A stretch of 64,000 nucleotides of DNA from G963667425 sp963667425 [NCBI: bacterium] (GTDB lineage: Bacteria > UBP6 > UBA1177), in NCBI GenBank assembly GCA_963667425.1, contig OY763407.1:496001-560000 (forward strand), given 5' to 3'. Numbering within the stretch: position 1 is the stretch's first letter; every line of letters begins with the position of its first letter. The notes below the pieces were generated by a model that made no database searches, was not told the DNA's origin, and saw only the letters and a list, made by a program, of their open reading frames with translations. The position numbers were made by a program, and so were the translations under genes. Below, one piece after another: positions 1-64,000 of the stretch.

Positions 1-1
1 T

Positions 2-181
2 CTTGCTTCAGTTAAGACTGCAAAATTCAGGGAAAAGATTTTACCTGAAGAAACGGTTACTGCAAAAGTGAAGAAAATCAGAAGCGGGAGCAGGATAAAT
101 TCTTTTTATGGAACAGTCTACCGGGATGGAATTGTTGTTGCAGAAGTTGAAATTACTGCTGTTAATGAGGCTGTATGCTGA
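2..181 (+). CDS. FabZ-like hotdog dehydratase, C-terminal fragment
   Basis: An open frame enters from the left edge and ends at TGA 179-181, giving 59 residues. The visible piece (KTAKFREKILPEETVTAKV..., then RSGSRINSFYGTVYRDGIVVAEVEI) has the pattern of the last strands of a hotdog-fold acyl-ACP dehydratase: K-x-R-F-R-x-x-x-x-P-G/E-D/E, then a long strand ending in 'VAEAE'. By analogy it would be FabZ (3-hydroxyacyl-ACP dehydratase, cytoplasmic fatty acid elongation) or another MaoC/FabZ relative. The catalytic His/Glu lie upstream of the window and cannot be checked. The stop overlaps the ATG of the next gene, so they are probably cotranscribed. Confidence 0.6.
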   Translation, partial: LASVKTAKFREKILPEETVTAKVKKIRSGSRINSFYGTVYRDGIVVAEVEITAVNEAVC

Positions 182-633
182 AAAAAATATCTGATATTGC
201 AGATAAAATGGCTGGAAAATCAGTTTTGTTCAAACTGATTCTTTACTGGACATCTCTTGTAGGCGAAGAGAATAAAAAAATACTTTTTCCATTAAGCTTT
301 GAGAATGGAATTCTTACTGTTGCAGTTCCAAATCCTATTGTAAAAACATATGTTATAAGAGTAGAGCATATTCTTTATGCTAAGCTTTCTTCCTTTTTAA
401 AAGGCAATATAAAAAAAATTGTATTTACTGTAAATCCTTCATGTTTTACAGATGTTTCTTTTGATTCTGAAAAAGACAAAGGTAACATAATTATTGATGA
501 GAATGAAGTTTGTAAAATAAAAGAAGGTCTTGAACAGAATGGTATAGATTCTGAAATGGCAGAAGTATTTGCTGAAATTGAGGTGCTGATTGATAAAAAA
601 AGGGATAATTTTTCCAAAAAAAGAGATTCTTGA
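175..633 (+). CDS. DUF721/DciA-like protein
   Basis: The product has 152 residues. Residues 20-90 read like a DUF721/DciA domain: a short helix (LILYWTSLVGEE), then alternating strands (ILTVAVPNPIVKTYVIRV) and a basic segment ending in a strand (IKKIVFTV). DciA proteins load or assist the replicative helicase DnaB in bacteria lacking DnaC. Here the role is inferred from family resemblance only. The C-terminal 60 residues are acidic then basic and probably unstructured. ATG 175 overlaps the previous gene by 7 nt, and the gene's own 3' end overlaps the next start by 44 nt, so it sits in a tightly packed operon. Assignment is moderate because the family is short and divergent. Confidence 0.55.
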   Translation: MLKKISDIADKMAGKSVLFKLILYWTSLVGEENKKILFPLSFENGILTVAVPNPIVKTYVIRVEHILYAKLSSFLKGNIKKIVFTVNPSCFTDVSFDSEKDKGNIIIDENEVCKIKEGLEQNGIDSEMAEVFAEIEVLIDKKRDNFSKKRDS

Positions 634-2035
634 ATATATAATTAATCTTTCTCCGGATTCTTTTAAGATTTTAACTCTATCTGAAAAAGGGATAGAAAAC
701 AGATCCTTTTATCAGGGTGTTTTAAAGGCTTCCTCTGCAATAAATTCATTTAAACCGTCTAATACTGTTTCAGGTATGATGATAATTTCTTCAAAAATGG
801 TAAATATAGGTGATGAAAAAAGGTTTATGGATGAAAATGTGATTGATTTTTTGATTGTTGTCAAACAGGAAAGTGATTCTATACCTTCCGATAGTATTCT
901 TTATATTAAAAAAAATGGTAAAGTTACGAAAAGAGAAACTCTGTTTTTTCTTATTCCTGAAACAATTGAAATTGAAATAGAGGATAGTCAAAATAATGCT
1001 GTAGTCGTTTTCAGACCTGGAGAAAACATTTCTTTTCGAAAAGAAACCTTGAAACTTATAGAAGATGCCGGTTGGAATCCTGTTGAAACTATTATTATAA
1101 AAGATGTTCTCCCTTCCCAAAGTTCTGTTGGCAACTTTGTCGAGAGACTTGAACTTATTTCAGAAAATATCACGACTATAATTTTTGCACGAGATATTAA
1201 AAGCAGTGTTCAGGCTATGATTGAAAGAGTTAGCGGAAAAAATGTTATAGGCAGAGAAGAACTTGTAATTTCAATATTTGAAAAAAGAGCTGATGGGTCA
1301 AGTGGTAAGATAAGGGTTGCCGCAGGAACGATTGCAAGGGAAAAGAAAGTTTTTAAAAACAAAATTAATGGTCTTAGCAGAATCAAAGGCGGTATTGGTC
1401 TTAAAGGTCCCGGTGAAACAAAAGAGGAAGAACGAAAAAGAATTCTAAAAAATAAGGAAAAAGATGTAAAAATAAAGCTTTTGAAAGAAAAGGAAAGACT
1501 CGAATCTCAGCGTAAATTCAGGAAAAAGAGTGAATATCCGACCGTTTCAATAGTCGGCTATACTAATGCCGGTAAATCGACCCTTTTTAATGCTCTTTTA
1601 GGTGAAAATGTTGTTCAGATATCAAATGAATATTTTTCTTCCATAGATCCTAAAATAAGAACATTATATCTTTTTGGAGAAAAACTTTTTCTTGTTGATA
1701 CTGTCGGTGTAATTGATGGAATGACGGATCTTGTTTTTGATGCCTTTAACCCTACACTTGCAGAAATAGCGGCATCCGACCTTGTACTTCACATTATAGA
1801 TTCTACAGATAGTGATTATGATTTTAAAAGAAATTTTGTGAACTCTGTTCTGGATAAAATTGGCGTTTCTTTAAAGAATGTATTGACACTTTATTCCAAA
1901 AAAGAGGGTAGGGTAATTCCAGTTGAACAACCATCTTCAATTCTCTACTCCTCAAATGACAAAAAAGATATAACGTTAATAAAAAAAGCTGTTTTTAATT
2001 ATCTTTTTCATGATAAAGTTAGCAATGAAGTTTGA
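590..2035 (+). CDS. hflX: HflX-family GTPase, no recognisable G4 motif
   Basis: The product has 481 residues. HflX is a ribosome-associated GTPase that splits stalled ribosomes. The N-terminal region to about 245 matches the HflX ribosome-binding domain. The diagnostic linker GGIGLKGPGETK follows near 267-278, then a coiled-coil stretch. The G domain has G1 GYTNAGKST (323-331), a G2-like FSSIDP (usually FATLDP) and G3 DTVGV (370-374). The expected NKxD (G4) is absent: the segment at about 431-440 reads VLTLYSKKEG, so guanine specificity may be altered. The start is TTG 590, chosen because a GAGG site lies 6 nt upstream; it lies inside the previous gene. The protein is longer than E. coli HflX (about 426 residues) because of its N-terminal extension. 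Confidence 0.85.
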   Translation: MIKKGIIFPKKEILEYIINLSPDSFKILTLSEKGIENRSFYQGVLKASSAINSFKPSNTVSGMMIISSKMVNIGDEKRFMDENVIDFLIVVKQESDSIPSDSILYIKKNGKVTKRETLFFLIPETIEIEIEDSQNNAVVVFRPGENISFRKETLKLIEDAGWNPVETIIIKDVLPSQSSVGNFVERLELISENITTIIFARDIKSSVQAMIERVSGKNVIGREELVISIFEKRADGSSGKIRVAAGTIAREKKVFKNKINGLSRIKGGIGLKGPGETKEEERKRILKNKEKDVKIKLLKEKERLESQRKFRKKSEYPTVSIVGYTNAGKSTLFNALLGENVVQISNEYFSSIDPKIRTLYLFGEKLFLVDTVGVIDGMTDLVFDAFNPTLAEIAASDLVLHIIDSTDSDYDFKRNFVNSVLDKIGVSLKNVLTLYSKKEGRVIPVEQPSSILYSSNDKKDITLIKKAVFNYLFHDKVSNEV

Positions 2036-2080
2036 TTTTATATTTTATATTACTTATTATTTTCTCTAAGTGGAGGAAAT

Positions 2081-2674
2081 ATGATATTTGAAAGAAATCC
2101 AAAAGGAACCGCTGAAAAACTCGGGAATAAGACAGTCGCTGTTGCAGGATGTGGCGGGTTGGGTTCAAATGCCGCTGTTGCTCTTGCAAGATCCGGTATT
2201 AGTAGTTTTATACTTGCCGACTATGATAAAATTGAAGAATCAAATCTGAACAGACAATATTTTTTTATTGAAGATATAGGTAAAACAAAAGTTTATGCTC
2301 TCGAAGAAAAGTTAATAAATATCAATCCTAACGTAAATATTATTTCTTTTTTTAAGAAAATAGAAAAAAATGATGTTGCTGAACTTTTTAGGAAAGCAGA
2401 TTTAGTTATTGAAGCTTTTGATAGTAGGGATTCAAAAGCTATGCTTGTTGAATCCTGGGTAGAGAATTTCCCTGAAAAACCTATTATATGTGGAAATGGA
2501 ATAGGTGGTTTAGGAAATTTTGAAGACATTAAAATAGTTAAGAGAAAAAACATTTATATATGCGGTGATATGGAAAAAAGCGATCAGGAGGGAACTTTTG
2601 CTCCTAAAGTTGCTATTGTTGCAAATATGCAGGCTTTTACTGCTATAAAAATATTGCTGGAAGGTATGTCATGA
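2081..2674 (+). CDS. thiF: ThiF-type ThiS adenylyltransferase (short form)
   Basis: The product has 197 residues. It is an E1-like ATP-binding protein with a Rossmann loop GCGGLGSN near residue 24 and the family signature DYDKIEESNLNRQYF near 48-62. E1-like enzymes adenylate the C-terminal Gly-Gly of a sulfur carrier such as ThiS. Length and lack of a Cys-x-x-Cys zinc site fit the short clostridial-type ThiF class better than MoeB or TcdA. No other thiamine genes are visible here, so the partner carrier is unknown. A strong GGAGG site precedes ATG 2081, and the stop overlaps the nadE start in an ATGA, suggesting translational coupling. Confidence 0.75.
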   Translation: MIFERNPKGTAEKLGNKTVAVAGCGGLGSNAAVALARSGISSFILADYDKIEESNLNRQYFFIEDIGKTKVYALEEKLININPNVNIISFFKKIEKNDVAELFRKADLVIEAFDSRDSKAMLVESWVENFPEKPIICGNGIGGLGNFEDIKIVKRKNIYICGDMEKSDQEGTFAPKVAIVANMQAFTAIKILLEGMS

Positions 2675-4587
2675 AAAAATACGGTTTTTTAAAAGTTGCT
2701 GCTGCGGTTCCAATCTCTTCCGTTGCAAATGTTGAACATAATGTAAACGAGATCAAAAAACTTGTAAATAAAGCTTGCTTGGAAGGTGCTTCGCTTGTGG
2801 TTTTTCCTGAACTTTCAATAACTTCATATACATGTGGAGATCTTTTTCTTAACAGTTCTATTTTAAATAAGGCCTTCATGGCTCTTAAAAATCTGGTTGA
2901 ATTTACTTCAGGAAAGAATATTGCTGTAGTTGTCGGACTTCCTCTTGCTTATGAAAATAAGATATATAATACTGCTGCTTTTTTATTTGAAGGAAAAATA
3001 AAAGGAATAATTCCCAAAACATTTATTCCAAATTATTCAGAATTTTATGAACAGCGGTGGTTTGAATCGGGTGCAAAAATAAAAGATAAAACAATTGAAG
3101 TCTCTGATGAAAATGTACCTTTTGGTACAAATATCGTATTTCGAGATAACTCTTTTAAAGATTTTACTATAGGGCTTGAAATATGTGAAGACCTTTGGGT
3201 TCCAATTCCTCCGTCTTCATATTCCACTCAAAATGGAGCGACTGTTGTTTGTAATCTTTCTGCAAGCAATATACTTACAGGAAAAAATGATTACAGAAAG
3301 CTTATAGTTTCATCTCAATCCGCCAAGTCTGTTTCTGCATATATTTATGCTAATACAGGTTTTGGAGAAAGCACAACAGATGTCGTGTTTGATGGGGCCT
3401 CAATGATTTATGAAAATGGTGTAAAACTCTCAGAAAACAACAGATTTGAAAAAGATGGCGTTCTTGTTTCCGCAATTGTGGATATTCATAAACTTGTAGC
3501 GGAAAGAGAAAAAATGAATTCTTTTCAGTTTAATTATACTGGAGATAATTTTAAAATAATTCCTTTTGAGCTTAAAGAAAATATTTTTGAATTCACAAGA
3601 TATTATGAACAGCATCCTTTTGTCCCTTCAAATAATATTAAGCTTAATGAAAGATGTGAGGAAATATTTAATATTCAGTCAAATGCTCTTTTAAAAAGAC
3701 TATATTCAGCTGGTAATCCTAAAGCCGTTATAGGTCTTTCAGGAGGTCTTGATTCAACACTGGCTCTTCTTGTAACTATAAAAGCTTTTGACATGGCAAA
3801 GAGAGACAGAAAAGATATAATTGCTGTTACAATGCCAGGATTTGGAACTACATCAAAAACTTATAACCTTGTTCTTAAACTCGTTTCAAGTCTTGGGGTT
3901 ACATTTAAGGAGTATGACATAAAAGATATTTCAACAATTATGCTTAATAAAATAGGACATGATGAAAGTCTTCATGATATAACTTATGAAAATGTTCAGG
4001 CAAGGGCAAGAACCTATATTTTAATGACTGAAGCAAATTTGTCAGGAGGAATTGTCATTGGAACTGGAGATCTTTCTGAAATAGCCCTAGGATGGTCTAC
4101 TTATAATGGTGATCACATAAGCATGTATAATGTGAACAGTTCTATTCCAAAAACTCTTGTTCGTTCACTTATACGATGGGCATCAACTCTTTTTGATATA
4201 AATGAAAGGAAAATTTTTGATGAAATATTAAATATGCCTGTTTCTCCAGAGCTTTTACCTCCTGTTAACGGTGAAATATCTCAAAAAACAGAAGACGTGC
4301 TTGGTCCGTATGAGCTTCATGATTTTTTCCTGTATCATTTTATCAGATATGGTTTTTCTGCTGGAAAGCTTATATATATAGCTCAAAAAACATTTAAAGA
4401 TGTTTATGATGAAGACTTTGTTGAAAAGATTTATCGTTCTTTTATAAAAAGATTTATGAGAAGTCAGTGGAAAAGAGACTGCGTTCCTGGCGGACCAAAA
4501 GTCGGTTCCATAGATCTTTCACCACGTGGTTCATGGCGTATGCCTGCAGATATAAATGATGATGATTTTAATAATTTTCAAGAATAA
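2671..4587 (+). CDS. nadE: Glutamine-dependent NAD(+) synthetase
   Basis: The product has 638 residues. It makes NAD+ from deamido-NAD+, ATP and glutamine in the cytoplasm. The N-terminal nitrilase/glutaminase domain shows the Glu-Lys-Cys triad: E47 in FPELSIT, K116 in PKTFIPNY and C172 in EICEDLW. The C-terminal synthetase domain carries the PP-loop SGGLDST at 357-363 and GTGDLSEIALGWSTYNGDH. Length matches two-domain NadE enzymes. It starts in an ATGA overlap with thiF and its 3' end overlaps the convergent GH57 gene by 20 bp. Nothing suggests damage. Confidence 0.95.
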   Translation: MKKYGFLKVAAAVPISSVANVEHNVNEIKKLVNKACLEGASLVVFPELSITSYTCGDLFLNSSILNKAFMALKNLVEFTSGKNIAVVVGLPLAYENKIYNTAAFLFEGKIKGIIPKTFIPNYSEFYEQRWFESGAKIKDKTIEVSDENVPFGTNIVFRDNSFKDFTIGLEICEDLWVPIPPSSYSTQNGATVVCNLSASNILTGKNDYRKLIVSSQSAKSVSAYIYANTGFGESTTDVVFDGASMIYENGVKLSENNRFEKDGVLVSAIVDIHKLVAEREKMNSFQFNYTGDNFKIIPFELKENIFEFTRYYEQHPFVPSNNIKLNERCEEIFNIQSNALLKRLYSAGNPKAVIGLSGGLDSTLALLVTIKAFDMAKRDRKDIIAVTMPGFGTTSKTYNLVLKLVSSLGVTFKEYDIKDISTIMLNKIGHDESLHDITYENVQARARTYILMTEANLSGGIVIGTGDLSEIALGWSTYNGDHISMYNVNSSIPKTLVRSLIRWASTLFDINERKIFDEILNMPVSPELLPPVNGEISQKTEDVLGPYELHDFFLYHFIRYGFSAGKLIYIAQKTFKDVYDEDFVEKIYRSFIKRFMRSQWKRDCVPGGPKVGSIDLSPRGSWRMPADINDDDFNNFQE

Positions 4588-6553
4588 TTTCGAAGTTTAT
4601 TTTTTTTGATTTTCCAGGTTCAACAGCAACATTAAATATTGCAATAGTTGAATTTCCCTGAAACAGCTTTTCTATTTCATATCTTCCCTGGCTGTATGAG
4701 TATAGTGGAACGGAGTAAATATCTGCTTCTTCAGAAAGATTAATTTTCATTCTGAATCTGTCCCAATCATTGACTGCTGTGATTTTAGTTCCTTTTCCAT
4801 CAAAAGATTCTTTTAAGCCGAAACTTGATTCATTTACTTCAATTTTTCTTAAAGGGTCATTCTCATCAATAAGGTTGATGTTAAATTCTATTCCAAAAAA
4901 TGTTGATAAAGTTTCATTCTTTTTGGATTCATTTTTAAAAGTGTATTCAACTTCTATTTTTGACTCGTGATTTGAGAAAAGAATTTTTTTTGTAAATTTC
5001 ATACCTAAAGAGCATCTTGTAAATGCTCTTACTTCATTTAGATTTTTTGTCACATTAAATTTGAGAAGTCTGCTGCTTAGTTCACAAGTCTGTGTTAGTT
5101 TTGATTGTCTGAATTCTTCTATTGTCGGTTTTTCTGCCAGAAAAAGATCAACTGTAAAATCTTTATTATAAGAATCAATAATGAGATCTTCTTTGTTTTT
5201 CATTAAAGTATGTTCGTATTCAGGTTGGCGAGTCATACATAGCGAGAGAGAGAAAGCTTTTGCTCTATTTTCGTAGGCGAAGAAGTTTCCTTTTGAATTT
5301 ATTGCCGCACAGTAGTCACGTGACTGAAAGAAACATTGTTCAGAACCTTCTCCTAAAAAATCTCTTATTATCGCAGTGTTTTCTGTTGTAAGAGTGAGAA
5401 TGTTTTCTGCTTTTATTATGTTTGATATTGTGTTTTGTCTGAGATATCCGTAATATAATCCGCCTCTAGGTCCTGAATAATATGATGAGCAGCATTCACT
5501 TTGGTTAAGAAGTTCCTTTGCTTTATCTATTGCCGCAATCGTAATTTTTTTCTTGTCTATTTTTTTCATTCTTGTGAAAAGCAGTTCCATTCTTTTCAGG
5601 AGCTCATTGGTTTCTTTATATTTTGTCCTGAAAGCTTCCCATGAACCAAACCATATGAATTTAAAATTAACTTTATTAACATCAGGAATTGAAGAAATCA
5701 GATTTTCAAGTTCAATTTGTTCATCAACTCTTAATGAATAAAAAAGAGCCTCGTTAAAACTTGTTTCAGGCATATATTTTTTCTTTTTCGGAAGTACAAT
5801 GTTAAAAAGATTGAAGGAATCTCTATATGTTTGAGTTAAGAATCTTTTTCTATCTGCCAGAAAATGAATAATTGCAGGGACATGTTCAGGGTTTTTATCC
5901 ATCTTTTCAATGATATCAAGAGGAACTCTATTTAGTTCAAAAGATAGGAATATATTTTCTATATGGGAAAGCTTAGTTTCAAACAGTGTTATCATTTTTT
6001 CCATATCGTCAATAATATCATTGTTGAAGTTTGTACTTGGAAAAAGAGTTAACAGACTTCCATCTTTTTCGGTTATAAATGGAGATGTATCACTTTGTGT
6101 TAAATTGTTGAGGGTTTTGAACGTGTCAACAATGGTATACTGAATTCCTGTTTCATTAGCTATTTTTATAATGGAATTAGACCAGCTTTTCTCAACTATC
6201 CATGCCCCTTTAGGTTGTTTCCCAAATTTTTTCCGAATATATTCATTCATTCTTGATACTTGTGAAACGGCATCTTCATACGGAACAGCTGAGAGTACCG
6301 GCTCATAATATCCTCCCGACATCATATCTATCTGATCATTTCTGACACCTTCTTTTATAAGGTTCATAAAGGTTTCTTCATAAGTTTCAAGATATTCTAT
6401 TAAAGGAGCTGAAATGTGTAGTGAAAAATTTATTCCTGATTTTATTGCTGCTTCAACTATTGGCTTGTAAATTTTTTTATAGGAGAACTCAATCTTATGT
6501 TGAAGCTCTCCTGTAGGTATATGAAGATTTATAACAGGAATTATTGTTTTCAT
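4568..6553 (-). CDS. Divergent GH57 family protein (possible pseudoenzyme)
   Basis: The product has 661 residues. It aligns with GH57 alpha-amylase/4-alpha-glucanotransferases: an early LHIPTGEL (usually HQPVGN), SGGYYEP near 79-84, and WIVEKSW with a Glu at 121 where the catalytic nucleophile normally lies. The later acid/base region (usually a YADDGEKFG-like motif) reads IFLSFELNR, so the catalytic Asp appears to be missing. The substrate motif YWHGVFGGLYLPHLR reads YYSGPRGGLYYGYLR. C-terminal regions resemble the beta domains of this family. It is the last gene of a minus-strand operon, 3 nt after glgC, which suggests a role in glycogen or glucan handling. It may bind rather than cleave glucan, or act by a shifted residue. 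Confidence 0.75.
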   Translation of the reverse strand: MKTIIPVINLHIPTGELQHKIEFSYKKIYKPIVEAAIKSGINFSLHISAPLIEYLETYEETFMNLIKEGVRNDQIDMMSGGYYEPVLSAVPYEDAVSQVSRMNEYIRKKFGKQPKGAWIVEKSWSNSIIKIANETGIQYTIVDTFKTLNNLTQSDTSPFITEKDGSLLTLFPSTNFNNDIIDDMEKMITLFETKLSHIENIFLSFELNRVPLDIIEKMDKNPEHVPAIIHFLADRKRFLTQTYRDSFNLFNIVLPKKKKYMPETSFNEALFYSLRVDEQIELENLISSIPDVNKVNFKFIWFGSWEAFRTKYKETNELLKRMELLFTRMKKIDKKKITIAAIDKAKELLNQSECCSSYYSGPRGGLYYGYLRQNTISNIIKAENILTLTTENTAIIRDFLGEGSEQCFFQSRDYCAAINSKGNFFAYENRAKAFSLSLCMTRQPEYEHTLMKNKEDLIIDSYNKDFTVDLFLAEKPTIEEFRQSKLTQTCELSSRLLKFNVTKNLNEVRAFTRCSLGMKFTKKILFSNHESKIEVEYTFKNESKKNETLSTFFGIEFNINLIDENDPLRKIEVNESSFGLKESFDGKGTKITAVNDWDRFRMKINLSEEADIYSVPLYSYSQGRYEIEKLFQGNSTIAIFNVAVEPGKSKKINFEIILENY

Positions 6554-6556
6554 GTA

Positions 6557-7801
6557 TCAGTTTTCAAAAACATAACCTTTAGGAACTACAACTATTCCTT
6601 CAGGTGTTACTGTAAAACCTCTCTGTCGATCCAATTCAAGATCGTAGCCAATTTCTGTATCATAAGGAACAACTACATTTTTATCTATGATTGCATTTTT
6701 TATTTTTGAATATCTGCCTATAGATACGTCACTGAGTATTATAGAGTTTTCTATATGGCTGTAGCTGTTTACTCTGACACACGGACTTAATACCGAACGG
6801 AAAACTCGACCTCCGCTGATAATGGAACCTTGTGCAACTATAGAATCTATAGCAACACCCATTCTGTTGTTGTATTCATCTGAAAATACAAATTTAGCTG
6901 GAGGAAGCTCTTTCTCAGGACATCCAAATATCGGCCAGGCTCTGTTGTATAAATTAAAAGCCGGATTAACTGCTACGAGATCCATATGTGCCTGCCAGTA
7001 AGCATAAATTGTTCCAACATCTCTCCAGTAAGGTTTTTCCTCTATATCAAGACCTGAAATTGCGATCTTGTTCTGGAGATAGTCATAGACATAAACTTTT
7101 TTATTTCCGTAAAGCGCAGGAATAATATTTTTTCCGAAGTCATGAACACTCTCTTTATCTTCTGCATCTTTTGTTACTGCATCAACAAGAGTTTTTGTAT
7201 TAAAAAGGTAGTTTCCCATACTTACAAGAGCATAATTTGAATCGCCTGGCATTGGCTTTGGTTTTGCCGGTTTTTCTTCAAATCCTACCATCTGATAGTT
7301 TTCATCAACTTCAATAACTCCAAACTGACTTGCTTCACTTATCGGAACAGGGATTGCTGCAACCGTCATATCTGCTTTTCTTCTGATATGAAAACGGTGC
7401 ATCTGTGAGATGTCCATCTTATATATATGATCTCCACTGAAAACAAAAGTATGATCAGGGCTTTCATCTCTTATAAGGTTTAAGTTCTGATAGATTGCAT
7501 CAGCACTGCCAAGGTACCAGTTTCCACCGGTTCTCATCTGTGCCGGAACACTTTCAACATACTGATTAAGAGAGTGGGAGAGCTGCCAGTTTCTTGTGAT
7601 ATGTCTGTTAAGTGATTCAGACATAAACTGTGTTAAAACTTTGATCTGAAGGAAACCTGAATTAACAAAGTTGCTTAAAACAAAGTCAATTATTCTGTAA
7701 GTTCCTCCAAATGGAACTGAAGGCTTGGCTCTTTCCTTTGTGAGAGGAGATAACCTTTTTCCTTCCCCTCCGGCAAGAATCATTACAAACGTATTAGCCA
7801 T
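6557..7801 (-). CDS. glgC: Glucose-1-phosphate adenylyltransferase
   Basis: The product has 414 residues. It forms ADP-glucose from glucose-1-phosphate and ATP, the committed step of bacterial glycogen synthesis. The N-terminus has LAGGEGKRLSPLT (nucleotide binding), then AKPSVPFGGTYRIIDF. FSGDHIYKMD supplies the metal-binding Asp, and FEEKP lies near 175. The C-terminal part has the expected left-handed helix repeats. Length is close to the usual 400-430. It sits between a phosphohexomutase and a GH57 protein on one strand, consistent with a glucose-1-phosphate to glucan route. No glycogen synthase is present in the window. Confidence 0.95.
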   Translation of the reverse strand: MANTFVMILAGGEGKRLSPLTKERAKPSVPFGGTYRIIDFVLSNFVNSGFLQIKVLTQFMSESLNRHITRNWQLSHSLNQYVESVPAQMRTGGNWYLGSADAIYQNLNLIRDESPDHTFVFSGDHIYKMDISQMHRFHIRRKADMTVAAIPVPISEASQFGVIEVDENYQMVGFEEKPAKPKPMPGDSNYALVSMGNYLFNTKTLVDAVTKDAEDKESVHDFGKNIIPALYGNKKVYVYDYLQNKIAISGLDIEEKPYWRDVGTIYAYWQAHMDLVAVNPAFNLYNRAWPIFGCPEKELPPAKFVFSDEYNNRMGVAIDSIVAQGSIISGGRVFRSVLSPCVRVNSYSHIENSIILSDVSIGRYSKIKNAIIDKNVVVPYDTEIGYDLELDRQRGFTVTPEGIVVVPKGYVFEN

Positions 7802-7820
7802 TTAACTCTCCATATAAATA

Positions 7821-9194
7821 TTATGCGAATTTCTTTATTTTAGTCTCAACAAGAGCTTTTATTTCGTTGAGTCTTTTTTCTGTTTCAGCTTCAAATCTTA
7901 AAACAAAAACAGGGGTTGTGTTTGATGGTCTTACAAGACCCCACCCGTCATCAAAAATAATTCTTGCTCCATCAACATCAACAACATTGTATCCATCTTT
8001 TTTGAAGTCTTCAACTATCTTTTCCATTATTTCAAATTTTGACTCGTCAGGAACAGGATATTTAAGTTCGGGGGTTGTAACAGTTTCATGAATTCCTTCA
8101 AGCAGTTCATTAATAGAGAGAGAGTCAGTATCTGCAAGAATTTCAAGAAGTCTTAGGGCTGCATAAATTGCATCATCATGGCCAAAAAAGCGGTGTTTAA
8201 AAAATATGTGACCGCTTACTTCTCCGCCAAGCATAGCACCTGTCTCTCTCATTTTTGCTTTTATAAGCGAGTGCCCAGCTTTCCACATAATACCATTTCC
8301 GCCATGTGCCTTTATATCGTCATAAAATGTTTTTGAACATTTTACTTCGCCTATAATTGTTGCTCCAGGAACTTCTTTAAGAATACTTCTTGCAAAAATT
8401 GTAAGTATTTTATCACCCCAGATTATATTTCCATCTTTATTTATTACGCCGATTCTGTCTGCATCGCCGTCAAAGCCTATTCCAAGAGTTGCAGATTCTT
8501 TCTTTACTGTTTTAATCATATCCTGTACATATTCAGGAATAGTCGGATCAGGATGATGATTAGGAAAATTGCCATCCGGCTCTTCAAAGAGTGAAATTAC
8601 ATTAAGACCAAGTTTTTTCATTATCGGAACTGCAACAAAACCGCCAACTCCGTTTCCTGAATCAACAACAAGTTTTATTCTCTCGGGATTTTTGATCTTT
8701 ATATTTTCAAGAATGTATTTTTCATACATAGGAATGATGTTAAAGTTTTCATCAATTCCTTTTTTCTCAGCATTTATAAAATCTTCATTTTCTATAATAT
8801 CAGCAATTTTCTGTATTTCATCACCATAAACAGAAAGTGTTCCAAGAGAAATTTTAAAACCGTTGTATTCAGGAGGATTATGACTTCCCGTTATCATTAT
8901 TCCGCCATCGACATCAAGTGTGTTAAGTGAGAAGTAAAGAAGGGGTGTCGGAACCATATCAAGCATAACGACGTTTAAGCCTGAATCTTTAAATCCTTCC
9001 TTCATTGCTTTTGCAAAAACTGGTGAACTTATTCTAGCATCATGTCCTATAGAAACCTTCTTTGCGGCAGGTTTGTTATCTAAAAGGTATTTTGAATAAC
9101 CTCTGGCTAAAGCATAGGCAAATTCTGGTGTCAGGTCTTTGTCAACAAGACCTCTGACATCATATTGTCTGAATATCGATCTGTTTATCTGCAT
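7821..9194 (-). CDS. Phosphomannomutase/phosphoglucomutase
   Basis: The product has 457 residues. It interconverts hexose-6- and hexose-1-phosphates. The active-site serine is S104 in TGSHNPP. The Mg loop DGDADR is at 242-247. The sugar-binding loop GGEVSGH and the phosphate-binding VRPSNTTP are present, so all four domains of the alpha-D-phosphohexomutase family are recognisable. Length matches AlgC/ManB-type bifunctional enzymes. As first gene of the minus-strand operon ahead of glgC, it likely supplies glucose-1-phosphate, though a mannose role cannot be excluded. The start ATG has an AGGGGA-type site upstream. Confidence 0.9.
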   Translation of the reverse strand: MQINRSIFRQYDVRGLVDKDLTPEFAYALARGYSKYLLDNKPAAKKVSIGHDARISSPVFAKAMKEGFKDSGLNVVMLDMVPTPLLYFSLNTLDVDGGIMITGSHNPPEYNGFKISLGTLSVYGDEIQKIADIIENEDFINAEKKGIDENFNIIPMYEKYILENIKIKNPERIKLVVDSGNGVGGFVAVPIMKKLGLNVISLFEEPDGNFPNHHPDPTIPEYVQDMIKTVKKESATLGIGFDGDADRIGVINKDGNIIWGDKILTIFARSILKEVPGATIIGEVKCSKTFYDDIKAHGGNGIMWKAGHSLIKAKMRETGAMLGGEVSGHIFFKHRFFGHDDAIYAALRLLEILADTDSLSINELLEGIHETVTTPELKYPVPDESKFEIMEKIVEDFKKDGYNVVDVDGARIIFDDGWGLVRPSNTTPVFVLRFEAETEKRLNEIKALVETKIKKFA

Positions 9195-9581
9195 CTGATT
9201 TCCCCTTAGAAGTTAGTTAAACGTTTTTTAATGCGTTTTATAATCACATCAACAGAGTTTATCACTTTCAACTTTTTATATCAATTTTTTGATTCAATTG
9301 AGTCATGTTTATATTTTAATGAAATAATAACTTATATTTATATTTTTTTACCTTTTTCTAACCTGCATAGGTGTATTTTTATCATTTTATGTGACAACGA
9401 TGTGCTGTAATGTTTACTTTTTTTTAAATAATTAACGATTTTGGATCAGAATTTAACATAATTTTGTCTCTATTCTGACGCAATTTTATTTATTAAATCT
9501 TAACCAAATATTTTTATTTCTCTAACCCCTATCTAACTGCCGCTATGTATTTATACAGCGCACGTTTATCGGAGGTAAGCT
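9195..9581. other. AT-rich divergent intergenic region
   Basis: This 387-bp gap separates the divergent sugar operon and the first phosphate symporter. It is very AT-rich with no credible coding frame and no strong hairpin. The only ordered signal I see is the TTAAC/CTAAC repeat set near its right end (separate entry). The promoter for the minus-strand operon should lie near the left end, but no good -35/-10 pair stands out. Confidence 0.6.
9498..9541 (+). promoter_or_regulatory. Pho-box-like direct repeats upstream of first symporter
   Basis: Three copies of a TTAACC/CTAACC/CTAACT core occur, with TAAC at 9501, 9523 and 9534. The spacings are 22 and 11 bp, two turns and one turn of the helix. 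PhoB-family regulators bind direct repeats with 11-bp periodicity, and the cyanobacterial-type box is built on a TTAAC-like core. The site lies 40-80 bp before a Na/phosphate symporter, and a similar pair precedes the second symporter. The regulator itself is not in the window. Confidence 0.5.
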
Positions 9582-11306
9582 ATGGATTGGAAAACGGTTA
9601 TTTTTGAGGTAGTAGGCGGTCTTGGTCTTTTTCTTATGGGCATGAAGGTTATGTCCGAGAGTATGCAGAAAATAGCAGGAGAAAGGCTGAGAAAAGTGTT
9701 GGCTTTTTTAACATCGAATAGATTTTCAGCTCTCTTTGTAGGTTTTCTTGTAACAGCAATAATTCAGTCAAGTTCCGCTACAACAGTTATGACAGTCGGT
9801 TTTGTAAATGCTACTTTAATGACGCTTCAGCAGGCTGTAGGAATTATTCTTGGTGCAAATATAGGTACAACAGCAACAGGTTGGATAGTTACTCTTAAAA
9901 TTGTTCATTATGCACTTCCAATGATTGGCTGTGGAGTTCTTCTTATTTTTTTCTCAAGAAGAGAATACTGGAAGTATACAGGAGAACTGATTTTCGGCTT
10001 TGGTATTCTTTTTCTTGGTATGACAACAATGACTACAGGTTTTGGTCCTCTTAAGAATTCCGAAGATTTTCTTGCTCTTTTCAAACTTGTTGACGGTTCC
10101 TCATATCTTTCAGTTTTGCTTGGTGTTTTTATAGGAACAGCAACAACAGTTGTTGTTCAGTCAAGTTCTGCCACTATTGGTATTGCAATAGCAATGGCTT
10201 CTCAGGGTTTGCTTAATTTTGATGGTGCAGTTTCTCTTATTCTTGGTGATAATATTGGAACAACAATCACCGCAATTCTTGCATCAATAGGAACGAGCAG
10301 AGCAGCAAAAAGAACAGCCATAGCACATTCTCTTTTTAACATAATAGGTGTAACTGTGGTTCTCATAGTTTTCAGACCATTCACCATCCTTGTTGATTCT
10401 ATTTTGCCTCATGATCCTGATTTCATAATAAAAACAGCTGAGCAGGCCAAGGAATTAGGTATGAGTATAGGTTCAAAACCATATATTGGGAAGCATGTTG
10501 CTCTTGCTCATTCACTCTTTAATATTACAAACGTTATTCTGTTTCTTCCTTTTGTTAATTATCTTGCCAGATTGTGTGAAATCATTATTCCTGAAAAAGG
10601 CAAATCAGATTATGAGGATTTTGCATTCAAACATCTTAATTATACAATGATAGATACACCTCAGCTGGCTCTTGCGGAAGCTGAAAATGAGCTTAATCTG
10701 ATGGGAAAACACGTAAGAGATGGACTTAAGATGTTGAGTGAAACCATCCATCTAAAGGGTAGTGAACTTGATAAGAAATTTAATGAACTTATTGTTCATG
10801 AAAAGAAAATAGATGATTATCAGCTTCAGATATCTAAATTTCTGCTTGCACTTTCAGCTAAAGCACTTAATGAGGATGATGCTAATAAACTTGGAAACTA
10901 TCTCACAATGGCTCATAATTTTGAGAAAATAGGTGATTTTACTGAAAATATACTTAAATCTCTCAAAAAACTTGATAAGAATAAGATAATTATTTCAGAA
11001 ATCGCAGAAAAAGATCTTATTTCTATTATTGAACATGAAGTAAATTATTTTCAAAAAAGCCTGGCTGCTCCCAAAAAGAATATTTCTGTAAAACAGTTTA
11101 TTGAAGAATCATTTAAAGAGAGCAGAATGATAAAATCTCTTGTAAAAGAGTCTAAAATGAAGCATTTTGAACGCTGTAAAGAAGATTTATGCAGTGAGGA
11201 TGCCGGTTTTCATTTTATAGATATTCTTAACAACTTAAGGTCTATGAGTTCTGAGATTTTCAATGTTTCCGAATCTGTTGCCGGAACAAAATATGATGTG
11301 ATTTAA
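9582..11306 (+). CDS. Na/phosphate symporter with PhoU-like tail (copy 1)
   Basis: The product has 574 residues. It belongs to the Na/Pi cotransporter II (NptA/YjbB-like) family of inner-membrane phosphate carriers. The hallmark inverted repeat QSSSAT occurs twice (62-67 and 193-198), and GANIGTT/GDNIGTT follow each. About eight hydrophobic segments fill residues 1-340. The C-terminal 220 residues are helical and resemble a PhoU domain (Asn/His-rich LTMAHNFEKIGDFTENI). GGAGG precedes ATG 9582. A close paralogue follows 115 bp downstream, so this is a tandem duplication. The upstream repeats suggest phosphate-starvation control. Confidence 0.9.
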   Translation: MDWKTVIFEVVGGLGLFLMGMKVMSESMQKIAGERLRKVLAFLTSNRFSALFVGFLVTAIIQSSSATTVMTVGFVNATLMTLQQAVGIILGANIGTTATGWIVTLKIVHYALPMIGCGVLLIFFSRREYWKYTGELIFGFGILFLGMTTMTTGFGPLKNSEDFLALFKLVDGSSYLSVLLGVFIGTATTVVVQSSSATIGIAIAMASQGLLNFDGAVSLILGDNIGTTITAILASIGTSRAAKRTAIAHSLFNIIGVTVVLIVFRPFTILVDSILPHDPDFIIKTAEQAKELGMSIGSKPYIGKHVALAHSLFNITNVILFLPFVNYLARLCEIIIPEKGKSDYEDFAFKHLNYTMIDTPQLALAEAENELNLMGKHVRDGLKMLSETIHLKGSELDKKFNELIVHEKKIDDYQLQISKFLLALSAKALNEDDANKLGNYLTMAHNFEKIGDFTENILKSLKKLDKNKIIISEIAEKDLISIIEHEVNYFQKSLAAPKKNISVKQFIEESFKESRMIKSLVKESKMKHFERCKEDLCSEDAGFHFIDILNNLRSMSSEIFNVSESVAGTKYDVI

Positions 11307-11349
11307 AAAAAGTTAGTTTCTTATGAGTTTTATGTTAAATTAATTAATT

Positions 11350-11390
11350 CTTAACTTTCACAACATTCCATTTTAACTCCTTTACCTTAC
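11350..11390 (+). promoter_or_regulatory. Pho-box-like direct repeats upstream of second symporter
   Basis: Two TTAACT cores, with TAACT at 11352 and 11374, are exactly 22 bp apart. Each is followed 8-9 nt later by a weaker ACAAC or TTACC. This matches the 22-bp element seen before the first symporter and supports shared control. The second symporter therefore probably has its own promoter in this 115-bp gap. Confidence 0.45.
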
Positions 11391-11421
11391 TTTAATATCT
11401 GTAAATTTGAGGAGAAATTGT

Positions 11422-13140
11422 ATGAACTGGTTATCAATATTTTTTCAGGCATTTGGCGGACTCGGTCTATTTCTTATGGGAATGAAGATAATGTCTGAAA
11501 GTATGCAGAAAATAGCAGGTGAAAGATTAAGAAAGATACTTGGCTTTTTTACATCAAACAGATTTTCGGCACTTCTTGTCGGCGTTGTTGTTACAGCGAT
11601 AATTCAGTCAAGTTCTGCAACAACGGTTATGACTGTAGGTTTTGTTAATGCCACTCTTATGAATCTTACTCAGGCTATCGGAATCATTTTGGGTGCCAAC
11701 ATAGGTACAACAGTCACTGGCTGGATAGTCACTCTTGAAATAGTTAAATATTCGATGCCTTTGATTGGTTCAGGTGTGCTTCTTATCTTCTTTTCCAAAA
11801 GGGAATACTGGAGATATCTTGGAGAGATATTATTTGGTTTCGGAATACTTTTTCTTGGTATGACAACAATGAAAAATGGTTTTACCCCTCTTAGAAATTC
11901 AGAAGATTTTATCAATATTTTCAGGATGGTTGACGGTTCTTCATATCTTTCTGTATTGCTTGGTGTCTTTATTGGTACAGCTGCTACAGTAATAATTCAG
12001 TCAAGTTCAGCATCTATGAGTATAGCTATCGCTCTTGCGGCCGGTGGGTTACTTAATTTTGAAGGGGCCGTTTCTATAATTATAGGAAGCAATATCGGAA
12101 CTACAATAACAGCACTTCTTGCTTCAATAGGAGCAAGCAGAACAGCAAAACAGACTGCTATTGCACATACTCTTTTCAATGTGCTTGGAGCGGTATGGGT
12201 TTTAATAATATTTTATCCATTTATAGGTTTTATTGATAAAATAACTCCTCATGACGCTGATTTTGTTGTCAGAACTCTTTCCGATTCAAAGCAGTTTTCA
12301 GCCGCAATTGGAACAAAACCTTATATAGGTCAGCATATTGCTATGGCACATACTATTTTTAACGTAATAAATGTTGTCGTTTTTCTCCCTTTTGTTAATC
12401 AGCTCGCAAAAATTTGTGAAAAAATAATTCCTGATACACCGGCATATGGTGCTGAAAATTTTGCATTCAAACATCTTAATTATTCTTTGATAGAGACTCC
12501 GCAGCTTGCAATTGTTGAAGCTGAAAATGAGCTTTATGTTATGTCAAAATATGCGAAAGAAGGACTTGGACTTTTGAAAAATCTTCTTAATATGCATGGC
12601 AATGATTACAATAGTGCAAGTGATGAATTGATGAAGCATGAGAAACAAATAGATGACTATCAGAAGCAAATATCAACATTTCTACTTAATCTTTCTGCAC
12701 AAAATCTAACAGAAGAAGATACTTATAGTGTAGGAAACTATCTTACAATGGCTCATAATCTTGAGAAAGTTGGCGACTTTACTGAAAATATAGTAAAAGC
12801 CCTTAATAAAATGAAGAAAAATCATATAGCTGCATCAGAATGTGCAATAACGGATCTTGAAAAGATAATTGATGAAGAGATAATATTTTTTGAAAAGATA
12901 TCTTCAGCTTTTAAACAGGATAAAGCTACCAAATCATTTGTTGAGGAATCATATAAAAACAGCAGGGCAATCAAGAAGTTTGTTAAAGAAGCAAAAATTC
13001 ATCATTTTGAAAGACTTCAGGAAGATTTGTGTAATATGGATGCAGGTTTTTATTTTATAGATATTCTTAATAATTTAAGATCAATGAGTTCAGAGCTTTT
13101 TAATATTGCTGAGTCTGCTGCCGGTATTAAATTTGATTAA
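11422..13140 (+). CDS. Na/phosphate symporter with PhoU-like tail (copy 2)
   Basis: The product has 572 residues from ATG 11422, chosen because GGAG lies 7 nt upstream; an in-frame TTG at 11407 has no ribosome site. The protein is a close paralogue of the preceding symporter throughout. QSSSAT/QSSSAS motifs, GANIGTT/GSNIGTT and the PhoU-like tail with LTMAHNLEKVGDFTENI are all retained. In the second motif Thr is replaced by Ser (QSSSAS). Divergence is greatest in the cytoplasmic tail, which may tune regulation rather than transport. Function is inferred as sodium-dependent phosphate transport in the inner membrane. Confidence 0.9.
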   Translation: MNWLSIFFQAFGGLGLFLMGMKIMSESMQKIAGERLRKILGFFTSNRFSALLVGVVVTAIIQSSSATTVMTVGFVNATLMNLTQAIGIILGANIGTTVTGWIVTLEIVKYSMPLIGSGVLLIFFSKREYWRYLGEILFGFGILFLGMTTMKNGFTPLRNSEDFINIFRMVDGSSYLSVLLGVFIGTAATVIIQSSSASMSIAIALAAGGLLNFEGAVSIIIGSNIGTTITALLASIGASRTAKQTAIAHTLFNVLGAVWVLIIFYPFIGFIDKITPHDADFVVRTLSDSKQFSAAIGTKPYIGQHIAMAHTIFNVINVVVFLPFVNQLAKICEKIIPDTPAYGAENFAFKHLNYSLIETPQLAIVEAENELYVMSKYAKEGLGLLKNLLNMHGNDYNSASDELMKHEKQIDDYQKQISTFLLNLSAQNLTEEDTYSVGNYLTMAHNLEKVGDFTENIVKALNKMKKNHIAASECAITDLEKIIDEEIIFFEKISSAFKQDKATKSFVEESYKNSRAIKKFVKEAKIHHFERLQEDLCNMDAGFYFIDILNNLRSMSSELFNIAESAAGIKFD

Positions 13141-13225
13141 CCTTTAAATAATTTTATTGAAATTGAGAATTCATTTTTTTATAATACATTGAATTAGTGA
13201 GCATTTGAATCTGTTTGTTTTTTGT

Positions 13226-13301
13226 GGGGCTGTAGCGCATCTGGTAGCGCGCCAGAATCGCACTCTGGAGGCGGAGGGTTCGAGTCCCTTCAGCTCCACC
13301 A
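13226..13301 (+). tRNA. tRNA-Ala (anticodon CGC)
   Basis: This is a 76-nt cloverleaf with encoded CCA. Acceptor GGGGCTG (13226-13232) pairs with CAGCTCC (13291-13297), with a G3-U70 wobble, the classic alanine identity element. The D arm is GCGC/GCGC. The anticodon stem CCAGA/TCTGG encloses loop ATCGCAC with anticodon CGC at 13259-13261. The T arm is GAGGG/CCCTT with loop TTCGAGT. CGC reads GCG codons. It stands alone between convergent genes. Confidence 0.95.
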
Positions 13302-13341
13302 TCAATATTAAATCTACTTTCAGCTGTGATATTAAAGAAAA

Positions 13342-14088
13342 TTATTTTATTGAATGTTTATTCATTTTCTGAATAAGTGTATTTCTGTGAATTGAAAGAA
13401 GCTCTGCTGTTTTTTTTCTTTCTCCGTTACATTTTTTGAGTGCTGATTTTATAAATTCCTTTTCTATTGAATCTGTAAGAAAATGAAAGAATTTATCGGA
13501 GTTTTCCTCATTTTCCATTTCAGACCAGAAAGTATCCATTCTCATTGACATTATTTTAGTGATAGGGTAGCTCGAAATAATATTTTTTACGTTTTCTCTG
13601 TAATAAGGTAATAATTTTATCCCTTCTTTTGATGATATTACTCTTTTCAGTTCTGCAACATTAAAGGGCCACCAGTATTTTAAGAGCATTTGAATTTTGT
13701 CACTTTTTTTCCAGAAGTTTGCAATTTCTCCATCGGCAAAAGAATCAATAAAAAGCGGTATATCCTGAATTCTTTCTCTCAAAGGTTTCAGCCATATCTC
13801 CTGTATTTCAGGAAACATTGTTTTAGCCATATCAAACAGTTCTCTATTTTCAGTAAAGAAAAATGTAAAGTTCTTTTCTTTGATAGCTTTTTCATCAATA
13901 TCTTCAGATGATTCAATATATGTAAAACCGGAAAGGGATTTTTTACCCCATTTTTTTGCTATTTGCCTTGCAAAGAACAGCTTCCCTGTTCCTGTTTCAC
14001 CGCCAATTAGAATTACATCTTCTTCCTGAACTTTTTTATAAAAAGAGCGCATTCTTGATGCATGTTTACTGCAGCCGATAATTTCCAT
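13342..14088 (-). CDS. Degenerate sigma-54 activator with Fis-type HTH
   Basis: The product has 248 residues. A Walker A loop GETGTGK (30-36) and the later PLRERIQDIP resemble the AAA+ domain of NtrC-type activators. The domain is shrunken: the GAFTGA sigma-54 contact loop is absent and the Walker B region is not recognisable. The C-terminus (about 218-248, NGERKKTAELLSIHRNTLIQKM) is a good Fis-type helix-turn-helix. It lies 10 nt after a sigma-54 activator whose own C-terminal HTH is degenerate, so the pair may work together, this one providing DNA recognition. ATPase competence is doubtful. No receiver domain is present. Confidence 0.7.
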   Translation of the reverse strand: MEIIGCSKHASRMRSFYKKVQEEDVILIGGETGTGKLFFARQIAKKWGKKSLSGFTYIESSEDIDEKAIKEKNFTFFFTENRELFDMAKTMFPEIQEIWLKPLRERIQDIPLFIDSFADGEIANFWKKSDKIQMLLKYWWPFNVAELKRVISSKEGIKLLPYYRENVKNIISSYPITKIMSMRMDTFWSEMENEENSDKFFHFLTDSIEKEFIKSALKKCNGERKKTAELLSIHRNTLIQKMNKHSIK

Positions 14089-14098
14089 TTTTAATCTG

Positions 14099-15544
14099 TC
14101 ATTTTATATTTATAAATATTTTCTTATCTTTTTTTATTAATTCTGAAGCTTTCTCGGCTGAGTTTTCAGATTGTTCAATAGCAGTTTTAAGTATTGAGTT
14201 CTGAACTTTTTCCATAAAATCATCAAAACAGAAATCTTCAGGAATAAAGATGTTTTCCCAATCAATGTTTCTGATATTGCTTTTCTTTACATTGCTGCCG
14301 CTAACTGTATCAGGAGATATTGCCTGCCCGAAAAGCATTGAAAATGGATTTATTTCGATTCCTGAAAGTTTAGGAGGAAGATCATCTTTCTGCAAGTGAC
14401 CTGAATCTTTTACAACAACCATTCTTTCAATAGTATTTTCAAGTTCTCTTACGTTTCCAGGCCATTTATATTCTTCCATTTTCTCAATGCAGTCTTTGGA
14501 AAAACCTTTAATATCTTTTGAATATTTCTCGCAGTATCTATCAAGAAAAAAATAGGCCAGAGCATCAATGTCTTCACATCTTTCTCTAAGTGCAGGAATT
14601 CTTATTGGGATTACATTAAGTCTGTAATAAAGGTCTTCTCTAAAGTTTCCTGTTTCAACCTCTTTTGCAAGATCTTTGTTTGTTGCCGTTATAACTCTTG
14701 GGTTTACGGATATTATATCTGTTGAGCCAAGCGGCTGGATTTCCTTTTCCTGAAGAACTCTTAAAAGTTTAACCTGAAGATGGAGCGGTAACTCTCCAAT
14801 TTCATCTAAAAATATTGTTCCATCAATAGCTTCTTCAAAAAAACCTTTTTTATCTGAGAATGCACCTGTGAAAGCTCCTTTTTTATAACCAAAAAGTTCA
14901 CTTTCCATTAAGGATTCAGGAATTGCTCCACAGTTTACGGCGACGAATCTTGCCAGTTTTCTGTTTGAAAGAAGATGAATATATTTTGCTATAACTTCCT
15001 TTCCGGTTCCGCTTTCACCGGAAATCATAACGGTAGCGTCACTTGTAGATATTTTTTCAACAAAACCGAGTAGTGAATTGAATAGCAGAGAACGTCCTAT
15101 CGGTTTGAAAGTGTTTTCATTTTTTTTCTGTGACTCTGTTTTCACAGTTTCTTTTAATTCTTTTTCCTGTATTTTTTTATCTTTATCGGATGTTTTTTTT
15201 ATTTTTATTGCTTTATCAATAAGATCCGAAGGGATAAAAGGTTCGGCAAAAATATCTGAAACACCTGCTCTGAAAAGAGATACAATGGAATCAGCAGGGA
15301 GTTCTTCACCAAAAGTTATAAGTATGTTCTCTTTATCTTTGCCAAGAATTTTTTCTGCAAGGTCTTCAATGTTTTCTGTGGAAAAATTATGGTCCAGAAA
15401 AAAAGTTTTGTTGCCTCGCTCTTCGAGAGTCAATTCAAATTCATCAAAAGATGAAATAACTTTGTGAACAATCTTCTGCTGTTGTAACTGGTTTGAAATC
15501 GCTGTTTTGAACATCATATTACCAGTTACTATAAAGTATTTCAT
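14099..15544 (-). CDS. Sigma-54-dependent activator with pseudo-receiver, HTH eroded
   Basis: The product has 481 residues. Residues 1-115 resemble a response-regulator receiver with Asp51 (TFFLDHNF), but the conserved Lys is Glu101 (FAEPF), so phosphorylation signalling may be altered. The central AAA+ domain is intact: Walker A GESGTGKE (176-183), GAFTGA (223-228), Walker B FLDE (245-248) and the WPGNVRELEN sensor region. The final segment (TAIEQSENSAEKASELI...) begins like a Fis HTH but ends in a Lys-rich tail without a recognition helix. It should activate sigma-54 polymerase but may bind DNA poorly alone. It is first in a two-gene unit with the HTH-bearing protein. Confidence 0.85.
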   Translation of the reverse strand: MKYFIVTGNMMFKTAISNQLQQQKIVHKVISSFDEFELTLEERGNKTFFLDHNFSTENIEDLAEKILGKDKENILITFGEELPADSIVSLFRAGVSDIFAEPFIPSDLIDKAIKIKKTSDKDKKIQEKELKETVKTESQKKNENTFKPIGRSLLFNSLLGFVEKISTSDATVMISGESGTGKEVIAKYIHLLSNRKLARFVAVNCGAIPESLMESELFGYKKGAFTGAFSDKKGFFEEAIDGTIFLDEIGELPLHLQVKLLRVLQEKEIQPLGSTDIISVNPRVITATNKDLAKEVETGNFREDLYYRLNVIPIRIPALRERCEDIDALAYFFLDRYCEKYSKDIKGFSKDCIEKMEEYKWPGNVRELENTIERMVVVKDSGHLQKDDLPPKLSGIEINPFSMLFGQAISPDTVSGSNVKKSNIRNIDWENIFIPEDFCFDDFMEKVQNSILKTAIEQSENSAEKASELIKKDKKIFINIK

Positions 15545-15609
15545 ATCAGCTCCAAAAGGGTTGGTGAAATAATAATTATATTATTGTTCCACCATCAAAA
15601 TTTTAATAA

Positions 15610-16167
15610 TTATGATTCAAGTTTCTTTTTGATAATTGTTCCATCAACATAGGCCATTATCATAGAAACTGTTTTAGCATCTTCAATTTCTCCTGAGAAT
15701 ATCATTTTCAGTGCATCTTCAGGGGAAAGTTCTATTATATCAAGTTCCTCATCTTCATCGGGGAAGTGGGTGCGTTCATTTTTTGTCAGTTTTTCTACTA
15801 TAGCTGCATAGTAAGTCATTTTTTCATCAGAATATCCACATGAAACATACGCCTGATAGATTTCAACAAGCTTAATTATTCTATAGCCTGTCTCTTCTTC
15901 CATTTCTCTTTTTGCACAATCTTCGGGTGATTCTCCTTTATCTATTTTTCCTGCAGGAATTTCTATAAGAACTTTGTTGAGAGGTGTTCTGTATTGTTTT
16001 ACAACAACAATTTTTCCCTCTTTTGTTATTGGAAAAAGTGAAACAGTATTCACAAATTTAATTACAGAATGGATTATGTTAGTTCTTTTATCACTTTCGA
16101 GTTTAACTTTTGCAACATCAAAAATTCCGGTTTTACAAATTATTTCTTCAGATATTTTTTGTATCAT
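15610..16167 (-). CDS. Nudix hydrolase, ADP-ribose pyrophosphatase type
   Basis: The product has 185 residues. The Nudix box at 73-95 is complete: G-x5-E-x7-REMEEETG-Y. It is preceded by [18 protein letters not shown], the context typical of NudF/ADP-ribose pyrophosphatases, which split ADP-ribose to AMP and ribose-5-phosphate. Length fits this class (180-210). It starts in an ATGA overlap with dapA, so the two are translated from one mRNA. Exact substrate is not determinable from sequence, and GDP-mannose or other NDP-sugars remain possible. Confidence 0.85.
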
Positions 16168-17027
16168 AACCCATACTCTTTTGCTATTTTGAAAAGTTTT
16201 TCCTTATTATCTTCTTCCATTTCAGCAAGAGGTGATCTGAATTTGTCTTGTATAAGTCCTATCTTGCTCATTAATGTTTTTACCGGAATAGGACTGCTTT
16301 CAATAAAAAGAGAATGAATAAGCCTGTTAAACCATATCTGCATAGCAGAGGCTTTTTTAAAATCACCATTTAACGCAGCCTGAGTCATTTCAACGGTTTC
16401 TTTTGGGAAAATGTTTGAAAGAACAGATATTACTCCTTTACCACCCATTGAAATAAATGGTACTATTGTAAAATCATCTCCTGACATAAAATCAAATCTT
16501 TCTCCTACAACTGAAAGATAGTCAATAAGACGTGAAATAGAACCTGTTGCTTCCTTTACGGCAGTAACCTCAGGAATTTCTCCTATTTTATCAAGTGCCT
16601 GTTCGGATATATTAAGACCGGTTCTTCCCGGAACATTATAAAGAACTATTTCACAGCTTGTTTCGGCAATTGCAGAATAGTGATTAAAGAGCCCTTTTGG
16701 TGTGGGTTTGTTATAATAAGGAGTAACTACAAGATGTTTTCTGATTCCACATTTTAATGCAATTTCCGAGTTGATTACAGAATCAGATGTCGAATTGCTG
16801 CCTGTACCTGCAACAACATCAAGGTTTTTTGCATTTTCTTTCACAAATGTGAAAAGATCTGCTTTTTCATCTTTTGAAAGAGTTGCCGCTTCTCCTGTTG
16901 TTCCTGCTACAACGATTCCTGTAACATTTCCTTTTATCTGTAGATTTAAAAGATTTGAAAGTGCTTTAAAATCAATTTTTCCGTATTCATCAAAAGGCGT
17001 GATAATTGCTGTGTAAACCCCCTGCAT
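16164..17027 (-). CDS. dapA: 4-hydroxy-tetrahydrodipicolinate synthase
   Basis: The product has 287 residues from the ATG at 17027, chosen because AGGAG lies 5-6 nt upstream; an in-frame start 10 codons earlier lacks a site. It condenses pyruvate with aspartate semialdehyde in lysine/diaminopimelate synthesis. Visible residues are TTGEA (Thr43-Thr44), Tyr130 in [10 protein letters not shown], Arg135 and the Schiff-base Lys158 in TAVKEATGS. Length is normal. It overlaps the downstream Nudix gene by 4 nt. A TATAAT-like -10 lies in the upstream gap. Confidence 0.95.
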
Positions 17028-17262
17028 AATTTCTCCTAAAAGCAGTTTTTGACTCATTATAATACTTAGTTTGATGAAAATTGTAAAAGAAAAAAAGATT
17101 AATTAAGGAGATGTTTCTGTTAAAATAAAATTTATCTGGCAGAGATGTCTTTTCCCCACAAAATTTTGCTTTTCTTTAAATCTATGGTTTTTTCTTTTAC
17201 TTCGAAGAAAAAAAAGTATAATAAATTGCTGTTTTTTACTCTGTTTTTAAGGAGATAAAATA

Positions 17263-18660
17263 TTGCGCATGAAAACTGTTTTACTATATTTGTTTTTAGT
17301 TTTTTCTGCTTTTCAATTAATGGCTGCAAACTTTGATATTTTTGAAAGAAATCACTATCTTTTTCTGGAAAATGGACTTTCTTTTGATTTTATTGAAGAA
17401 AATGCTGATGCAAATATGAGTTACGATTTATCTGCCGGATATTCACTGGAAGCGGACAGACTAGGACTGAAGCTGATATTCCCTTTTAGATTTTCTATAT
17501 TTAAAGACGGTGATTTTGATTATTTTCATTTTAAATCTTCTGATTATGATGAAGGACGTGATTATCTTAAATTTGTTGACCATATAAATATTGGGAGAGA
17601 AAATTCCAACTACTATATTTATTTTGGTAAAATAGATAATTATACACTTGCCAACGGTAATCTTGTTTCCAGTTATATGAACAACAACTATTTTGATGAT
17701 GATTATTCTGAAATAGTAAACAGAGGTGTTATTGCGAAATATAATGGCGGAGAATTTGAAGTGGATTCTTTTATTGATGATGTCGTTTCTCCGGAGATTT
17801 TTGCTCATTCATGGTCTGTAAGGCCACTTGCTTTTGTGCTTGAAAATTCTTTTCTGGCTTCTCCTGAGATTTCATTTTCAATGGCAAGTGCTTTTGATGT
17901 GCCAGATTCTAAAAGACCATCTGTTATAGATGAAAAACTTTATAAAACAGATTTTTCGGCATTTGATATCTCTTTTAAAATGGATTTTCCTGTATATTCT
18001 CTTAATTTTACACCTCATCTAAGCGGTTCATTTTTTCCTTCTGATGCCAAAGCTTTTATGGCAGGACTTACTTTCAGAACTCTTTTTGATATTTCAGGAA
18101 GAGAATATAATCTTTCTTTTGATGCTGCATACGGTATTAGTACGGCAAATTATGTATATAATTATTTTGATTCTTTTTATGATCTTTCAAAGAATTACTA
18201 CATGTATAGTTGGACAAAATATGGTTACATGAAGTTTGATGGTTTTTCAGATCTTCGCTCTCTGAATTCTGTTTCTTTTTCTTTTAATTTAGGTTCTGCT
18301 GAGTTTTTTGATTTTTCATCAAATCTTAGAGTTGGCGAATTTTATCTCGAAAACAGAGACGGAACCTTTTCTAAAAAATGGAAAACTGCAATAAAACTTG
18401 AGGGGACTTTTAAAATTGATTCTTATATAAAATTTTCACTGAATTATTATGATAATGAAGTCGGTTTTTCGAAAAATTATATATCTTTTGACGGACCTAT
18501 GATTTTTGGAAAACTTAAGCTGGAACCTTCAAAATATTTTTATATAGATACTATTCTTGCTACCAGCTGGTATTATTACCGTGATGAAACGGATTCAATA
18601 TTAAACTATGATCAGTATTACAGACTTGGGGTTAATTTAGGACTTAAACTCGATATATGA
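17263..18660 (+). CDS. Predicted outer membrane beta-barrel protein, unknown
   Basis: The product has 465 residues. It is not recognised as a named family. The N-terminus is a signal peptide (a Lys, a hydrophobic core LLYLFLVFSAF, and a cut after LMAA). The mature part is rich in Phe, Tyr, Asp and Ser with many alternating strands, as in outer membrane barrels, and the last strand ends RLGVNLGLKLDI. TTG 17263 is preferred because GGAG sits 8 nt before it; the ATG two codons later would be 14 nt from the site. A TATAAT at 17217-17222 may be the -10. It overlaps the amidase gene by 4 nt, so envelope work is shared. Confidence 0.6.
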   Translation: MRMKTVLLYLFLVFSAFQLMAANFDIFERNHYLFLENGLSFDFIEENADANMSYDLSAGYSLEADRLGLKLIFPFRFSIFKDGDFDYFHFKSSDYDEGRDYLKFVDHINIGRENSNYYIYFGKIDNYTLANGNLVSSYMNNNYFDDDYSEIVNRGVIAKYNGGEFEVDSFIDDVVSPEIFAHSWSVRPLAFVLENSFLASPEISFSMASAFDVPDSKRPSVIDEKLYKTDFSAFDISFKMDFPVYSLNFTPHLSGSFFPSDAKAFMAGLTFRTLFDISGREYNLSFDAAYGISTANYVYNYFDSFYDLSKNYYMYSWTKYGYMKFDGFSDLRSLNSVSFSFNLGSAEFFDFSSNLRVGEFYLENRDGTFSKKWKTAIKLEGTFKIDSYIKFSLNYYDNEVGFSKNYISFDGPMIFGKLKLEPSKYFYIDTILATSWYYYRDETDSILNYDQYYRLGVNLGLKLDI

Positions 18661-19574
18661 AATTTTTAATATATTTCATTCTTATCATATTTTTCTCTCT
18701 TTCGTCACTTTATGCAGACGAATTATCTGAAGATGATCTTAAAAGTCTTAATTCTCTTCTTGAGAATTTAAACAAAGATTCAGACAACATAAAAAAAGAG
18801 ACTCCGGTACCTAAAAAACCATCCCAGAAAAAAGATGAGAAAAATAAAAATGTAAAAAAAGAGTCTGATAAGAAAGAAATAAAAAATGAAAAAACATTTG
18901 TTGTCGTCATAGACCCCGGACATGGAGGCAAAGATCCGGGAGCTTTAAATAAAAAAATAAAAGAGAAAGATGTGGTTTTAAAACTTGCCGGAATAATAAA
19001 GAAAAAAGCATCTAACATAAAAGGCCTCAGAGTTGAGCTTACAAGGGATAATGATGTTTTTCTTGAACTTCAGAAAAGAGCTGAAATAGCCAACAGCAGG
19101 AATGGAGATCTTTTCATATCTATTCATGTAAATGCTAATAAGAGTAAAAAAGCTTCAGGTATGGAAGTTTATCATCTTGATAACCGCAGGAGTGAGTATA
19201 CTGATAGACTTGCTCTTGTAGAAAACAGAATGACGGAAAACAGTTCAATGCTTAATACAATACTTGTCGATATGAACATGAATTTTTATATTGAAGATTC
19301 TTTAAAATATACAGCTTTACTTGCTAAAAGATTAAATGTTCCTTTGAAAAAACATAAAACAAAACTCAGGGATTACAGGAAAGGTGCACTTTTCTATGTT
19401 CTCGTCGGTGCCAGAATGCCTTCAGCTCTTTTTGAGATAGGGTTTTTAACAAACAAGGATGAAGAAAAAAAGCTTAAAGATAATAAATATCTGGAAGATG
19501 TTGCAGATGCAATGATTAAATCTTTTACTGATATGAAAGATTATATTGAAAAAGTTGAGAGTAAACATAAATGA
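18657..19574 (+). CDS. N-acetylmuramoyl-L-alanine amidase (Amidase_3)
   Basis: The product has 305 residues. It cleaves the bond between N-acetylmuramic acid and L-alanine in peptidoglycan, in the periplasm. A signal peptide occupies residues 1-20 and is followed by a Lys/Glu-rich linker to about 80. The zinc site is visible: H89 in DPGHGG, E103 and H157 in SIHVNA. The catalytic Glu lies in ALFEIGFLTN. No LysM or AMIN domain is seen. Start ATGA overlaps the previous gene and the stop overlaps the next, so three genes are coupled. Role is probably cell separation or wall turnover. Confidence 0.9.
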   Translation: MKFLIYFILIIFFSLSSLYADELSEDDLKSLNSLLENLNKDSDNIKKETPVPKKPSQKKDEKNKNVKKESDKKEIKNEKTFVVVIDPGHGGKDPGALNKKIKEKDVVLKLAGIIKKKASNIKGLRVELTRDNDVFLELQKRAEIANSRNGDLFISIHVNANKSKKASGMEVYHLDNRRSEYTDRLALVENRMTENSSMLNTILVDMNMNFYIEDSLKYTALLAKRLNVPLKKHKTKLRDYRKGALFYVLVGARMPSALFEIGFLTNKDEEKKLKDNKYLEDVADAMIKSFTDMKDYIEKVESKHK

Positions 19575-20356
19575 TTTATTTTACAGCAATATTTTTTGCA
19601 ATTCTTTCAATCATTTTCGGAATGCTTGGAATTGGCGGTGGTGTGGTTTATACCCCCTTCCAGCTTTTTACTGGAACAGAATATGATACAGCAGCGACAA
19701 TTTCTCTCTTTTTAATAACAGTTACCGGTTTAAGTTCTGCTTTTATTTATAAGAAAGCAAGTCTTATAGATCTCAAACTTGTTGCAGTTATGGAAACTTT
19801 TACAGTTTCAGGAAGTTTTTCAGGAGGATTCTTTTCTCATCTTATTCCTGATAATTTTAAAACATGGCTTTTTTCGATAGTTCTTGTTCTTGCAGCACTC
19901 ACAATGCTGTTTTTCAGTGAAGAGAAGATTCGAAAAACAATTGCTCCAAAATTTTATCATTGGAAAAGAGTTTATGATGATAAAGAAATATATGTAAATA
20001 TAATTATTTTAGTAATTGCATCATTTTTTGCAGGAGCTTTTTCAGGAATACTTGGAATTGGAGGCGGAATATTTAAAATTCCTGTTATGATTGTTCTGTT
20101 GGGATTACCTACAAAAGTTGCTTTTGCCTCAAGTTCTTTGATGGTTGGAATTACAGGTTTTGGTGGTTTTACAGGTCGCATATTTCATTCTGTAATAAAC
20201 TGGAAGGCTACTCTGCTTTATGCCGCAGCTGTAATGGTGGGAAGTTTTGTAGGTGCAAAAATCTCAGTAAAGACAAACAAGGAAAAGTTAAGAAAGCTTT
20301 TTGCCTATTTTCTTATTGCTATTGCTGTTGTAACTTTTGTGAAGAACTTTGTGTAG
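19571..20356 (+). CDS. TauE/SafE family permease
   Basis: The product has 261 residues with about eight hydrophobic segments arranged as two similar halves, each with a Gly-rich signature (GMLGIGGG near the N-terminus and SGILGIGGGIFKIP in the second half). This is the TauE/SafE (DUF81) family of inner-membrane exporters linked to sulfite, sulfoacetate or other small anions. The substrate here is unknown. It overlaps the amidase by 4 nt, and its 3' end overlaps the convergent second amidase gene by 38 bp. Confidence 0.85.
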   Translation: MIYFTAIFFAILSIIFGMLGIGGGVVYTPFQLFTGTEYDTAATISLFLITVTGLSSAFIYKKASLIDLKLVAVMETFTVSGSFSGGFFSHLIPDNFKTWLFSIVLVLAALTMLFFSEEKIRKTIAPKFYHWKRVYDDKEIYVNIIILVIASFFAGAFSGILGIGGGIFKIPVMIVLLGLPTKVAFASSSLMVGITGFGGFTGRIFHSVINWKATLLYAAAVMVGSFVGAKISVKTNKEKLRKLFAYFLIAIAVVTFVKNFV

Positions 20357-21113
20357 CCGTTGTCTTTTCTTCTTTTCTTTTTCTTAAAACAGTGGTTCCT
20401 TTAATATAAAGTTTCACAGCTTCATGGATTGCGTCTGCAATTGTTCTTTTTGTCTCATCTGTCTTCAGATTCTCTTCTTCAAATGGATTTGCAATAACTC
20501 CACACTCCACAATAACAGATGGTATATCAACATTTTCAAGAATATAGTATGGAGCCATATAAACTCCGGCAATAGGATTTATAAATTCCTTATGCCAGCC
20601 ATAAACGCCTAAATTATGATATTTATTAGGATAAAACCCATGTTTCAACATACTGAAACCTATAAATGTTGCCAGATTACGACTTTCATCTTCGTTCCTG
20701 TGTTTTTTACTGAAAAATACTGAAAATCCTGAAACTTCACTCCATGCTTCTTTTGTTTTTTCATTTTTCAGTTTTTCAAGAGTATTCGGGTGTGCTGAAT
20801 CATGGTGAATTTCTATTAATATGTCTGCTCCTATCTTTTTTGCAATTTCAGGTCTCTCTTTTACATCAATATTGTTTCTGGCAAAAAACACTTCATAGTG
20901 GATATCCTTAGTGTCCATAAATGTAAAAAATGATGAAATATTATCATTGTATTCATATTCATTTATTCCTGATGCACTTATACATCCTTTGTTTTCGGTA
21001 TCTGATGTATGTCCTGAAAATATTGCAACAACTATTTTATTTTCTTTTTTTTCATCAGCATGAAGGTTGAAAATAAAAAGCAGGATAATTAAAATAAAAA
21101 ATATCTTTTTCAT
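20319..21113 (-). CDS. Amidase_3-like zinc hydrolase in the zinc-uptake operon
   Basis: The product has 264 residues from ATG 21113, which overlaps the znuB stop (ATGA). A longer in-frame reading from 21311 runs through znuB and is rejected. The signal peptide is 1-19. The fold markers of N-acetylmuramoyl-L-alanine amidases are present in altered form: H35 in FSGHTSD (usually DPGHGG), a candidate metal Glu at 52 or 54, H103 in IEIHHDSAHP, and the catalytic-type Glu in VIVECGVIANPFE. A cell-wall amidase made with a zinc importer fits a zinc-dependent periplasmic enzyme. Substrate preference may differ from classical AmiC. Confidence 0.75.
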   Translation of the reverse strand: MKKIFFILIILLFIFNLHADEKKENKIVVAIFSGHTSDTENKGCISASGINEYEYNDNISSFFTFMDTKDIHYEVFFARNNIDVKERPEIAKKIGADILIEIHHDSAHPNTLEKLKNEKTKEAWSEVSGFSVFFSKKHRNEDESRNLATFIGFSMLKHGFYPNKYHNLGVYGWHKEFINPIAGVYMAPYYILENVDIPSVIVECGVIANPFEEENLKTDETKRTIADAIHEAVKLYIKGTTVLRKRKEEKTTATQSSSQKLQQQ

Positions 21114-21928
21114 GTCAGTTTCTGTTTTGAAGCACAGATGAATTTCTTTATTAATCCATTTACAAGCACGGATATAAAATAGCAGGCTACTGCGATTATT
21201 ATAATAACAGCTCCTGAAGGGGCATTTACAAAATAAGATAATGCAATACCTGAGAATGTGAAAATAAGAGAAAGAAAAAACGAGATAAATATAATTATAG
21301 GAACTCTGCATGAAAAAAGTGATGCAATAGCTGGTGGAACGGTTAAAAGTGCAATTACAAGAATCAGCCCTACAACTTGCATAAGAATTACAATTGTTAT
21401 TGATATGGCTGAAAACATTAGGAAATTTAAGAGAGAAACCTTAAGTTTCTTGACAATGGCAAAATCTGAATCAAAAGAGATAATCAGAAACATTTTATAA
21501 AAAACAAAAAATAATGCCATTACAGCTATATCAAGAAGAGCAAGATATATAAGATCACTTTTGGAAACCATGAGAATGTTTCCGAAAAGCCATGTCATAA
21601 GGTTAGAATTATATCCAGGAGTCATATAGGTGAATAGAATTCCGGCAGCCATTCCTCCTGACCATAAAGTTCCTATTATTGTATCTTCATTATGTAGAGA
21701 TAAATTCTTTATGAAAACAATGAGAAACGAAAACAGTATTGAGCCGATAATTGCTCCTTTTACTGGTGAAAACCCCATAAATACAGAAAAACCGATTGCG
21801 CCTAATATAGCATGAGCCAAACCTCCTGCAATGAAGGTTATTTTTTTTATGTAGACAAAAGTTCCGGCTATTCCACTGGCTATAGAAGCAAGAAAAGCAG
21901 CTGTAAATGCATTTATAAAAAATATCAT
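21110..21928 (-). CDS. znuB: Zinc/manganese ABC transporter permease (ZnuB type)
   Basis: The product has 272 residues, almost wholly hydrophobic, with about eight membrane segments. It matches the ABC-3 permease family for Zn/Mn/Fe uptake: early GGLAHAILGAIG, the DTIIGTLWSGGMAAGI stretch and VVGLILVIALLTVPPAIA. It forms the inner-membrane channel fed by ZnuA and powered by ZnuC. It starts 1 nt after znuC and overlaps the amidase gene by 4 nt. Zinc is favoured over manganese because of the His-rich ZnuA in the operon. Confidence 0.9.
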   Translation of the reverse strand: MIFFINAFTAAFLASIASGIAGTFVYIKKITFIAGGLAHAILGAIGFSVFMGFSPVKGAIIGSILFSFLIVFIKNLSLHNEDTIIGTLWSGGMAAGILFTYMTPGYNSNLMTWLFGNILMVSKSDLIYLALLDIAVMALFFVFYKMFLIISFDSDFAIVKKLKVSLLNFLMFSAISITIVILMQVVGLILVIALLTVPPAIASLFSCRVPIIIFISFFLSLIFTFSGIALSYFVNAPSGAVIIIIAVACYFISVLVNGLIKKFICASKQKLT

Positions 21929-21929
21929 A

Positions 21930-22643
21930 TCAAAGTCCGCATTTATGAATTACTGTGTTTTTGGTTTTATTATATTTACTGAAAAGCGAACCATCATCAT
22001 GTTCAGTTTCAGGAAGTTCCAGAGTTTTGTTGACACAAAAAACTTTTTTAACAGCTGATGAGACAAAAGATATATCATGTGAAACCATAACTATCGTTTT
22101 TTCTTCATTTAATTCTCTAAGCATTGAATATATCTCATCTTCAGCTATGCTGTCAACATTTGCAACAGGTTCGTCAAGAAGAATTATATCAGGGTTATCA
22201 ATCAGAGCTCTGGCAATAAGAGTTTTCTGTTTCTGTCCACCGGAAAGTTTGCCAAACTGCATTTTTGAAAAAGAAATAAGCTCAAGCTTTGCCATAAGTT
22301 CATTTGCTTTTTTTTTGACTTCGGAATTAAAAAAAGGAAATAATGAAAAGTTTTTTACTGTACCGGATAAAACCACATCTTCAACAGTTACCGGAAATTC
22401 TCTATTTAGATTAGGGTGCTGCTGAACATAACCGATTTTAAATTTTTCCGGTATAGTAAGGCTTCCTTTTGAAGGTTTTAAAAGTCCAGCAATTATCTTG
22501 AGTAAAGTTGTTTTACCGCCGCCATTGGGACCAATAACAGCAGCAAAATCCTTTTCATAGATTTCCATATTAATGTTTTTTAAAACAGGTTCGGAATCAT
22601 ACGAAAAAGAGATGTTTTCTATGGTTATTACGTTATTTTTCAA
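21930..22643 (-). CDS. znuC: Zinc ABC transporter ATP-binding protein
   Basis: The product has 237 residues. It is a complete ABC ATPase: Walker A GPNGGGKTT near 37-45, Q-loop VQQHPN, signature LSGGQKQK, Walker B DIILLDEP and H-loop VSHD. The VQQHPNLNREFP segment is typical of the metal-uptake ABC class. It energises zinc import through ZnuB. Its start overlaps the znuA end by 11 nt. The C-terminus carries a short CGL tail of unknown meaning. Confidence 0.93.
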   Translation of the reverse strand: MKNNVITIENISFSYDSEPVLKNINMEIYEKDFAAVIGPNGGGKTTLLKIIAGLLKPSKGSLTIPEKFKIGYVQQHPNLNREFPVTVEDVVLSGTVKNFSLFPFFNSEVKKKANELMAKLELISFSKMQFGKLSGGQKQKTLIARALIDNPDIILLDEPVANVDSIAEDEIYSMLRELNEEKTIVMVSHDISFVSSAVKKVFCVNKTLELPETEHDDGSLFSKYNKTKNTVIHKCGL

Positions 22644-23565
22644 ATTTATTCTCTTTTTTTAATTCTTTTGACATTGTATCTGCAATATATTTCATGTTGT
22701 TAACATAATCATCTGAAAGAGGATCAAGAAAAAGAGGCTTTAAGCCAACTGCCTCGCCAATTCTTTCTCCGCTTTTTCTGCTGAACTGTTTTTGCAGAAA
22801 TATCGCCTGAGCATTTTCTTCACCAGCTTCCGATATAATTTTTTCAATATCTGCAGGAGAAGGCTCTTTACCTTCAACTTCTATAGCTATCTGTTTTAAT
22901 CCATATCTTTTTGTAAAATAACCCCATACAGGATGAAAAACAATAAATGATGCTCCTTTAATATGCGAAAGTTTATTTTCTATATAATTATTCAGTTCAT
23001 CCATTTCTTTATTAAAATCATCAAGATTTTTTTTGTAAAAAGATTCATTTTTCGGGTCATAAGCGGCTAACCCTTTATAAACTGATGTTGCCTGAACTTT
23101 CACTAACTGAGGATCCAGCCATATGTGCGGATCTTTTTCTCCAGCTTCGTGATTAGAATCATTATCTGCCCCTTCATGATGATGATGAGCCATTTTTATT
23201 TTTTCAATATCAGTATCAGTTGCAATAAAATGAGTTTTTTTAAGATCTCCTTTGATTTTAGTTAAAAATCTTTTTTCAAAAGGGACCCCAATAGTAAAAT
23301 ATATATCAGCATAAGAAAGTCTGGAAATCTGCATAGGAAGAGGCTCATAGGTTGCAGGTTCTGCTCCTGGCGGAACTATTTCAAAAACAGAAACTTTATC
23401 TTTTCCAATAGCTTTTACAAAATATGTTTGTGGCAAAATACTTACTGCTATATTAATACGATTCTGCTGATTGATTTTCTGTTTAAATAGAAAGTTATTT
23501 AAAAAAAGATAGGCAGAAACAGCAATTAGAATTGAAATTATAGCAAAAAGAGATAGCTTTTTCAT
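22633..23565 (-). CDS. znuA: Zinc-binding periplasmic protein (ZnuA type)
   Basis: The product has 310 residues. It is a cluster A-I metal-binding protein: membrane-anchor-like N-terminus, PPGAEPATYEPLP, a His-rich loop MAHHHHEGADNDSNHE near 130-145, DPHIWLDPQ, and FHPVWGYFTKRYGL. Metal ligands are the His in DPHIW and the His in FHPVWG plus a further acidic residue. The His loop marks zinc specificity in this family. It is first in znuA-znuC-znuB-amidase. GGAGG precedes the ATG, and a good promoter (TTGACA, 16 nt, TATTAT) lies upstream. No clear Zur palindrome was recognised. Confidence 0.92.
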   Translation of the reverse strand: MKKLSLFAIISILIAVSAYLFLNNFLFKQKINQQNRINIAVSILPQTYFVKAIGKDKVSVFEIVPPGAEPATYEPLPMQISRLSYADIYFTIGVPFEKRFLTKIKGDLKKTHFIATDTDIEKIKMAHHHHEGADNDSNHEAGEKDPHIWLDPQLVKVQATSVYKGLAAYDPKNESFYKKNLDDFNKEMDELNNYIENKLSHIKGASFIVFHPVWGYFTKRYGLKQIAIEVEGKEPSPADIEKIISEAGEENAQAIFLQKQFSRKSGERIGEAVGLKPLFLDPLSDDYVNNMKYIADTMSKELKKENKFEK

Positions 23566-23601
23566 TGCACTTCCTCCAATTAGAGAAAACTAACGAAATG
23601 A

Positions 23602-23629
23602 ATAATACACTTGTTCATAAAATTGTCAA
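23602..23629 (-). promoter_or_regulatory. Sigma-70-like promoter for znuA operon
   Basis: On the minus strand TTGACA (complement of 23624-23629) and TATTAT (complement of 23602-23607) are separated by 16 nt, 37 nt upstream of the znuA start. The -35 is perfect and the -10 matches four of six. Confidence 0.55.
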
Positions 23630-23672
23630 AATAAAGCCTGCTGAGAATAAAAAATCGAATATTATTGAAGTA

Positions 23673-24353
23673 TTATTTAGAAGTCCATGAACCTGATTCA
23701 ATAATAACACAATCACCGTTTTCTACCGGCAAGGATTCATTTGTTGCTGTGTTAAGTTCGACTTCTATAAGTTTAACATCTGATATTGTTCCCTTACTTG
23801 TTCCTTCTTCTCCAACACCTTCCGCTATGTTTATTGTTCCTGATTTCTGAAAATACATTTTTTTCCCGAAACCTGTGTCATCCTGAATATCTTCAAAAAT
23901 AACAATACACTGTAAACATGTTGCAAAGTTACTGTTAATATCTGATGCCAGATCATAAGTTCCAGCAATGCTGTTTCCTTTAGTTTTATCTTCCTTATAG
24001 TCAAAGAAATTGAGATCAATCTGATCTGCCGCTTCTCCACCAAGAGAAATGGATGAATCATAATAGTTGTTGTAGTAACTTCCCATTGTAAGGTTTGCAG
24101 TTGGAATAACTACACATTCGTTTTGAGAAATATCATTATCTAAAGGCTCTGAGTCATCTGAAATTTCATCTGCATCTTCAATTTCTTCTTCATCTGAAGC
24201 TTCATCAATATCAGGAATATCAGGTCTTTGATCATTATCGGAAACACTGACATCTGAATCTTTTGATTTTGAATCGTTGTTGTCATCATCACATGAAATC
24301 ATTGAAAAAATTACAAAACAAAACATCAATAAGAATAAAATAAGATTTTTCAT
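23673..24353 (-). CDS. Secreted lipoprotein, single-domain paralogue
   Basis: The product has 226 residues from the ATG at 24353, chosen because a GGGGAGGGG tract lies just upstream. The signal ends in a lipobox with Cys21 followed by Asp residues (CDDDN). Residues 22-75 are an acidic Asp/Glu/Ser linker. The folded part contains LGGEAADQIDLNFFDY, AGTYDLAS, a CLQC pair, and GEEGTSKG followed by SGSWTS. It is closely related to the first domain of the neighbouring larger lipoprotein. Function is unknown; it is probably anchored in the outer membrane and exposed or periplasmic. Confidence 0.75.
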   Translation of the reverse strand: MKNLILFLLMFCFVIFSMISCDDDNNDSKSKDSDVSVSDNDQRPDIPDIDEASDEEEIEDADEISDDSEPLDNDISQNECVVIPTANLTMGSYYNNYYDSSISLGGEAADQIDLNFFDYKEDKTKGNSIAGTYDLASDINSNFATCLQCIVIFEDIQDDTGFGKKMYFQKSGTINIAEGVGEEGTSKGTISDVKLIEVELNTATNESLPVENGDCVIIESGSWTSK

Positions 24354-24416
24354 AATACCCCTCCCCAAGGATAATAGTTAAAAATAATAGTTTTGATAAA
24401 GAACTATGTTACGAGG

Positions 24417-24444
24417 ATAATATAGAGGTAAAATGAAATGTCAA
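24417..24444 (-). promoter_or_regulatory. Sigma-70-like promoter for lipoprotein gene
   Basis: On the minus strand TTGACA (complement of 24439-24444) and TATTAT (complement of 24417-24422) are separated by 16 nt, about 64 bp before the ATG at 24353. The arrangement is identical to the znuA promoter. Confidence 0.5.
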
Positions 24445-24488
24445 AGGATAGTTAAATATTTTGGCTTTTTATAGAATTATATTTGATT

Positions 24489-25895
24489 TTATTTTGTTGT
24501 TGTAGCGGTAGTATCCCATGATTTAGATGCTATGTTAAAACATGCACCACCTGGGACAACTGCAGTTGTGAAGCTAGAGTCTATAACTTTAACTTCTTTA
24601 ACTGTAAGATTTGTAATAATTCCACTCGTAGTTCCAGATGAATATGGATCTCCTGAAGTTACTTCAAGTGAACCTGCTGTCTGAAAGAAAAGTCTGCCTG
24701 AATTTTCTGAACCATAATTTTCTCTTAAAAGAACACACTGATTGCATGTTTTGTAGTTATCGTTTACACCGGCTGAAGCAAGATCATATGTTCCGACAGG
24801 AGTAGCAGCATAAAATTCAACAGTTACGTAATCATCGTAAGTATCTTCCCCAAGTGCAGGAAGAACTCCAAGATATCCATTTTCTGAGTCATATGTTATG
24901 GTAATAGAATCAAGATCAGCTCCTGTTACATCCATACATGTAACGTTTGTATCGACACATGTATATGTTTTTACATTGTCGCATGTTGTCTTGCCTTCTG
25001 CATTTGTACTACAATCTTCATCTGCTGCACATTCGCCGCAAACATTTTTGTCTGTTACACAAATACCTGTTGTGCAGTCACTGTTTTCATTACATTCGAC
25101 ACATGTATTTGAAGATGAACATACATTTCTGCCATCTGTATTGGCGCTACAGTCTGTGCTTGTTAAACATTCAACGCAAACATTGATAGCTCCTGTTTTA
25201 TCACAAACGCCGCCGTCACAGTCATCATTTGTTTCACACTGGTCAGAAGTCCATGAACCTGATTCAATAATAATACATTTTCCGCCTTCAACAGGGGTAG
25301 ATTCAAAAGTTTCATTGTCCCAGTCAATGGTTACTTCAACAAGTTTTACAGATGTAATGGTTCCTTTGCTTGTTCCTTCTTCTCCAATTCCTGTCGTAAT
25401 TGTAAGAGAACCTGATTCCTGAAAATAGTATCTGTTTGCTTTTTCTGAATTCTCATCAACATCTTCAGAAGCAAGAACACACTGAGTACAGGTTGCATAA
25501 TTGTTGTTTACTGAAGAGGTAAGATCATAGGTTCCTGCAACGCTGTTTCCAGTTTCATTGTCATCATTGAAATCATAGAAAGAAATTCCAATCTGATCAT
25601 ATCCTTCTCCACCAAGAGCAATTTCAATGTTATAGTAGGAGTTTGAATAACCCTGCTCAAATGTGAGAACAGAAAAACCTGTACATTCGTCTGTAGGTGT
25701 ATCTGTGTCAGGAATTTCGTCTGTGTCAGGAATTTCGTCTGTGTCAGTGATTTCGTCTGTGTCAGTGATTTCGTCTGTGTCAGGTGTCTCTATGGAATCA
25801 CCATCTGAAGTGGTTGTTTTTCCACTATCATCATCACAGGAAATCATTAAGAATGCAGCAAATAAAACTGCAAGTAATAACGCAAAATTTTTCAT
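24489..25895 (-). CDS. Large modular lipoprotein with Cys-rich repeats
   Basis: The product has 468 residues. The lipobox Cys is at 20 (LMISC-DDD). A repeated acidic linker of TDEI/PDTDEI units spans about 38-65. Domain A (about 70-215) contains ALGGEGYDQIGISFYDF, AGTYDLTS, CTQC, GEEGTSKG and SGSWTSDQC. A middle section has Cys-rich repeats (CVECLTSTDC, CVECNENSDC, CGECAADEDC) of the type seen in deltaproteobacterial surface proteins. Domain C (about 320-465) repeats the domain A plan (VGTYDLASAG, CNQCVLL, a Gly/Ser segment, then KSWDT). Function is unknown. It is a paralogue of the lipoprotein 135 bp downstream. Confidence 0.75.
   Translation of the reverse strand: MKNFALLLAVLFAAFLMISCDDDSGKTTTSDGDSIETPDTDEITDTDEITDTDEIPDTDEIPDTDTPTDECTGFSVLTFEQGYSNSYYNIEIALGGEGYDQIGISFYDFNDDNETGNSVAGTYDLTSSVNNNYATCTQCVLASEDVDENSEKANRYYFQESGSLTITTGIGEEGTSKGTITSVKLVEVTIDWDNETFESTPVEGGKCIIIESGSWTSDQCETNDDCDGGVCDKTGAINVCVECLTSTDCSANTDGRNVCSSSNTCVECNENSDCTTGICVTDKNVCGECAADEDCSTNAEGKTTCDNVKTYTCVDTNVTCMDVTGADLDSITITYDSENGYLGVLPALGEDTYDDYVTVEFYAATPVGTYDLASAGVNDNYKTCNQCVLLRENYGSENSGRLFFQTAGSLEVTSGDPYSSGTTSGIITNLTVKEVKVIDSSFTTAVVPGGACFNIASKSWDTTATTTK
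25703..25783. repeat. 18-bp in-frame tandem repeat in lipoprotein gene
   Basis: There are four full copies plus a half copy of an 18-bp unit, CTGTGTCAGGAATTTCGT on the plus strand, with GTG replacing GGA in some copies. It encodes the minus-strand hexapeptide DTDEI(P/T). Copies 1-2 and 3-4 are pairwise identical, which suggests recent slippage and possible length variation of the lipoprotein stalk. Confidence 0.85.
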
Positions 25896-26101
25896 TCATT
25901 TCTCCAAAATTTAGTTGTTAAAAAGGCTAAAGCCATTTAAGTATTTTATAAATTAAAAAAATAAAATCAATAAATTATGAGATTTAAAAAAAAAGATAAA
26001 TTGTGATGTTGTAGTTAAATGTGTGTATTGAGGTGGTGACAGTGTATTATGTTGTTTTATTTTTTATATTTTAATTTCTTTGATTTATCTTTGTTTTATA
26101 T

Positions 26102-26130
26102 TTGACAAAGGTATTTTGATAATATATTCT
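26102..26130 (+). promoter_or_regulatory. Sigma-70-like promoter for ilvE
   Basis: TTGACA at 26102-26107 and TATTCT at 26125-26130 are spaced by 17 nt, about 45 bp before the start. The -35 is perfect and the -10 matches four of six. Confidence 0.5.
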
Positions 26131-26174
26131 CCAAATGTAAATAATCGTTAATTCAATGTTTGCTGGAGGTTTCG

Positions 26175-27206
26175 ATGTCTTTTATAAAAAAAGCCGACTT
26201 AAACTGGTCATCTTTAGGGTTTGATTATGTTAAAACTGATAAGAGATTTGTTTCAAAATGGAAAGACGGTAAATGGGACGAAGGAGCTCTTGTTGAAGAT
26301 CCTTTTTTAAATATTCATGAAGGTTCTACTGCGCTTCATTATGGTCAGCAATGTTTTGAAGGACTTAAAGCTTTTGAAACAAAAGATGGAAAGGTTCTGC
26401 TTTTTAGACCTGATATGAATTCAAAAAGAATGGCTAAAAGCTGTAAAGCTCTTTTAATGCCTGAATACCCTGAAGATAGATTTATTGAAGCCTGTAAAAT
26501 GGTTGTTGATGCTAACAGGCGTTTTGTTCCGCCATATGGTAGCGGTGCTTCTCTTTATTTAAGGCCTTTTGTTATAGGAGTTGGTGCCAATGTCGGTGTT
26601 AAACCTGCAAAAGAGTATATTTTCTCTGTATTTGCAACACCTGTTGGAGCTTATTTTAAAGGTGGTCTACAGCCTGTTAATTTCTGTATTGCAGATTATG
26701 ATAGAGCTGCACCAAAAGGAACAGGTGGTTCAAAAGTCGGCGGTAACTATGCTGCGAGTCTTCTTGCACATAAAGAGGCTGTTGATGCAGGTTTTGCTGA
26801 TGCAATATATCTTGATCCCGCTACAAGGCAGTACATAGAAGAAGTCGGTGCTGCAAATTTCTTTGGAATAACAAAGGATGGTAAATTCGTAACTCCTAAA
26901 TCTGATTCTATACTTCCAAGTATTACTAAGTATTCGTTAATGCATATTGCAGAACATATTTTTAACATGAAAGTTGAAGAAAGGCATGTTCATATAGATT
27001 CAATAGATGAATTTCTTGAGGCAGGAGCATGTGGAACAGCTGCTGTCATTTCTCCTATTGGAGGCATTTATTATAAAGGAAAAATGCATAATTTTTATGG
27101 TGATGGAAAAGAAGTTGGACCTGTAACAAAAAAGCTTTACAATATGCTTATTTCGATTCAGAATGGTGATGAAAAGGCTCCTGAAGGCTGGCTGGTTGAA
27201 GCGTAG
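26175..27206 (+). CDS. ilvE: Branched-chain amino acid aminotransferase (group II)
   Basis: The product has 343 residues from ATG 26175, where GGAGG ends 5 nt upstream; an in-frame TTG at 26160 is rejected. It is a fold-type IV PLP enzyme that transfers the amino group between glutamate and the keto acids of Leu, Ile and Val. Markers are LHYGQQCFEGLKAF, RPDMN, the PLP lysine K187 in GGSKVGGNYAASL, EEVGAANFFG and GTAAVISPIG. This pattern is the mammalian/Bacillus-like group II BCAT rather than the E. coli type. It is followed closely by ackA but may be transcribed separately. Confidence 0.93.
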   Translation: MSFIKKADLNWSSLGFDYVKTDKRFVSKWKDGKWDEGALVEDPFLNIHEGSTALHYGQQCFEGLKAFETKDGKVLLFRPDMNSKRMAKSCKALLMPEYPEDRFIEACKMVVDANRRFVPPYGSGASLYLRPFVIGVGANVGVKPAKEYIFSVFATPVGAYFKGGLQPVNFCIADYDRAAPKGTGGSKVGGNYAASLLAHKEAVDAGFADAIYLDPATRQYIEEVGAANFFGITKDGKFVTPKSDSILPSITKYSLMHIAEHIFNMKVEERHVHIDSIDEFLEAGACGTAAVISPIGGIYYKGKMHNFYGDGKEVGPVTKKLYNMLISIQNGDEKAPEGWLVEA

Positions 27207-27258
27207 ATTCTTTGTTTTAAAAGATATTTTTTTATGTTGTAAATTATAGAGGTGTGTT

Positions 27259-28449
27259 ATGAAAGTTATGGTTTTCAATTGTGGAAGTTCTTCTATAAAG
27301 TATCAGCTTATATCTATGGAAGATAATTCTGTTCTTTGTGTTGGTCTTATTGAAAGAATAGGTATTGAAGGTTCTCTTCTAAAACACGTAGTAGACGGAA
27401 AGAAGTATCTTTTTAATGAAAATATTCCAAACCATAAAATAGGTATCTCTCTTATAATAGATAAAATGATGGATAAAGAATGTGGTGTGATAAAGTCAAT
27501 AGATGAGATTGATGCTATAGGTCACAGAGTTGTTCATGGTGGAGAAAAGTTTGCTTCTTCAGTTGTTATAACAGATGAAGTTTTAAAAGCCATTGAAGAT
27601 GTTATTCCTCTGGCACCTCTACACAATCCTGCCAATCTGACCGGTATAAAAGCTTGTTCTGAAATTATGCCAGGTAAACCTCAGGTTGCAGTTTTTGATA
27701 CTGCATTTCATCAGACTATGGATGCAAAATCTTATATATATGCTATTCCTTATGAATATTATGAAAAATATGGTGTAAGAAGGTACGGTTTTCATGGAAC
27801 AAGCCACAAATTTGTTGCAAATGAGGCAGCAGAGTTTCTTGAAAAAGATATAAAAGATCTTAAGATAATAACCTGTCATATTGGTAATGGTGCTTCCATA
27901 GCCGCTGTGAAAAATGGAAAAGTAGTTGATACATCAATGGGTTTTACGCCTCTTGCCGGTCTTGTAATGGGAACACGAAGTGGCGACCTTGATCCGGCAG
28001 TTGTAACTTTTATTCAGGAAAAAGAAAATAAAACTGCTGCGGAAGTTGATGCTATTCTTAATAAAAAATCAGGTGTTGAAGGTATTAGTGGTGTTTCAAG
28101 TGATATGAGAGATATTGAGGATGCCGCTGCTGCTGGAAACGAAAGAGCTAAACTTGCTCTTGATACTTATAATTACAGAATTGCTAAGTATGTTGGTTCC
28201 TATGCTGCCGCTATGAATGGTGTAGATGTTGTTGTTTTTACTGGTGGTGTTGGCGAAAATTCACCACATACAAGAAACGATGTTCTTACTTATCTTGAGT
28301 TCCTTGGAATAAAGGTTGATGCTTTAAATAACAACAGTCGTGGTAAAAAACTTTTAGTTTCCACTGCTGATTCAAAAGTTCTGGCAATGGTTATTCCTAC
28401 AAATGAAGAACTTGCAATAGCTAAAGATACTGAGGCTCTTGTAAAGTAA
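27259..28449 (+). CDS. ackA: Acetate kinase
   Basis: The product has 396 residues. It interconverts acetyl phosphate plus ADP with acetate plus ATP. N-terminal NCGSSSIKYQL, HRVVHGG, the active-site stretch FDTAFHQTM, RRYGFHGTSH, HIGNGAS and TGGVGENS are all as in AckA. Length is normal. No phosphotransacetylase gene is adjacent in the window. It suggests fermentative or acetate-overflow energy metabolism. Confidence 0.96.
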   Translation: MKVMVFNCGSSSIKYQLISMEDNSVLCVGLIERIGIEGSLLKHVVDGKKYLFNENIPNHKIGISLIIDKMMDKECGVIKSIDEIDAIGHRVVHGGEKFASSVVITDEVLKAIEDVIPLAPLHNPANLTGIKACSEIMPGKPQVAVFDTAFHQTMDAKSYIYAIPYEYYEKYGVRRYGFHGTSHKFVANEAAEFLEKDIKDLKIITCHIGNGASIAAVKNGKVVDTSMGFTPLAGLVMGTRSGDLDPAVVTFIQEKENKTAAEVDAILNKKSGVEGISGVSSDMRDIEDAAAAGNERAKLALDTYNYRIAKYVGSYAAAMNGVDVVVFTGGVGENSPHTRNDVLTYLEFLGIKVDALNNNSRGKKLLVSTADSKVLAMVIPTNEELAIAKDTEALVK

Positions 28450-28545
28450 TTTCTTTTTTAATTTTTCTAACATAATCATATCTTTTAATGGCATATTAAT
28501 TGCAGAAGACTGCATGTTTTCATATCTCTTTTTGGAGTTTTTTTT

Positions 28546-29313
28546 ATGAAAAAATATGCAGTTTTGTTAACAATATTTCTGATTTTTTTTCCATTTCTTC
28601 TGTTTGCTGCAGGTAATGTCCCTAACGGTGTTGTTGTTCCGAATGTTGATATTAATTTAAATGGTGGAAATGATCCGGCTGCTATCGTAAGTTCTATAAA
28701 AATAATAGTTCTCCTTACTATTCTTGCAGTAGCTCCGGCAATACTTTTAACAATGACTTCTTTTACAAGAATTCTAGTTGTTCTTTCTCTTCTAAAACAG
28801 GCCATGGGAACGCAGCAGGCTCCTGCAGCGCAGATATTGGTATCTCTTTCATTAACAATGTCTGTTTTTATAATGTTGCCTGTTTTTAAAGAGATTAATG
28901 AAACTGCTCTAAAACCTTATATGGATGGAAATATTGGTCAGGAAGCTTTTTTTGAAAATAGCGCAAAACCTCTTAAAAAATTTATGCTTAGGCATACAAG
29001 AGAAAAAGATTTAGCTCTTTTTGTAAAACTGTCGGATAACAAAAAACCTCAAAATGCAGATGAAATAAGTTTTTTTACTGTTGTTCCATCTTTTGTTATC
29101 AGTGAGCTCAAAACAGCATTTCAAATGGGTTTTATGATATATCTTCCGTTTTTTCTCCTGGATCTTGTTGTTGCTTCAATTCTTATGTCTATGGGTATGA
29201 TGATGCTTCCACCAATTATAATATCTCTTCCTATAAAACTGATGATATTTGTTCTTGCTGATGGCTGGAATCTGGTTATAGGATCTCTTTTAAAAAGCTT
29301 TAAGATGAGTTAA
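28546..29313 (+). CDS. fliP: Flagellar export gate protein FliP
   Basis: The product has 255 residues. It is the core of the flagellar type III export gate in the inner membrane. There is a cleavable signal peptide (1-22), then a periplasmic segment and four hydrophobic regions. The FliP signatures are visible: LTMTSFTRILVVLSLLKQAMGTQQAPAAQ (residues about 65-93), KKFMLRHTREKDLALF and PSFVISELKTAFQMGF. The REKDLALF loop marks flagellar rather than injectisome homologues. It is first of fliP-fliQ-fliR with 4 nt and 1 nt junctions. FlhB and FlhA are not in the window. Confidence 0.95.
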   Translation: MKKYAVLLTIFLIFFPFLLFAAGNVPNGVVVPNVDINLNGGNDPAAIVSSIKIIVLLTILAVAPAILLTMTSFTRILVVLSLLKQAMGTQQAPAAQILVSLSLTMSVFIMLPVFKEINETALKPYMDGNIGQEAFFENSAKPLKKFMLRHTREKDLALFVKLSDNKKPQNADEISFFTVVPSFVISELKTAFQMGFMIYLPFFLLDLVVASILMSMGMMMLPPIIISLPIKLMIFVLADGWNLVIGSLLKSFKMS

Positions 29314-29317
29314 TAAA

Positions 29318-29587
29318 ATGACTATTGAGTTTGTTATAGAAATGATAAGAATGACACTTGTTACGGCTGGAATGGTTGCCGCACCTGTCCTTGCGACTGC
29401 TCTTATTATCGGACTTAGTGTTTCTATTTTTCAGGCGGTTACACAGATAAATGAAGCGACTCTTACTTTTATCCCCAAAATGTTCTTTTCAGGAATTGTT
29501 TTAATGATAACTCTTTCATGGGTGCTTGGAAAATTAAAAGGATTTATGGTCTATATATTTAATTATCTGCCTAATATTGTAAACTGA
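29318..29587 (+). CDS. fliQ: Flagellar export gate protein FliQ
   Basis: The product has 89 residues with two long hydrophobic helices, the standard FliQ size and plan. It contains APVLATALIIGLSVSIFQAVTQINEATL, the most conserved part of the family, and KMFFSGIVLM. It packs around FliP in the export gate. It begins 4 nt after fliP and its stop overlaps the fliR start by 1 nt. Confidence 0.93.
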   Translation: MTIEFVIEMIRMTLVTAGMVAAPVLATALIIGLSVSIFQAVTQINEATLTFIPKMFFSGIVLMITLSWVLGKLKGFMVYIFNYLPNIVN

Positions 29588-30375
29588 TGGAATTTTTAAA
29601 TTTTACAAATCTGAATTATCAGGAAATAGTTGTTATATCAATTATAATGATAAGATGTTTTGCTATTCTTATTCCTATTCCTTATATGGAAAATGCTCAA
29701 ATGGAAAACAGAATAAAGGCAGGAGTTGCTTTTTTTATTGCCATAGCTCTTTATCCTTCTGTCAGAAAATATATAACTGCTGATTTCTCCAGTTTATATA
29801 TTTTGTTTACAAGCATAATAATGGAAGTTCTTTTAGGTCTTTTTTCAGCATTTTGTACAAAGATGCTTTTTGGTGCCATACAACTTGGCGGAAGTGTTGC
29901 AGGAATGCAGATGGCTCTTGGTGCGGCACAGGCTTTTGATCCGACAAGCAGTGCCAATCTTGAATTACTGGCTTCTTTTTTAATCAGGGTTTTCTCGGTT
30001 GTTTTTCTTGTCTATAATTTTGACCATTTTTATATACTTGCTTTAAAGTTTAGTTTTTCTGCTTTACCTGTTGGCGGTTTTGATTTGAATGGCAGTGTAC
30101 TATCATGGCTTATTTCAATTTCCTTTGTAATTCCTTATGTCGCTTTTCAGGCGGTAGCTCCAATTATTGCTGTTATTTTTCTTGTTCAGACAGCTTTTGG
30201 ACTAGTGTCTAAATCTGTTCCTCAGATAAATATTTACTTTATCAGTTCAATTATAACTATTTTTATAGGCATGGCGGTTTTTTTTATTTCTCTTCCATAT
30301 TTTGTTTCTTTTGCCGAAACTAAATTAATGGAGGTAAATCAGAATATTTTAATACTCATCAGAAATATGAACTGA
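29587..30375 (+). CDS. fliR: Flagellar export gate protein FliR
   Basis: The product has 262 residues with six or more membrane segments. It completes the FliP-FliQ-FliR gate. Family features are RIKAGVAFFIAIALYP, QLGGSVAGMQMALGAAQAFDP and the C-terminal LVSKSVPQINIYFISS. Length matches FliR alone, so it is not a FliR-FlhB fusion. It overlaps fliQ by 1 nt. Confidence 0.93.
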   Translation: MEFLNFTNLNYQEIVVISIIMIRCFAILIPIPYMENAQMENRIKAGVAFFIAIALYPSVRKYITADFSSLYILFTSIIMEVLLGLFSAFCTKMLFGAIQLGGSVAGMQMALGAAQAFDPTSSANLELLASFLIRVFSVVFLVYNFDHFYILALKFSFSALPVGGFDLNGSVLSWLISISFVIPYVAFQAVAPIIAVIFLVQTAFGLVSKSVPQINIYFISSIITIFIGMAVFFISLPYFVSFAETKLMEVNQNILILIRNMN

Positions 30376-30508
30376 CTTTATATTGTAATGATATTATGTG
30401 TAATTAATTTTATACATGTTCTTTTATAATTTTTTATCGATACTAAATCTTGAAAACAAGTTTTTTTTAGGTAAAATTGAACAGTTTGCATAATAACAGG
30501 GAGCTTGA

Positions 30509-31480
30509 ATGGTGAAAGTTCTTGTAGCAGAGGATGATCTTATAACGAGATTAATTCTCGAGGAAATGGTAAGAGGATGGGGATATGATATTGTTGTTTG
30601 TGAGAACGGTCTTGATGCAGTAGGTATTCTTACAAGTGATGATCCTCCCAGAGTTGCTGTTCTTGACTGGAATATGCCGAGAATGAGCGGTGTTGATGTC
30701 TGTAGAGCTGTAAGAGAACGTAAGCCATTTATTTATCTTATACTTTTAACTTTAAGAAGCACGGAGGATGATTATCTTAAGGGTTTAGACAGTGGTGCTC
30801 ACTGTTTTCAAAGTAAACCAATTTCTCCAGCTGTTTTAAAAAGACATATAGAAGTCGGCTGTAGGCTCGTTGAAACTGAAGATCAGCTTAATATGCAGGG
30901 AACATGCGCTCTTGATAGTTTTTATAAAAAAATTATAACTACTGTTGAATCCAGAAAAAATCTTTCAGGAGGAATGTTTAAGCATGTAGCTGAAATATCT
31001 TTTTTCCTTGCAAATGCTTTAAAACTCGATTCTTTATTTGCTCTTAATATTCAAAAAGCTTCGATTTACAACGAAATAGGTATGATATCCGTTCCTGAGC
31101 ATATTTTAATGAAGAAAGATGAGCTTACAGAATTTGAAAGAAACATTATAAAAAACCATACAAATTCAGGAGAAGATCTTCTTTCAATGAATCCTGAATA
31201 CTCTACAGCTCTTTCAATTGCAAAATATCATCATGAAAGCTGGAATGGAGAATTATCTCATCATGGTCTTTCAGGAACAGATATTCCTGTTGAAGCCAGA
31301 ATTGTTTCTATTGCTTCAGTGTACTGCGCGATGAGAAGTAAAAGATATTACAGAGATGCTTTTTCGCATGAAAATGCTGTTTCCTATATAAAATCTCAAA
31401 GTGGTCTTAAATTTGATCCTTTGATTGCCGATGTTTTCTGTGACAACAGTGAACAATTTAAAAATTTGTTACTTTCTTGA
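30509..31480 (+). CDS. Response regulator with degenerate HD-GYP domain
   Basis: The product has 323 residues. Residues 1-120 are a receiver with acidic pair EDD (8-10), phospho-acceptor Asp53 (VLDWNMPRMSG), T81 and Lys103 (SKPIS). Residues about 150-315 align with HD-GYP c-di-GMP phosphodiesterases, but the catalytic HD is Asn188-Glu189 (YNEIGMISVP) and the GYP motif is replaced by a HHGLSG context. HHE at 241-243 is retained. Phosphodiesterase activity is therefore unlikely; it may bind c-di-GMP or a partner. It lies 133 bp after fliR, so a motility or chemosensory role is plausible. Confidence 0.8.
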   Translation: MVKVLVAEDDLITRLILEEMVRGWGYDIVVCENGLDAVGILTSDDPPRVAVLDWNMPRMSGVDVCRAVRERKPFIYLILLTLRSTEDDYLKGLDSGAHCFQSKPISPAVLKRHIEVGCRLVETEDQLNMQGTCALDSFYKKIITTVESRKNLSGGMFKHVAEISFFLANALKLDSLFALNIQKASIYNEIGMISVPEHILMKKDELTEFERNIIKNHTNSGEDLLSMNPEYSTALSIAKYHHESWNGELSHHGLSGTDIPVEARIVSIASVYCAMRSKRYYRDAFSHENAVSYIKSQSGLKFDPLIADVFCDNSEQFKNLLLS

Positions 31481-31506
31481 AAAAATAACGCATAAAACTT
31501 TCTTAA

Positions 31507-31536
31507 TTTATCTTTTTTTAACGTTTTCCTAATTTT
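31507..31536 (+). promoter_or_regulatory. Possible Pho-like 11-bp repeats before TonB receptor
   Basis: Three loosely related octamers, TTTATCTT, TTAACGTT and CTAATTTT, start at 31507, 31518 and 31529, exactly 11 bp apart. They resemble the element before the phosphate symporters. The match is weak in an AT-rich gap, so chance is a real possibility. Confidence 0.25.
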
Positions 31537-31582
31537 CTACTGCTACAAAGCTTATGTCATTAACCTTTATCAAGGAGTGTTT

Positions 31583-33763
31583 ATGTTTAAATTAGCTTTG
31601 TTATCAATTATTTTATTTTTTTCTTATTGTGTTTCTGCTGAAGAAGGGGAAAAAACCAAAGATGATAATGAAAATGGATATGAAGTTGTTGTTACTGCAT
31701 CAAAGACAAAAACTTCAGCTATTGATACACCGGCAGATGTCGAAGTAATTAAAGATGAACGTATTCATGAACCTGGAAAAAAAAATGCTCTTGAAGCTTT
31801 GAATGACAGCCCAGGTTTTGAGTTTAATCCAAGACAGGATAATGGAGTGTTTGATCATTTTCAGATTAGAGGTCTTTACTCTAATTCTACAAGTGGCGGA
31901 ACAATGCTTATTATGGTTGACGGTATACCTCAGAGAAGATTATCTTTTGGAGGACCTTATACCGGAGGTTTACCTCTTGATTCTGTTTCCAAAGTAGAAC
32001 TTGTAAAAGGAGCAATGGGTTCACTTTATGGTAGAAATGCGCTTGCAGGTACAATGCAGCTTTTTACAAATCCGGGAACTAAAGAATTTCATGCTAAACT
32101 TTCAACTACCGGTGATTATGAACTTGAAAGTGTTAAAAGCGTTGCTCAGATAACCGGGCCTGTTTTTGATATCGGAACATTTTCTTTTACTGGAACGCTT
32201 CTTTCTGCTCAAGGTTATGTTGATGATGGCTCGCAGAAAAAGGGAGATGCATATCTTCACACAGAACTTGATATAACTAAAAAAGATAAATTAAAAGTTC
32301 TTTTCGGATATGTTCATGCTCACAATGGCAGAACGAGTCCTCAATGGATTGATGAAAATGGAGAGCGTCTTGATTATGAAGATCGCTACAGAAATTATGC
32401 TGTGCCTGGTTCATATGCAGACATTAAAGAGTGGCGTTCGGCCCTTGTATATACACATGAATTTACAAAGAAACTTGCACTTACAGCCAAAACAGCATAT
32501 TGGCATGGTGATACAATCTGGACAGGTGGGCGACTCAGTGACAGACCTGATAATTACACATCGGATACTTCTATTGTCTACAAAAGGTCAGCTTCCAGAT
32601 CCGATTATAATGAAAATGTTGTTTTCAATGAACTGCAGTTTGATTGGAAATTTAAATTAAACTCCAATTTTAAAGGATTTCTTGTTACAGGTGCAAGTTA
32701 TGAATATCTTGACTGGGATTTTTCTCAATCAAGTGGAACAACTAAAGAGCTTCTGGAAACAAACGGCAATTATTCAGCAGGAGTTCCTATAGATATGCTG
32801 AATCCTTCAGATCCAGATTCAGATCAGATAGTTTACGGACCATCATCTGGCCGTTTTACATATGAACATAATGCAGGTGCTTTTGCAAGAACAGGTTTGA
32901 CTATATTTGAGCGATTTAACCTTGAAGGTGGTGTCCGTTATGATGTTTTTAAAAGATCTCAGAAGTCGGATGAGGGAAGAAAGGTTGATTATGATAACTA
33001 TGCTGTTTCTCCAAGTGTAGGTCTTAATGTTGCAGCTTTAAAGACAAAGGAAAATAAAGTTAATCTTTATGCTAATTGGGGAATGGGTTTTAGTCCTATT
33101 TTCAGAGCTGTCAATAATGTTAGATTTACAAATCTTGAGCCTGAAAAAAGTATTAGTACTGAAGGTGGTGTAAAAGTCAGTCTCTTCAAAAATATGTTTA
33201 AAGCAAAAGCTCTTTATTATCTTATGTATAGAAATGATGTTACAGGCTGGATAAAAGATCCTGATCATGAAGGGGATTCTCTTGGAGTGAATACCGGTGA
33301 CTGGAAAATTCATGGTCTGGAAATGGATTTTTCTGTTAGCCCTTATAAAAATTGGTTCAATCTCTATAGTGCCTTAACTGTAAGAAAAGGTATTATAGAA
33401 AAAAACAATATAAATGAAGATAGAGAAGGTAATGAAATACCTATGATTTCACCGGTCTCTTTTACTGTAGGTGCAAGAACAGTTTTACCTGTCGGTTTTA
33501 TTGCTGGTGCTGAATATCGTTGGTATAGCAAAAGGTATGCAGATGAAGATAATAATATAACGCTTGCTTCTTATGCTATACTTGAGGGAAATGCCGGCTG
33601 GAAGTTTAAAGTCCATGATCAAGCATTTCTTACAACAAGTTTTTTCATAAGCAATGCACTGGATGCAGATTATGTTGCAGGTGTTGGCGGTGATGGTTCC
33701 GGCTACTATGGGTGGTTTTCAACACCAAGAACTTTTGGAATTAAAGCTACGCTTGATATCTGA
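31583..33763 (+). CDS. TonB-dependent outer membrane receptor
   Basis: The product has 726 residues from ATG 31583, with AAGGAG 5 nt upstream; GTG 31577 is rejected. It has a signal peptide (about 1-20), a TonB-box-like VVVTASK, then a plug domain (ALEALNDSPG, FQIRGL, MLIMVDGIPQ, VELVKGAMGSLYGRNALAG). A long beta-barrel follows, with many aromatic residues and a final strand ending GIKATLDI. Such receptors import siderophores, cobalamin or other scarce ligands using TonB energy. The ligand is unknown; the MFS permease and hydrolase that follow suggest an organic chelate carried whole into the cell. Confidence 0.92.
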   Translation: MFKLALLSIILFFSYCVSAEEGEKTKDDNENGYEVVVTASKTKTSAIDTPADVEVIKDERIHEPGKKNALEALNDSPGFEFNPRQDNGVFDHFQIRGLYSNSTSGGTMLIMVDGIPQRRLSFGGPYTGGLPLDSVSKVELVKGAMGSLYGRNALAGTMQLFTNPGTKEFHAKLSTTGDYELESVKSVAQITGPVFDIGTFSFTGTLLSAQGYVDDGSQKKGDAYLHTELDITKKDKLKVLFGYVHAHNGRTSPQWIDENGERLDYEDRYRNYAVPGSYADIKEWRSALVYTHEFTKKLALTAKTAYWHGDTIWTGGRLSDRPDNYTSDTSIVYKRSASRSDYNENVVFNELQFDWKFKLNSNFKGFLVTGASYEYLDWDFSQSSGTTKELLETNGNYSAGVPIDMLNPSDPDSDQIVYGPSSGRFTYEHNAGAFARTGLTIFERFNLEGGVRYDVFKRSQKSDEGRKVDYDNYAVSPSVGLNVAALKTKENKVNLYANWGMGFSPIFRAVNNVRFTNLEPEKSISTEGGVKVSLFKNMFKAKALYYLMYRNDVTGWIKDPDHEGDSLGVNTGDWKIHGLEMDFSVSPYKNWFNLYSALTVRKGIIEKNNINEDREGNEIPMISPVSFTVGARTVLPVGFIAGAEYRWYSKRYADEDNNITLASYAILEGNAGWKFKVHDQAFLTTSFFISNALDADYVAGVGGDGSGYYGWFSTPRTFGIKATLDI

Positions 33764-35025
33764 TGATTAGAAACAATACATATAAAACCCATCTGCTGTT
33801 TTCGGTTTTAGCCGCAATGGCAGATGGAATTCTTGCAAATGCGCCAATGATGGCTCTTAAAGGGTTCGGGCTTGATGGGAAAGAATGGAAACTTATTCTT
33901 CAGCTTCTTCCTACAGGTATTGCAATGATGCTTCTACTCTGGTTGACTGGTGTCATGGCAGTTCGCCCCAAAAAACTGTTTATGTTTATCCCTGGAGTTA
34001 TATACGCTTTTTCAATAGCATTTGCATCTTTTTCAAATAGTGCGGTAATGCTTCTTATAATGCTTGGTCTAGGTTATACAGCAGAGTCTATGACGAGGCC
34101 AGCTCTTACAATGATAGTAAGACTTAACTATCCATCATCAGAAAGAGGGCATCTGGCATCTAAAGTTAGAAGCCGTTATTATTTGGTTCTTATTGTAAGT
34201 GGACTTGTTTCGGCACTTACTTTTGATTATATTCCTGTTTCTCAGCAAATTCTTATTAAAATAGAGCTCTTTTTAGCGGCATTACTACTTTTTTCTGCCT
34301 ATTTTTTTATGAGCAGACTTAATATAAATGAAAACAAAATTGATTTTAGCAATCAAATTCCTTCACCCTTAAAGTCGCTCAGAGATGCAGCTTTATCAAT
34401 TAAAAAAGATAAAAGATTTAAAAAATATATTTATATAAGTTTTTTTACAGCAGCAGGTGGACTTGCTGTTTCACCTTTTATTCCTGTACTATTGAGCAGA
34501 AAACTACATTTTAACTACACGCAGGCACTTATATTTTCAACAGTAATGGTTGAGGGTATATCTGTTTTTACAACACCAGTCATAGGAAAATGGATAGATA
34601 AAATAAATGTCTGGATGGCAAGTTCATTTACCAGAATAGCAACTTCTATTACTGATTTATTGTTGGGATTTTCTATAGTTATCTATTCAATAAATCATGA
34701 AATGGGAATAGTTATGGCTTTTGCAGCAGCAGCAATTCGTGGTATTGTCAGAGGCGGGCAGTGGGTGCTTTGGTGGCAGATAGCAGTAAACAGGTTTGCT
34801 GTAAGCGATGCAGATTCAAGCAGATATACTGGGATAATAAATTTTATGAACGGAATTGCAAGAATAGCAGGACCATTAGCCGGTGCAATTGTTCTTTCTC
34901 ACTTTGGGCTTCAGACAGTTTTTTATTTTGGAGGAGCAATTGTAATGGGTGCGGCATTATTTTCACTTAAAGAATATTTTACAGATATAAAAAATGGAGG
35001 CGATGTTGAAGTACGCAATGTTTGA
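33763..35025 (+). CDS. MFS permease in TonB-receptor operon
   Basis: The product has 420 residues with about twelve hydrophobic segments in two halves joined by a basic central loop (LKSLRDAALSIKKDKRFKK). This is the major facilitator fold. No specific subfamily motif is clear. It begins in a TGATG overlap (1 nt) with the receptor gene, so inner-membrane passage of the receptor's substrate, or export of a breakdown product, is the likely job. Confidence 0.85.
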   Translation: MIRNNTYKTHLLFSVLAAMADGILANAPMMALKGFGLDGKEWKLILQLLPTGIAMMLLLWLTGVMAVRPKKLFMFIPGVIYAFSIAFASFSNSAVMLLIMLGLGYTAESMTRPALTMIVRLNYPSSERGHLASKVRSRYYLVLIVSGLVSALTFDYIPVSQQILIKIELFLAALLLFSAYFFMSRLNINENKIDFSNQIPSPLKSLRDAALSIKKDKRFKKYIYISFFTAAGGLAVSPFIPVLLSRKLHFNYTQALIFSTVMVEGISVFTTPVIGKWIDKINVWMASSFTRIATSITDLLLGFSIVIYSINHEMGIVMAFAAAAIRGIVRGGQWVLWWQIAVNRFAVSDADSSRYTGIINFMNGIARIAGPLAGAIVLSHFGLQTVFYFGGAIVMGAALFSLKEYFTDIKNGGDVEVRNV

Positions 35026-35632
35026 TGTAGATTCACTTGAACTTAGTGAAGATGGAAAATCTCTTGATTTTAGACCAAGAGTTAAACCTATTAAAGCTAA
35101 ATTACAGGAACTTTACAGTTTCGGGAGACATAACGGAATGCCATTGCTTTTCTCGACATGCTGTTCCGGCAGAATGATTCAGAAAGGAACGGATGACATT
35201 TTATATATTCCGCTTGAAGGAGGAGAAGAAGAATGGCTTGATGCAGTTACAGATTACAGAATGATATATGTTGCCAAAAAAACTTTTGGTGTGCCGGAGA
35301 TTAATTCTGAAAAATGTGCATACAGCTCTTTTGCCTATAATAAAAATCTTACTAAAGTTATCAAAGAACTTAATGTCGATAACTGGATAGTGTTTGGTAA
35401 CGGATTTGATGCGTGTACAAATTCAACACTTAGAGGACTTATTGAAATTGGTGAGAATGTAACACTTCTAGAAGATGTAATAGTAAGAGGATCATTTAAA
35501 TATCTTACAAGAAATCCTGAAGAGCATAAACAAATTCTTCTTGAAGAATTGAAAGCTCTTGGCGTAAATATTATTTCTTCTGAAACTTTTTATAATTCAT
35601 TTTTTAGGAAAGAAGAGCAGCTCTCTGCATAA
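35003..35632 (+). CDS. Isochorismatase-fold cysteine hydrolase
   Basis: The product has about 209 residues. The isochorismatase/cysteine hydrolase fold is suggested by an early Asp in AMFDVDSLEL, and by NWIVFGNGFDACTNSTLRGLIEIGENVTLLEDVI, which places a Cys at the usual nucleophile position after a Gly-rich strand. The middle Lys of the triad is not certain. The start is uncertain: ATG 35003 lies only 2 nt after GGAGG, while TTG 35006 would be better spaced. It overlaps the MFS gene and probably processes the imported compound, such as an amide, ester or chelate. No specific substrate can be named. Confidence 0.6.
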   Translation: MLKYAMFDVDSLELSEDGKSLDFRPRVKPIKAKLQELYSFGRHNGMPLLFSTCCSGRMIQKGTDDILYIPLEGGEEEWLDAVTDYRMIYVAKKTFGVPEINSEKCAYSSFAYNKNLTKVIKELNVDNWIVFGNGFDACTNSTLRGLIEIGENVTLLEDVIVRGSFKYLTRNPEEHKQILLEELKALGVNIISSETFYNSFFRKEEQLSA

Positions 35633-35636
35633 AAGT

Positions 35637-36515
35637 TTATTTTCCGATTTTCTTTTTTATTGAATTTATAAATGAAATAATGCCTTCTTTCTTCTTTATT
35701 AGTTCTTTAATTTCATCTTTTTTTTCCAGAGTCTGATTATAGCCAAATTCTATTAAATCATGATAACTGTCAAAATTATTAATATCAAACTCTTCAGTTG
35801 TTGCAGTTATTTCTATGTCAGGGGTGTTAATCGGAGTCTTTTCTCTGCATTTTGTGTTTATAAAAAGGGCTTCTATAATAACGTCAAGACCATTTTGAAG
35901 CTTATTTTTATCCAGTTTTGTGTTTGTGTTGAGGTTAACAGCTATAACTTTCTTAAATCCTCTTTCTCTTGCAGTCTGAACAGGAAGATTATCGGTGATT
36001 CCTCCATCAACCAGCATCATTCCATCTTTTTCAAATGGTGGGAAAAATCCTGGAACAGCTGTGGATGCTCTTAATCCATCTGCAATATGACCTTCTTCTA
36101 TTATGATATGTTTTTGAGATAGCAAATCTACGGCATTACATACAAAAGGAATCTCAGTTTCATCAAAGTAACGTCTATGCGTAAGTTCAAAATAGAGTCT
36201 GTGAAGCTTTTCTGTTTCATATGCTCCCAGTTTTGTAAAAATATTTCTGATTGCTTCTCCAGTGTGTATGATTTTCATCAAAGGCATATCTGAAATATCA
36301 AGAAGTTCTTTAATATTAAAATGTTTTTTTATAAATTTCTCTATATCTTTGGCACTTCTGCCGCTTGCCCAGGCTCCGCCGACTATTGCTCCGACACTTG
36401 TTCCTACAATTAATCCCGGTATCAGACCGTTTTCTTCCAGAAACTTTATCACTCCTATGTGAGCAAAGCCTTTAGGACCTCCTCCGGATAAAACAAGCGC
36501 CCAGTCACGTTTCAT
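35637..36515 (-). CDS. Patatin-like phospholipase
   Basis: The product has 292 residues. It has the patatin catalytic plan: oxyanion loop GGGPKG (11-16), nucleophile Ser40 in GTSVGA and the Asp of VDGG near 172. It resembles the RssA/YlbK group of bacterial cytoplasmic or peripheral lipid acyl hydrolases. No signal peptide is seen. The C-terminal tail is Lys-rich. It is convergent with the hydrolase gene, 4 nt apart, and shows no operon partner. Confidence 0.9.
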   Translation of the reverse strand: MKRDWALVLSGGGPKGFAHIGVIKFLEENGLIPGLIVGTSVGAIVGGAWASGRSAKDIEKFIKKHFNIKELLDISDMPLMKIIHTGEAIRNIFTKLGAYETEKLHRLYFELTHRRYFDETEIPFVCNAVDLLSQKHIIIEEGHIADGLRASTAVPGFFPPFEKDGMMLVDGGITDNLPVQTARERGFKKVIAVNLNTNTKLDKNKLQNGLDVIIEALFINTKCREKTPINTPDIEITATTEEFDINNFDSYHDLIEFGYNQTLEKKDEIKELIKKKEGIISFINSIKKKIGK

Positions 36516-36618
36516 TTTTTCTCCATAGTAATCAATTCAGGCAGATAATAACATTTAGAATTATTAAGTCAAAAGGTTTATTTATCTTTTGATTTCCAGC
36601 CTCACATTCCCTGTTCTC

Positions 36619-36900
36619 TTAGTCTATCAAAGGGATCTCTGAATTTCTGTTTATTGAAATCTTTGTTTCATTACTATTTATTTGATAGTAAGATCTGGTG
36701 TGGCTTACTATATTTATAATCGTATCTTTTTTTATTCTTCCAATTTCTTTTAAAGGAATGTTTGTTCCAGTGTATACAAAAACAGGTTATTTATCGGCAT
36801 AATAAACTTTTTTTGTTTCTGCTGAAAGAACTAAAGGCATAGTAAAAATAAAAGTTACAAACAGTAGAGATAAAAATAACTGTAAACTTTTTATATTCAC
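36619..36900 (-). pseudogene. Small secreted protein gene interrupted by TAA
   Basis: On the minus strand GTG at 36900 follows AAAGGA by 8 nt. It encodes a signal peptide (MNIKSLQLFL-type start, hydrophobic core, cut near VLSA-ETKK) and then stops at TAA 36787-36789 after 37 residues. The same frame continues as 55 residues (PVFVYTGTNIPLKEIGRIKKDTIINIV..., ending IPLID) to TAA 36619-36621. The continuation resembles a small SH3-like domain. One in-frame stop in an otherwise coherent secreted protein suggests a recent nonsense mutation or sequencing error. Function is unknown. Confidence 0.55.
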
Positions 36901-37179
36901 GATTCTAATCCTTTAAAAAACAATAGAATTTCTACTATATAAGAGCTTTTTTTGTCAAATCTGGTGTTTTATCGAGGCTTAATTTAAAAGATTATGTTAA
37001 TTTTTTATAAAAAATCAAAAACTTATTTGTTTAAAAAAGTAATCGTATAGCTGTTTTATGTTTTTGTAAATATCTTTGTTTAAAAGACTCAATTTTTCTA
37101 TTGCTTTGCTTTTGTACAAAAACATGAAAAGAATTTTTTATAATATTTGAAGTTGCTTAAAAAACTGGTGTTTTTCTTG

Positions 37180-37208
37180 TTGACAATTTTTTTTAAAAAA
37201 GTAATAAT
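37180..37208 (+). promoter_or_regulatory. Sigma-70-like promoter for caspase-like gene
   Basis: TTGACA at 37180-37185 and TAATAAT at 37202-37208 are separated by 16 nt, about 45 bp before ATG 37254. The intervening sequence is an A/T tract (T8 then A6), which often raises promoter strength. Confidence 0.5.
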
Positions 37209-37253
37209 TAACTGCCGCGGTTGAAAAATTTACAAAAGAATTGGAGGTTTAAT

Positions 37254-38087
37254 ATGAAACATTATCGTTTAATATTGTTGTTTGCTTTTGTTTTGTTAAG
37301 TTTCTCTGTTTTATATGGCGGAACATGGGGATATCCTTCCCATATATGGATAAAAGGTTTTGCTGTTGAAGATTATATTGATATTCCCGGTGAAGATTTT
37401 GATCTTACATATTCAGGGCAAAGTATGTCTGTTTTTTCCATTTACATTAGAACTTACATTGGTATTGAAGGTTATCCAATTAGTACTGCAGATCATGGGC
37501 AATATCTCGACACAGCTGTTACCACATCTGCTATGCAGAATGTAAATAATGAAGATATGGTCTGGTTTACAGGCCATGGAGAAGATGAAGGCTATGGTCC
37601 GATGTTTTGGAATTTTAACGTTTTTGAAGCAGATGATGCAGCTTATGATTATTCCACAAAATGGGTTTTTTATGATACCTGTAAAAGTATTTATAGAAGT
37701 GACGGAGCAATAGTTCCTGCATTTGAAGGTGTTCATTCAATTTTTGGATATGCTTCAAATGTTTGGCAGTTTAAATACTGTCACTGGAAAAATGGCAGCT
37801 ATGTTTGTGATTATTCTTATCAGATGCCTGCAACTTTTGCTCAGAAGTGGGTTCGTAATCTTGATCCTATGTATAATGCGTGGACGGATGCTGTAGAACA
37901 GGAAGTTGTGAATGATGGCGGTTATTCTGTGGCGGCAGGCGCATATCAGGTAAGAGGCTGGATAGGCTCAACCTATTTTAATGGTAATTTTCAGATAATA
38001 AACAACACATATAGCGATCCTGTTCCACACAATTCTTCTTTCCCTGTCTGGAGAAACGTAAAAACATGGGGAACACCATCATATTAA
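37254..38087 (+). CDS. Secreted caspase-like (His-Cys) protein
   Basis: The product has 277 residues from ATG 37254, with GGAGG upstream. The signal peptide ends near YGG (22). The core has DMVWFTGHGEDEGYG with His108-Gly109 after a hydrophobic strand, and 35 residues later WVFYDTCKS with Cys143 after another strand. A strand-HG then strand-xC arrangement is the clan CD (caspase/gingipain/CHAT) dyad. The plan recalls uncharacterised DUF6345-type proteins. It is probably a secreted or periplasmic cysteine peptidase, but substrate and activation are unknown. It is followed 14 nt later by a secreted partner, so the pair is likely one system. Confidence 0.6.
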   Translation: MKHYRLILLFAFVLLSFSVLYGGTWGYPSHIWIKGFAVEDYIDIPGEDFDLTYSGQSMSVFSIYIRTYIGIEGYPISTADHGQYLDTAVTTSAMQNVNNEDMVWFTGHGEDEGYGPMFWNFNVFEADDAAYDYSTKWVFYDTCKSIYRSDGAIVPAFEGVHSIFGYASNVWQFKYCHWKNGSYVCDYSYQMPATFAQKWVRNLDPMYNAWTDAVEQEVVNDGGYSVAAGAYQVRGWIGSTYFNGNFQIINNTYSDPVPHNSSFPVWRNVKTWGTPSY

Positions 38088-38101
38088 TTGGAGGCAAAAT
38101 T

Positions 38102-39055
38102 ATGAGAAAAATTATCTTTTTAACTATATTGATTTTAGGAACAATACTTACTGCTGCTGAAGGTGATTTTGTAACATTAGGCGAGAATGTTGAATCGTTT
38201 TTAAATAATGGATCAAAAAATATAGAAACTTCACACAGATCAGGACTTGATATAAATAAATCATCTTTTAAAAGCTACAGTGATGCATGGTCTGAATCTT
38301 ATATGAGCGAATACAGTGTCGCAGCGGATTTTTCGCTTGCAGAAAAACTTAAAGAGCTTTTCTTCAGTTCTAAAAGTGTTGAAAAATATGATTCTTTTAC
38401 AAATGAGAAAGGGGAAATCAGGTTTCAGAAGAAAGAAGTTCCTATGCCATCAGACCTGGTAATAAAATCGGGAACAAAAATAGAGATAGAAGATTACATC
38501 AAGCTTGCGGAGAAAAAACTTTATGAAACATTTGGCGAAGCTATTGAAGGATATGAATATTCCAATTACGCCATAGATGAAGTATCATGCGTATCATGTA
38601 AAGATAATTCAAAAATGATTTCCGGCATTTCAATAAGATTCAGACGTATATTTAAAGGGGGAATTGTTGATGAAAACACTTCCTATATAAGAATCGAATT
38701 TGATCCTGATAGCTCAGTAAGAAGATTAAATGTAAAATGGCCTGAGATAAAAGAACTTTCTGTAAAAAAATCTATCAGAAAAATAAATAATTCCATAGAC
38801 CCTGTCATGACGTACTTTTCAGAACTTAAAGAAATAAGAAAAGGAACGGAAATGCTCTCTGTTAAAAACATAGAAATAAACAGTGCGGCAAGATTCTGGA
38901 TAGCTTTCGAAAATAACGGAGAAACAGTTCTCTCTCCAGGATATTCTTTTATAGGAACAATACATCTTGAAGATGGAAGCATTGCATCTGCAAAAACAGA
39001 AGCATCTTTAATTGATGAATATTATCAGAATTACCTTAAATCTTTTTCAAAATAA
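38102..39055 (+). CDS. Secreted partner of caspase-like protein, FTP/PepSY-like
   Basis: The product has 317 residues from ATG 38102, with GGAGG 7 nt upstream; an upstream in-frame ATG is rejected. The signal peptide ends near LTAAEG. The middle (about 140-230) has a pattern of LAEKKLYETFGEAI..., ISGISIRFRRIFKGGIVD and VRRLNVKWPEIK. This recalls FTP/PepSY-type folds found in protease propeptides and inhibitors. The C-terminal part again shows strands with a WIAFENNGETVLSPGYSF stretch. I infer a chaperone or inhibitor of the upstream caspase-like protein, but recognition is weak and the family is otherwise unknown to me. Confidence 0.55.
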   Translation: MRKIIFLTILILGTILTAAEGDFVTLGENVESFLNNGSKNIETSHRSGLDINKSSFKSYSDAWSESYMSEYSVAADFSLAEKLKELFFSSKSVEKYDSFTNEKGEIRFQKKEVPMPSDLVIKSGTKIEIEDYIKLAEKKLYETFGEAIEGYEYSNYAIDEVSCVSCKDNSKMISGISIRFRRIFKGGIVDENTSYIRIEFDPDSSVRRLNVKWPEIKELSVKKSIRKINNSIDPVMTYFSELKEIRKGTEMLSVKNIEINSAARFWIAFENNGETVLSPGYSFIGTIHLEDGSIASAKTEASLIDEYYQNYLKSFSK

Positions 39056-39082
39056 CCTTAATCTTAATTTTGTAACTAATAT

Positions 39083-39098
39083 AGAGTTTTAAAACTCT
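39083..39098. promoter_or_regulatory. 16-bp perfect palindrome upstream of glpK
   Basis: AGAGTTTTAAAACTCT reads the same on both strands and ends 14 bp before the -35 box. It is not followed by a T-run, so an operator for a dimeric regulator is more likely than a terminator. Confidence 0.4.
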
Positions 39099-39111
39099 TG
39101 CTTATTAATTC

Positions 39112-39139
39112 TTGCATCAGAAATTCTCTTTGATATTAT
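39112..39139 (+). promoter_or_regulatory. Sigma-70-like promoter for glpK
   Basis: TTGCAT at 39112-39117 and TATTAT at 39134-39139 are spaced by 16 nt, 36 bp before ATG 39176. The -10 and spacing match the znuA and lipoprotein promoters. Confidence 0.5.
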
Positions 39140-39160
39140 GTGCTGTTGTATATTAAATAA

Positions 39161-41603
<2,443 letters not shown>

Positions 41604-41695
41604 ACAACTTAACCCAATTAAATAAAACATTTCCTTGTAAAAATATCATAAAGATTTAAACTAAATCTGAGTTGAACAAACTGCAGGAGAAACAA

Positions 41696-42334
41696 ATGAA
41701 AAGAATCTACACACTTTTACTAGTTTTCTTCAGTTTTCTTGTGGGATTTACAGCATGTGATGACGGAAGTAATAATGAAGATGATAAAGATGTTTATGAA
41801 GAGCCTGATGAAGATATTTTGTATGGCTGCCAATATACAACTTTTTCTTTAAATGTTACAGGAGATGTAAAAGATAAAAATGGAAATCCGATAAAAGATA
41901 TTAAGCTTATTTATAACTACACACTTGAAGCTACATCAAAAGAAGTAACTGCTCAGTCTGATGAAAATGGAGATTTTGTAATTGCAGATGAAGATTCTAA
42001 TTGCTGGGGAGAAAATTATAAGCCATCTAAACTTACAATAGAAGATATTGACGGCGAACTTAACGGCACATTTGAAAATAAAGAAATTACAGACATGGAA
42101 TTAAACTGCTACGACAATCCTGAAAGTGGTTGGGATAAAACCAGAATATGTGAAGGAGTAATTTCTGTAATTTTAGATGAAAAAGAAAGATCAGATGAAG
42201 ATTTTATTGATAACGACATAGTAAATGACGAAGATATTGTTGATTCAGACGAAGCAAATAATGATTTAGATGAAGAAGACAATGATTTAGATGAAGACAT
42301 CTCTGATTCAGACGAAGAAGATCAGGATTATTAA
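41696..42334 (+). CDS. Acidic lipoprotein of unknown function
   Basis: The product has 212 residues from ATG 41696, with AGGAGA upstream. The lipobox Cys is at 21 (GFTAC-DD). Residues about 45-150 resemble a small beta-sandwich of the carboxypeptidase-regulatory type (DVKDKNGNPIKDIKLIY, then SDENGDFVIADED). The last 50 residues are almost pure Asp/Glu/Asn/Ser. Acidic stretches at both ends echo the lipoproteins at 24-26 kb and seem to be a house style of this organism. Binding of cations or surface exposure is possible. No close family is recognised. Confidence 0.7.
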   Translation: MKRIYTLLLVFFSFLVGFTACDDGSNNEDDKDVYEEPDEDILYGCQYTTFSLNVTGDVKDKNGNPIKDIKLIYNYTLEATSKEVTAQSDENGDFVIADEDSNCWGENYKPSKLTIEDIDGELNGTFENKEITDMELNCYDNPESGWDKTRICEGVISVILDEKERSDEDFIDNDIVNDEDIVDSDEANNDLDEEDNDLDEDISDSDEEDQDY

Positions 42335-43062
42335 AAAATAAAGTCATATTTTTAAGTCAAAAGTAAATTTTAAAGAAAAATTAAACGCAAAATAACAAAA
42401 GAGCAAAGGTAAAGTAAACTTTATATTACATTTATAAGAAAAAAAGTACGTCAGAAAAATATTTTAGTGTGTCAAAGAATAAAAAAAGTATGGAAGAGCA
42501 TTTTTGTAAAGTGAAAATAGAAAAAAAAGTACGTCTGGAAAAAATCTAAGTACGTCAGAAAAGAAAAAAAGTTTGTCAGAAGAAAAAAATATAAGGAAAT
42601 ATAAAATTAAGTTTACACTTTTTAACAAAAAAGTACGTCAGAAAAAATTCTGATAGTGAAAATTGATAGTCAGAGTACGTCTGAAGAATTCTTTGATGTT
42701 AAAATAGAAAGCTTATGTGCGTCATAAAACTTTTTTGATGTTAAAATAAATTCATGTCAGATGAATATTATAAAAAATATTGTTTTAGTGGCTCAACAAT
42801 GTGTTAAACAGAAAAATTTTCATTAATTATAAAATAAAAAATAGCAAACAAACCGGTTGGTATATAATAATAAAACATAAACCTGACTCACAAAGATAAA
42901 TTTAATGAACTATCTTAAAATATTGAGTTAAATTCAAAAAAATATTGAAATTTAAACATATCAGTAGTTAAATGCAGTTGTGCGAAGAAGAACTTAAAAC
43001 AGTTGAGCTCTATCCTGATGCAGGCTGGACTTTAGAAACAGTTTGGAAAGTAAATATTATTG
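42335..43062. other. Intergenic region with repeat lattice
   Basis: This 728-bp region has no long frame. From 42445 to about 42767 it holds the 21-bp-spaced repeats (separate entry). From 42768 to 42970 it is plain AT-rich sequence, and a short frame at 42972-43079 runs into the next gene. I see no terminator with a clear stem for the lipoprotein gene. Confidence 0.6.
42445..42767. repeat. AGTACGTCAGAAAA-type repeats on a 21-bp lattice
   Basis: About nine to ten degenerate copies of AGTACGTCAGAAAA start at 42445, 42466, 42487, 42528, 42549, 42570, 42632, 42674, 42716 and, weaker, about 42753. Until the last copy, intervals are 21, 21, 41, 21, 21, 62, 42 and 42, all near multiples of 21 bp, two helical turns. 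Between later copies a second unit, like GATGTTAAAATAGAAA, fills the odd lattice positions (42653, 42695, 42737). All three frames contain stops, so it does not code now. Iteron-like protein binding sites or a decayed tandem array are the main readings. Confidence 0.65.
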
Positions 43063-43079
43063 ATGGAAGAAAAGATTAA
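42972..43079 (+). CDS. Short frame, possible gene remnant
   Basis: A 35-residue frame (MQLCEEELKTVELYPDAGWT..., ending NIIDGRKD) runs into the start of the nucleotidyltransferase gene and overlaps it by 17 nt. It has no ribosome site. The AGWTLETVWKV segment looks like the tail of a secreted repeat protein, so it may be the remnant of a deleted gene or simply chance. It could also serve as a leader frame coupling translation to the next gene. Confidence 0.2.
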   Translation: MQLCEEELKTVELYPDAGWTLETVWKVNIIDGRKD

Positions 43080-43821
43080 GAAGCATTTATCTGATTTAGA
43101 GAAGGAAAAAGGAATTAAAATTCTTCTTGCATGTGAAACAGGTTCAAGAGCGTGGGGATTTCCTTCGCCTGATAGTGATTTTGATGTTAGGGTTATTTAT
43201 AAACATGAGAAAGACTGGTATTTAAGCTTGACCGAAGAAAAAGATACAATCGAATATTTCCTTGAAAATAACGATATTGATATAAGCGGCTGGGATCTTA
43301 GAAAAAGTCTGAGATTACTTTGGAAATCTAATCCGCCATTGCTGGAAAGAATCCAGTCACCAGTTATTTACAAAGCCGACAAAGATTTTCTTGCTGGAAT
43401 TAATTCAATCGCAAAGAAAACTTATTCAAGAATTGCGGCAATTCACCACTATTTGAGCATGGCAAAGAAAGCATTTGAAGAAGTTATGAATTCAGATGAA
43501 TATAAACTTAAAAAGTTTTTTTATGCACTTCGTGCTTCTACAGCCTGTTTATGGATTTTAGAAAAAGAGGGGATACCGCCGATTGAATTAAAAAAAATGC
43601 TGTTTGAACTGAATTTGCCGGAAAATTTGAAAGCAAGAATTAATGAGCTGATTAAGATAAAGTCAGCTATAAGCGAAAAATATTTACACAAAGGCGAGAA
43701 TGAATTGACTGAGTTCATGAAAAAATGCATTTTAAGAGCAGATATGGAATCTAAATGTTTGCCTTCGTCGAAGGGAGAAATTACGGAGCTAAATCAATTC
43801 TTCAGAAAGACTTTGGATTAA
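43063..43821 (+). CDS. RlaP-family nucleotidyltransferase (copy 1)
   Basis: The product has 252 residues from ATG 43063; the TTG one codon earlier has no better site. The N-terminus has the polymerase-beta nucleotidyltransferase signature: GSRAWGF (27-33), then DSDFD with Asp39 and Asp41 as metal ligands. The rest is helical with RIQSPVIY and a Lys-rich middle. It matches the RlaP/YcgL family linked to RNA repair in some bacteria, but a biochemical activity is not settled. It lies 3 nt before a second member of the same family; an RNA ligase gene is not seen nearby. Confidence 0.8.
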   Translation: MEEKIKKHLSDLEKEKGIKILLACETGSRAWGFPSPDSDFDVRVIYKHEKDWYLSLTEEKDTIEYFLENNDIDISGWDLRKSLRLLWKSNPPLLERIQSPVIYKADKDFLAGINSIAKKTYSRIAAIHHYLSMAKKAFEEVMNSDEYKLKKFFYALRASTACLWILEKEGIPPIELKKMLFELNLPENLKARINELIKIKSAISEKYLHKGENELTEFMKKCILRADMESKCLPSSKGEITELNQFFRKTLD

Positions 43822-43824
43822 TTA

Positions 43825-44922
43825 ATGATAATCGAAGATTTAAGAAAAAAAGGTTTAATTATTCTTGAGTGTATTAGCGGCAGTAAAGCTTATGGACTTG
43901 ATACACCGGCATCCGATACCGATATAAAAGGTGTTTTCATTTTGCCCAAAGAGGAGTTTTATGGATTAAATTATACTCCGCAGGTAAACAATGAAACAAA
44001 TGATGTTGTGTTTTATGAATTTGGAAGGTTTATGGAGCTGCTCTCATTAAACAATCCTAATATTCTGGAACTGCTCAATACTCCTGATGCGGCAATAATT
44101 TATAAGCATCCGTATCTGGCTGAAATTAAACCGGAACTGATTTTATCCAAGTTATGCTGCAATACTTTCGGAAAGTTCGCATTATCTCAAATCAAGAAAG
44201 CGAAAGGACTTAAAAAAAAGATTGTAAATCCTGTTGCAAAAGAACGAAAAAGTGTGTTGTCATTCTGCTTTGTGAGTTACGGGCAGGGTGCAGTTCCTCT
44301 TGAAAAATATTTGAAAATGAAAGGCTGGAAGCAGGAATATTGCGGATTGGTTAATATTCAGCACATGAAAGATGTTTATGGTTTGTATTATTCTGAAAAT
44401 TATGGATTCAGCGGAATTACAAAAGGAAAGGATTCAAATGATGTCTGTTTAAGTTCAATTCCTAAAGAAGCCGGACAAGAGGCGATAATGTATTTCAACA
44501 GGAATGGATATTCAATTTACTGCAGGAAATATCGTGAATACTGGGATTGGGTTGAGAAGCGAAACGATGAAAGATATGAAAACACTAAAAGTCATGGTAA
44601 AAATTATGATTCAAAAAATATGATGCATGTATTCAGACTTTTAGAAATGGCAATTGAAATAGGAAAAGAGAAAAAAGTCAATGTGAAAAGAGAAAACCGT
44701 GATTTTTTATTGGATATTAAAGCCGGAAAATTTGAATATGAGGAATTGCTGAAAATGGGAGAGGAAAAACAAGCTGAAATGGAACTGGCTTTTAAAAATT
44801 CAAGTTTACCGGATAAACCCGATTTGGCATTGATAAATGAGCTGACATATAGATTAAGAGATAAATTTTATAAAGAGAATGTAATCAGGGAAGATTTAAA
44901 GATTGACACTCTTCAGTTTTGA
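43825..44922 (+). CDS. RlaP-family nucleotidyltransferase (copy 2)
   Basis: The product has 365 residues. The nucleotidyltransferase motif is GSKAYGLDTPASDTDIKG with Gly19-Ser20 and Asp31/Asp33. Downstream are NNPNILELLN and a large C-terminal region rich in Lys, Tyr and Glu with a conserved-looking KNYDSKNMMHVFRLLEMA. It is homologous in its first 100 residues to the preceding gene but belongs to a different branch with a longer tail. Two dissimilar family members side by side suggest a heteromeric or two-step RNA (or nucleotide) modifying system. The stop lies 18 nt before a structured element. Confidence 0.8.
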   Translation: MIIEDLRKKGLIILECISGSKAYGLDTPASDTDIKGVFILPKEEFYGLNYTPQVNNETNDVVFYEFGRFMELLSLNNPNILELLNTPDAAIIYKHPYLAEIKPELILSKLCCNTFGKFALSQIKKAKGLKKKIVNPVAKERKSVLSFCFVSYGQGAVPLEKYLKMKGWKQEYCGLVNIQHMKDVYGLYYSENYGFSGITKGKDSNDVCLSSIPKEAGQEAIMYFNRNGYSIYCRKYREYWDWVEKRNDERYENTKSHGKNYDSKNMMHVFRLLEMAIEIGKEKKVNVKRENRDFLLDIKAGKFEYEELLKMGEEKQAEMELAFKNSSLPDKPDLALINELTYRLRDKFYKENVIREDLKIDTLQF

Positions 44923-44940
44923 TTTAATATTTTCATGCGT

Positions 44941-45021
44941 AAAGGCTGAGAATTGTCGGAGCCATGTTGCCTGCTTTTAGCGGAACTTATCCGGTTGGTG
45001 AGCGGCTGCCGGACACTCTTT
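44941..45021. ncRNA. Structured element B (conserved fold, unknown)
   Basis: This element pairs with the copy at 45621-45705. Both share GGCTGAGA, then GCC, GCCTGCTTTT and AACTTA. Stems in the plus orientation: P1 AAGGCTG (44942-44948) with CACTCTT (45014-45020, one mismatch and one G-U), P3 CTGC (44971-44974) with GCGG (44980-44983), and P4 TCCGG (44990-44994) with CCGGA (45009-45013). P4 directly abuts P1. The transcribed strand is unknown. It lies after an RlaP gene on one strand and after a small gene on the other. Confidence 0.5.
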
Positions 45022-45079
45022 ATGCTCTTTTTCGTTATCGCTCATTTCTTTATCAAAAGTTATAAACAGTGCACTTTTA

Positions 45080-45535
45080 TTACACATCCTCATTATTCTT
45101 CTTTCTCTTCTCATACACTTTCTCATACTTTTTAACATATTTTTTCCAGGCTTCAAGCTCCACAGGAGACATTATCATTTCAGGCACATAAAGCCAGTAA
45201 TATTTTTCAGGATTCTTAAAAATAAGCCTGGCATAACCGGTATCAGAATGCAAATCCTGAAAAGCATCGGTAAAATCTCCTTTCCACTCAAGAGCCGGCT
45301 TTTCCAGCTGATACCTGAACCATAATTTAGCCTGCTCAACCATTTCTGCAATAAGATCCATTATTTCAGCATCATCAAAATATGAAGGGTTGTTCTCAAA
45401 CGTTTCAACTATTTCAATTGAAAAAACATCACCATAAACGTCAGAAGGGTTCAATGTTTTTTCTCTCATACCTTTAAAAGCCTTAACAACTCTCTTTATA
45501 TCAATAATCAAATATTCTCTTTCACTCTTTCTCAT
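45080..45535 (-). CDS. Small hypothetical protein (paralogue 2)
   Basis: The product has 151 residues and is not recognised. It starts at an ATG 6 nt after an AAGGAA-like site. The sequence is mixed, without signal peptide or membrane segment, and ends in a Lys/Glu-rich tail. It shares a plan with the protein encoded at 45725-46096: ENNPSYFDDAEIMDL against ENPEILKDTEIIEAL, then a Trp-rich strand (YYWLYVPEMIMSPVELEAWKKY) against (HWWWWWHEEFMTEEEIKRFNKY). The two are therefore diverged tandem paralogues. Each is followed by a copy of the structured element. Confidence 0.6.
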   Translation of the reverse strand: MRKSEREYLIIDIKRVVKAFKGMREKTLNPSDVYGDVFSIEIVETFENNPSYFDDAEIMDLIAEMVEQAKLWFRYQLEKPALEWKGDFTDAFQDLHSDTGYARLIFKNPEKYYWLYVPEMIMSPVELEAWKKYVKKYEKVYEKRKKNNEDV

Positions 45536-45620
45536 TTTATTCCTTCTAAATGTGATTTTTTATGCTGTATTTTGAAATCATTTGATTTTTACCTCAAAAA
45601 GGTTAAATTAATTAACCACA

Positions 45621-45705
45621 GGGGCTGAGACATGCCGCGTGCCGGAGTGCCTGCTTTTTTAAAGCAGAAACTTAATTCAGGAGTTACGGATCCTGAACAG
45701 CCCCC
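45621..45705. ncRNA. Structured element A (conserved fold, unknown)
   Basis: This is the best-formed copy. In the plus orientation P1 GGGGCTG (45621-45627) pairs fully with CAGCCCC (45698-45704). P3 CTGCTTT (45651-45657) pairs with AAAGCAG (45661-45667). P4 TTCAGGA (45676-45682) pairs with TCCTGAA (45691-45697) and abuts P1. Relative to element B, P1 base pairs change G-C to A-T and all of P4 changes while pairing is kept. A GGTTAA/TTAACC inverted repeat (45601-45617) flanks it. It lies between the two paralogous small genes, 20 bp after the stop of one. Confidence 0.55.
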
Positions 45706-45724
45706 GTTTCTGTATTTTTTTGGT

Positions 45725-46096
45725 TTATCCTCTTGTTTCTAAATATTTGTTAAACCTTTTTATCTCTTCTTCTGTCATAAATTCTTCATGCCACCACCAC
45801 CACCAGTGGACTTTTTTATCAGGAAAAAGCTCCTGACCTGGTCCTAAAGAGCTTTTAAGTACGCTCCATCCCCATTTGCCATATTCGACAAGATATGTAA
45901 TCTGTTTGTCTCCAATCTTTTTAAGCTCCTTTAAAGCCTCTATTATTTCGGTATCTTTAAGAATCTCAGGGTTTTCATTAACCGCCTCGGAAAGGTCAAA
46001 CAGAGTGCATCCTAGTTCAAATGGAAACGTGCATTTTGTCACTTTTTCAAATATATAGGATGTTCTTGTTATTATTCTCAAGGTTGTTTCTTTCAT
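45725..46096 (-). CDS. Small hypothetical protein (paralogue 1)
   Basis: The product has 123 residues and no recognised family. Features are an acidic helix ENPEILKDTEIIEALKEL, a run of five Trp after His (HWWWWWHEEF), and a basic end. It is cytoplasmic by composition (no signal or membrane segment). It shares its core plan with the 151-residue protein encoded downstream. The gene plus the structured element that follows its stop looks like a unit duplicated once. A nucleic-acid or partner-binding role is possible but is only inference. Confidence 0.6.
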   Translation of the reverse strand: MKETTLRIITRTSYIFEKVTKCTFPFELGCTLFDLSEAVNENPEILKDTEIIEALKELKKIGDKQITYLVEYGKWGWSVLKSSLGPGQELFPDKKVHWWWWWHEEFMTEEEIKRFNKYLETRG

Positions 46097-46185
46097 TTTA
46101 ACTCTTTCATTTCTTTAATATTCACCGCCATACTATCACTTTTTCCATATCTGTCAAAAGATTGACATCTTACTCTCCCACAAAA

Positions 46186-46213
46186 TTGACTACTTCTATA
46201 AATCTGCTATATT
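46186..46213 (+). promoter_or_regulatory. Sigma-70-like promoter for glyQ-glyS-recD
   Basis: TTGACT at 46186-46191 and TATATT at 46208-46213 are spaced by 16 nt, 37 bp before ATG 46250. Spacing repeats that of other promoters in the window. No T-box leader is visible in the short gap. Confidence 0.5.
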
Positions 46214-46249
46214 CTCCTGATATTTTTTTGATTGTAAGAGGTTTATATA

Positions 46250-47113
46250 ATGGAAAAATTAACTTTTCAGGAGATAATTTTCAAGCTGGAAAAGTTCTGG
46301 ACTGAGAGGGGTTGTGTTCTTATTCAGCCTCAGGACCTTGAGATGGGTGCCGGTACTTTTCATCCTGCTACTTTCTTTTATTCGCTTGATCCTAAGAATA
46401 TTTCTTCGGTTTACGTGCAGCCTTCAAGAAGGCCTACTGATGGCAGGTATGGTGAAAATCCGAATAGAATGCAGCGTTTTTATCAGCTTCAGGTTTTGGT
46501 GAAGCCGAGTCCTGCTAATGCTCAGGAGCTTTATCTTGATAGTCTTAAGGCTATTGGTATTGATCCTGCGGCTCATGATATAAGGTTTGTTGAGGATGAC
46601 TGGGAGTCTCCGACTTTGGGTGCATGGGGTCTTGGCTGGGAGGTCTGGCTTGATGGTATGGAGATTAGTCAGTTTACTTATTTTCAGCAGATGGGCGGTA
46701 TTGATATGAGGCCTGTTCCTGTTGAGCTTACTTATGGTCTTGAAAGAATTGCTATGTATATTCAGGATATTGATAATGTTTATGATCTTAAGTGGAATGA
46801 TTCTGTAACTTATGGTGATATTCATCATCGTGATGAGTTTGAGTTTAGTACTTTTAATTTTGAGAAGGCTGATACTGCAACTTTCTTTTCGCTTTTTGAT
46901 ACTTATGAGAGAAGTTGTAATGAGATGCTTGAGGCTGTTCTGCCGAGGCCTGCTTATGAGTTTTGTATAAAGGCTAGTCATGCTTTTAATATTCTTGATG
47001 CCCGTGGTGTTATTTCGGTTACTGAGCGTCAGGGTTATATTGCAAGGATAAGAAAGCTTGCCTGCGGTTGTGCTGAGGGGTTTATGAAGAGTGTTGAAAG
47101 GGGGGATAAATAA
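46250..47113 (+). CDS. glyQ: Glycyl-tRNA synthetase alpha subunit
   Basis: The product has 287 residues. It forms the alpha2/beta2 glycyl-tRNA synthetase with glyS. Hallmarks include [48 protein letters not shown] and [19 protein letters not shown]. Length is typical (290-300). Codons end mostly in T, with a high G+T content on the plus strand. The stop overlaps the glyS start by 1 nt. Confidence 0.97.
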
Positions 47114-49167
47114 TGAGCAGTTTTCTTTTTGAACTTGGTTTTGAAGAGTTTCCTCCTTCTTTTATTGAGCCTGCTTCGGAGTATTTCAAATCTTTTTTTG
47201 ATGATTTTATGAAAAGAGAGAGGATTGAGGCTGGTTCTTTTGATGTTTTTTTCACTTCTTCAAGGATTGCTGTAAGGGCTAATTCTTTTCCTTCTGTTCA
47301 GGAGCCTTTGAAAGAGAAGGTTTATGGCGCTCCCAGGCGTGTCGCTTGTGATGCTGATGGTAATTTGACTAAGGCGGGTAGCGCTTTTCTTGCTAAGAAT
47401 GGTATTAGTGATTATTTCTTTGAGGATAGTGAGAAGGGTGAGATTATTGCGGGCTGGCGTGAAGAGGCTGCTAAGCCTGTGAATGAGCTTCTTTCAAAGA
47501 TGGTTGTTGAGGCTCTTTCGTCAATAAAATTTAAGAAGAGTATGCGCTGGGCCGGTTTTGATATTCATTTTGCAAGGCCGATTAGATGGATTCTTTTTCT
47601 TGTTGATGATGTTCCGATGAATCTTTCTTTTTCTGGGATTAATTTTTCTTCTGTTTCTTCCGGTCACCGTTTTATGTCTGATGGCGCTGTTAATGTAACT
47701 GTTTCTGGTTATGAGCGTGAGCTTGAGAAGGCTTTTGTTATTGCTTCTCCTGAGAAGAGAAGAGAGATAATAAAGAATGGTGTTTTTGCCACTTGCGATA
47801 AGCTTGGCGGTGAGAGGTTTGTTGATGATGAGCTTGTGTATGAGGTTGCTAACTGTGTTGAATATCCTTATCTTATAACTGGTGATATTCCGGGCCGTTT
47901 TCTTGATCTTCCTCCTGAGCTTATTACTCTTACTATGAAGCAGAATCAGAGGTTTTTTGCTGTTCCGCAGAAGGGCGGCAGGGGAATTTTCCCTCATTTT
48001 ATCAGTGTTCTTAATAATAAGCCTATTGATGATGCTGTTGTTAAGAAGGGTAATGAGAAGGTTCTGCTTGCAAGGCTTTCTGATGCTGAATTCTTTTATA
48101 AGAAGGATAAGGAAAAAGATTTTGCAGGGCTTTCCGAGAAGCTTAAGAGTGTTGTTTTTCAAAAGGATCTTGGAAGTTACTATGATAAGATTGTCCGTAT
48201 TGCCGCTATTGGCAAAATGATTGGCGAGAAGTGGTTTGATATGGATGCTGCGGCTCTTAAAAAGATTGAAACTACGGCTATGCTTATTAAGAATGATCTT
48301 GTTACGGGTATGGTTTTCGAGTTTCCTGAGCTTCAGGGTGTTATGGGTCGTTATTATGCTCTTAATGCCGGTTTTGATGCTGAGATTGCTCAGGCTGTCG
48401 AGGATCATTACAAGCCTGTTTCAATGGAAAGTGAACTTCCTGCTTCTATTACCGGTAAGATTGTAGCGATGGCTGACAGGTTTGATACGATTGCCGGCGG
48501 TTTTATGGCTGGTCTTAAACCGACTGGTTCAAAGGATAAGTTTGCAATTAGAAGAAGTGCTCTTTCTCTTCTTGCTCTTGTTCTTTCAACGGGGAAGGAG
48601 ATTAATATTGTTGAAGTTACAGATTTTGCGGCTTCACTTGTAAAGAAGCAGAATTCTTCTCTTAGTTATGATAAGGGTGAGATTCTTGATTTCTTTAAAT
48701 CCCGTTATGCTGCTGTCTTGGGTTTTGATACTCCTGTTGTTCAGGCTGCTGTTGAGTCTGGTTTTGATGTTCCTGTAAAAACTGCGGCTAGGGCAAGTCT
48801 TGTTGATCTTCTTACTAAAAAAGAGGGTGCGGCAGAGATGGTTCAGCTTTTTAAACGTGCTCAGAATATTATTGCAAAAGCTGATTTTGCTGAAGGTCTT
48901 CCTGATGAGGCTCTTTTTGAGAATTCTTATGAAAGGGATCTTTTTAATGCTGTTGAAAAGGCTTTTGAAAATGTTAAAAAAGCTTTGGTTTCAGAGGATA
49001 TTATTTCGGCTGTGATTGAAATTAAGCCTTATCTTGATTCTTTCTTTGATAATGTCATGGTTATGTGTGATGATGTTAAGGTCAGAAATAACAGGCTTCA
49101 GCTTGTGAGAATGGTTGGTCATATTATCAGTGACAATGTCGGTGATATAAGTTATCTCAATATGTAA
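47113..49167 (+). CDS. glyS: Glycyl-tRNA synthetase beta subunit
   Basis: The product has 684 residues, the usual size. The beta subunit binds tRNA-Gly and completes the enzyme. Markers are the N-terminal FELGFEEFPPSF, KSMRWAGFDIHFARPIRWIL, LPPELITLTMKQNQRFFAV and DRFDTIAGGF, with the C-terminal DALR-like anticodon-binding region. Codon bias matches glyQ. recD begins immediately after its stop. Confidence 0.96.
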   Translation: MSSFLFELGFEEFPPSFIEPASEYFKSFFDDFMKRERIEAGSFDVFFTSSRIAVRANSFPSVQEPLKEKVYGAPRRVACDADGNLTKAGSAFLAKNGISDYFFEDSEKGEIIAGWREEAAKPVNELLSKMVVEALSSIKFKKSMRWAGFDIHFARPIRWILFLVDDVPMNLSFSGINFSSVSSGHRFMSDGAVNVTVSGYERELEKAFVIASPEKRREIIKNGVFATCDKLGGERFVDDELVYEVANCVEYPYLITGDIPGRFLDLPPELITLTMKQNQRFFAVPQKGGRGIFPHFISVLNNKPIDDAVVKKGNEKVLLARLSDAEFFYKKDKEKDFAGLSEKLKSVVFQKDLGSYYDKIVRIAAIGKMIGEKWFDMDAAALKKIETTAMLIKNDLVTGMVFEFPELQGVMGRYYALNAGFDAEIAQAVEDHYKPVSMESELPASITGKIVAMADRFDTIAGGFMAGLKPTGSKDKFAIRRSALSLLALVLSTGKEINIVEVTDFAASLVKKQNSSLSYDKGEILDFFKSRYAAVLGFDTPVVQAAVESGFDVPVKTAARASLVDLLTKKEGAAEMVQLFKRAQNIIAKADFAEGLPDEALFENSYERDLFNAVEKAFENVKKALVSEDIISAVIEIKPYLDSFFDNVMVMCDDVKVRNNRLQLVRMVGHIISDNVGDISYLNM

Positions 49168-50919
49168 ATGATAGATTTTAATTTACTTTGTGACAGCGGT
49201 CTTTTTGACTCTATAGATATTCATTTTGCAAAGTTTATACTGGGTCACAGGATTGCTGTCAAAAATGATGCGGTTATTGCCGCTTTTGCGTCCCGTGCTG
49301 TTCAGAAGGGACATAGCTGTTTTGATATAGAAATTTTTATTGAAAATGAGAGAAAGGTTTTTCTTGAAAAAGGGGTGGAGATTCCCGCTTTTGAAGTATG
49401 GAAGGATGCCTGTGAGAAAAGCCGGCTTGTTGGTGTTCCTGGTGAGAAACTTCCGCTTGTTTTTGATGGAAAGAGAATTTATCTTTACAGATACTGGCGT
49501 TATGAAACGAATATTGCATCTTCCATAACTGAGAGGTCTTTTCTTCCTGAAAAGAATGTTGATGAATCTATTTTAGATAAACTTAATCTCATTTTTCCTG
49601 CTGATGAAAATGGTGAAAATCTCCAGCGTGAGGGTGCTCTTAAGGCTTTAAAAAAGTATTTTTCAATAATTTCCGGCGGGCCAGGAACTGGAAAGACTAC
49701 TACGGTTGCTAATATTATTGCTCTTTTTATTGAATCTTTTCCTGATGTGAGAATTGCTCTTGCCGCTCCTACCGGAAAGGCTGCTGCAAGAATGAATGAA
49801 TCTATAAAGGGTAGTATTTTAAGGCTTAGAGAGAATTTTTCAAAAGATGTTGCCGAGGCTGTTTCTTCTATTTCCGGCATAACTATTCACAGGCTTTTGG
49901 GTTCAAAACCTGATTCAATTGATTTCAGGCATGATAAATATAATCAGCTTGATTATGATCTGATTGTAATTGATGAAGCGTCAATGATAAGTCTTTCTCT
50001 TTTCTCAAGGTTTCTTGATGCTGTGCCTCTTGATTCAACGATTATTCTCCTTGGTGATAAGGATCAGCTTGCTTCTGTTGAGGCTGGTTCGATTCTTGCT
50101 GATATTACTGGATGTGTTTCTGATGAATCTTCTGATTTTAACAGCTGCGTAACTGTGCTTAAAAAGAGTTATCGCTTTGATAGTGTTAAAGGAATTGGAA
50201 ATTTAAGCAGAGCTGTCAATAATCTTGAATCTCCTGAAAGAATTTTTAAGCTTTTTGCTTCTGATGAAAACTCCGGGATTGAATTTAAGGATATTTTTTC
50301 GGAAAGAGATCTTGAGGATTTTGTAAAAGAGAGATGCATCTGCGGTTATAGAGATTTTATAGAGGAAAAAGATGTTGCCGAGGCTCTTAAAAAGATAAAT
50401 AAATTCAGGTTTCTTTGTTCTTTAAGAAAAGGCTATGCAGGTGTTGAGAATGTAAACACTCTTGTGGAAAGGTTTTTAAAAGAGGCGGGGCTTCTTAATC
50501 CAACAGCTTTAAATTATGAGAACAGACTTGTTATGGTTACGGAAAATGATTATTCGCTTGGTCTTTTTAATGGTGATGTCGGGATTTTAAGAAAAGATGA
50601 AACTGGTGAAATCAGGGCTTTTTTTGAATCTTCAAATGGTATTCGCACTATTTCAACTTCAATGCTTCCTTCTGTTGAGACTGTTTTTGCAATGACTGTT
50701 CATAAAAGTCAGGGTTCAGAGTTTGATGAGGCTGTTTTTATTCTTCCTTTTGAGGAAAATCCGGTTGTAACGGCTGAACTTGTCTATACTGCTGTAACAA
50801 GAGCAAAAAAGAAAGCTGTTGTTGCAGGAAGAAAGGATATTTTTACTTTGTCGGTTTCAAGAAAGGTGAGACGTTCTTCAGGTCTTTTTGATAATATTAA
50901 AAGATTTAGTCAATTATAG
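49168..50919 (+). CDS. recD: RecD-like helicase (exonuclease V alpha type)
   Basis: The product has 583 residues. It is an SF1 5'-3' helicase: Walker A GGPGTGKTT (170-178), APTGKAAARM, DEASMIS, LGDKDQLASVEAGSILAD, and the late MTVHKSQGSEFD followed by VYTAVTRAKK. Length fits RecD1 of the RecBCD nuclease rather than the longer RecD2. The N-terminal region (ILGHRIAVKN...) resembles RecD too. recB and recC are not in this window, so complex membership is inferred. It directly follows glyS with no gap, and its 3' end overlaps the convergent kinase gene by 14 bp. Confidence 0.88.
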   Translation: MIDFNLLCDSGLFDSIDIHFAKFILGHRIAVKNDAVIAAFASRAVQKGHSCFDIEIFIENERKVFLEKGVEIPAFEVWKDACEKSRLVGVPGEKLPLVFDGKRIYLYRYWRYETNIASSITERSFLPEKNVDESILDKLNLIFPADENGENLQREGALKALKKYFSIISGGPGTGKTTTVANIIALFIESFPDVRIALAAPTGKAAARMNESIKGSILRLRENFSKDVAEAVSSISGITIHRLLGSKPDSIDFRHDKYNQLDYDLIVIDEASMISLSLFSRFLDAVPLDSTIILLGDKDQLASVEAGSILADITGCVSDESSDFNSCVTVLKKSYRFDSVKGIGNLSRAVNNLESPERIFKLFASDENSGIEFKDIFSERDLEDFVKERCICGYRDFIEEKDVAEALKKINKFRFLCSLRKGYAGVENVNTLVERFLKEAGLLNPTALNYENRLVMVTENDYSLGLFNGDVGILRKDETGEIRAFFESSNGIRTISTSMLPSVETVFAMTVHKSQGSEFDEAVFILPFEENPVVTAELVYTAVTRAKKKAVVAGRKDIFTLSVSRKVRRSSGLFDNIKRFSQL

Positions 50920-52252
50920 GAAGCTGGATTATAAAAGTTGTTCCCTTGTTTTCTTCTGTTTCAAATGTAATGTTTCCTTCATGTTTATCTACGACTATGG
51001 CATAGGCTGTTGTAAGTCCTTGTCCCATTCCTTTTCCTATTTCTCTGGTTGTGAAGAAAGGATCAAAAATCTTATGTTTTATATGTTCGGGAATTCCTGT
51101 TCCTGTGTCTTTGATTCTTATTTCAATGTAGTCCAGATGTTTTTTTGTAGTTATTGTGATTTTTCCTTTGACTGACTGATTATTTAAATTTTTTTCTGCT
51201 ATGGACTGCGCTGCATTTATTAGGAGAGCAAGCATAAGCTGATTCATTTCATCAGGATAGCAACGAAAGTTCTTAATTGAACTGTCAAATTCTTTTTCTA
51301 TTTCCGCTCTGTATTTCCATTCGTTTTGAGATATGGTTATTACATTATTTATTGTTTTATTTAAATCTGTAGATGTTTTAGATTTAGAATTGTGGCTGGC
51401 AAATTCTTTCATGGCATTTACAATGTTTGATATTCTTGAAACCCCATCAAGTGTGTCATTTATTGCATGCGGTATTTCTTCAAAAAGCTGTTTTATTTCT
51501 TTTAATGGTTTTTTTTCACACTCCTGTGCAGAAATTTCAAGTGATTCAGTAATTTTCTGAAATGATTCAAAAACTTTCTTTATAAAAACTGTATTATCGT
51601 TGATAAATTGTATTGGAGTGTTGATTTCATGAGCTAATCCTGCGGCTAAGTGTCCAATAGCTTCCATTTTATGTATCTGACCCAGTTCCTGAATCATTTT
51701 TTCCTTTTCTTTCTGTAATTTTTCTCTTGAAAGAGCACTACCTATAATGTTTGATGCTACTCTAAGGTATTCAAGGCTTCTTTTTTCCCATGTTCCAAGA
51801 TCTTTAACATTATCTATCCCTATAAAACCTGAAAGTTTATCAGAAATGTAGAGTGGAAGTACCAGAACGGATCTTATGCCCTGCATCTGAAGTATTTCTT
51901 TTTCAGCTTTTGCAGAGTATGGCAGTTCTTCCACATCTTTTATATCTATCACTTCCCCGTTTAATAGTTTTGTCATCCACCATGGGAATGTGTCAAGCGG
52001 AAGATTCTGAAGATTTTCTATTTCGGGAGTTACTTCGTTTTTGCACCATTCATATATATTATTCATGGTTTTCTGATCTTCATTGAATACAAAGAGATAT
52101 GATCTTCCTGCATTACATGCTTTTCCAAGTTCTTCAAGAGCTTTATTTACAATTGTATAGCTGTCTTCAATGCTTACAAAGCTTGTTGCAATACGAAATA
52201 TTGTTTTTGAAAAATTAAGTTCACTTTCCAATGCTGAAAAATAATTTGACAT
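50906..52252 (-). CDS. GAF-domain sensor histidine kinase
   Basis: The product has 448 residues. Residues 20-175 form a GAF-like sensor (AGRSYLFVFNEDQ, RSVLVLPLYI). It is followed by a coiled coil and the HisKA domain with His208 in LAHEINTPIQF. The HATPase has PDEMNQLMLALLINAAQSI, DTGTGIP and GKGMGQGLTTAY. It has no membrane segment, so it is cytoplasmic, unlike the upstream hybrid kinase. It is the last gene of the minus-strand operon. Its kinase core is closely related to the preceding kinase, an apparent duplication. No receiver domain is fused. Confidence 0.9.
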   Translation of the reverse strand: MSNYFSALESELNFSKTIFRIATSFVSIEDSYTIVNKALEELGKACNAGRSYLFVFNEDQKTMNNIYEWCKNEVTPEIENLQNLPLDTFPWWMTKLLNGEVIDIKDVEELPYSAKAEKEILQMQGIRSVLVLPLYISDKLSGFIGIDNVKDLGTWEKRSLEYLRVASNIIGSALSREKLQKEKEKMIQELGQIHKMEAIGHLAAGLAHEINTPIQFINDNTVFIKKVFESFQKITESLEISAQECEKKPLKEIKQLFEEIPHAINDTLDGVSRISNIVNAMKEFASHNSKSKTSTDLNKTINNVITISQNEWKYRAEIEKEFDSSIKNFRCYPDEMNQLMLALLINAAQSIAEKNLNNQSVKGKITITTKKHLDYIEIRIKDTGTGIPEHIKHKIFDPFFTTREIGKGMGQGLTTAYAIVVDKHEGNITFETEENKGTTFIIQLPIID

Positions 52253-52297
52253 AAGAGCGTCCTTAAAAGATTTGTTTTATTATGTATTTTTCTTCTG

Positions 52298-53878
52298 TTA
52301 AAATTCGTTATTAAGCGGCAATTTAACAGTAAAAACACTACCAATTCCTTCTTCAGAAGTAAAGTTTATTTCTCCGTCATGCTTTTCTACAATTACCGTG
52401 TAGGCTGTAGAAAGTCCCTGACCTGTCCCTTTCCCAACTTCTCTTGTTGTAAAAAAAGGATCGAAAATTTTGTGTTTTATTGATTCAGGAATGCCAATAC
52501 CGTTGTCTGAAATAGAAATTTCGGCGAAATATTCGCTTTTAAGTGTTGTTATTTTGATTTTTCCTTTATCGGTAAGATTTTCTCTTTTTATTTTTTCGGC
52601 TATTGCCTGTGCGGCATTAAACAAAAGAGCAATAAGAACAAGGTTGATTTCATCAGGGCAGCAGTAGATTCTTGGGAGATCTAGATAAAAATCTTTTTCT
52701 ATGCTGCATACCGGTTCCCATTCATTTCTTGTTATAATAAGAGTGTTTTCTATAGCTTTATTTAAATCCATTGTACTTTTTAAATCTGAACATGGATTGG
52801 CAAATTCCTTCATGGCACTGATAATGGTTGATACCCGCCTGACTCCTTCAATATTGTCTTCCAGTGCAAATGGAACTTCATCCATAAGGCTTTTAAGATT
52901 ATTTATACTATTATCTTCTTTTAATAAATTTAAAAAGGAAATAATTTCTTCTTTATCTTCAAGTTCATATAACTTTTCAGTTTTCTTAATATATTCCTGG
53001 AAAGAACTAAAAACATTGCCTAAAAATTTAGTGTTATCACCTATAAATTGAATAGGTGTATTGATTTCATGAGCCATACCGGCGGCAAGTTGACCAATAG
53101 ACTGCATTTTGTGATTATGACTAAGAGATGCTTCAACTTTCTTTTTGTGAGAAATGTCGAGAAGAGATATAAGCATTTCTTTTTTACTGCTTACACCCAT
53201 TGGTGTAACAGATACAAGAAAGCTTATCTTAGAAGGTGTTGTAAGTTCTATTTCGTTGTTGGAAATTGAGCTTCCTGATATTGAACATACATTTATCCAT
53301 TCCTGAAGCATGTTGTCTTTGAATTCTATTGGAAGATCTGTAATTTCTTTTCCAAAAGCTTCTTCTTTTGTTATTTTGAATTTTTTTTCCGCTTCATAGT
53401 TCCAGAATTTTATTTTTTTTGAGCTGTTGAGGCCTATTATTGCAGAAGATATAGATCTTATTATTGCTTCATTTTCTTTTTTTGACTGTTCAAGCTCTGA
53501 CATTAAAGCAACGGATCTTCTACCGACATTGTATCTGGTTCTTAATTCTTCATGGTTAAAAGGTTTTCCTATAAAATCATCTGCACCTGCTTCAAGACCT
53601 GAAGAAAGATCCTCCATGCTGGCTTTTGCTGTAAGTATCATTATGTATATTGGGTATTCGGGAGGTGACTCCCTAACCATTGAACAAATATCCAATCCTG
53701 AAAGTTCCGGCATCATCCAATCAAGAATAAGTATTGTCGGTGATTTTATAGAATTTATTGTTTCATATGCTTCTACCGGATTTGTATAGTATTCTGATTC
53801 ATATCCCCATTTATTAAGGAGTGCTACAAGTAACTTGCAGTTATTGATAACATCATCTACGATTATTGTTCTTATCAT
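52298..53878 (-). CDS. Receiver-PAS histidine kinase
   Basis: The product has 526 residues from the ATG at 53878 (AGGAG upstream). A receiver (1-120) carries the acidic pair at 8-9, Asp53 in LILDWMMPELSG and Lys105 in GKPF. A PAS-like region (about 140-245) precedes HisKA with His270 in MAHEINTPIQF and an ATPase with DNGIGIP and GKGTGQGLSTAY. This order (receiver first, kinase last) suggests a relay step in which phosphorylation of the receiver tunes the kinase. The kinase domain is a paralogue of the downstream GAF kinase. Confidence 0.9.
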   Translation of the reverse strand: MIRTIIVDDVINNCKLLVALLNKWGYESEYYTNPVEAYETINSIKSPTILILDWMMPELSGLDICSMVRESPPEYPIYIMILTAKASMEDLSSGLEAGADDFIGKPFNHEELRTRYNVGRRSVALMSELEQSKKENEAIIRSISSAIIGLNSSKKIKFWNYEAEKKFKITKEEAFGKEITDLPIEFKDNMLQEWINVCSISGSSISNNEIELTTPSKISFLVSVTPMGVSSKKEMLISLLDISHKKKVEASLSHNHKMQSIGQLAAGMAHEINTPIQFIGDNTKFLGNVFSSFQEYIKKTEKLYELEDKEEIISFLNLLKEDNSINNLKSLMDEVPFALEDNIEGVRRVSTIISAMKEFANPCSDLKSTMDLNKAIENTLIITRNEWEPVCSIEKDFYLDLPRIYCCPDEINLVLIALLFNAAQAIAEKIKRENLTDKGKIKITTLKSEYFAEISISDNGIGIPESIKHKIFDPFFTTREVGKGTGQGLSTAYTVIVEKHDGEINFTSEEGIGSVFTVKLPLNNEF

Positions 53879-53891
53879 TAACACTCCTGAT

Positions 53892-54395
53892 TTACTGTTT
53901 CTGCTTAATATCGCTTTTTATCATTTCAACAAGATTCTGAAATTCTTTTCTGTTTTTATCATTCATCATGCAGAGAAGTGTATGCGCATCTAATATCATT
54001 TCTTCATTGTTTCTCATATGTGTAGAGTCCTGTGAAATATCCTTGTATTTAAGTGCTTTTTCTGAATAGCTTTCAATAATTTCTGCAATATCATCAAATC
54101 CCATAGCTTTTAGTACAACCGTTATATTCTTGTCTGGTGAGTAAATGATAACTTTTTCATTTTTTGTTTCAAGAAAATATATAGCAAATTTAGCAATTAT
54201 ACCAAGATTGGTACTGTCTAAATAAGATGCTTCTCCAAGATCCACGATTCCGGTAATTATTTGTTTTTCACTTACAATTCGCTGAATATAACTGTCAAAA
54301 TTAGCACTTATCATATATGTCAGTCTTCCTGATAGTTTAACGAAAAGTGATTTATTAAAAACAGCAAATTTGTAGTTTCCTGTTGTCATATTCAC
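53892..54395 (-). CDS. STAS-domain protein (anti-sigma antagonist type)
   Basis: The product has 167 residues. The STAS domain (about 1-105) has the switch segment IVDLGEASYLDSTNLGII, where the Ser in DST is the usual phosphorylation site. The C-terminal 60 residues are extra, charged and helical. Such proteins are switched by a kinase and a PP2C phosphatase. The matching phosphatase is the next gene upstream and overlaps it in a GTGA, so this GTG start is favoured; ATG at 54389 is the alternative. No anti-sigma kinase of RsbW type is in the window. Confidence 0.8.
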   Translation of the reverse strand: MNMTTGNYKFAVFNKSLFVKLSGRLTYMISANFDSYIQRIVSEKQIITGIVDLGEASYLDSTNLGIIAKFAIYFLETKNEKVIIYSPDKNITVVLKAMGFDDIAEIIESYSEKALKYKDISQDSTHMRNNEEMILDAHTLLCMMNDKNRKEFQNLVEMIKSDIKQKQ

Positions 54396-55555
54396 AGTTC
54401 TCCTTTTGATATTTTCATAATAGTAACGTCATCAACAAGGTTTTCACAGTTGTCGAGTTTAAATTTATCCTGAAGTTCTGTTATTGAAGAAGTGTTTTTA
54501 GCTGTTATTCTTTTTAGTTTTTCAATTATTGTTTCTATGTCATCTTTTTTTCTGAAAAGTTCAATGATTCCATCAGAGTAGATTAAAAGTTTAAATTTTT
54601 CAGGTAAAACAACAATTTTGCTAAAGTATTTTGCTCCTTTAAATAGTCCGACAGACATTCCTTTTATTATTTCTGTCTGGACGTTATTATTTTTATCTGC
54701 TATAAATAATGGTGGAAACTGACCTCCGTTCGAGTATGTAAGTGTATTATTTTCTGTGTTTATAATGCCATAGATCATAACCAGATGTTTACCAAGATTT
54801 TCGTTAATCAGTTTTCTGTTGACTTCAGATATTACATATGCCGGATCCAGTGCATATTTGTTGCTTTGAGATTTATATCCTGAAATAAAATTGGATATGT
54901 AGTTTTTCAGTATTATTGTTATAAATGCTGATGATGCTCCATGTCCTGCTACATCTGCAAAATAAAAACCTATGTTATTTTCATCAAGAATGAAATAATC
55001 AAGAAAATCTCCACTTAAATATAGTGATGGATGAAAGAAATATGAAAAATGATATTCTTTAAATTCAAATGGTTGCGGTGGAAGCATTTTCTGTTGAACT
55101 ATTTTTCCTGCATTTACATCTTTTCTGATTATATCAAGCGACTTTTCAACTACTTTTCTTTGTTCTATAAGTTTTTCTTCAAGTTTTAAAATTCTTATCC
55201 CTGCATCATATCTGGCTTTAAGTTCATTTTTTGAAAAAGGTTTTTTAACAAAGTCATTTGCTCCGGCATCAAAGCCTTCGGTTAGATCTTTAGTTGTCGT
55301 TCTTGCTGTGAAAAGAATTATATATATAGGATATTCTGATTGAGTTTCTCTAAGAATTCTGCAAATTTCTATCCCTGAAAGTTCAGGCATTACCCAATCC
55401 ATTATTATCATAACAGGATTATTAAGAGTTTTTATATATTCAAGAGCTTCATTGGAATTAGTATAAAATACAGAATCATTTCCTTCCTGTTTTAGTATTG
55501 ATGACACGAGTTTGCAGTTTTGCAGCATGTCATCAATGATAACTGTTTTTATCAT
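54392..55555 (-). CDS. Receiver-PP2C (RsbU/SpoIIE-type) phosphatase
   Basis: The product has 387 residues. The receiver (1-120) has Asp53 in MIIMDWVMPELSG and the KKPF Lys. After a coiled coil, the PP2C domain begins near 150 with QQKMLPPQPF, YLSGDFLDYF, FYFADVAGHGASSA and SNGGQFPPLF, then the C-terminal DDVTIMKI. It is a partner-switching phosphatase, probably controlled by phosphorylation of its receiver and acting on the neighbouring STAS protein. It is translationally coupled with that gene by a 4-nt overlap. Confidence 0.9.
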   Translation of the reverse strand: MIKTVIIDDMLQNCKLVSSILKQEGNDSVFYTNSNEALEYIKTLNNPVMIIMDWVMPELSGIEICRILRETQSEYPIYIILFTARTTTKDLTEGFDAGANDFVKKPFSKNELKARYDAGIRILKLEEKLIEQRKVVEKSLDIIRKDVNAGKIVQQKMLPPQPFEFKEYHFSYFFHPSLYLSGDFLDYFILDENNIGFYFADVAGHGASSAFITIILKNYISNFISGYKSQSNKYALDPAYVISEVNRKLINENLGKHLVMIYGIINTENNTLTYSNGGQFPPLFIADKNNNVQTEIIKGMSVGLFKGAKYFSKIVVLPEKFKLLIYSDGIIELFRKKDDIETIIEKLKRITAKNTSSITELQDKFKLDNCENLVDDVTIMKISKGEL

Positions 55556-55567
55556 GCTTCCTCTGTA

Positions 55568-55831
55568 TCAGTTTTCATATATCATCATAAAAACGCTTTC
55601 TATTTCTTTCAAGGCTTTTTCTTCATCTTCTCCATCTGTTCTTATCATTATTATATCACCACATACTGCACCAAGGCTTAGTATTCCCATAATGCTTTTT
55701 CCGTTGACTTCTTTTTCACCCTTTATTATGGTTACTGAAGATTTTAGCTTTGATGATGTGGCTACCAGCAACGATGATGGTCTTGCATGAATTCCTTTAG
55801 GATTTATAATTTTTATTTCTTTTTGCAGCAT
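55568..55831 (-). CDS. HPr-like phosphocarrier protein
   Basis: The product has 87 residues, normal for HPr. His15 in GIHARPSS is the phosphorylation site. Ser46 in NGKSIMGIL is the HPr-kinase site position. It carries phosphate from enzyme I to EIIA proteins. It sits 3 nt after an antiporter-EIIA fusion and 12 nt before a phosphatase, so its target may be the EIIA domain and its role regulatory. Enzyme I and HPr kinase are not in the window. The protein is standard except for a hydrophobic C-terminus (IESVFMMIYEN). Confidence 0.9.
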   Translation of the reverse strand: MLQKEIKIINPKGIHARPSSLLVATSSKLKSSVTIIKGEKEVNGKSIMGILSLGAVCGDIIMIRTDGEDEEKALKEIESVFMMIYEN

Positions 55832-55834
55832 TTC

Positions 55835-57967
55835 TTACCTTTTGCTTTTTGTGAAAAAATCAGCCATTTCTTCTCTTGTTTTAAGCTTAATAAACTTAGT
55901 TATTGCTTCTTTTGAACTGAAAATAGAACCTATCTCTGACAATATTTCAATATGTGCTGAATTATCATCTGGAGAGACTATAAGAATTATCAGTGTTGCA
56001 GGCATATTATCAAAAGAATTGAAGTCAATCCCTTTTTTACTGATTCCGATGGATATCATAGTTGATGATATCTCTTTTGTTCTGCAGTGAGGTATTGCCA
56101 GACCGTTTTCCATACCGGTACTGATCTGATTTTCTCTTTTAAGTATTTCATTTAACAGATCGCTGCTGTTTTTAATATTATAGGTAAGTGAAAGGTGTGA
56201 CACGAGCTCTTCTATAGCTTCTTTTTTGCTTGAAGCTTTCATGTCTTTAACAAAAGAATACTTTGTTATTAACCTGCCGATATTTGACAAGGAAGTTTCT
56301 TTTCTGCTTTCAATAATGCTCTTTCTGATTTCTTCTGTAAATATGGTTTCCTTTATTTTTGTGACAGTTTCATTTAAGAGAACTACTGATTCATACATGA
56401 TATTTTTTACAAAAAAAGTGTCATGTTTATCAGTCTTAAATATTATTTTAAGGGGTTCTTTGAACATTTTTATATATATGTTACCTTTTTTTATATTATA
56501 GACAGTTGAATCCAATTCCATCATATTAATGAAAAAACCTTCTTTTTTAAAATGTTTTATTATTGTATTTTCAATAAGTTCGGTAAGCTCTTCCGATGCG
56601 AAATTAAAAATAGTTGATTCCTTATCAAAAGTTCCTTTTTCTTTATATGTTCCTTTGCCTCTCTTTTTAAGAAGTATATTTAGTAATGGCGGTGCAATTA
56701 TTGTTGATGATAATGTCATCATAATTGCAACACCAAAGATGTTTTCATTAATTATTGAATTTGAAATTCCTATTCCTGCAACTATAAGAGCTACTTCTCC
56801 TCTTGGAACCATTCCAAGGCCTATTCTTCCCATGCCTAGTTTATTAAATCCAAGAAAATATGCAGGGATAGCACATCCTATAATTTTTGAAAATATTGCG
56901 CCAAAAGAATATATTATGCCAAATATAAGGGTTTCTTTTGATAAAATGGAACTTAGATTAACCATCATTCCCATCACTGTAAAAAATATAGGAACCAGAA
57001 ATGTTTCTATGGGATGTGTTTTTTCCTGAATAATATTGCTTATATCTGTTTTTGAGAGTGCCAGGCCTGTAACATATGCACCAATTATCATTGCCAAGCC
57101 TGCCTGTTCAAATATTCCTGCAACTATCATTGCTATGCCTATCGACACTACTGTGAAAACGGTTTTGCTTTTGAACAGTTTTAGAAATGCACTTATTTTA
57201 TGTGCCATTAGAAGGCCTGTAATGGTAAATCCCAGCCATACTCCAACAGCTTTGAGTGCAATAATTCCAATTTTACCCCACTGAACGGAATCTGAGTTTT
57301 TATTTATACTCGAAATTCCGATCACAATAGCAAGAAGTATTATTCCTAAAACATCATCTATAACAGCTCCTGCAAGTATTGTGACTCCCTCAGGAGAATC
57401 CATGCTTCTTCTTTCAGAAAGAATTCTTGCTGTGATTCCAACAGATGTGGCAGTTCCCATAACCCCAAGGAAAAGAGCTGTGGGATTCATAAATTCTATA
57501 TCTAAAAAAAGCACAGCTGTTGCCGCACCTATAAAGAAAGATACAATGATACCGCCTATTCCAACCATTGTGCCTGCAAAAGAATATTTAAGGAACAGTT
57601 TTATATCGGTTTCAAGTCCTGCGGAAAAAAGAAGAAGTATGGATGCTAATGTTGCTATTCCATAAAGTTCCGTAGATATAGGGAAATTGCCATGCATTGC
57701 AAAAAGTCCGTTTTCAAAACCTGGGAGAGGAATTGCACCGAGCATATATGGACCAATCAGTATTCCTGATGAGAGTTCTCCTAAAACGCTTGGCAGTTTT
57801 ATTTTTTCAAATAGTATTCCACCTGTTCTTGATGCAAATATTATTATTCCTATTTGGAATATAAGAACCATCATTTGGTGTACAATATTTGGAGAAGTTG
57901 CACTTTCGTTTGCAAAAATAATTCCTGGAGTTAAAAAGAAAATAATTGATAACAATAATTTTGCCAT
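55835..57967 (-). CDS. CPA2 Na+/H+ or K+ antiporter fused to EIIA
   Basis: The product has 710 residues. A signal-like start precedes about twelve membrane segments of the CPA2/KefB-type antiporter family (LPSVLGELSSGILIGPYMLG, LLFSAGLETD, VIDDVLGIILLA and PRGEVALIVAG). A linker of about 130 residues leads to a C-terminal PTS EIIA domain (about 565-710) with candidate phospho-His627 in AIPHCRT. PTS phosphorylation of the EIIA domain may therefore control ion exchange. It is co-encoded with HPr, which would be the donor. The ion transported is not determinable here. Confidence 0.88.
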   Translation of the reverse strand: MAKLLLSIIFFLTPGIIFANESATSPNIVHQMMVLIFQIGIIIFASRTGGILFEKIKLPSVLGELSSGILIGPYMLGAIPLPGFENGLFAMHGNFPISTELYGIATLASILLLFSAGLETDIKLFLKYSFAGTMVGIGGIIVSFFIGAATAVLFLDIEFMNPTALFLGVMGTATSVGITARILSERRSMDSPEGVTILAGAVIDDVLGIILLAIVIGISSINKNSDSVQWGKIGIIALKAVGVWLGFTITGLLMAHKISAFLKLFKSKTVFTVVSIGIAMIVAGIFEQAGLAMIIGAYVTGLALSKTDISNIIQEKTHPIETFLVPIFFTVMGMMVNLSSILSKETLIFGIIYSFGAIFSKIIGCAIPAYFLGFNKLGMGRIGLGMVPRGEVALIVAGIGISNSIINENIFGVAIMMTLSSTIIAPPLLNILLKKRGKGTYKEKGTFDKESTIFNFASEELTELIENTIIKHFKKEGFFINMMELDSTVYNIKKGNIYIKMFKEPLKIIFKTDKHDTFFVKNIMYESVVLLNETVTKIKETIFTEEIRKSIIESRKETSLSNIGRLITKYSFVKDMKASSKKEAIEELVSHLSLTYNIKNSSDLLNEILKRENQISTGMENGLAIPHCRTKEISSTMISIGISKKGIDFNSFDNMPATLIILIVSPDDNSAHIEILSEIGSIFSSKEAITKFIKLKTREEMADFFTKSKR

Positions 57968-57972
57968 TTAAT

Positions 57973-60900
57973 TTACCAGTTTTGTTTTTTTAAGCTTTTT
58001 TCTATGGTTGCTATAATTGTCTCTTTTTTAACAGGCTTGGAAAGATATGCATTACATCCGGCATCAATGTATTTTTTCTCATCACCTTTAAGTGCATTGG
58101 CTGTTAGCGCTACAACATAAAGGTTTTTATATTTTTCAGGTGATTTCTTCAATTCCTTTAAAACGCCCATTCCATCAAGAATCGGCATCTGTATATCCAG
58201 AAAAAGAATGTCATATTTTTTTGTATCAAGCATTTCAAGTGTTATTTGGCCATTTTCAGCAAAATCACATGTTAAGCCTTCAGCTTTAAGATATGCTTTT
58301 ATAAGCTTTTGATTAGGAATAGTATCTTCTGCAACAAGTATGGAGATATCTTTTAAATTAGTTCTTTTATCATTGACGTGGCTTTCTTCATTTTCCTCTG
58401 TTTCTTCTTTAAAATATTTATCAGGAATTAAATTTATTATATCTTTTAGTCTGATAAAAAGGGTAGTTATTTCAGGATTATATATGTTTGTATTCGTAGT
58501 CAGCTTCTGAATGTTGGCGGCTATATTGCCAAGCTCAGTCATTTTATAATTTAATGTTACCCCTTTAAGTGTATGGGATGCTCTGTTTATAGCTTTGATA
58601 TTACGCTCCAGGACAGTTTCTTCTAAAGATTTTATCATATCGGGAATATCCATAATTGTCTCTTTCAGGAGTGGCACAAGTATTTCATCATCCATGGAAT
58701 TAATCCATTTCTGAACCATTTTTTCTCCTTTCTTTATTATATGGCTGAAATATTCTCTCAGAAAATCTATAAATTTTATTTCTGTCTGATCTCCTTTCTG
58801 GAAAACTTTTAAAGTTTCTTTTTCAAGAAAAATGATTTCTTCTTTTGTTAGATCTTTGGCTGTAACAACAATTATTGGCATGATTTTTTCAGGATCTATC
58901 TTGTTTAGTTCTTTAAGGAATGTAAACCCATCTATTTCCGGCATCATAAGATCAAGTATGATAAAATCTGGAAGGAATCCGTTTCTTATAGCTTCAAGAG
59001 CTTTTTTTGCATCTGAAAAAAGACTTGTAGTATATCCTGCTTTTCTAAGGTAAGCAGAATATAGCTTTAATAGAGGTTTATCATCGTCAATCACAAATAT
59101 ATTTTTTATTCCTTTATCTGAATCGGAGGCTGTAAGAGCTGATTGAATATGTAAAAGTATATTTTCCTGATCTGCTGGTTTTTTTATGTAATCAACTATT
59201 CCATAATATATCATTTTCTCAATATTGTCAGCACCAGACCACACAATTACTGGAATGTGAGCTGTTTTTGTATTCTTTTTTAAAAGCCTGTTTATTTCAA
59301 AACCATTTAAACCTTTCATATTAAGATCAAGTAAAATAAGATCTATTTCTTCCTTTATAACAAGCTCAGAAATGTTATCTGTATTAGGCAATATTATAGG
59401 CTGATATTTGTTTTGAGATAAAAGAAGTTTCATATATGTAATATCATTTTCAGAGTCATCTATAACAGCAATTCTTTTATTTTCACCATTTCTGATATAT
59501 TTTATAAAATTTTCTTTTTCTGTCCTGAAATCTAAAGATATCGAAAGAGGCAAAGATATTGTGAAAGTGGTTCCTATTCCTACAGTGCTTTGCATATTAA
59601 TAGAACCGTTCATTTTTTCAATGAATCTTGAGGTTATGACAAGCCCGAGCCCACTTCCTCCATATTTGCGTGTAACGGAACCGTCAGCCTGTTCAAAAGG
59701 TTTAAATATTTTTTCCTGCTGTGTTGGGGAAATTCCTATTCCAGTATCTTTAATCACTAAAATTAAATTGTTATTTTCATAAGATATTTTTAGAAAAATA
59801 CCGCCTTCTTGTGTAAATTTCATAGAATTACCTATGAGATTTACTAAAATCTGATTTATTTTTATATCATCTCCAAGCAGTTTTTCAGGAACTGAATCTT
59901 CAATGTTAACCTTTAATGCCAGCCCTTTCTCTTCAGCTTTTAATAAAAATATTTTACTTATATGTTCAACAAGTTCTTTTGGAGAAAATGGTACAATTGA
60001 TAAATCCATTTTTCCTGATTCAATTTTGGAAAAATCCAGTATATCATTTATGAGTGCAAGAAGATTCCTACTTGAATCAATAATTGTTTTTAACTGATCT
60101 TTTTTATCTTCATTCCGTTCACTTTCCATAAGAAGTTCAGAAAAGCCTATAATAGAATTCATGGGTGTTCTTATTTCGTGGCTCATATTAGCCAGAAATT
60201 CTGATTTAGCCTTATTGGCACGCTCCGCCTCTATTTTTGCAGAATTAGCTTCATTGGTTCTTTGTAAAACTCTTTCTTCAAGTTTTATGTTGATGTTTAA
60301 AAGTTCTTTCTGAAGTTTACGTCTTAGTGTGATGTTTATTATAAGAAATATAATAAGGGCAATAAGTACGAGAAATGTTACAGCAATTCCAATTATTTTT
60401 GACTTTTGAGCTTCATAAAGAGAGTAAGGTTTGTTTATTATGATACTGTCTTTTGGCAGTTTTGTTCTGTCAATATTCCATTTTACAAGAGCATTGTAAT
60501 CAAATATATACTGATTTGGACTTTTCCATACAATTGGAATATCTTCAGCTTTTGATCCTTCTAATATTTTTAGTGCCATATCACCTGCAAGATTTCCTTG
60601 TTCCGTGCTACTTACAATGTATCCTCCAACAGCGCCGCTGTTCATACTGAAATCCCAGCTACAAAAAACAGGAACAGTGCTTGCTGATACTACAAGCTCA
60701 GCACTTTTTTTATAATCAAGGAAAATTTCATTTTTATCTCTGAAAAAACTTACATATAAAACTACATAGTCTGGTGGTAATTGTTTGAGTTTCTTTATAA
60801 GATCTTGAATTGTTATGTCTGCAATAATTTCAATTTTTTCAAATTTATTTTTGAAAGATGGAATTACAGATTTAAATTCTTCAATTACTTTCATTCCACT

Positions 60901-61446
60901 TGTCGTTTTTTCTGTAATGAATAATAATTTTTTTCTTTTTGGTTCTATTTTTGAAATAACTTCCATTGTTTCTTTAAAATCGGCTTTTTCATTGATTGCT
61001 GTATAATTATCAATGCCAGTCAGGTCTTCTTTTTTTAGAAAATTTATACCAACAAAAACAATAGGCGTGTCTTTAAAAATTTCTTTTCGATATTTTTTGA
61101 CAAAATCAAAAGCGTTATTGTCAACAGCAATGATAAGATTGTAATTAAATTTTTCGTTTCTGAATTTTATCATTCTGTAAAGTATCTGCTCATATTCATC
61201 ATTATACTGCCTTTTAGTATCCATATATTCTATATGAAGCTCAGCTTTTTCTTTTATTTTATTTCGAATTGCCTGAGTTATATTGTCTGTCCACATATAA
61301 CCCTGATGATATGATTGTAGAATCAGAACATGTTTGTTGTTATCAAATTCTTCGGCATTAAGATTTAATTTAAACAGTAATAAAAAAAATATAAAAACAA
61401 TTACTGAGGTAAAATTAGTTTTGAATTTAACTTTAAAAAGGAACAT
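57973..61446 (-). CDS. Hybrid sensor kinase: ABC-type sensor, three receivers, HPt
   Basis: The product has 1157 residues from the ATG at 61446, where AGGA lies upstream; an ATG 11 codons earlier is the alternative. A signal/anchor is followed by a periplasmic ABC-type substrate-binding-like domain (about 35-340), one membrane segment (about 350-372), then HisKA (His423 in MSHEIRTPM) and HATPase. After that come receiver 1 (LILLDLNMKG), receiver 2 (FIILDLMMPEIDG), an HPt domain (ASHTLKGVTLNY) and receiver 3 (ILFLDIQMPILDG). It senses a periplasmic ligand and can pass phosphate internally. It is the first gene of the seven-gene operon. Confidence 0.9.
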   Translation of the reverse strand: MFLFKVKFKTNFTSVIVFIFFLLLFKLNLNAEEFDNNKHVLILQSYHQGYMWTDNITQAIRNKIKEKAELHIEYMDTKRQYNDEYEQILYRMIKFRNEKFNYNLIIAVDNNAFDFVKKYRKEIFKDTPIVFVGINFLKKEDLTGIDNYTAINEKADFKETMEVISKIEPKRKKLLFITEKTTSGMKVIEEFKSVIPSFKNKFEKIEIIADITIQDLIKKLKQLPPDYVVLYVSFFRDKNEIFLDYKKSAELVVSASTVPVFCSWDFSMNSGAVGGYIVSSTEQGNLAGDMALKILEGSKAEDIPIVWKSPNQYIFDYNALVKWNIDRTKLPKDSIIINKPYSLYEAQKSKIIGIAVTFLVLIALIIFLIINITLRRKLQKELLNINIKLEERVLQRTNEANSAKIEAERANKAKSEFLANMSHEIRTPMNSIIGFSELLMESERNEDKKDQLKTIIDSSRNLLALINDILDFSKIESGKMDLSIVPFSPKELVEHISKIFLLKAEEKGLALKVNIEDSVPEKLLGDDIKINQILVNLIGNSMKFTQEGGIFLKISYENNNLILVIKDTGIGISPTQQEKIFKPFEQADGSVTRKYGGSGLGLVITSRFIEKMNGSINMQSTVGIGTTFTISLPLSISLDFRTEKENFIKYIRNGENKRIAVIDDSENDITYMKLLLSQNKYQPIILPNTDNISELVIKEEIDLILLDLNMKGLNGFEINRLLKKNTKTAHIPVIVWSGADNIEKMIYYGIVDYIKKPADQENILLHIQSALTASDSDKGIKNIFVIDDDKPLLKLYSAYLRKAGYTTSLFSDAKKALEAIRNGFLPDFIILDLMMPEIDGFTFLKELNKIDPEKIMPIIVVTAKDLTKEEIIFLEKETLKVFQKGDQTEIKFIDFLREYFSHIIKKGEKMVQKWINSMDDEILVPLLKETIMDIPDMIKSLEETVLERNIKAINRASHTLKGVTLNYKMTELGNIAANIQKLTTNTNIYNPEITTLFIRLKDIINLIPDKYFKEETEENEESHVNDKRTNLKDISILVAEDTIPNQKLIKAYLKAEGLTCDFAENGQITLEMLDTKKYDILFLDIQMPILDGMGVLKELKKSPEKYKNLYVVALTANALKGDEKKYIDAGCNAYLSKPVKKETIIATIEKSLKKQNW

Positions 61447-61593
61447 TTTAATAGTCCTGCTATTTGTAAAACCTTTCATATTCTTTTAAGAATATCCTGA
61501 GATAAAAATAATTTCAAGTTTTCTCTTTTAAACATCTTTGACTATTAAAAAATGTATTTTGTTTTATATGAAAAATAAATAATTTTGATTCAA

Positions 61594-63864
61594 TTATTTT
61601 GAAAGAGATGCTTTGAGAATTATAAGTCTGTTGTCACCATCATTTGGAACTTCAGTATTGTTTGTTATATTTGCCCGATAATCTTCCTGAAACAGACCTC
61701 CATATATTGTATAAAATGAGTTTGGATTGTTACCGCCTGGAATGTTAATGGAAATTCTCTGTTTTATAATGTCTCCTTTTTTCCAATATGAAGAAGGGTA
61801 GTTTCCATCTGCTATTTCTACATCTGCAAGAGTTCTCATTTTACCTGTATCTCCTTCAGCATGCATGAAGAACATATAATCTCTGGAAATATTTGATTTT
61901 ATAGGTGTTAAATAGAATTCGAATGTAAGTTTTTCTCCTGGTTTTGGATTGTCAGAACCTTGTAGAAGCGTATATCCCAGTATTTCAACAGAATCATCCA
62001 ATACCGCATTCAATGGTTTAATGTTCGGAGGTGTGTTTTTTACCATATATTGTTCTGACTTTGATGTATCTATTATTTTTCCTTTTCCATCAACGACCAT
62101 AAGAATATTTGATGGAACCTGTGATACAATTTTTGCAGATTTATTTATTCTTTTTAATAGGTTAAGGAGCCTTTTTTTATCAGATGTTTTTAAAATAACA
62201 TACTGCTTTCCTGGTTTTGAGAAGAAACGAAGAACTTTTTGTTCTTTGTCTGTGTTAAGAAAGTTGCCTCCACTTCCAAGCCAGAAAGATGCGCTTTTTC
62301 TGTTCCATTTATAATAATCTGCGATAGGTTCTCTTTCAGGGCTTAATTCCCAGTATTTTGTTATAAGAGGTTTTACCGAATAATATGTAGATATTGTAGG
62401 AAGAACCGATGCATTAAAATAAAATATAAAAAGTGCTGAAGATATAAAAAATGAAGGCAGGACAATGTGTTTATACTTTTTATGTGAATAGAGCACTGAA
62501 AGAAGAACAGCAATACCAAGAATTGTAATAAGTATTGGGAAAATATATCTGTAATCCGGCGTTCTTCCTCTGAATCGGTCATGGTAAAATGTAAAAATGT
62601 TTACCAGAAGAGATGGTTTGTTACCAATATCTCTTGCAACGGAAGCAAGCAGTAAAATAGAAACTATTACTTCTATTTTTTTGCCGACAGTGTTTTCTCT
62701 TTCAGTAAAATCGGCGAGATATTTACCTATAAATATGGTTATAAAAGGAGTTATAGGTGCAATATAATGATAAAACTTGGTAGATTGGAAAGCAAGAAAG
62801 AAAAATAGACCGGCTACCGTACTAAATATAAAAATATTCTTTCTATCTGTAAATGTTTCTTTTCCTTTACTGAAAAAATGGTAAAAAGCAGCAGGGATAA
62901 ACATTGCCCATGGGAACATCCCGTAGCCTATAACTTTTATGTATAGGGTAAAAAGATCATTAGGTTTATGAATGACTCCTGCAGCTCTTTTAAAATGATG
63001 GAAAATGATAAAAGTATCAAAAAATGTCTTTCCGGCATCAAACAGAAGATATCCGAACCAAGGCATAATTACGGCAAGATAAAGAAAAAAACCTATAAAA
63101 TGTTTTTTTAAGTTTTTCCATGAGAAGAAAGCAGCAAAATCTCCTGTAAGAACAAGATAAATAAAGAACATTGCTCCAGGCATTGCTATGGAAAGAAGTC
63201 CTTTGGCAAGAAATGCAAAACCTTCAAGGATATAAAAAAGATAAATAAAAGAATCTCTCTTGTTGATTTTTCCAAAAAAAGTCTTTTCATTATCATCTAT
63301 TTCCGCAAAGTAATAAACAGCAATAGCAATAACCGCAAGTGTATTAAAAACAATAAATGGAAGATCTACCATCACCTGTCTGCTTAATGTAAAAAAGTGA
63401 GGAGACATCATAAGAACAAAAGAGGCTGCAAGAGCAGCTTTTCTTTTCATAAGCCTTGAAAGCAGAATATAAAAAAAGTTTAATCCGATAATTCCGCATA
63501 GTGATATTGGAAGCCTTAATACAAACTCAGTCACCGCTACAGCAAACTGTTCAGGAAAAAGTTTAAGTAAGGCAAAGAAAGGCATAATAAACCAGAACAT
63601 AAGGGGTGGCTTTGACCAGAATCTGTTGCTGTTGCCATACCATAATCTAAAAAATGAATTATGATCCAAAGTTTCTTTTACGACCTGACTGTAATGATTT
63701 TCCCATGGATCTAAAAATTCAAATGAACCTAGCCATGCAAGATATAAAATTAAACCTGAAAGGGTTATGAAAAGAACAGCTTTCTTATCAACAGATGAAA
63801 ACTTTCCTTTTCTTATATCCTGCCATTTTTCCTTATCTTCATTAAGCCATTCTTTTAATTTCAT
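61594..63864 (-). CDS. GT39/ArnT-type membrane glycosyltransferase
   Basis: The product has 756 residues. About twelve membrane segments fill residues 30-500, with a soluble C-terminal half of strands. The conserved first loop holds Asp52 and Glu55 (DPWENHYSQV), as in ArnT/PMT-like GT-C enzymes. These transfer sugars from polyprenyl phosphate donors onto lipid A or protein. Donor and acceptor are unknown. The C-terminal beta region (about 600-750) is unusual in size. It starts directly at the pyrE stop (TAG-ATG), so the two are coupled though functionally unrelated. Confidence 0.85.
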   Translation of the reverse strand: MKLKEWLNEDKEKWQDIRKGKFSSVDKKAVLFITLSGLILYLAWLGSFEFLDPWENHYSQVVKETLDHNSFFRLWYGNSNRFWSKPPLMFWFIMPFFALLKLFPEQFAVAVTEFVLRLPISLCGIIGLNFFYILLSRLMKRKAALAASFVLMMSPHFFTLSRQVMVDLPFIVFNTLAVIAIAVYYFAEIDDNEKTFFGKINKRDSFIYLFYILEGFAFLAKGLLSIAMPGAMFFIYLVLTGDFAAFFSWKNLKKHFIGFFLYLAVIMPWFGYLLFDAGKTFFDTFIIFHHFKRAAGVIHKPNDLFTLYIKVIGYGMFPWAMFIPAAFYHFFSKGKETFTDRKNIFIFSTVAGLFFFLAFQSTKFYHYIAPITPFITIFIGKYLADFTERENTVGKKIEVIVSILLLASVARDIGNKPSLLVNIFTFYHDRFRGRTPDYRYIFPILITILGIAVLLSVLYSHKKYKHIVLPSFFISSALFIFYFNASVLPTISTYYSVKPLITKYWELSPEREPIADYYKWNRKSASFWLGSGGNFLNTDKEQKVLRFFSKPGKQYVILKTSDKKRLLNLLKRINKSAKIVSQVPSNILMVVDGKGKIIDTSKSEQYMVKNTPPNIKPLNAVLDDSVEILGYTLLQGSDNPKPGEKLTFEFYLTPIKSNISRDYMFFMHAEGDTGKMRTLADVEIADGNYPSSYWKKGDIIKQRISINIPGGNNPNSFYTIYGGLFQEDYRANITNNTEVPNDGDNRLIILKASLSK

Positions 63865-64000
63865 CTATTCTTCTCCCATGAAATCTGATTTGTTAAAAAG
63901 AGAAAAATGTTTATAACCTTTTGCCAGAATATTTTCTTTACCGCCTTCATTTCTGTCCACAAGAGCCAGAATAAAAGCAATTTTATATCCTTCTCTTTCA
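63865..64000 (-). CDS. pyrE: Orotate phosphoribosyltransferase, C-terminal fragment
   Basis: On the minus strand the frame enters from the right edge and ends at TAG 63865-63867, giving 44 residues. GYKIAFILALVDRNEGGKEN followed by HFSLFNKSDF matches the end of PyrE, whose DREEGG-type segment follows the central strand. PyrE makes orotidine-5'-phosphate in pyrimidine synthesis. The PRPP loop is beyond the window. The gene abuts the glycosyltransferase start with no gap. Confidence 0.7.
   Translation of the reverse strand, partial: EREGYKIAFILALVDRNEGGKENILAKGYKHFSLFNKSDFMGEE

What the first reader, a model, noticed from the sequence alone, without database searches (positions are those of the whole stretch)
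44941..45705. Two diverged copies of an unassigned structured element with covarying stems
The elements at 44941-45021 and 45621-45705 share GGCTGAGA, GCCTGCTTTT and AACTTA in fixed order. They fold alike: an outer stem closing the ends, a CTGC hairpin, and a hairpin abutting the outer stem. The paired arms differ but stay complementary: GGGGCTG/CAGCCCC against AAGGCTG/CACTCTT, and TTCAGGA/TCCTGAA against TCCGG/CCGGA. Compensatory change with conserved junctions is the mark of a functional RNA or single-strand DNA fold. I know no riboswitch class with this set.
Basis: partly seen in the sequence, partly recalled or inferred. Interest (0 to 1): 0.8.

Follow-up and report, generated by a model that had tools for sequence, protein, structure and literature searches.

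The report
New pseudoknotted small RNA gene family
The two look-alike stretches are very likely two genes of a small structured RNA not listed in the RNA family library searched here; related copies, most with their own start signal, sit in changeable genome regions of a few related bacteria, often beside toxin, restriction or phage-type genes, and what the RNA does is not yet known.

Summary
The two elements (here 44937-45033 and 45616-45721, + strand) look like two copies of a small-RNA gene. A model built from only these two found true relatives in 2 of 28 genomes of what appears to be the window's phylum, plus one false hit. A five-sequence model found 8 copies in 4 of the 28 and matched only those 4 among 386 related genomes.

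92.2% of cells pair, 15 of 21 pairs change on both sides, and 0 of 500 shuffles match.

Seven of 8 first-in-array copies have a TTGACA-like/16 nt/TANNAT promoter upstream on the same strand; copy 2 does not. A T-rich tail follows P1. So an autonomous RNA of ~95-110 nt is most likely, rather than a riboswitch, attC site or repeat. No Rfam family matches.

Neighbours include RlaP nucleotidyltransferases, a YafQ toxin, YhcG and MmeI-type genes; none is constant. Function is inferred only: probably trans-acting.

The parts
44903..44930 (+). Promoter of copy 1: TTGACA (44903-44908), 16 nt, TAATAT (44925-44930); predicted +1 at 44937 (44938 with 17-nt spacing)
   Evidence: 10 of 12 consensus bases, reached by 10 of 500 shuffles; same hexamers and spacing upstream of the L135, L150 and L152 copies
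44937..45033 (+). Small RNA gene, copy 1 (e1)
   Evidence: 87 bits with R1 and R3 (in both training sets); 19.2 bits, E 0.025, with model R2 built from copy 2 alone
44938..44948 (+). e1 P1 5' arm (pairs with 45014-45024)
   Evidence: 10 of 11 pairs standard; 3 pairs changed on both sides relative to copy 2
44955..44958 (+). e1 pseudoknot 5' strand GTCG (pairs with 45003-45006)
   Evidence: helix 95% paired over 10 copies
44971..44983 (+). e1 P2 hairpin CTGCT/AGCGG
   Evidence: weakest helix in the family
44984..44989 (+). Conserved junction AACTTA
44990..45013 (+). e1 P3 hairpin TCCGG/CCGGA abutting P1
   Evidence: 100% of cells with letters paired over 10 copies
45014..45024 (+). e1 P1 3' arm
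45026..45032 (+). T-rich tail TCTTTTT after P1 (terminator-like by reading; the terminator scan, limited to short-loop hairpins, lists none)
   Evidence: a T-rich tail follows P1 in all 10 copies
45080..45535 (-). ORF1, 151 aa orphan protein convergent with copy 1
   Evidence: gene-like codon use; paralogue of ORF2 (local score 75, z 8.2, 0 of 3000 shuffles)
45582..45609 (+). Weak promoter-like site of copy 2: TTGATT, 16 nt, TAAATT; predicted +1 at 45616
   Evidence: 8 of 12, reached by 230 of 500 shuffles, so not above chance on its own
45616..45721 (+). Small RNA gene, copy 2 (e2), with T-rich tail
   Evidence: 106 and 77 bits (in training sets)
45618..45627 (+). e2 P1 5' arm (pairs with 45698-45707, one A-C mismatch)
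45634..45637 (+). e2 pseudoknot 5' strand GCCG (pairs with 45687-45690, 3 of 4 pairs)
45651..45667 (+). e2 P2 hairpin CTGCTTT/AAAGCAG
45669..45674 (+). Conserved junction AACTTA
45676..45697 (+). e2 P3 hairpin TTCAGGA/TCCTGAA abutting P1
45698..45707 (+). e2 P1 3' arm
45725..46096 (-). ORF2, 123 aa orphan protein convergent with copy 2
43060..43821 (+). RlaP-family nucleotidyltransferase 1; relatives (40% identity) lie beside the RNA in L134 and L151
43825..44922 (+). RlaP-family nucleotidyltransferase 2; its 3' end holds the -35 box of copy 1's promoter

Best explanation
The two elements are paralogous genes of a new family of autonomous small noncoding RNAs. Each is transcribed on the + strand (copy 1 from a sigma-70-type promoter whose predicted start is the first base of the element) and ends at a T-rich tract behind the closing stem. 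The ~95-110-nt RNA folds into a three-way junction: P1 joins the two ends, P3 directly abuts P1, P2 is variable, and the loop of P3 pairs with the strand leaving P1 to form a pseudoknot. Unpaired segments of the form GAGAAUU and ACUUAA change little. Supported by computation: family, fold, probable strand, promoter at 7 of 8 lead copies, tail, tandem arrays, location in changeable regions. Inferred: transcription itself; and action in trans, since no flanking gene is constant. A compact pseudoknot with near-constant unpaired segments points to protein binding, in the manner of the RNA antitoxins of type III and AbiF systems (about 35%), rather than to base-pairing with mRNAs (about 25%). The rest of the probability is other or unknown roles.
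For: A model from the two window copies alone found L131 and L132 in 2 other genomes (34.3 and 30.3 bits), besides the false hit L133. A model of five copies found 8 in 4 of 28 genomes, 5 of them new, at 49-96 bits; among 386 relatives only the same 4 genomes matched at E 0.01. On 10 copies 92.2% of cells pair (slid controls 32-52%), 15 of 21 pairs change on both sides, 0 of 500 shuffles. RNAalifold on sequence-only alignments recovers P1, P2, P3 (5 copies) and P1 plus the pseudoknot, without P2 and P3 (10 copies). Seven of 8 lead copies have a 9-10 of 12 promoter with exactly 16-nt spacing (3-20 of 500 shuffles each). Copy 1's predicted +1 is at or next to the first base; + strand sites scoring 10 or more occur at 21 positions in 64 kb. 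T-rich tails follow P1 in all 10 copies. G-T pairs favour + in copy 1 (3 to 0), against 1 for the - strand in copy 2. Between unlike loci only the RNA block aligns (L134/L135 109 nt at 82%; L134 second copy/L150 114 nt at 87%).
Against: No transcript data. Copy 2's promoter is not above chance (230 of 500 shuffles), and it lacks part of the P3 loop and one pseudoknot pair. Folding energies of copy 1 and of both L131 copies are no lower than shuffles (z 0.02, 0.13, 0.05), although no pseudoknot is modelled there. A copy was found in only 4 of 28 genomes of the phylum. The lead copies are not all independent: L134, L149 and L151 share one locus, L150 and L152 another. A8 was fitted to the model, which flatters pair counts. 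The terminator scan lists no site at either copy (it looks only for short-loop hairpins). No protein partner or target is identified. A 9 of 12 promoter-like site also lies on the opposite strand at L150 and at the second L152 unit.
Confidence: 0.8

Rival explanations
1. A cis element of the - strand: a structured 3' untranslated region or antisense partner of ORF1 and ORF2, duplicated with these paralogous genes.
For: ORF1 and ORF2 are paralogues and each has an element at its 3' side; copy 2 folds slightly better on the - strand (-33.1 against -29.9); 7 of 8 arrays are convergent with the next gene.
Against: No ORF1/ORF2 relative is found in the stretches held around the other copies (best E 0.064); the convergent genes differ (msrA, RlaP, a Mu-F gene, a small membrane-like protein); promoters stand on the + side in 7 of 8 lead copies; copy 1 folds poorly on the - strand (-9.1).
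Confidence: 0.08
2. A folded single-strand DNA recombination site, as attC in integrons, with ORF1 and ORF2 as cassette genes.
For: Orphan small genes each followed by an element, direct repeats 679 bp apart, a toxin-antitoxin pair and YhcG genes near other copies.
Against: The terminal RYYYAAC and GTTRRRY core motifs (recalled) are absent from the ends by reading the sequences; the outer stem varies while the junctions stay; no integrase was recognised by eye in the ORF lists around the copies, though only 10 flanking proteins were scanned; promoter and T-rich tail recur.
Confidence: 0.04
3. A selfish intergenic repeat (MITE- or REP-like) that happens to fold.
For: Units look exchanged as discrete RNA-length blocks: the second copy of L134 is 87% identical to L150 over 114 nt only; tandem copies; most sites lie between convergent genes.
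Against: Only 1-3 copies per genome among those found; changes on both sides in all four helices; a promoter at a similar place in 7 of 8 lead copies. Target-site duplications and terminal repeats were not searched for.
Confidence: 0.06
4. A riboswitch or other 5' leader element.
For: Three-way junction with near-constant unpaired junctions; GGGGCTGAGA recalls part of the TPP riboswitch (recalled).
Against: No Rfam match at the thresholds used other than chance-level ones; in 7 of 8 arrays the next gene is on the other strand.
Confidence: 0.02

Closest known systems
AbiF-associated RNA (RCd22; Rfam RF03085) and type III RNA antitoxins (ToxI, CptI)
   Same: Structured RNA in repeated or tandem units, found among phage-defence and toxin-antitoxin genes; ToxI is pseudoknotted (PMC12373285: abstract, outline and passages seen)
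   Different: Those sit upstream of one toxin gene and their repeats are 33-50 nt (same passages); here units are ~100 nt, single in 6 of 8 arrays, with no constant neighbour gene, and RF03085 is not among the matches
Integron attC sites
   Same: Folded element after small orphan genes
   Different: No terminal core motifs, different pattern of conservation, has a promoter and terminator-like tail
Y-RNA/tRNA-like partners of RNA-repair systems
   Same: RNA lies directly beside an RlaP nucleotidyltransferase gene in 3 of 8 arrays (e1, L134, L151); RlaP is described as predicted to restore lost nucleotides at RNA ends (PMC7824862: passages seen)
   Different: No Y-RNA or tRNA family matches the RNA; the orientation to RlaP differs each time; the other 5 arrays have no RlaP directly beside them
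Candidate structured RNAs from comparative-genomics surveys (e.g. PMC2864571, search listing only)
   Same: Covarying intergenic RNA of unknown role
   Different: Not matched by any Rfam 15 family; the survey papers were not opened, so motifs outside Rfam are not excluded

Membership tests
Any Rfam 15 RNA family | Covariance-model score at or above the gathering score | tested here: not met
   Window and six loci with copies: one tRNA each in the window and L134, nothing at the elements; permissive scans show only chance-level hits or none at E 0.5
Autonomous bacterial small RNA gene | Own promoter on the same strand | tested here: met
   7 of 8 lead copies by consensus match; copy 2 fails; not shown to be active
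Autonomous bacterial small RNA gene | Conserved secondary structure with compensatory changes | tested here: met
Autonomous bacterial small RNA gene | Discrete transcript | not testable with these tools
   No expression data
Integron attC site | RYYYAAC and GTTRRRY core motifs at the ends (recalled) | tested here: not met
   Read by eye from the sequences
Type III toxin-antitoxin / AbiF RNA | RNA repeats followed by their toxin gene | tested here: not met
   Flanking genes differ among 8 arrays; no constant downstream gene
Type III toxin-antitoxin / AbiF RNA | RNA binds and neutralises a protein toxin | not testable with these tools
   Needs binding and rescue assays
Riboswitch / 5' leader | Co-directional gene directly downstream | tested here: not met
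   Found in 1 of 8 arrays (L134, 73 nt before a 69-aa gene that precedes the YafQ-type gene)

The most novel reading that the evidence does not exclude
The RNA is the RNA half of an undescribed conflict system: a pseudoknotted RNA, able to form arrays, that controls or is handled by a protein made elsewhere (an RlaP-type nucleotidyltransferase or a nuclease toxin of the islands). Islands would gather around it because it protects or silences their toxic genes.
Probability: 0.12. Interest if true: 0.85.

Novelty: new variant of a known kind. Interest (0 to 1): 0.6.

Why it matters
It adds a pseudoknotted RNA family with strong covariation, absent from Rfam 15, in a phylum-level group that could not even be named here. 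Its position among toxin, restriction and RNA-repair-type genes makes a protein-binding role directly testable. It also shows that two diverged copies in one window can be enough to recover a family once the right relatives are reached.

Tried and rejected
Exact patterns of the window motifs found nothing in genome contigs or viral contigs, and patterns of the wider family nothing in viral contigs. The two-copy model found nothing in 297, 195, 50 and 124 genomes of four other phylum sets, nor in 41 loci, 37 of them viral ones with RlaP relatives; with so weak a model these say little.

Dropped matches: L133 (28.4 bits with R1) lies inside a 308-aa reading frame and is not found by R3. Four matches at E 0.17-0.37 (L141, L142, L143, L148) were set aside; L141, L142 and L148 were read and do not show the P3/ACTTAA core by eye, L143 was seen only as an alignment.

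A per-sequence helix search against shuffles was too permissive to discriminate: only copy 2 beat all 200, the other nine were reached by 27-143 of 200. ORF1 and ORF2 gave no Pfam, NCBIfam, PHROGs or PADLOC match above chance level and no relative in viral contigs or plasmids; ORF1 had no PDB sequence match of use (ORF2 not tried). An AlphaFold2 model of ORF1 (two-sequence alignment; mean pLDDT 68.6, pTM 0.66, all helical) had no PDB match at E <= 0.001. BLAST of copy 2 in phages and plasmids gave only short pieces at E 0.3 or worse. The printed-literature check searched four 10-12-letter strings of the consensus; 14 papers hold one, and the 8 listed look unrelated by title. This does not show absence from print.

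Full report
What was checked. The two elements are present as described. They are G+C-rich (53%) in a 31-37% G+C window. Alignment against dinucleotide shuffles, a leave-one-out covariance model and a test of pair retention all say that the two are related in sequence and fold beyond chance. Sequence similarity alone would not have stood out in a scan of the whole window. No third copy shows in the window: the next match of the two-copy model is 13 bits, E 0.58.

Surroundings. Copy 1 starts 14 nt after the stop of the second of two RlaP-family nucleotidyltransferase genes (43060-43821 and 43825-44922). Relatives of the second occur in 208 of 50,697 phage records and 37 viral loci. Two small - strand genes, ORF1 and ORF2, have normal codon use, no useful database match and are paralogues of each other (24% identity; z 8.2, 0 of 3000 shuffles). 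Each runs towards one RNA element. So the window shows two diverged units of 'RNA then convergent ORF', but no ORF1/ORF2 relative was found in the stretches held around the other copies.

Finding relatives. No whole genome is held for the window. One genome, G823, reached 46%. In the 28 genomes of G823's phylum the model built only from the two window copies matched L131, L132 and a false hit inside a gene, L133. L131 holds a second, tandem copy (19.3 bits; 10 nt behind the first by the bounds). A model of five copies, R3, then found 8 copies in 4 of 28 genomes at 49-119 bits: G884 two, G886 two, G889 one, G892 three. Five of the 8 were not in its training set. Four further matches at E 0.17-0.37 were set aside. 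Among 386 genomes related to G886 only the same four genomes matched at E 0.01, with the tool's stricter filters.

Fold. On the 10 copies (A8, fitted to the model) P1 has 94% of cells paired, P3 100%, P2 74%. A pseudoknot between the strand after P1 (GYYR, columns 19-22) and the P3 loop (columns 86-89) has 95%. Fifteen of 21 pairs change on both sides. None of 500 shuffles reaches the percentage paired, the pairs or cells changed on both sides, or the covariation score; 2 of 500 reach the number of further pair types. Sliding the partners drops pairing to 32-52%. Alignments made without structure give P1, P2, P3 on five copies and P1 plus the pseudoknot, but not P2 or P3, on ten; on that ten-copy alignment P3 columns are still 83% paired. 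One copy (L146, 1277-1380) carries GCTA/TAGC where others have GCTG/TGGC or GTCG/CGGC. Energies of single copies are mixed: z -3.1 for copy 2, -2.4 for L132, about 0 for copy 1 and both L131 copies. A permissive per-sequence helix search did not discriminate.

Strand and transcription signals. Upstream on the same strand, 7 of 8 first-in-array copies have a -35 of 5-6 of 6 bases, 16 nt, and a -10 of the form TANNAT, with the predicted start 0-11 nt before the modelled first base. Each is reached by 3-20 of 500 shuffles. Copy 2 has only 8 of 12, no better than chance. The second units of the two tandem arrays have no site better than 7 of 12 and are presumably co-transcribed. On the opposite strand the best sites of the 8 lead copies score 5-9. 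A T-rich tail follows P1 in every copy, although the terminator scan, limited to short-loop hairpins, lists no site at the window copies. Copy 1's three G-T pairs favour the + strand, copy 2's one A-C pair the - strand. Together these make a stand-alone RNA gene of about 95-110 nt the best reading; no transcript was observed.

Places of the other copies. Gene calls here rest on ORF lists, the 10 proteins scanned against Pfam and otherwise on reading. L134, L149 and L151 share one locus near msrA in three genomes, with the RNA pointing towards msrA in each. L134 and L151 also carry RlaP and YhcG there, on differing sides, and L134 a YafQ-type toxin gene; L149 has none of these. L150 and L152 share another locus, the RNA divergent from an MmeI-type restriction gene (Pfam for L150; L152 by likeness) and convergent with a 79-90-aa membrane-like protein that ends 2 nt from the RNA. 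In L135 the RNA lies downstream of a cytosine-methylase-like gene (by reading) and a 173-aa ORF, and overlaps by 15 nt the end of a Phage_Mu_F gene with a below-cutoff PBECR3 nuclease match; a PIN protein lies beyond. In 7 of 8 arrays the next gene is convergent within 129 nt (L135 overlapping); in L134 it is co-directional at 73 nt. Outside shared loci only the RNA block aligns, e.g. the second unit of L134 with L150 over 114 nt at 87%, so units seem to be exchanged or lost as RNA-length blocks, perhaps by recombination between tandem units (inference).

Mechanism. Supported: sequence family, fold, probable strand, promoter, tail, arrays, context. Inferred: transcription; action in trans, because no neighbouring gene is constant; protein binding, because the near-constant parts are short unpaired segments held in a pseudoknotted frame, as in RNA antitoxins (PMC12373285: abstract, outline and passages seen). 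RlaP is the one neighbour seen both in the window and in another lineage (two genomes of the msrA locus; RlaP1 about 40% identical). PMC7824862 (passages seen) describes RlaP as an NTase predicted to restore lost nucleotides at RNA ends. A link is possible, but the orientation to the RNA differs each time (co-directional, divergent, convergent).

Known families. No Rfam family matches, and the AbiF RNA RF03085 is not among the weak hits. attC, riboswitch and type III definitions each fail a tested feature (see membership tests).

Verdict. Very likely a real small-RNA family, new to Rfam 15, of unknown function; interest 0.6.

Noticed in passing
window 42440-42730: Five copies of GTACGTC(A/T)G and looser variants in an AT-rich gap upstream of the RlaP pair; one inverse copy of GTACGTC at 38809. 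Function unknown.
   Followed up: no
window 43060-44922: Two adjacent RlaP-family nucleotidyltransferase genes that match different PHROGs best (phrog_14344 and phrog_388); the second has relatives at 49-51% identity in six viral contigs.
   Followed up: partly
window 45080-45535 and 45725-46096: Paralogous orphan proteins without useful database matches; ORF2 has a WWWWW stretch near its end.
   Followed up: partly
window 45596-45617: Palindrome GGTTAAATTAATTAACC (45601-45617); read on the - strand it is followed by TTTTT, a terminator-like end for ORF2.
   Followed up: no
L150 6120-6359 and L152 1003-1275: Alike 79-90-aa membrane-like proteins convergent with the RNA, ending 2 nt from it in both genomes; the L150 one has no Pfam match.
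   Followed up: no
L151 2855-4022: YhcG-like gene appears split into three overlapping reading frames.
   Followed up: no
window 23673-25895: Asp-rich lipoprotein-like proteins, one with CVEC-type repeats, perhaps a lineage trait.
   Followed up: no
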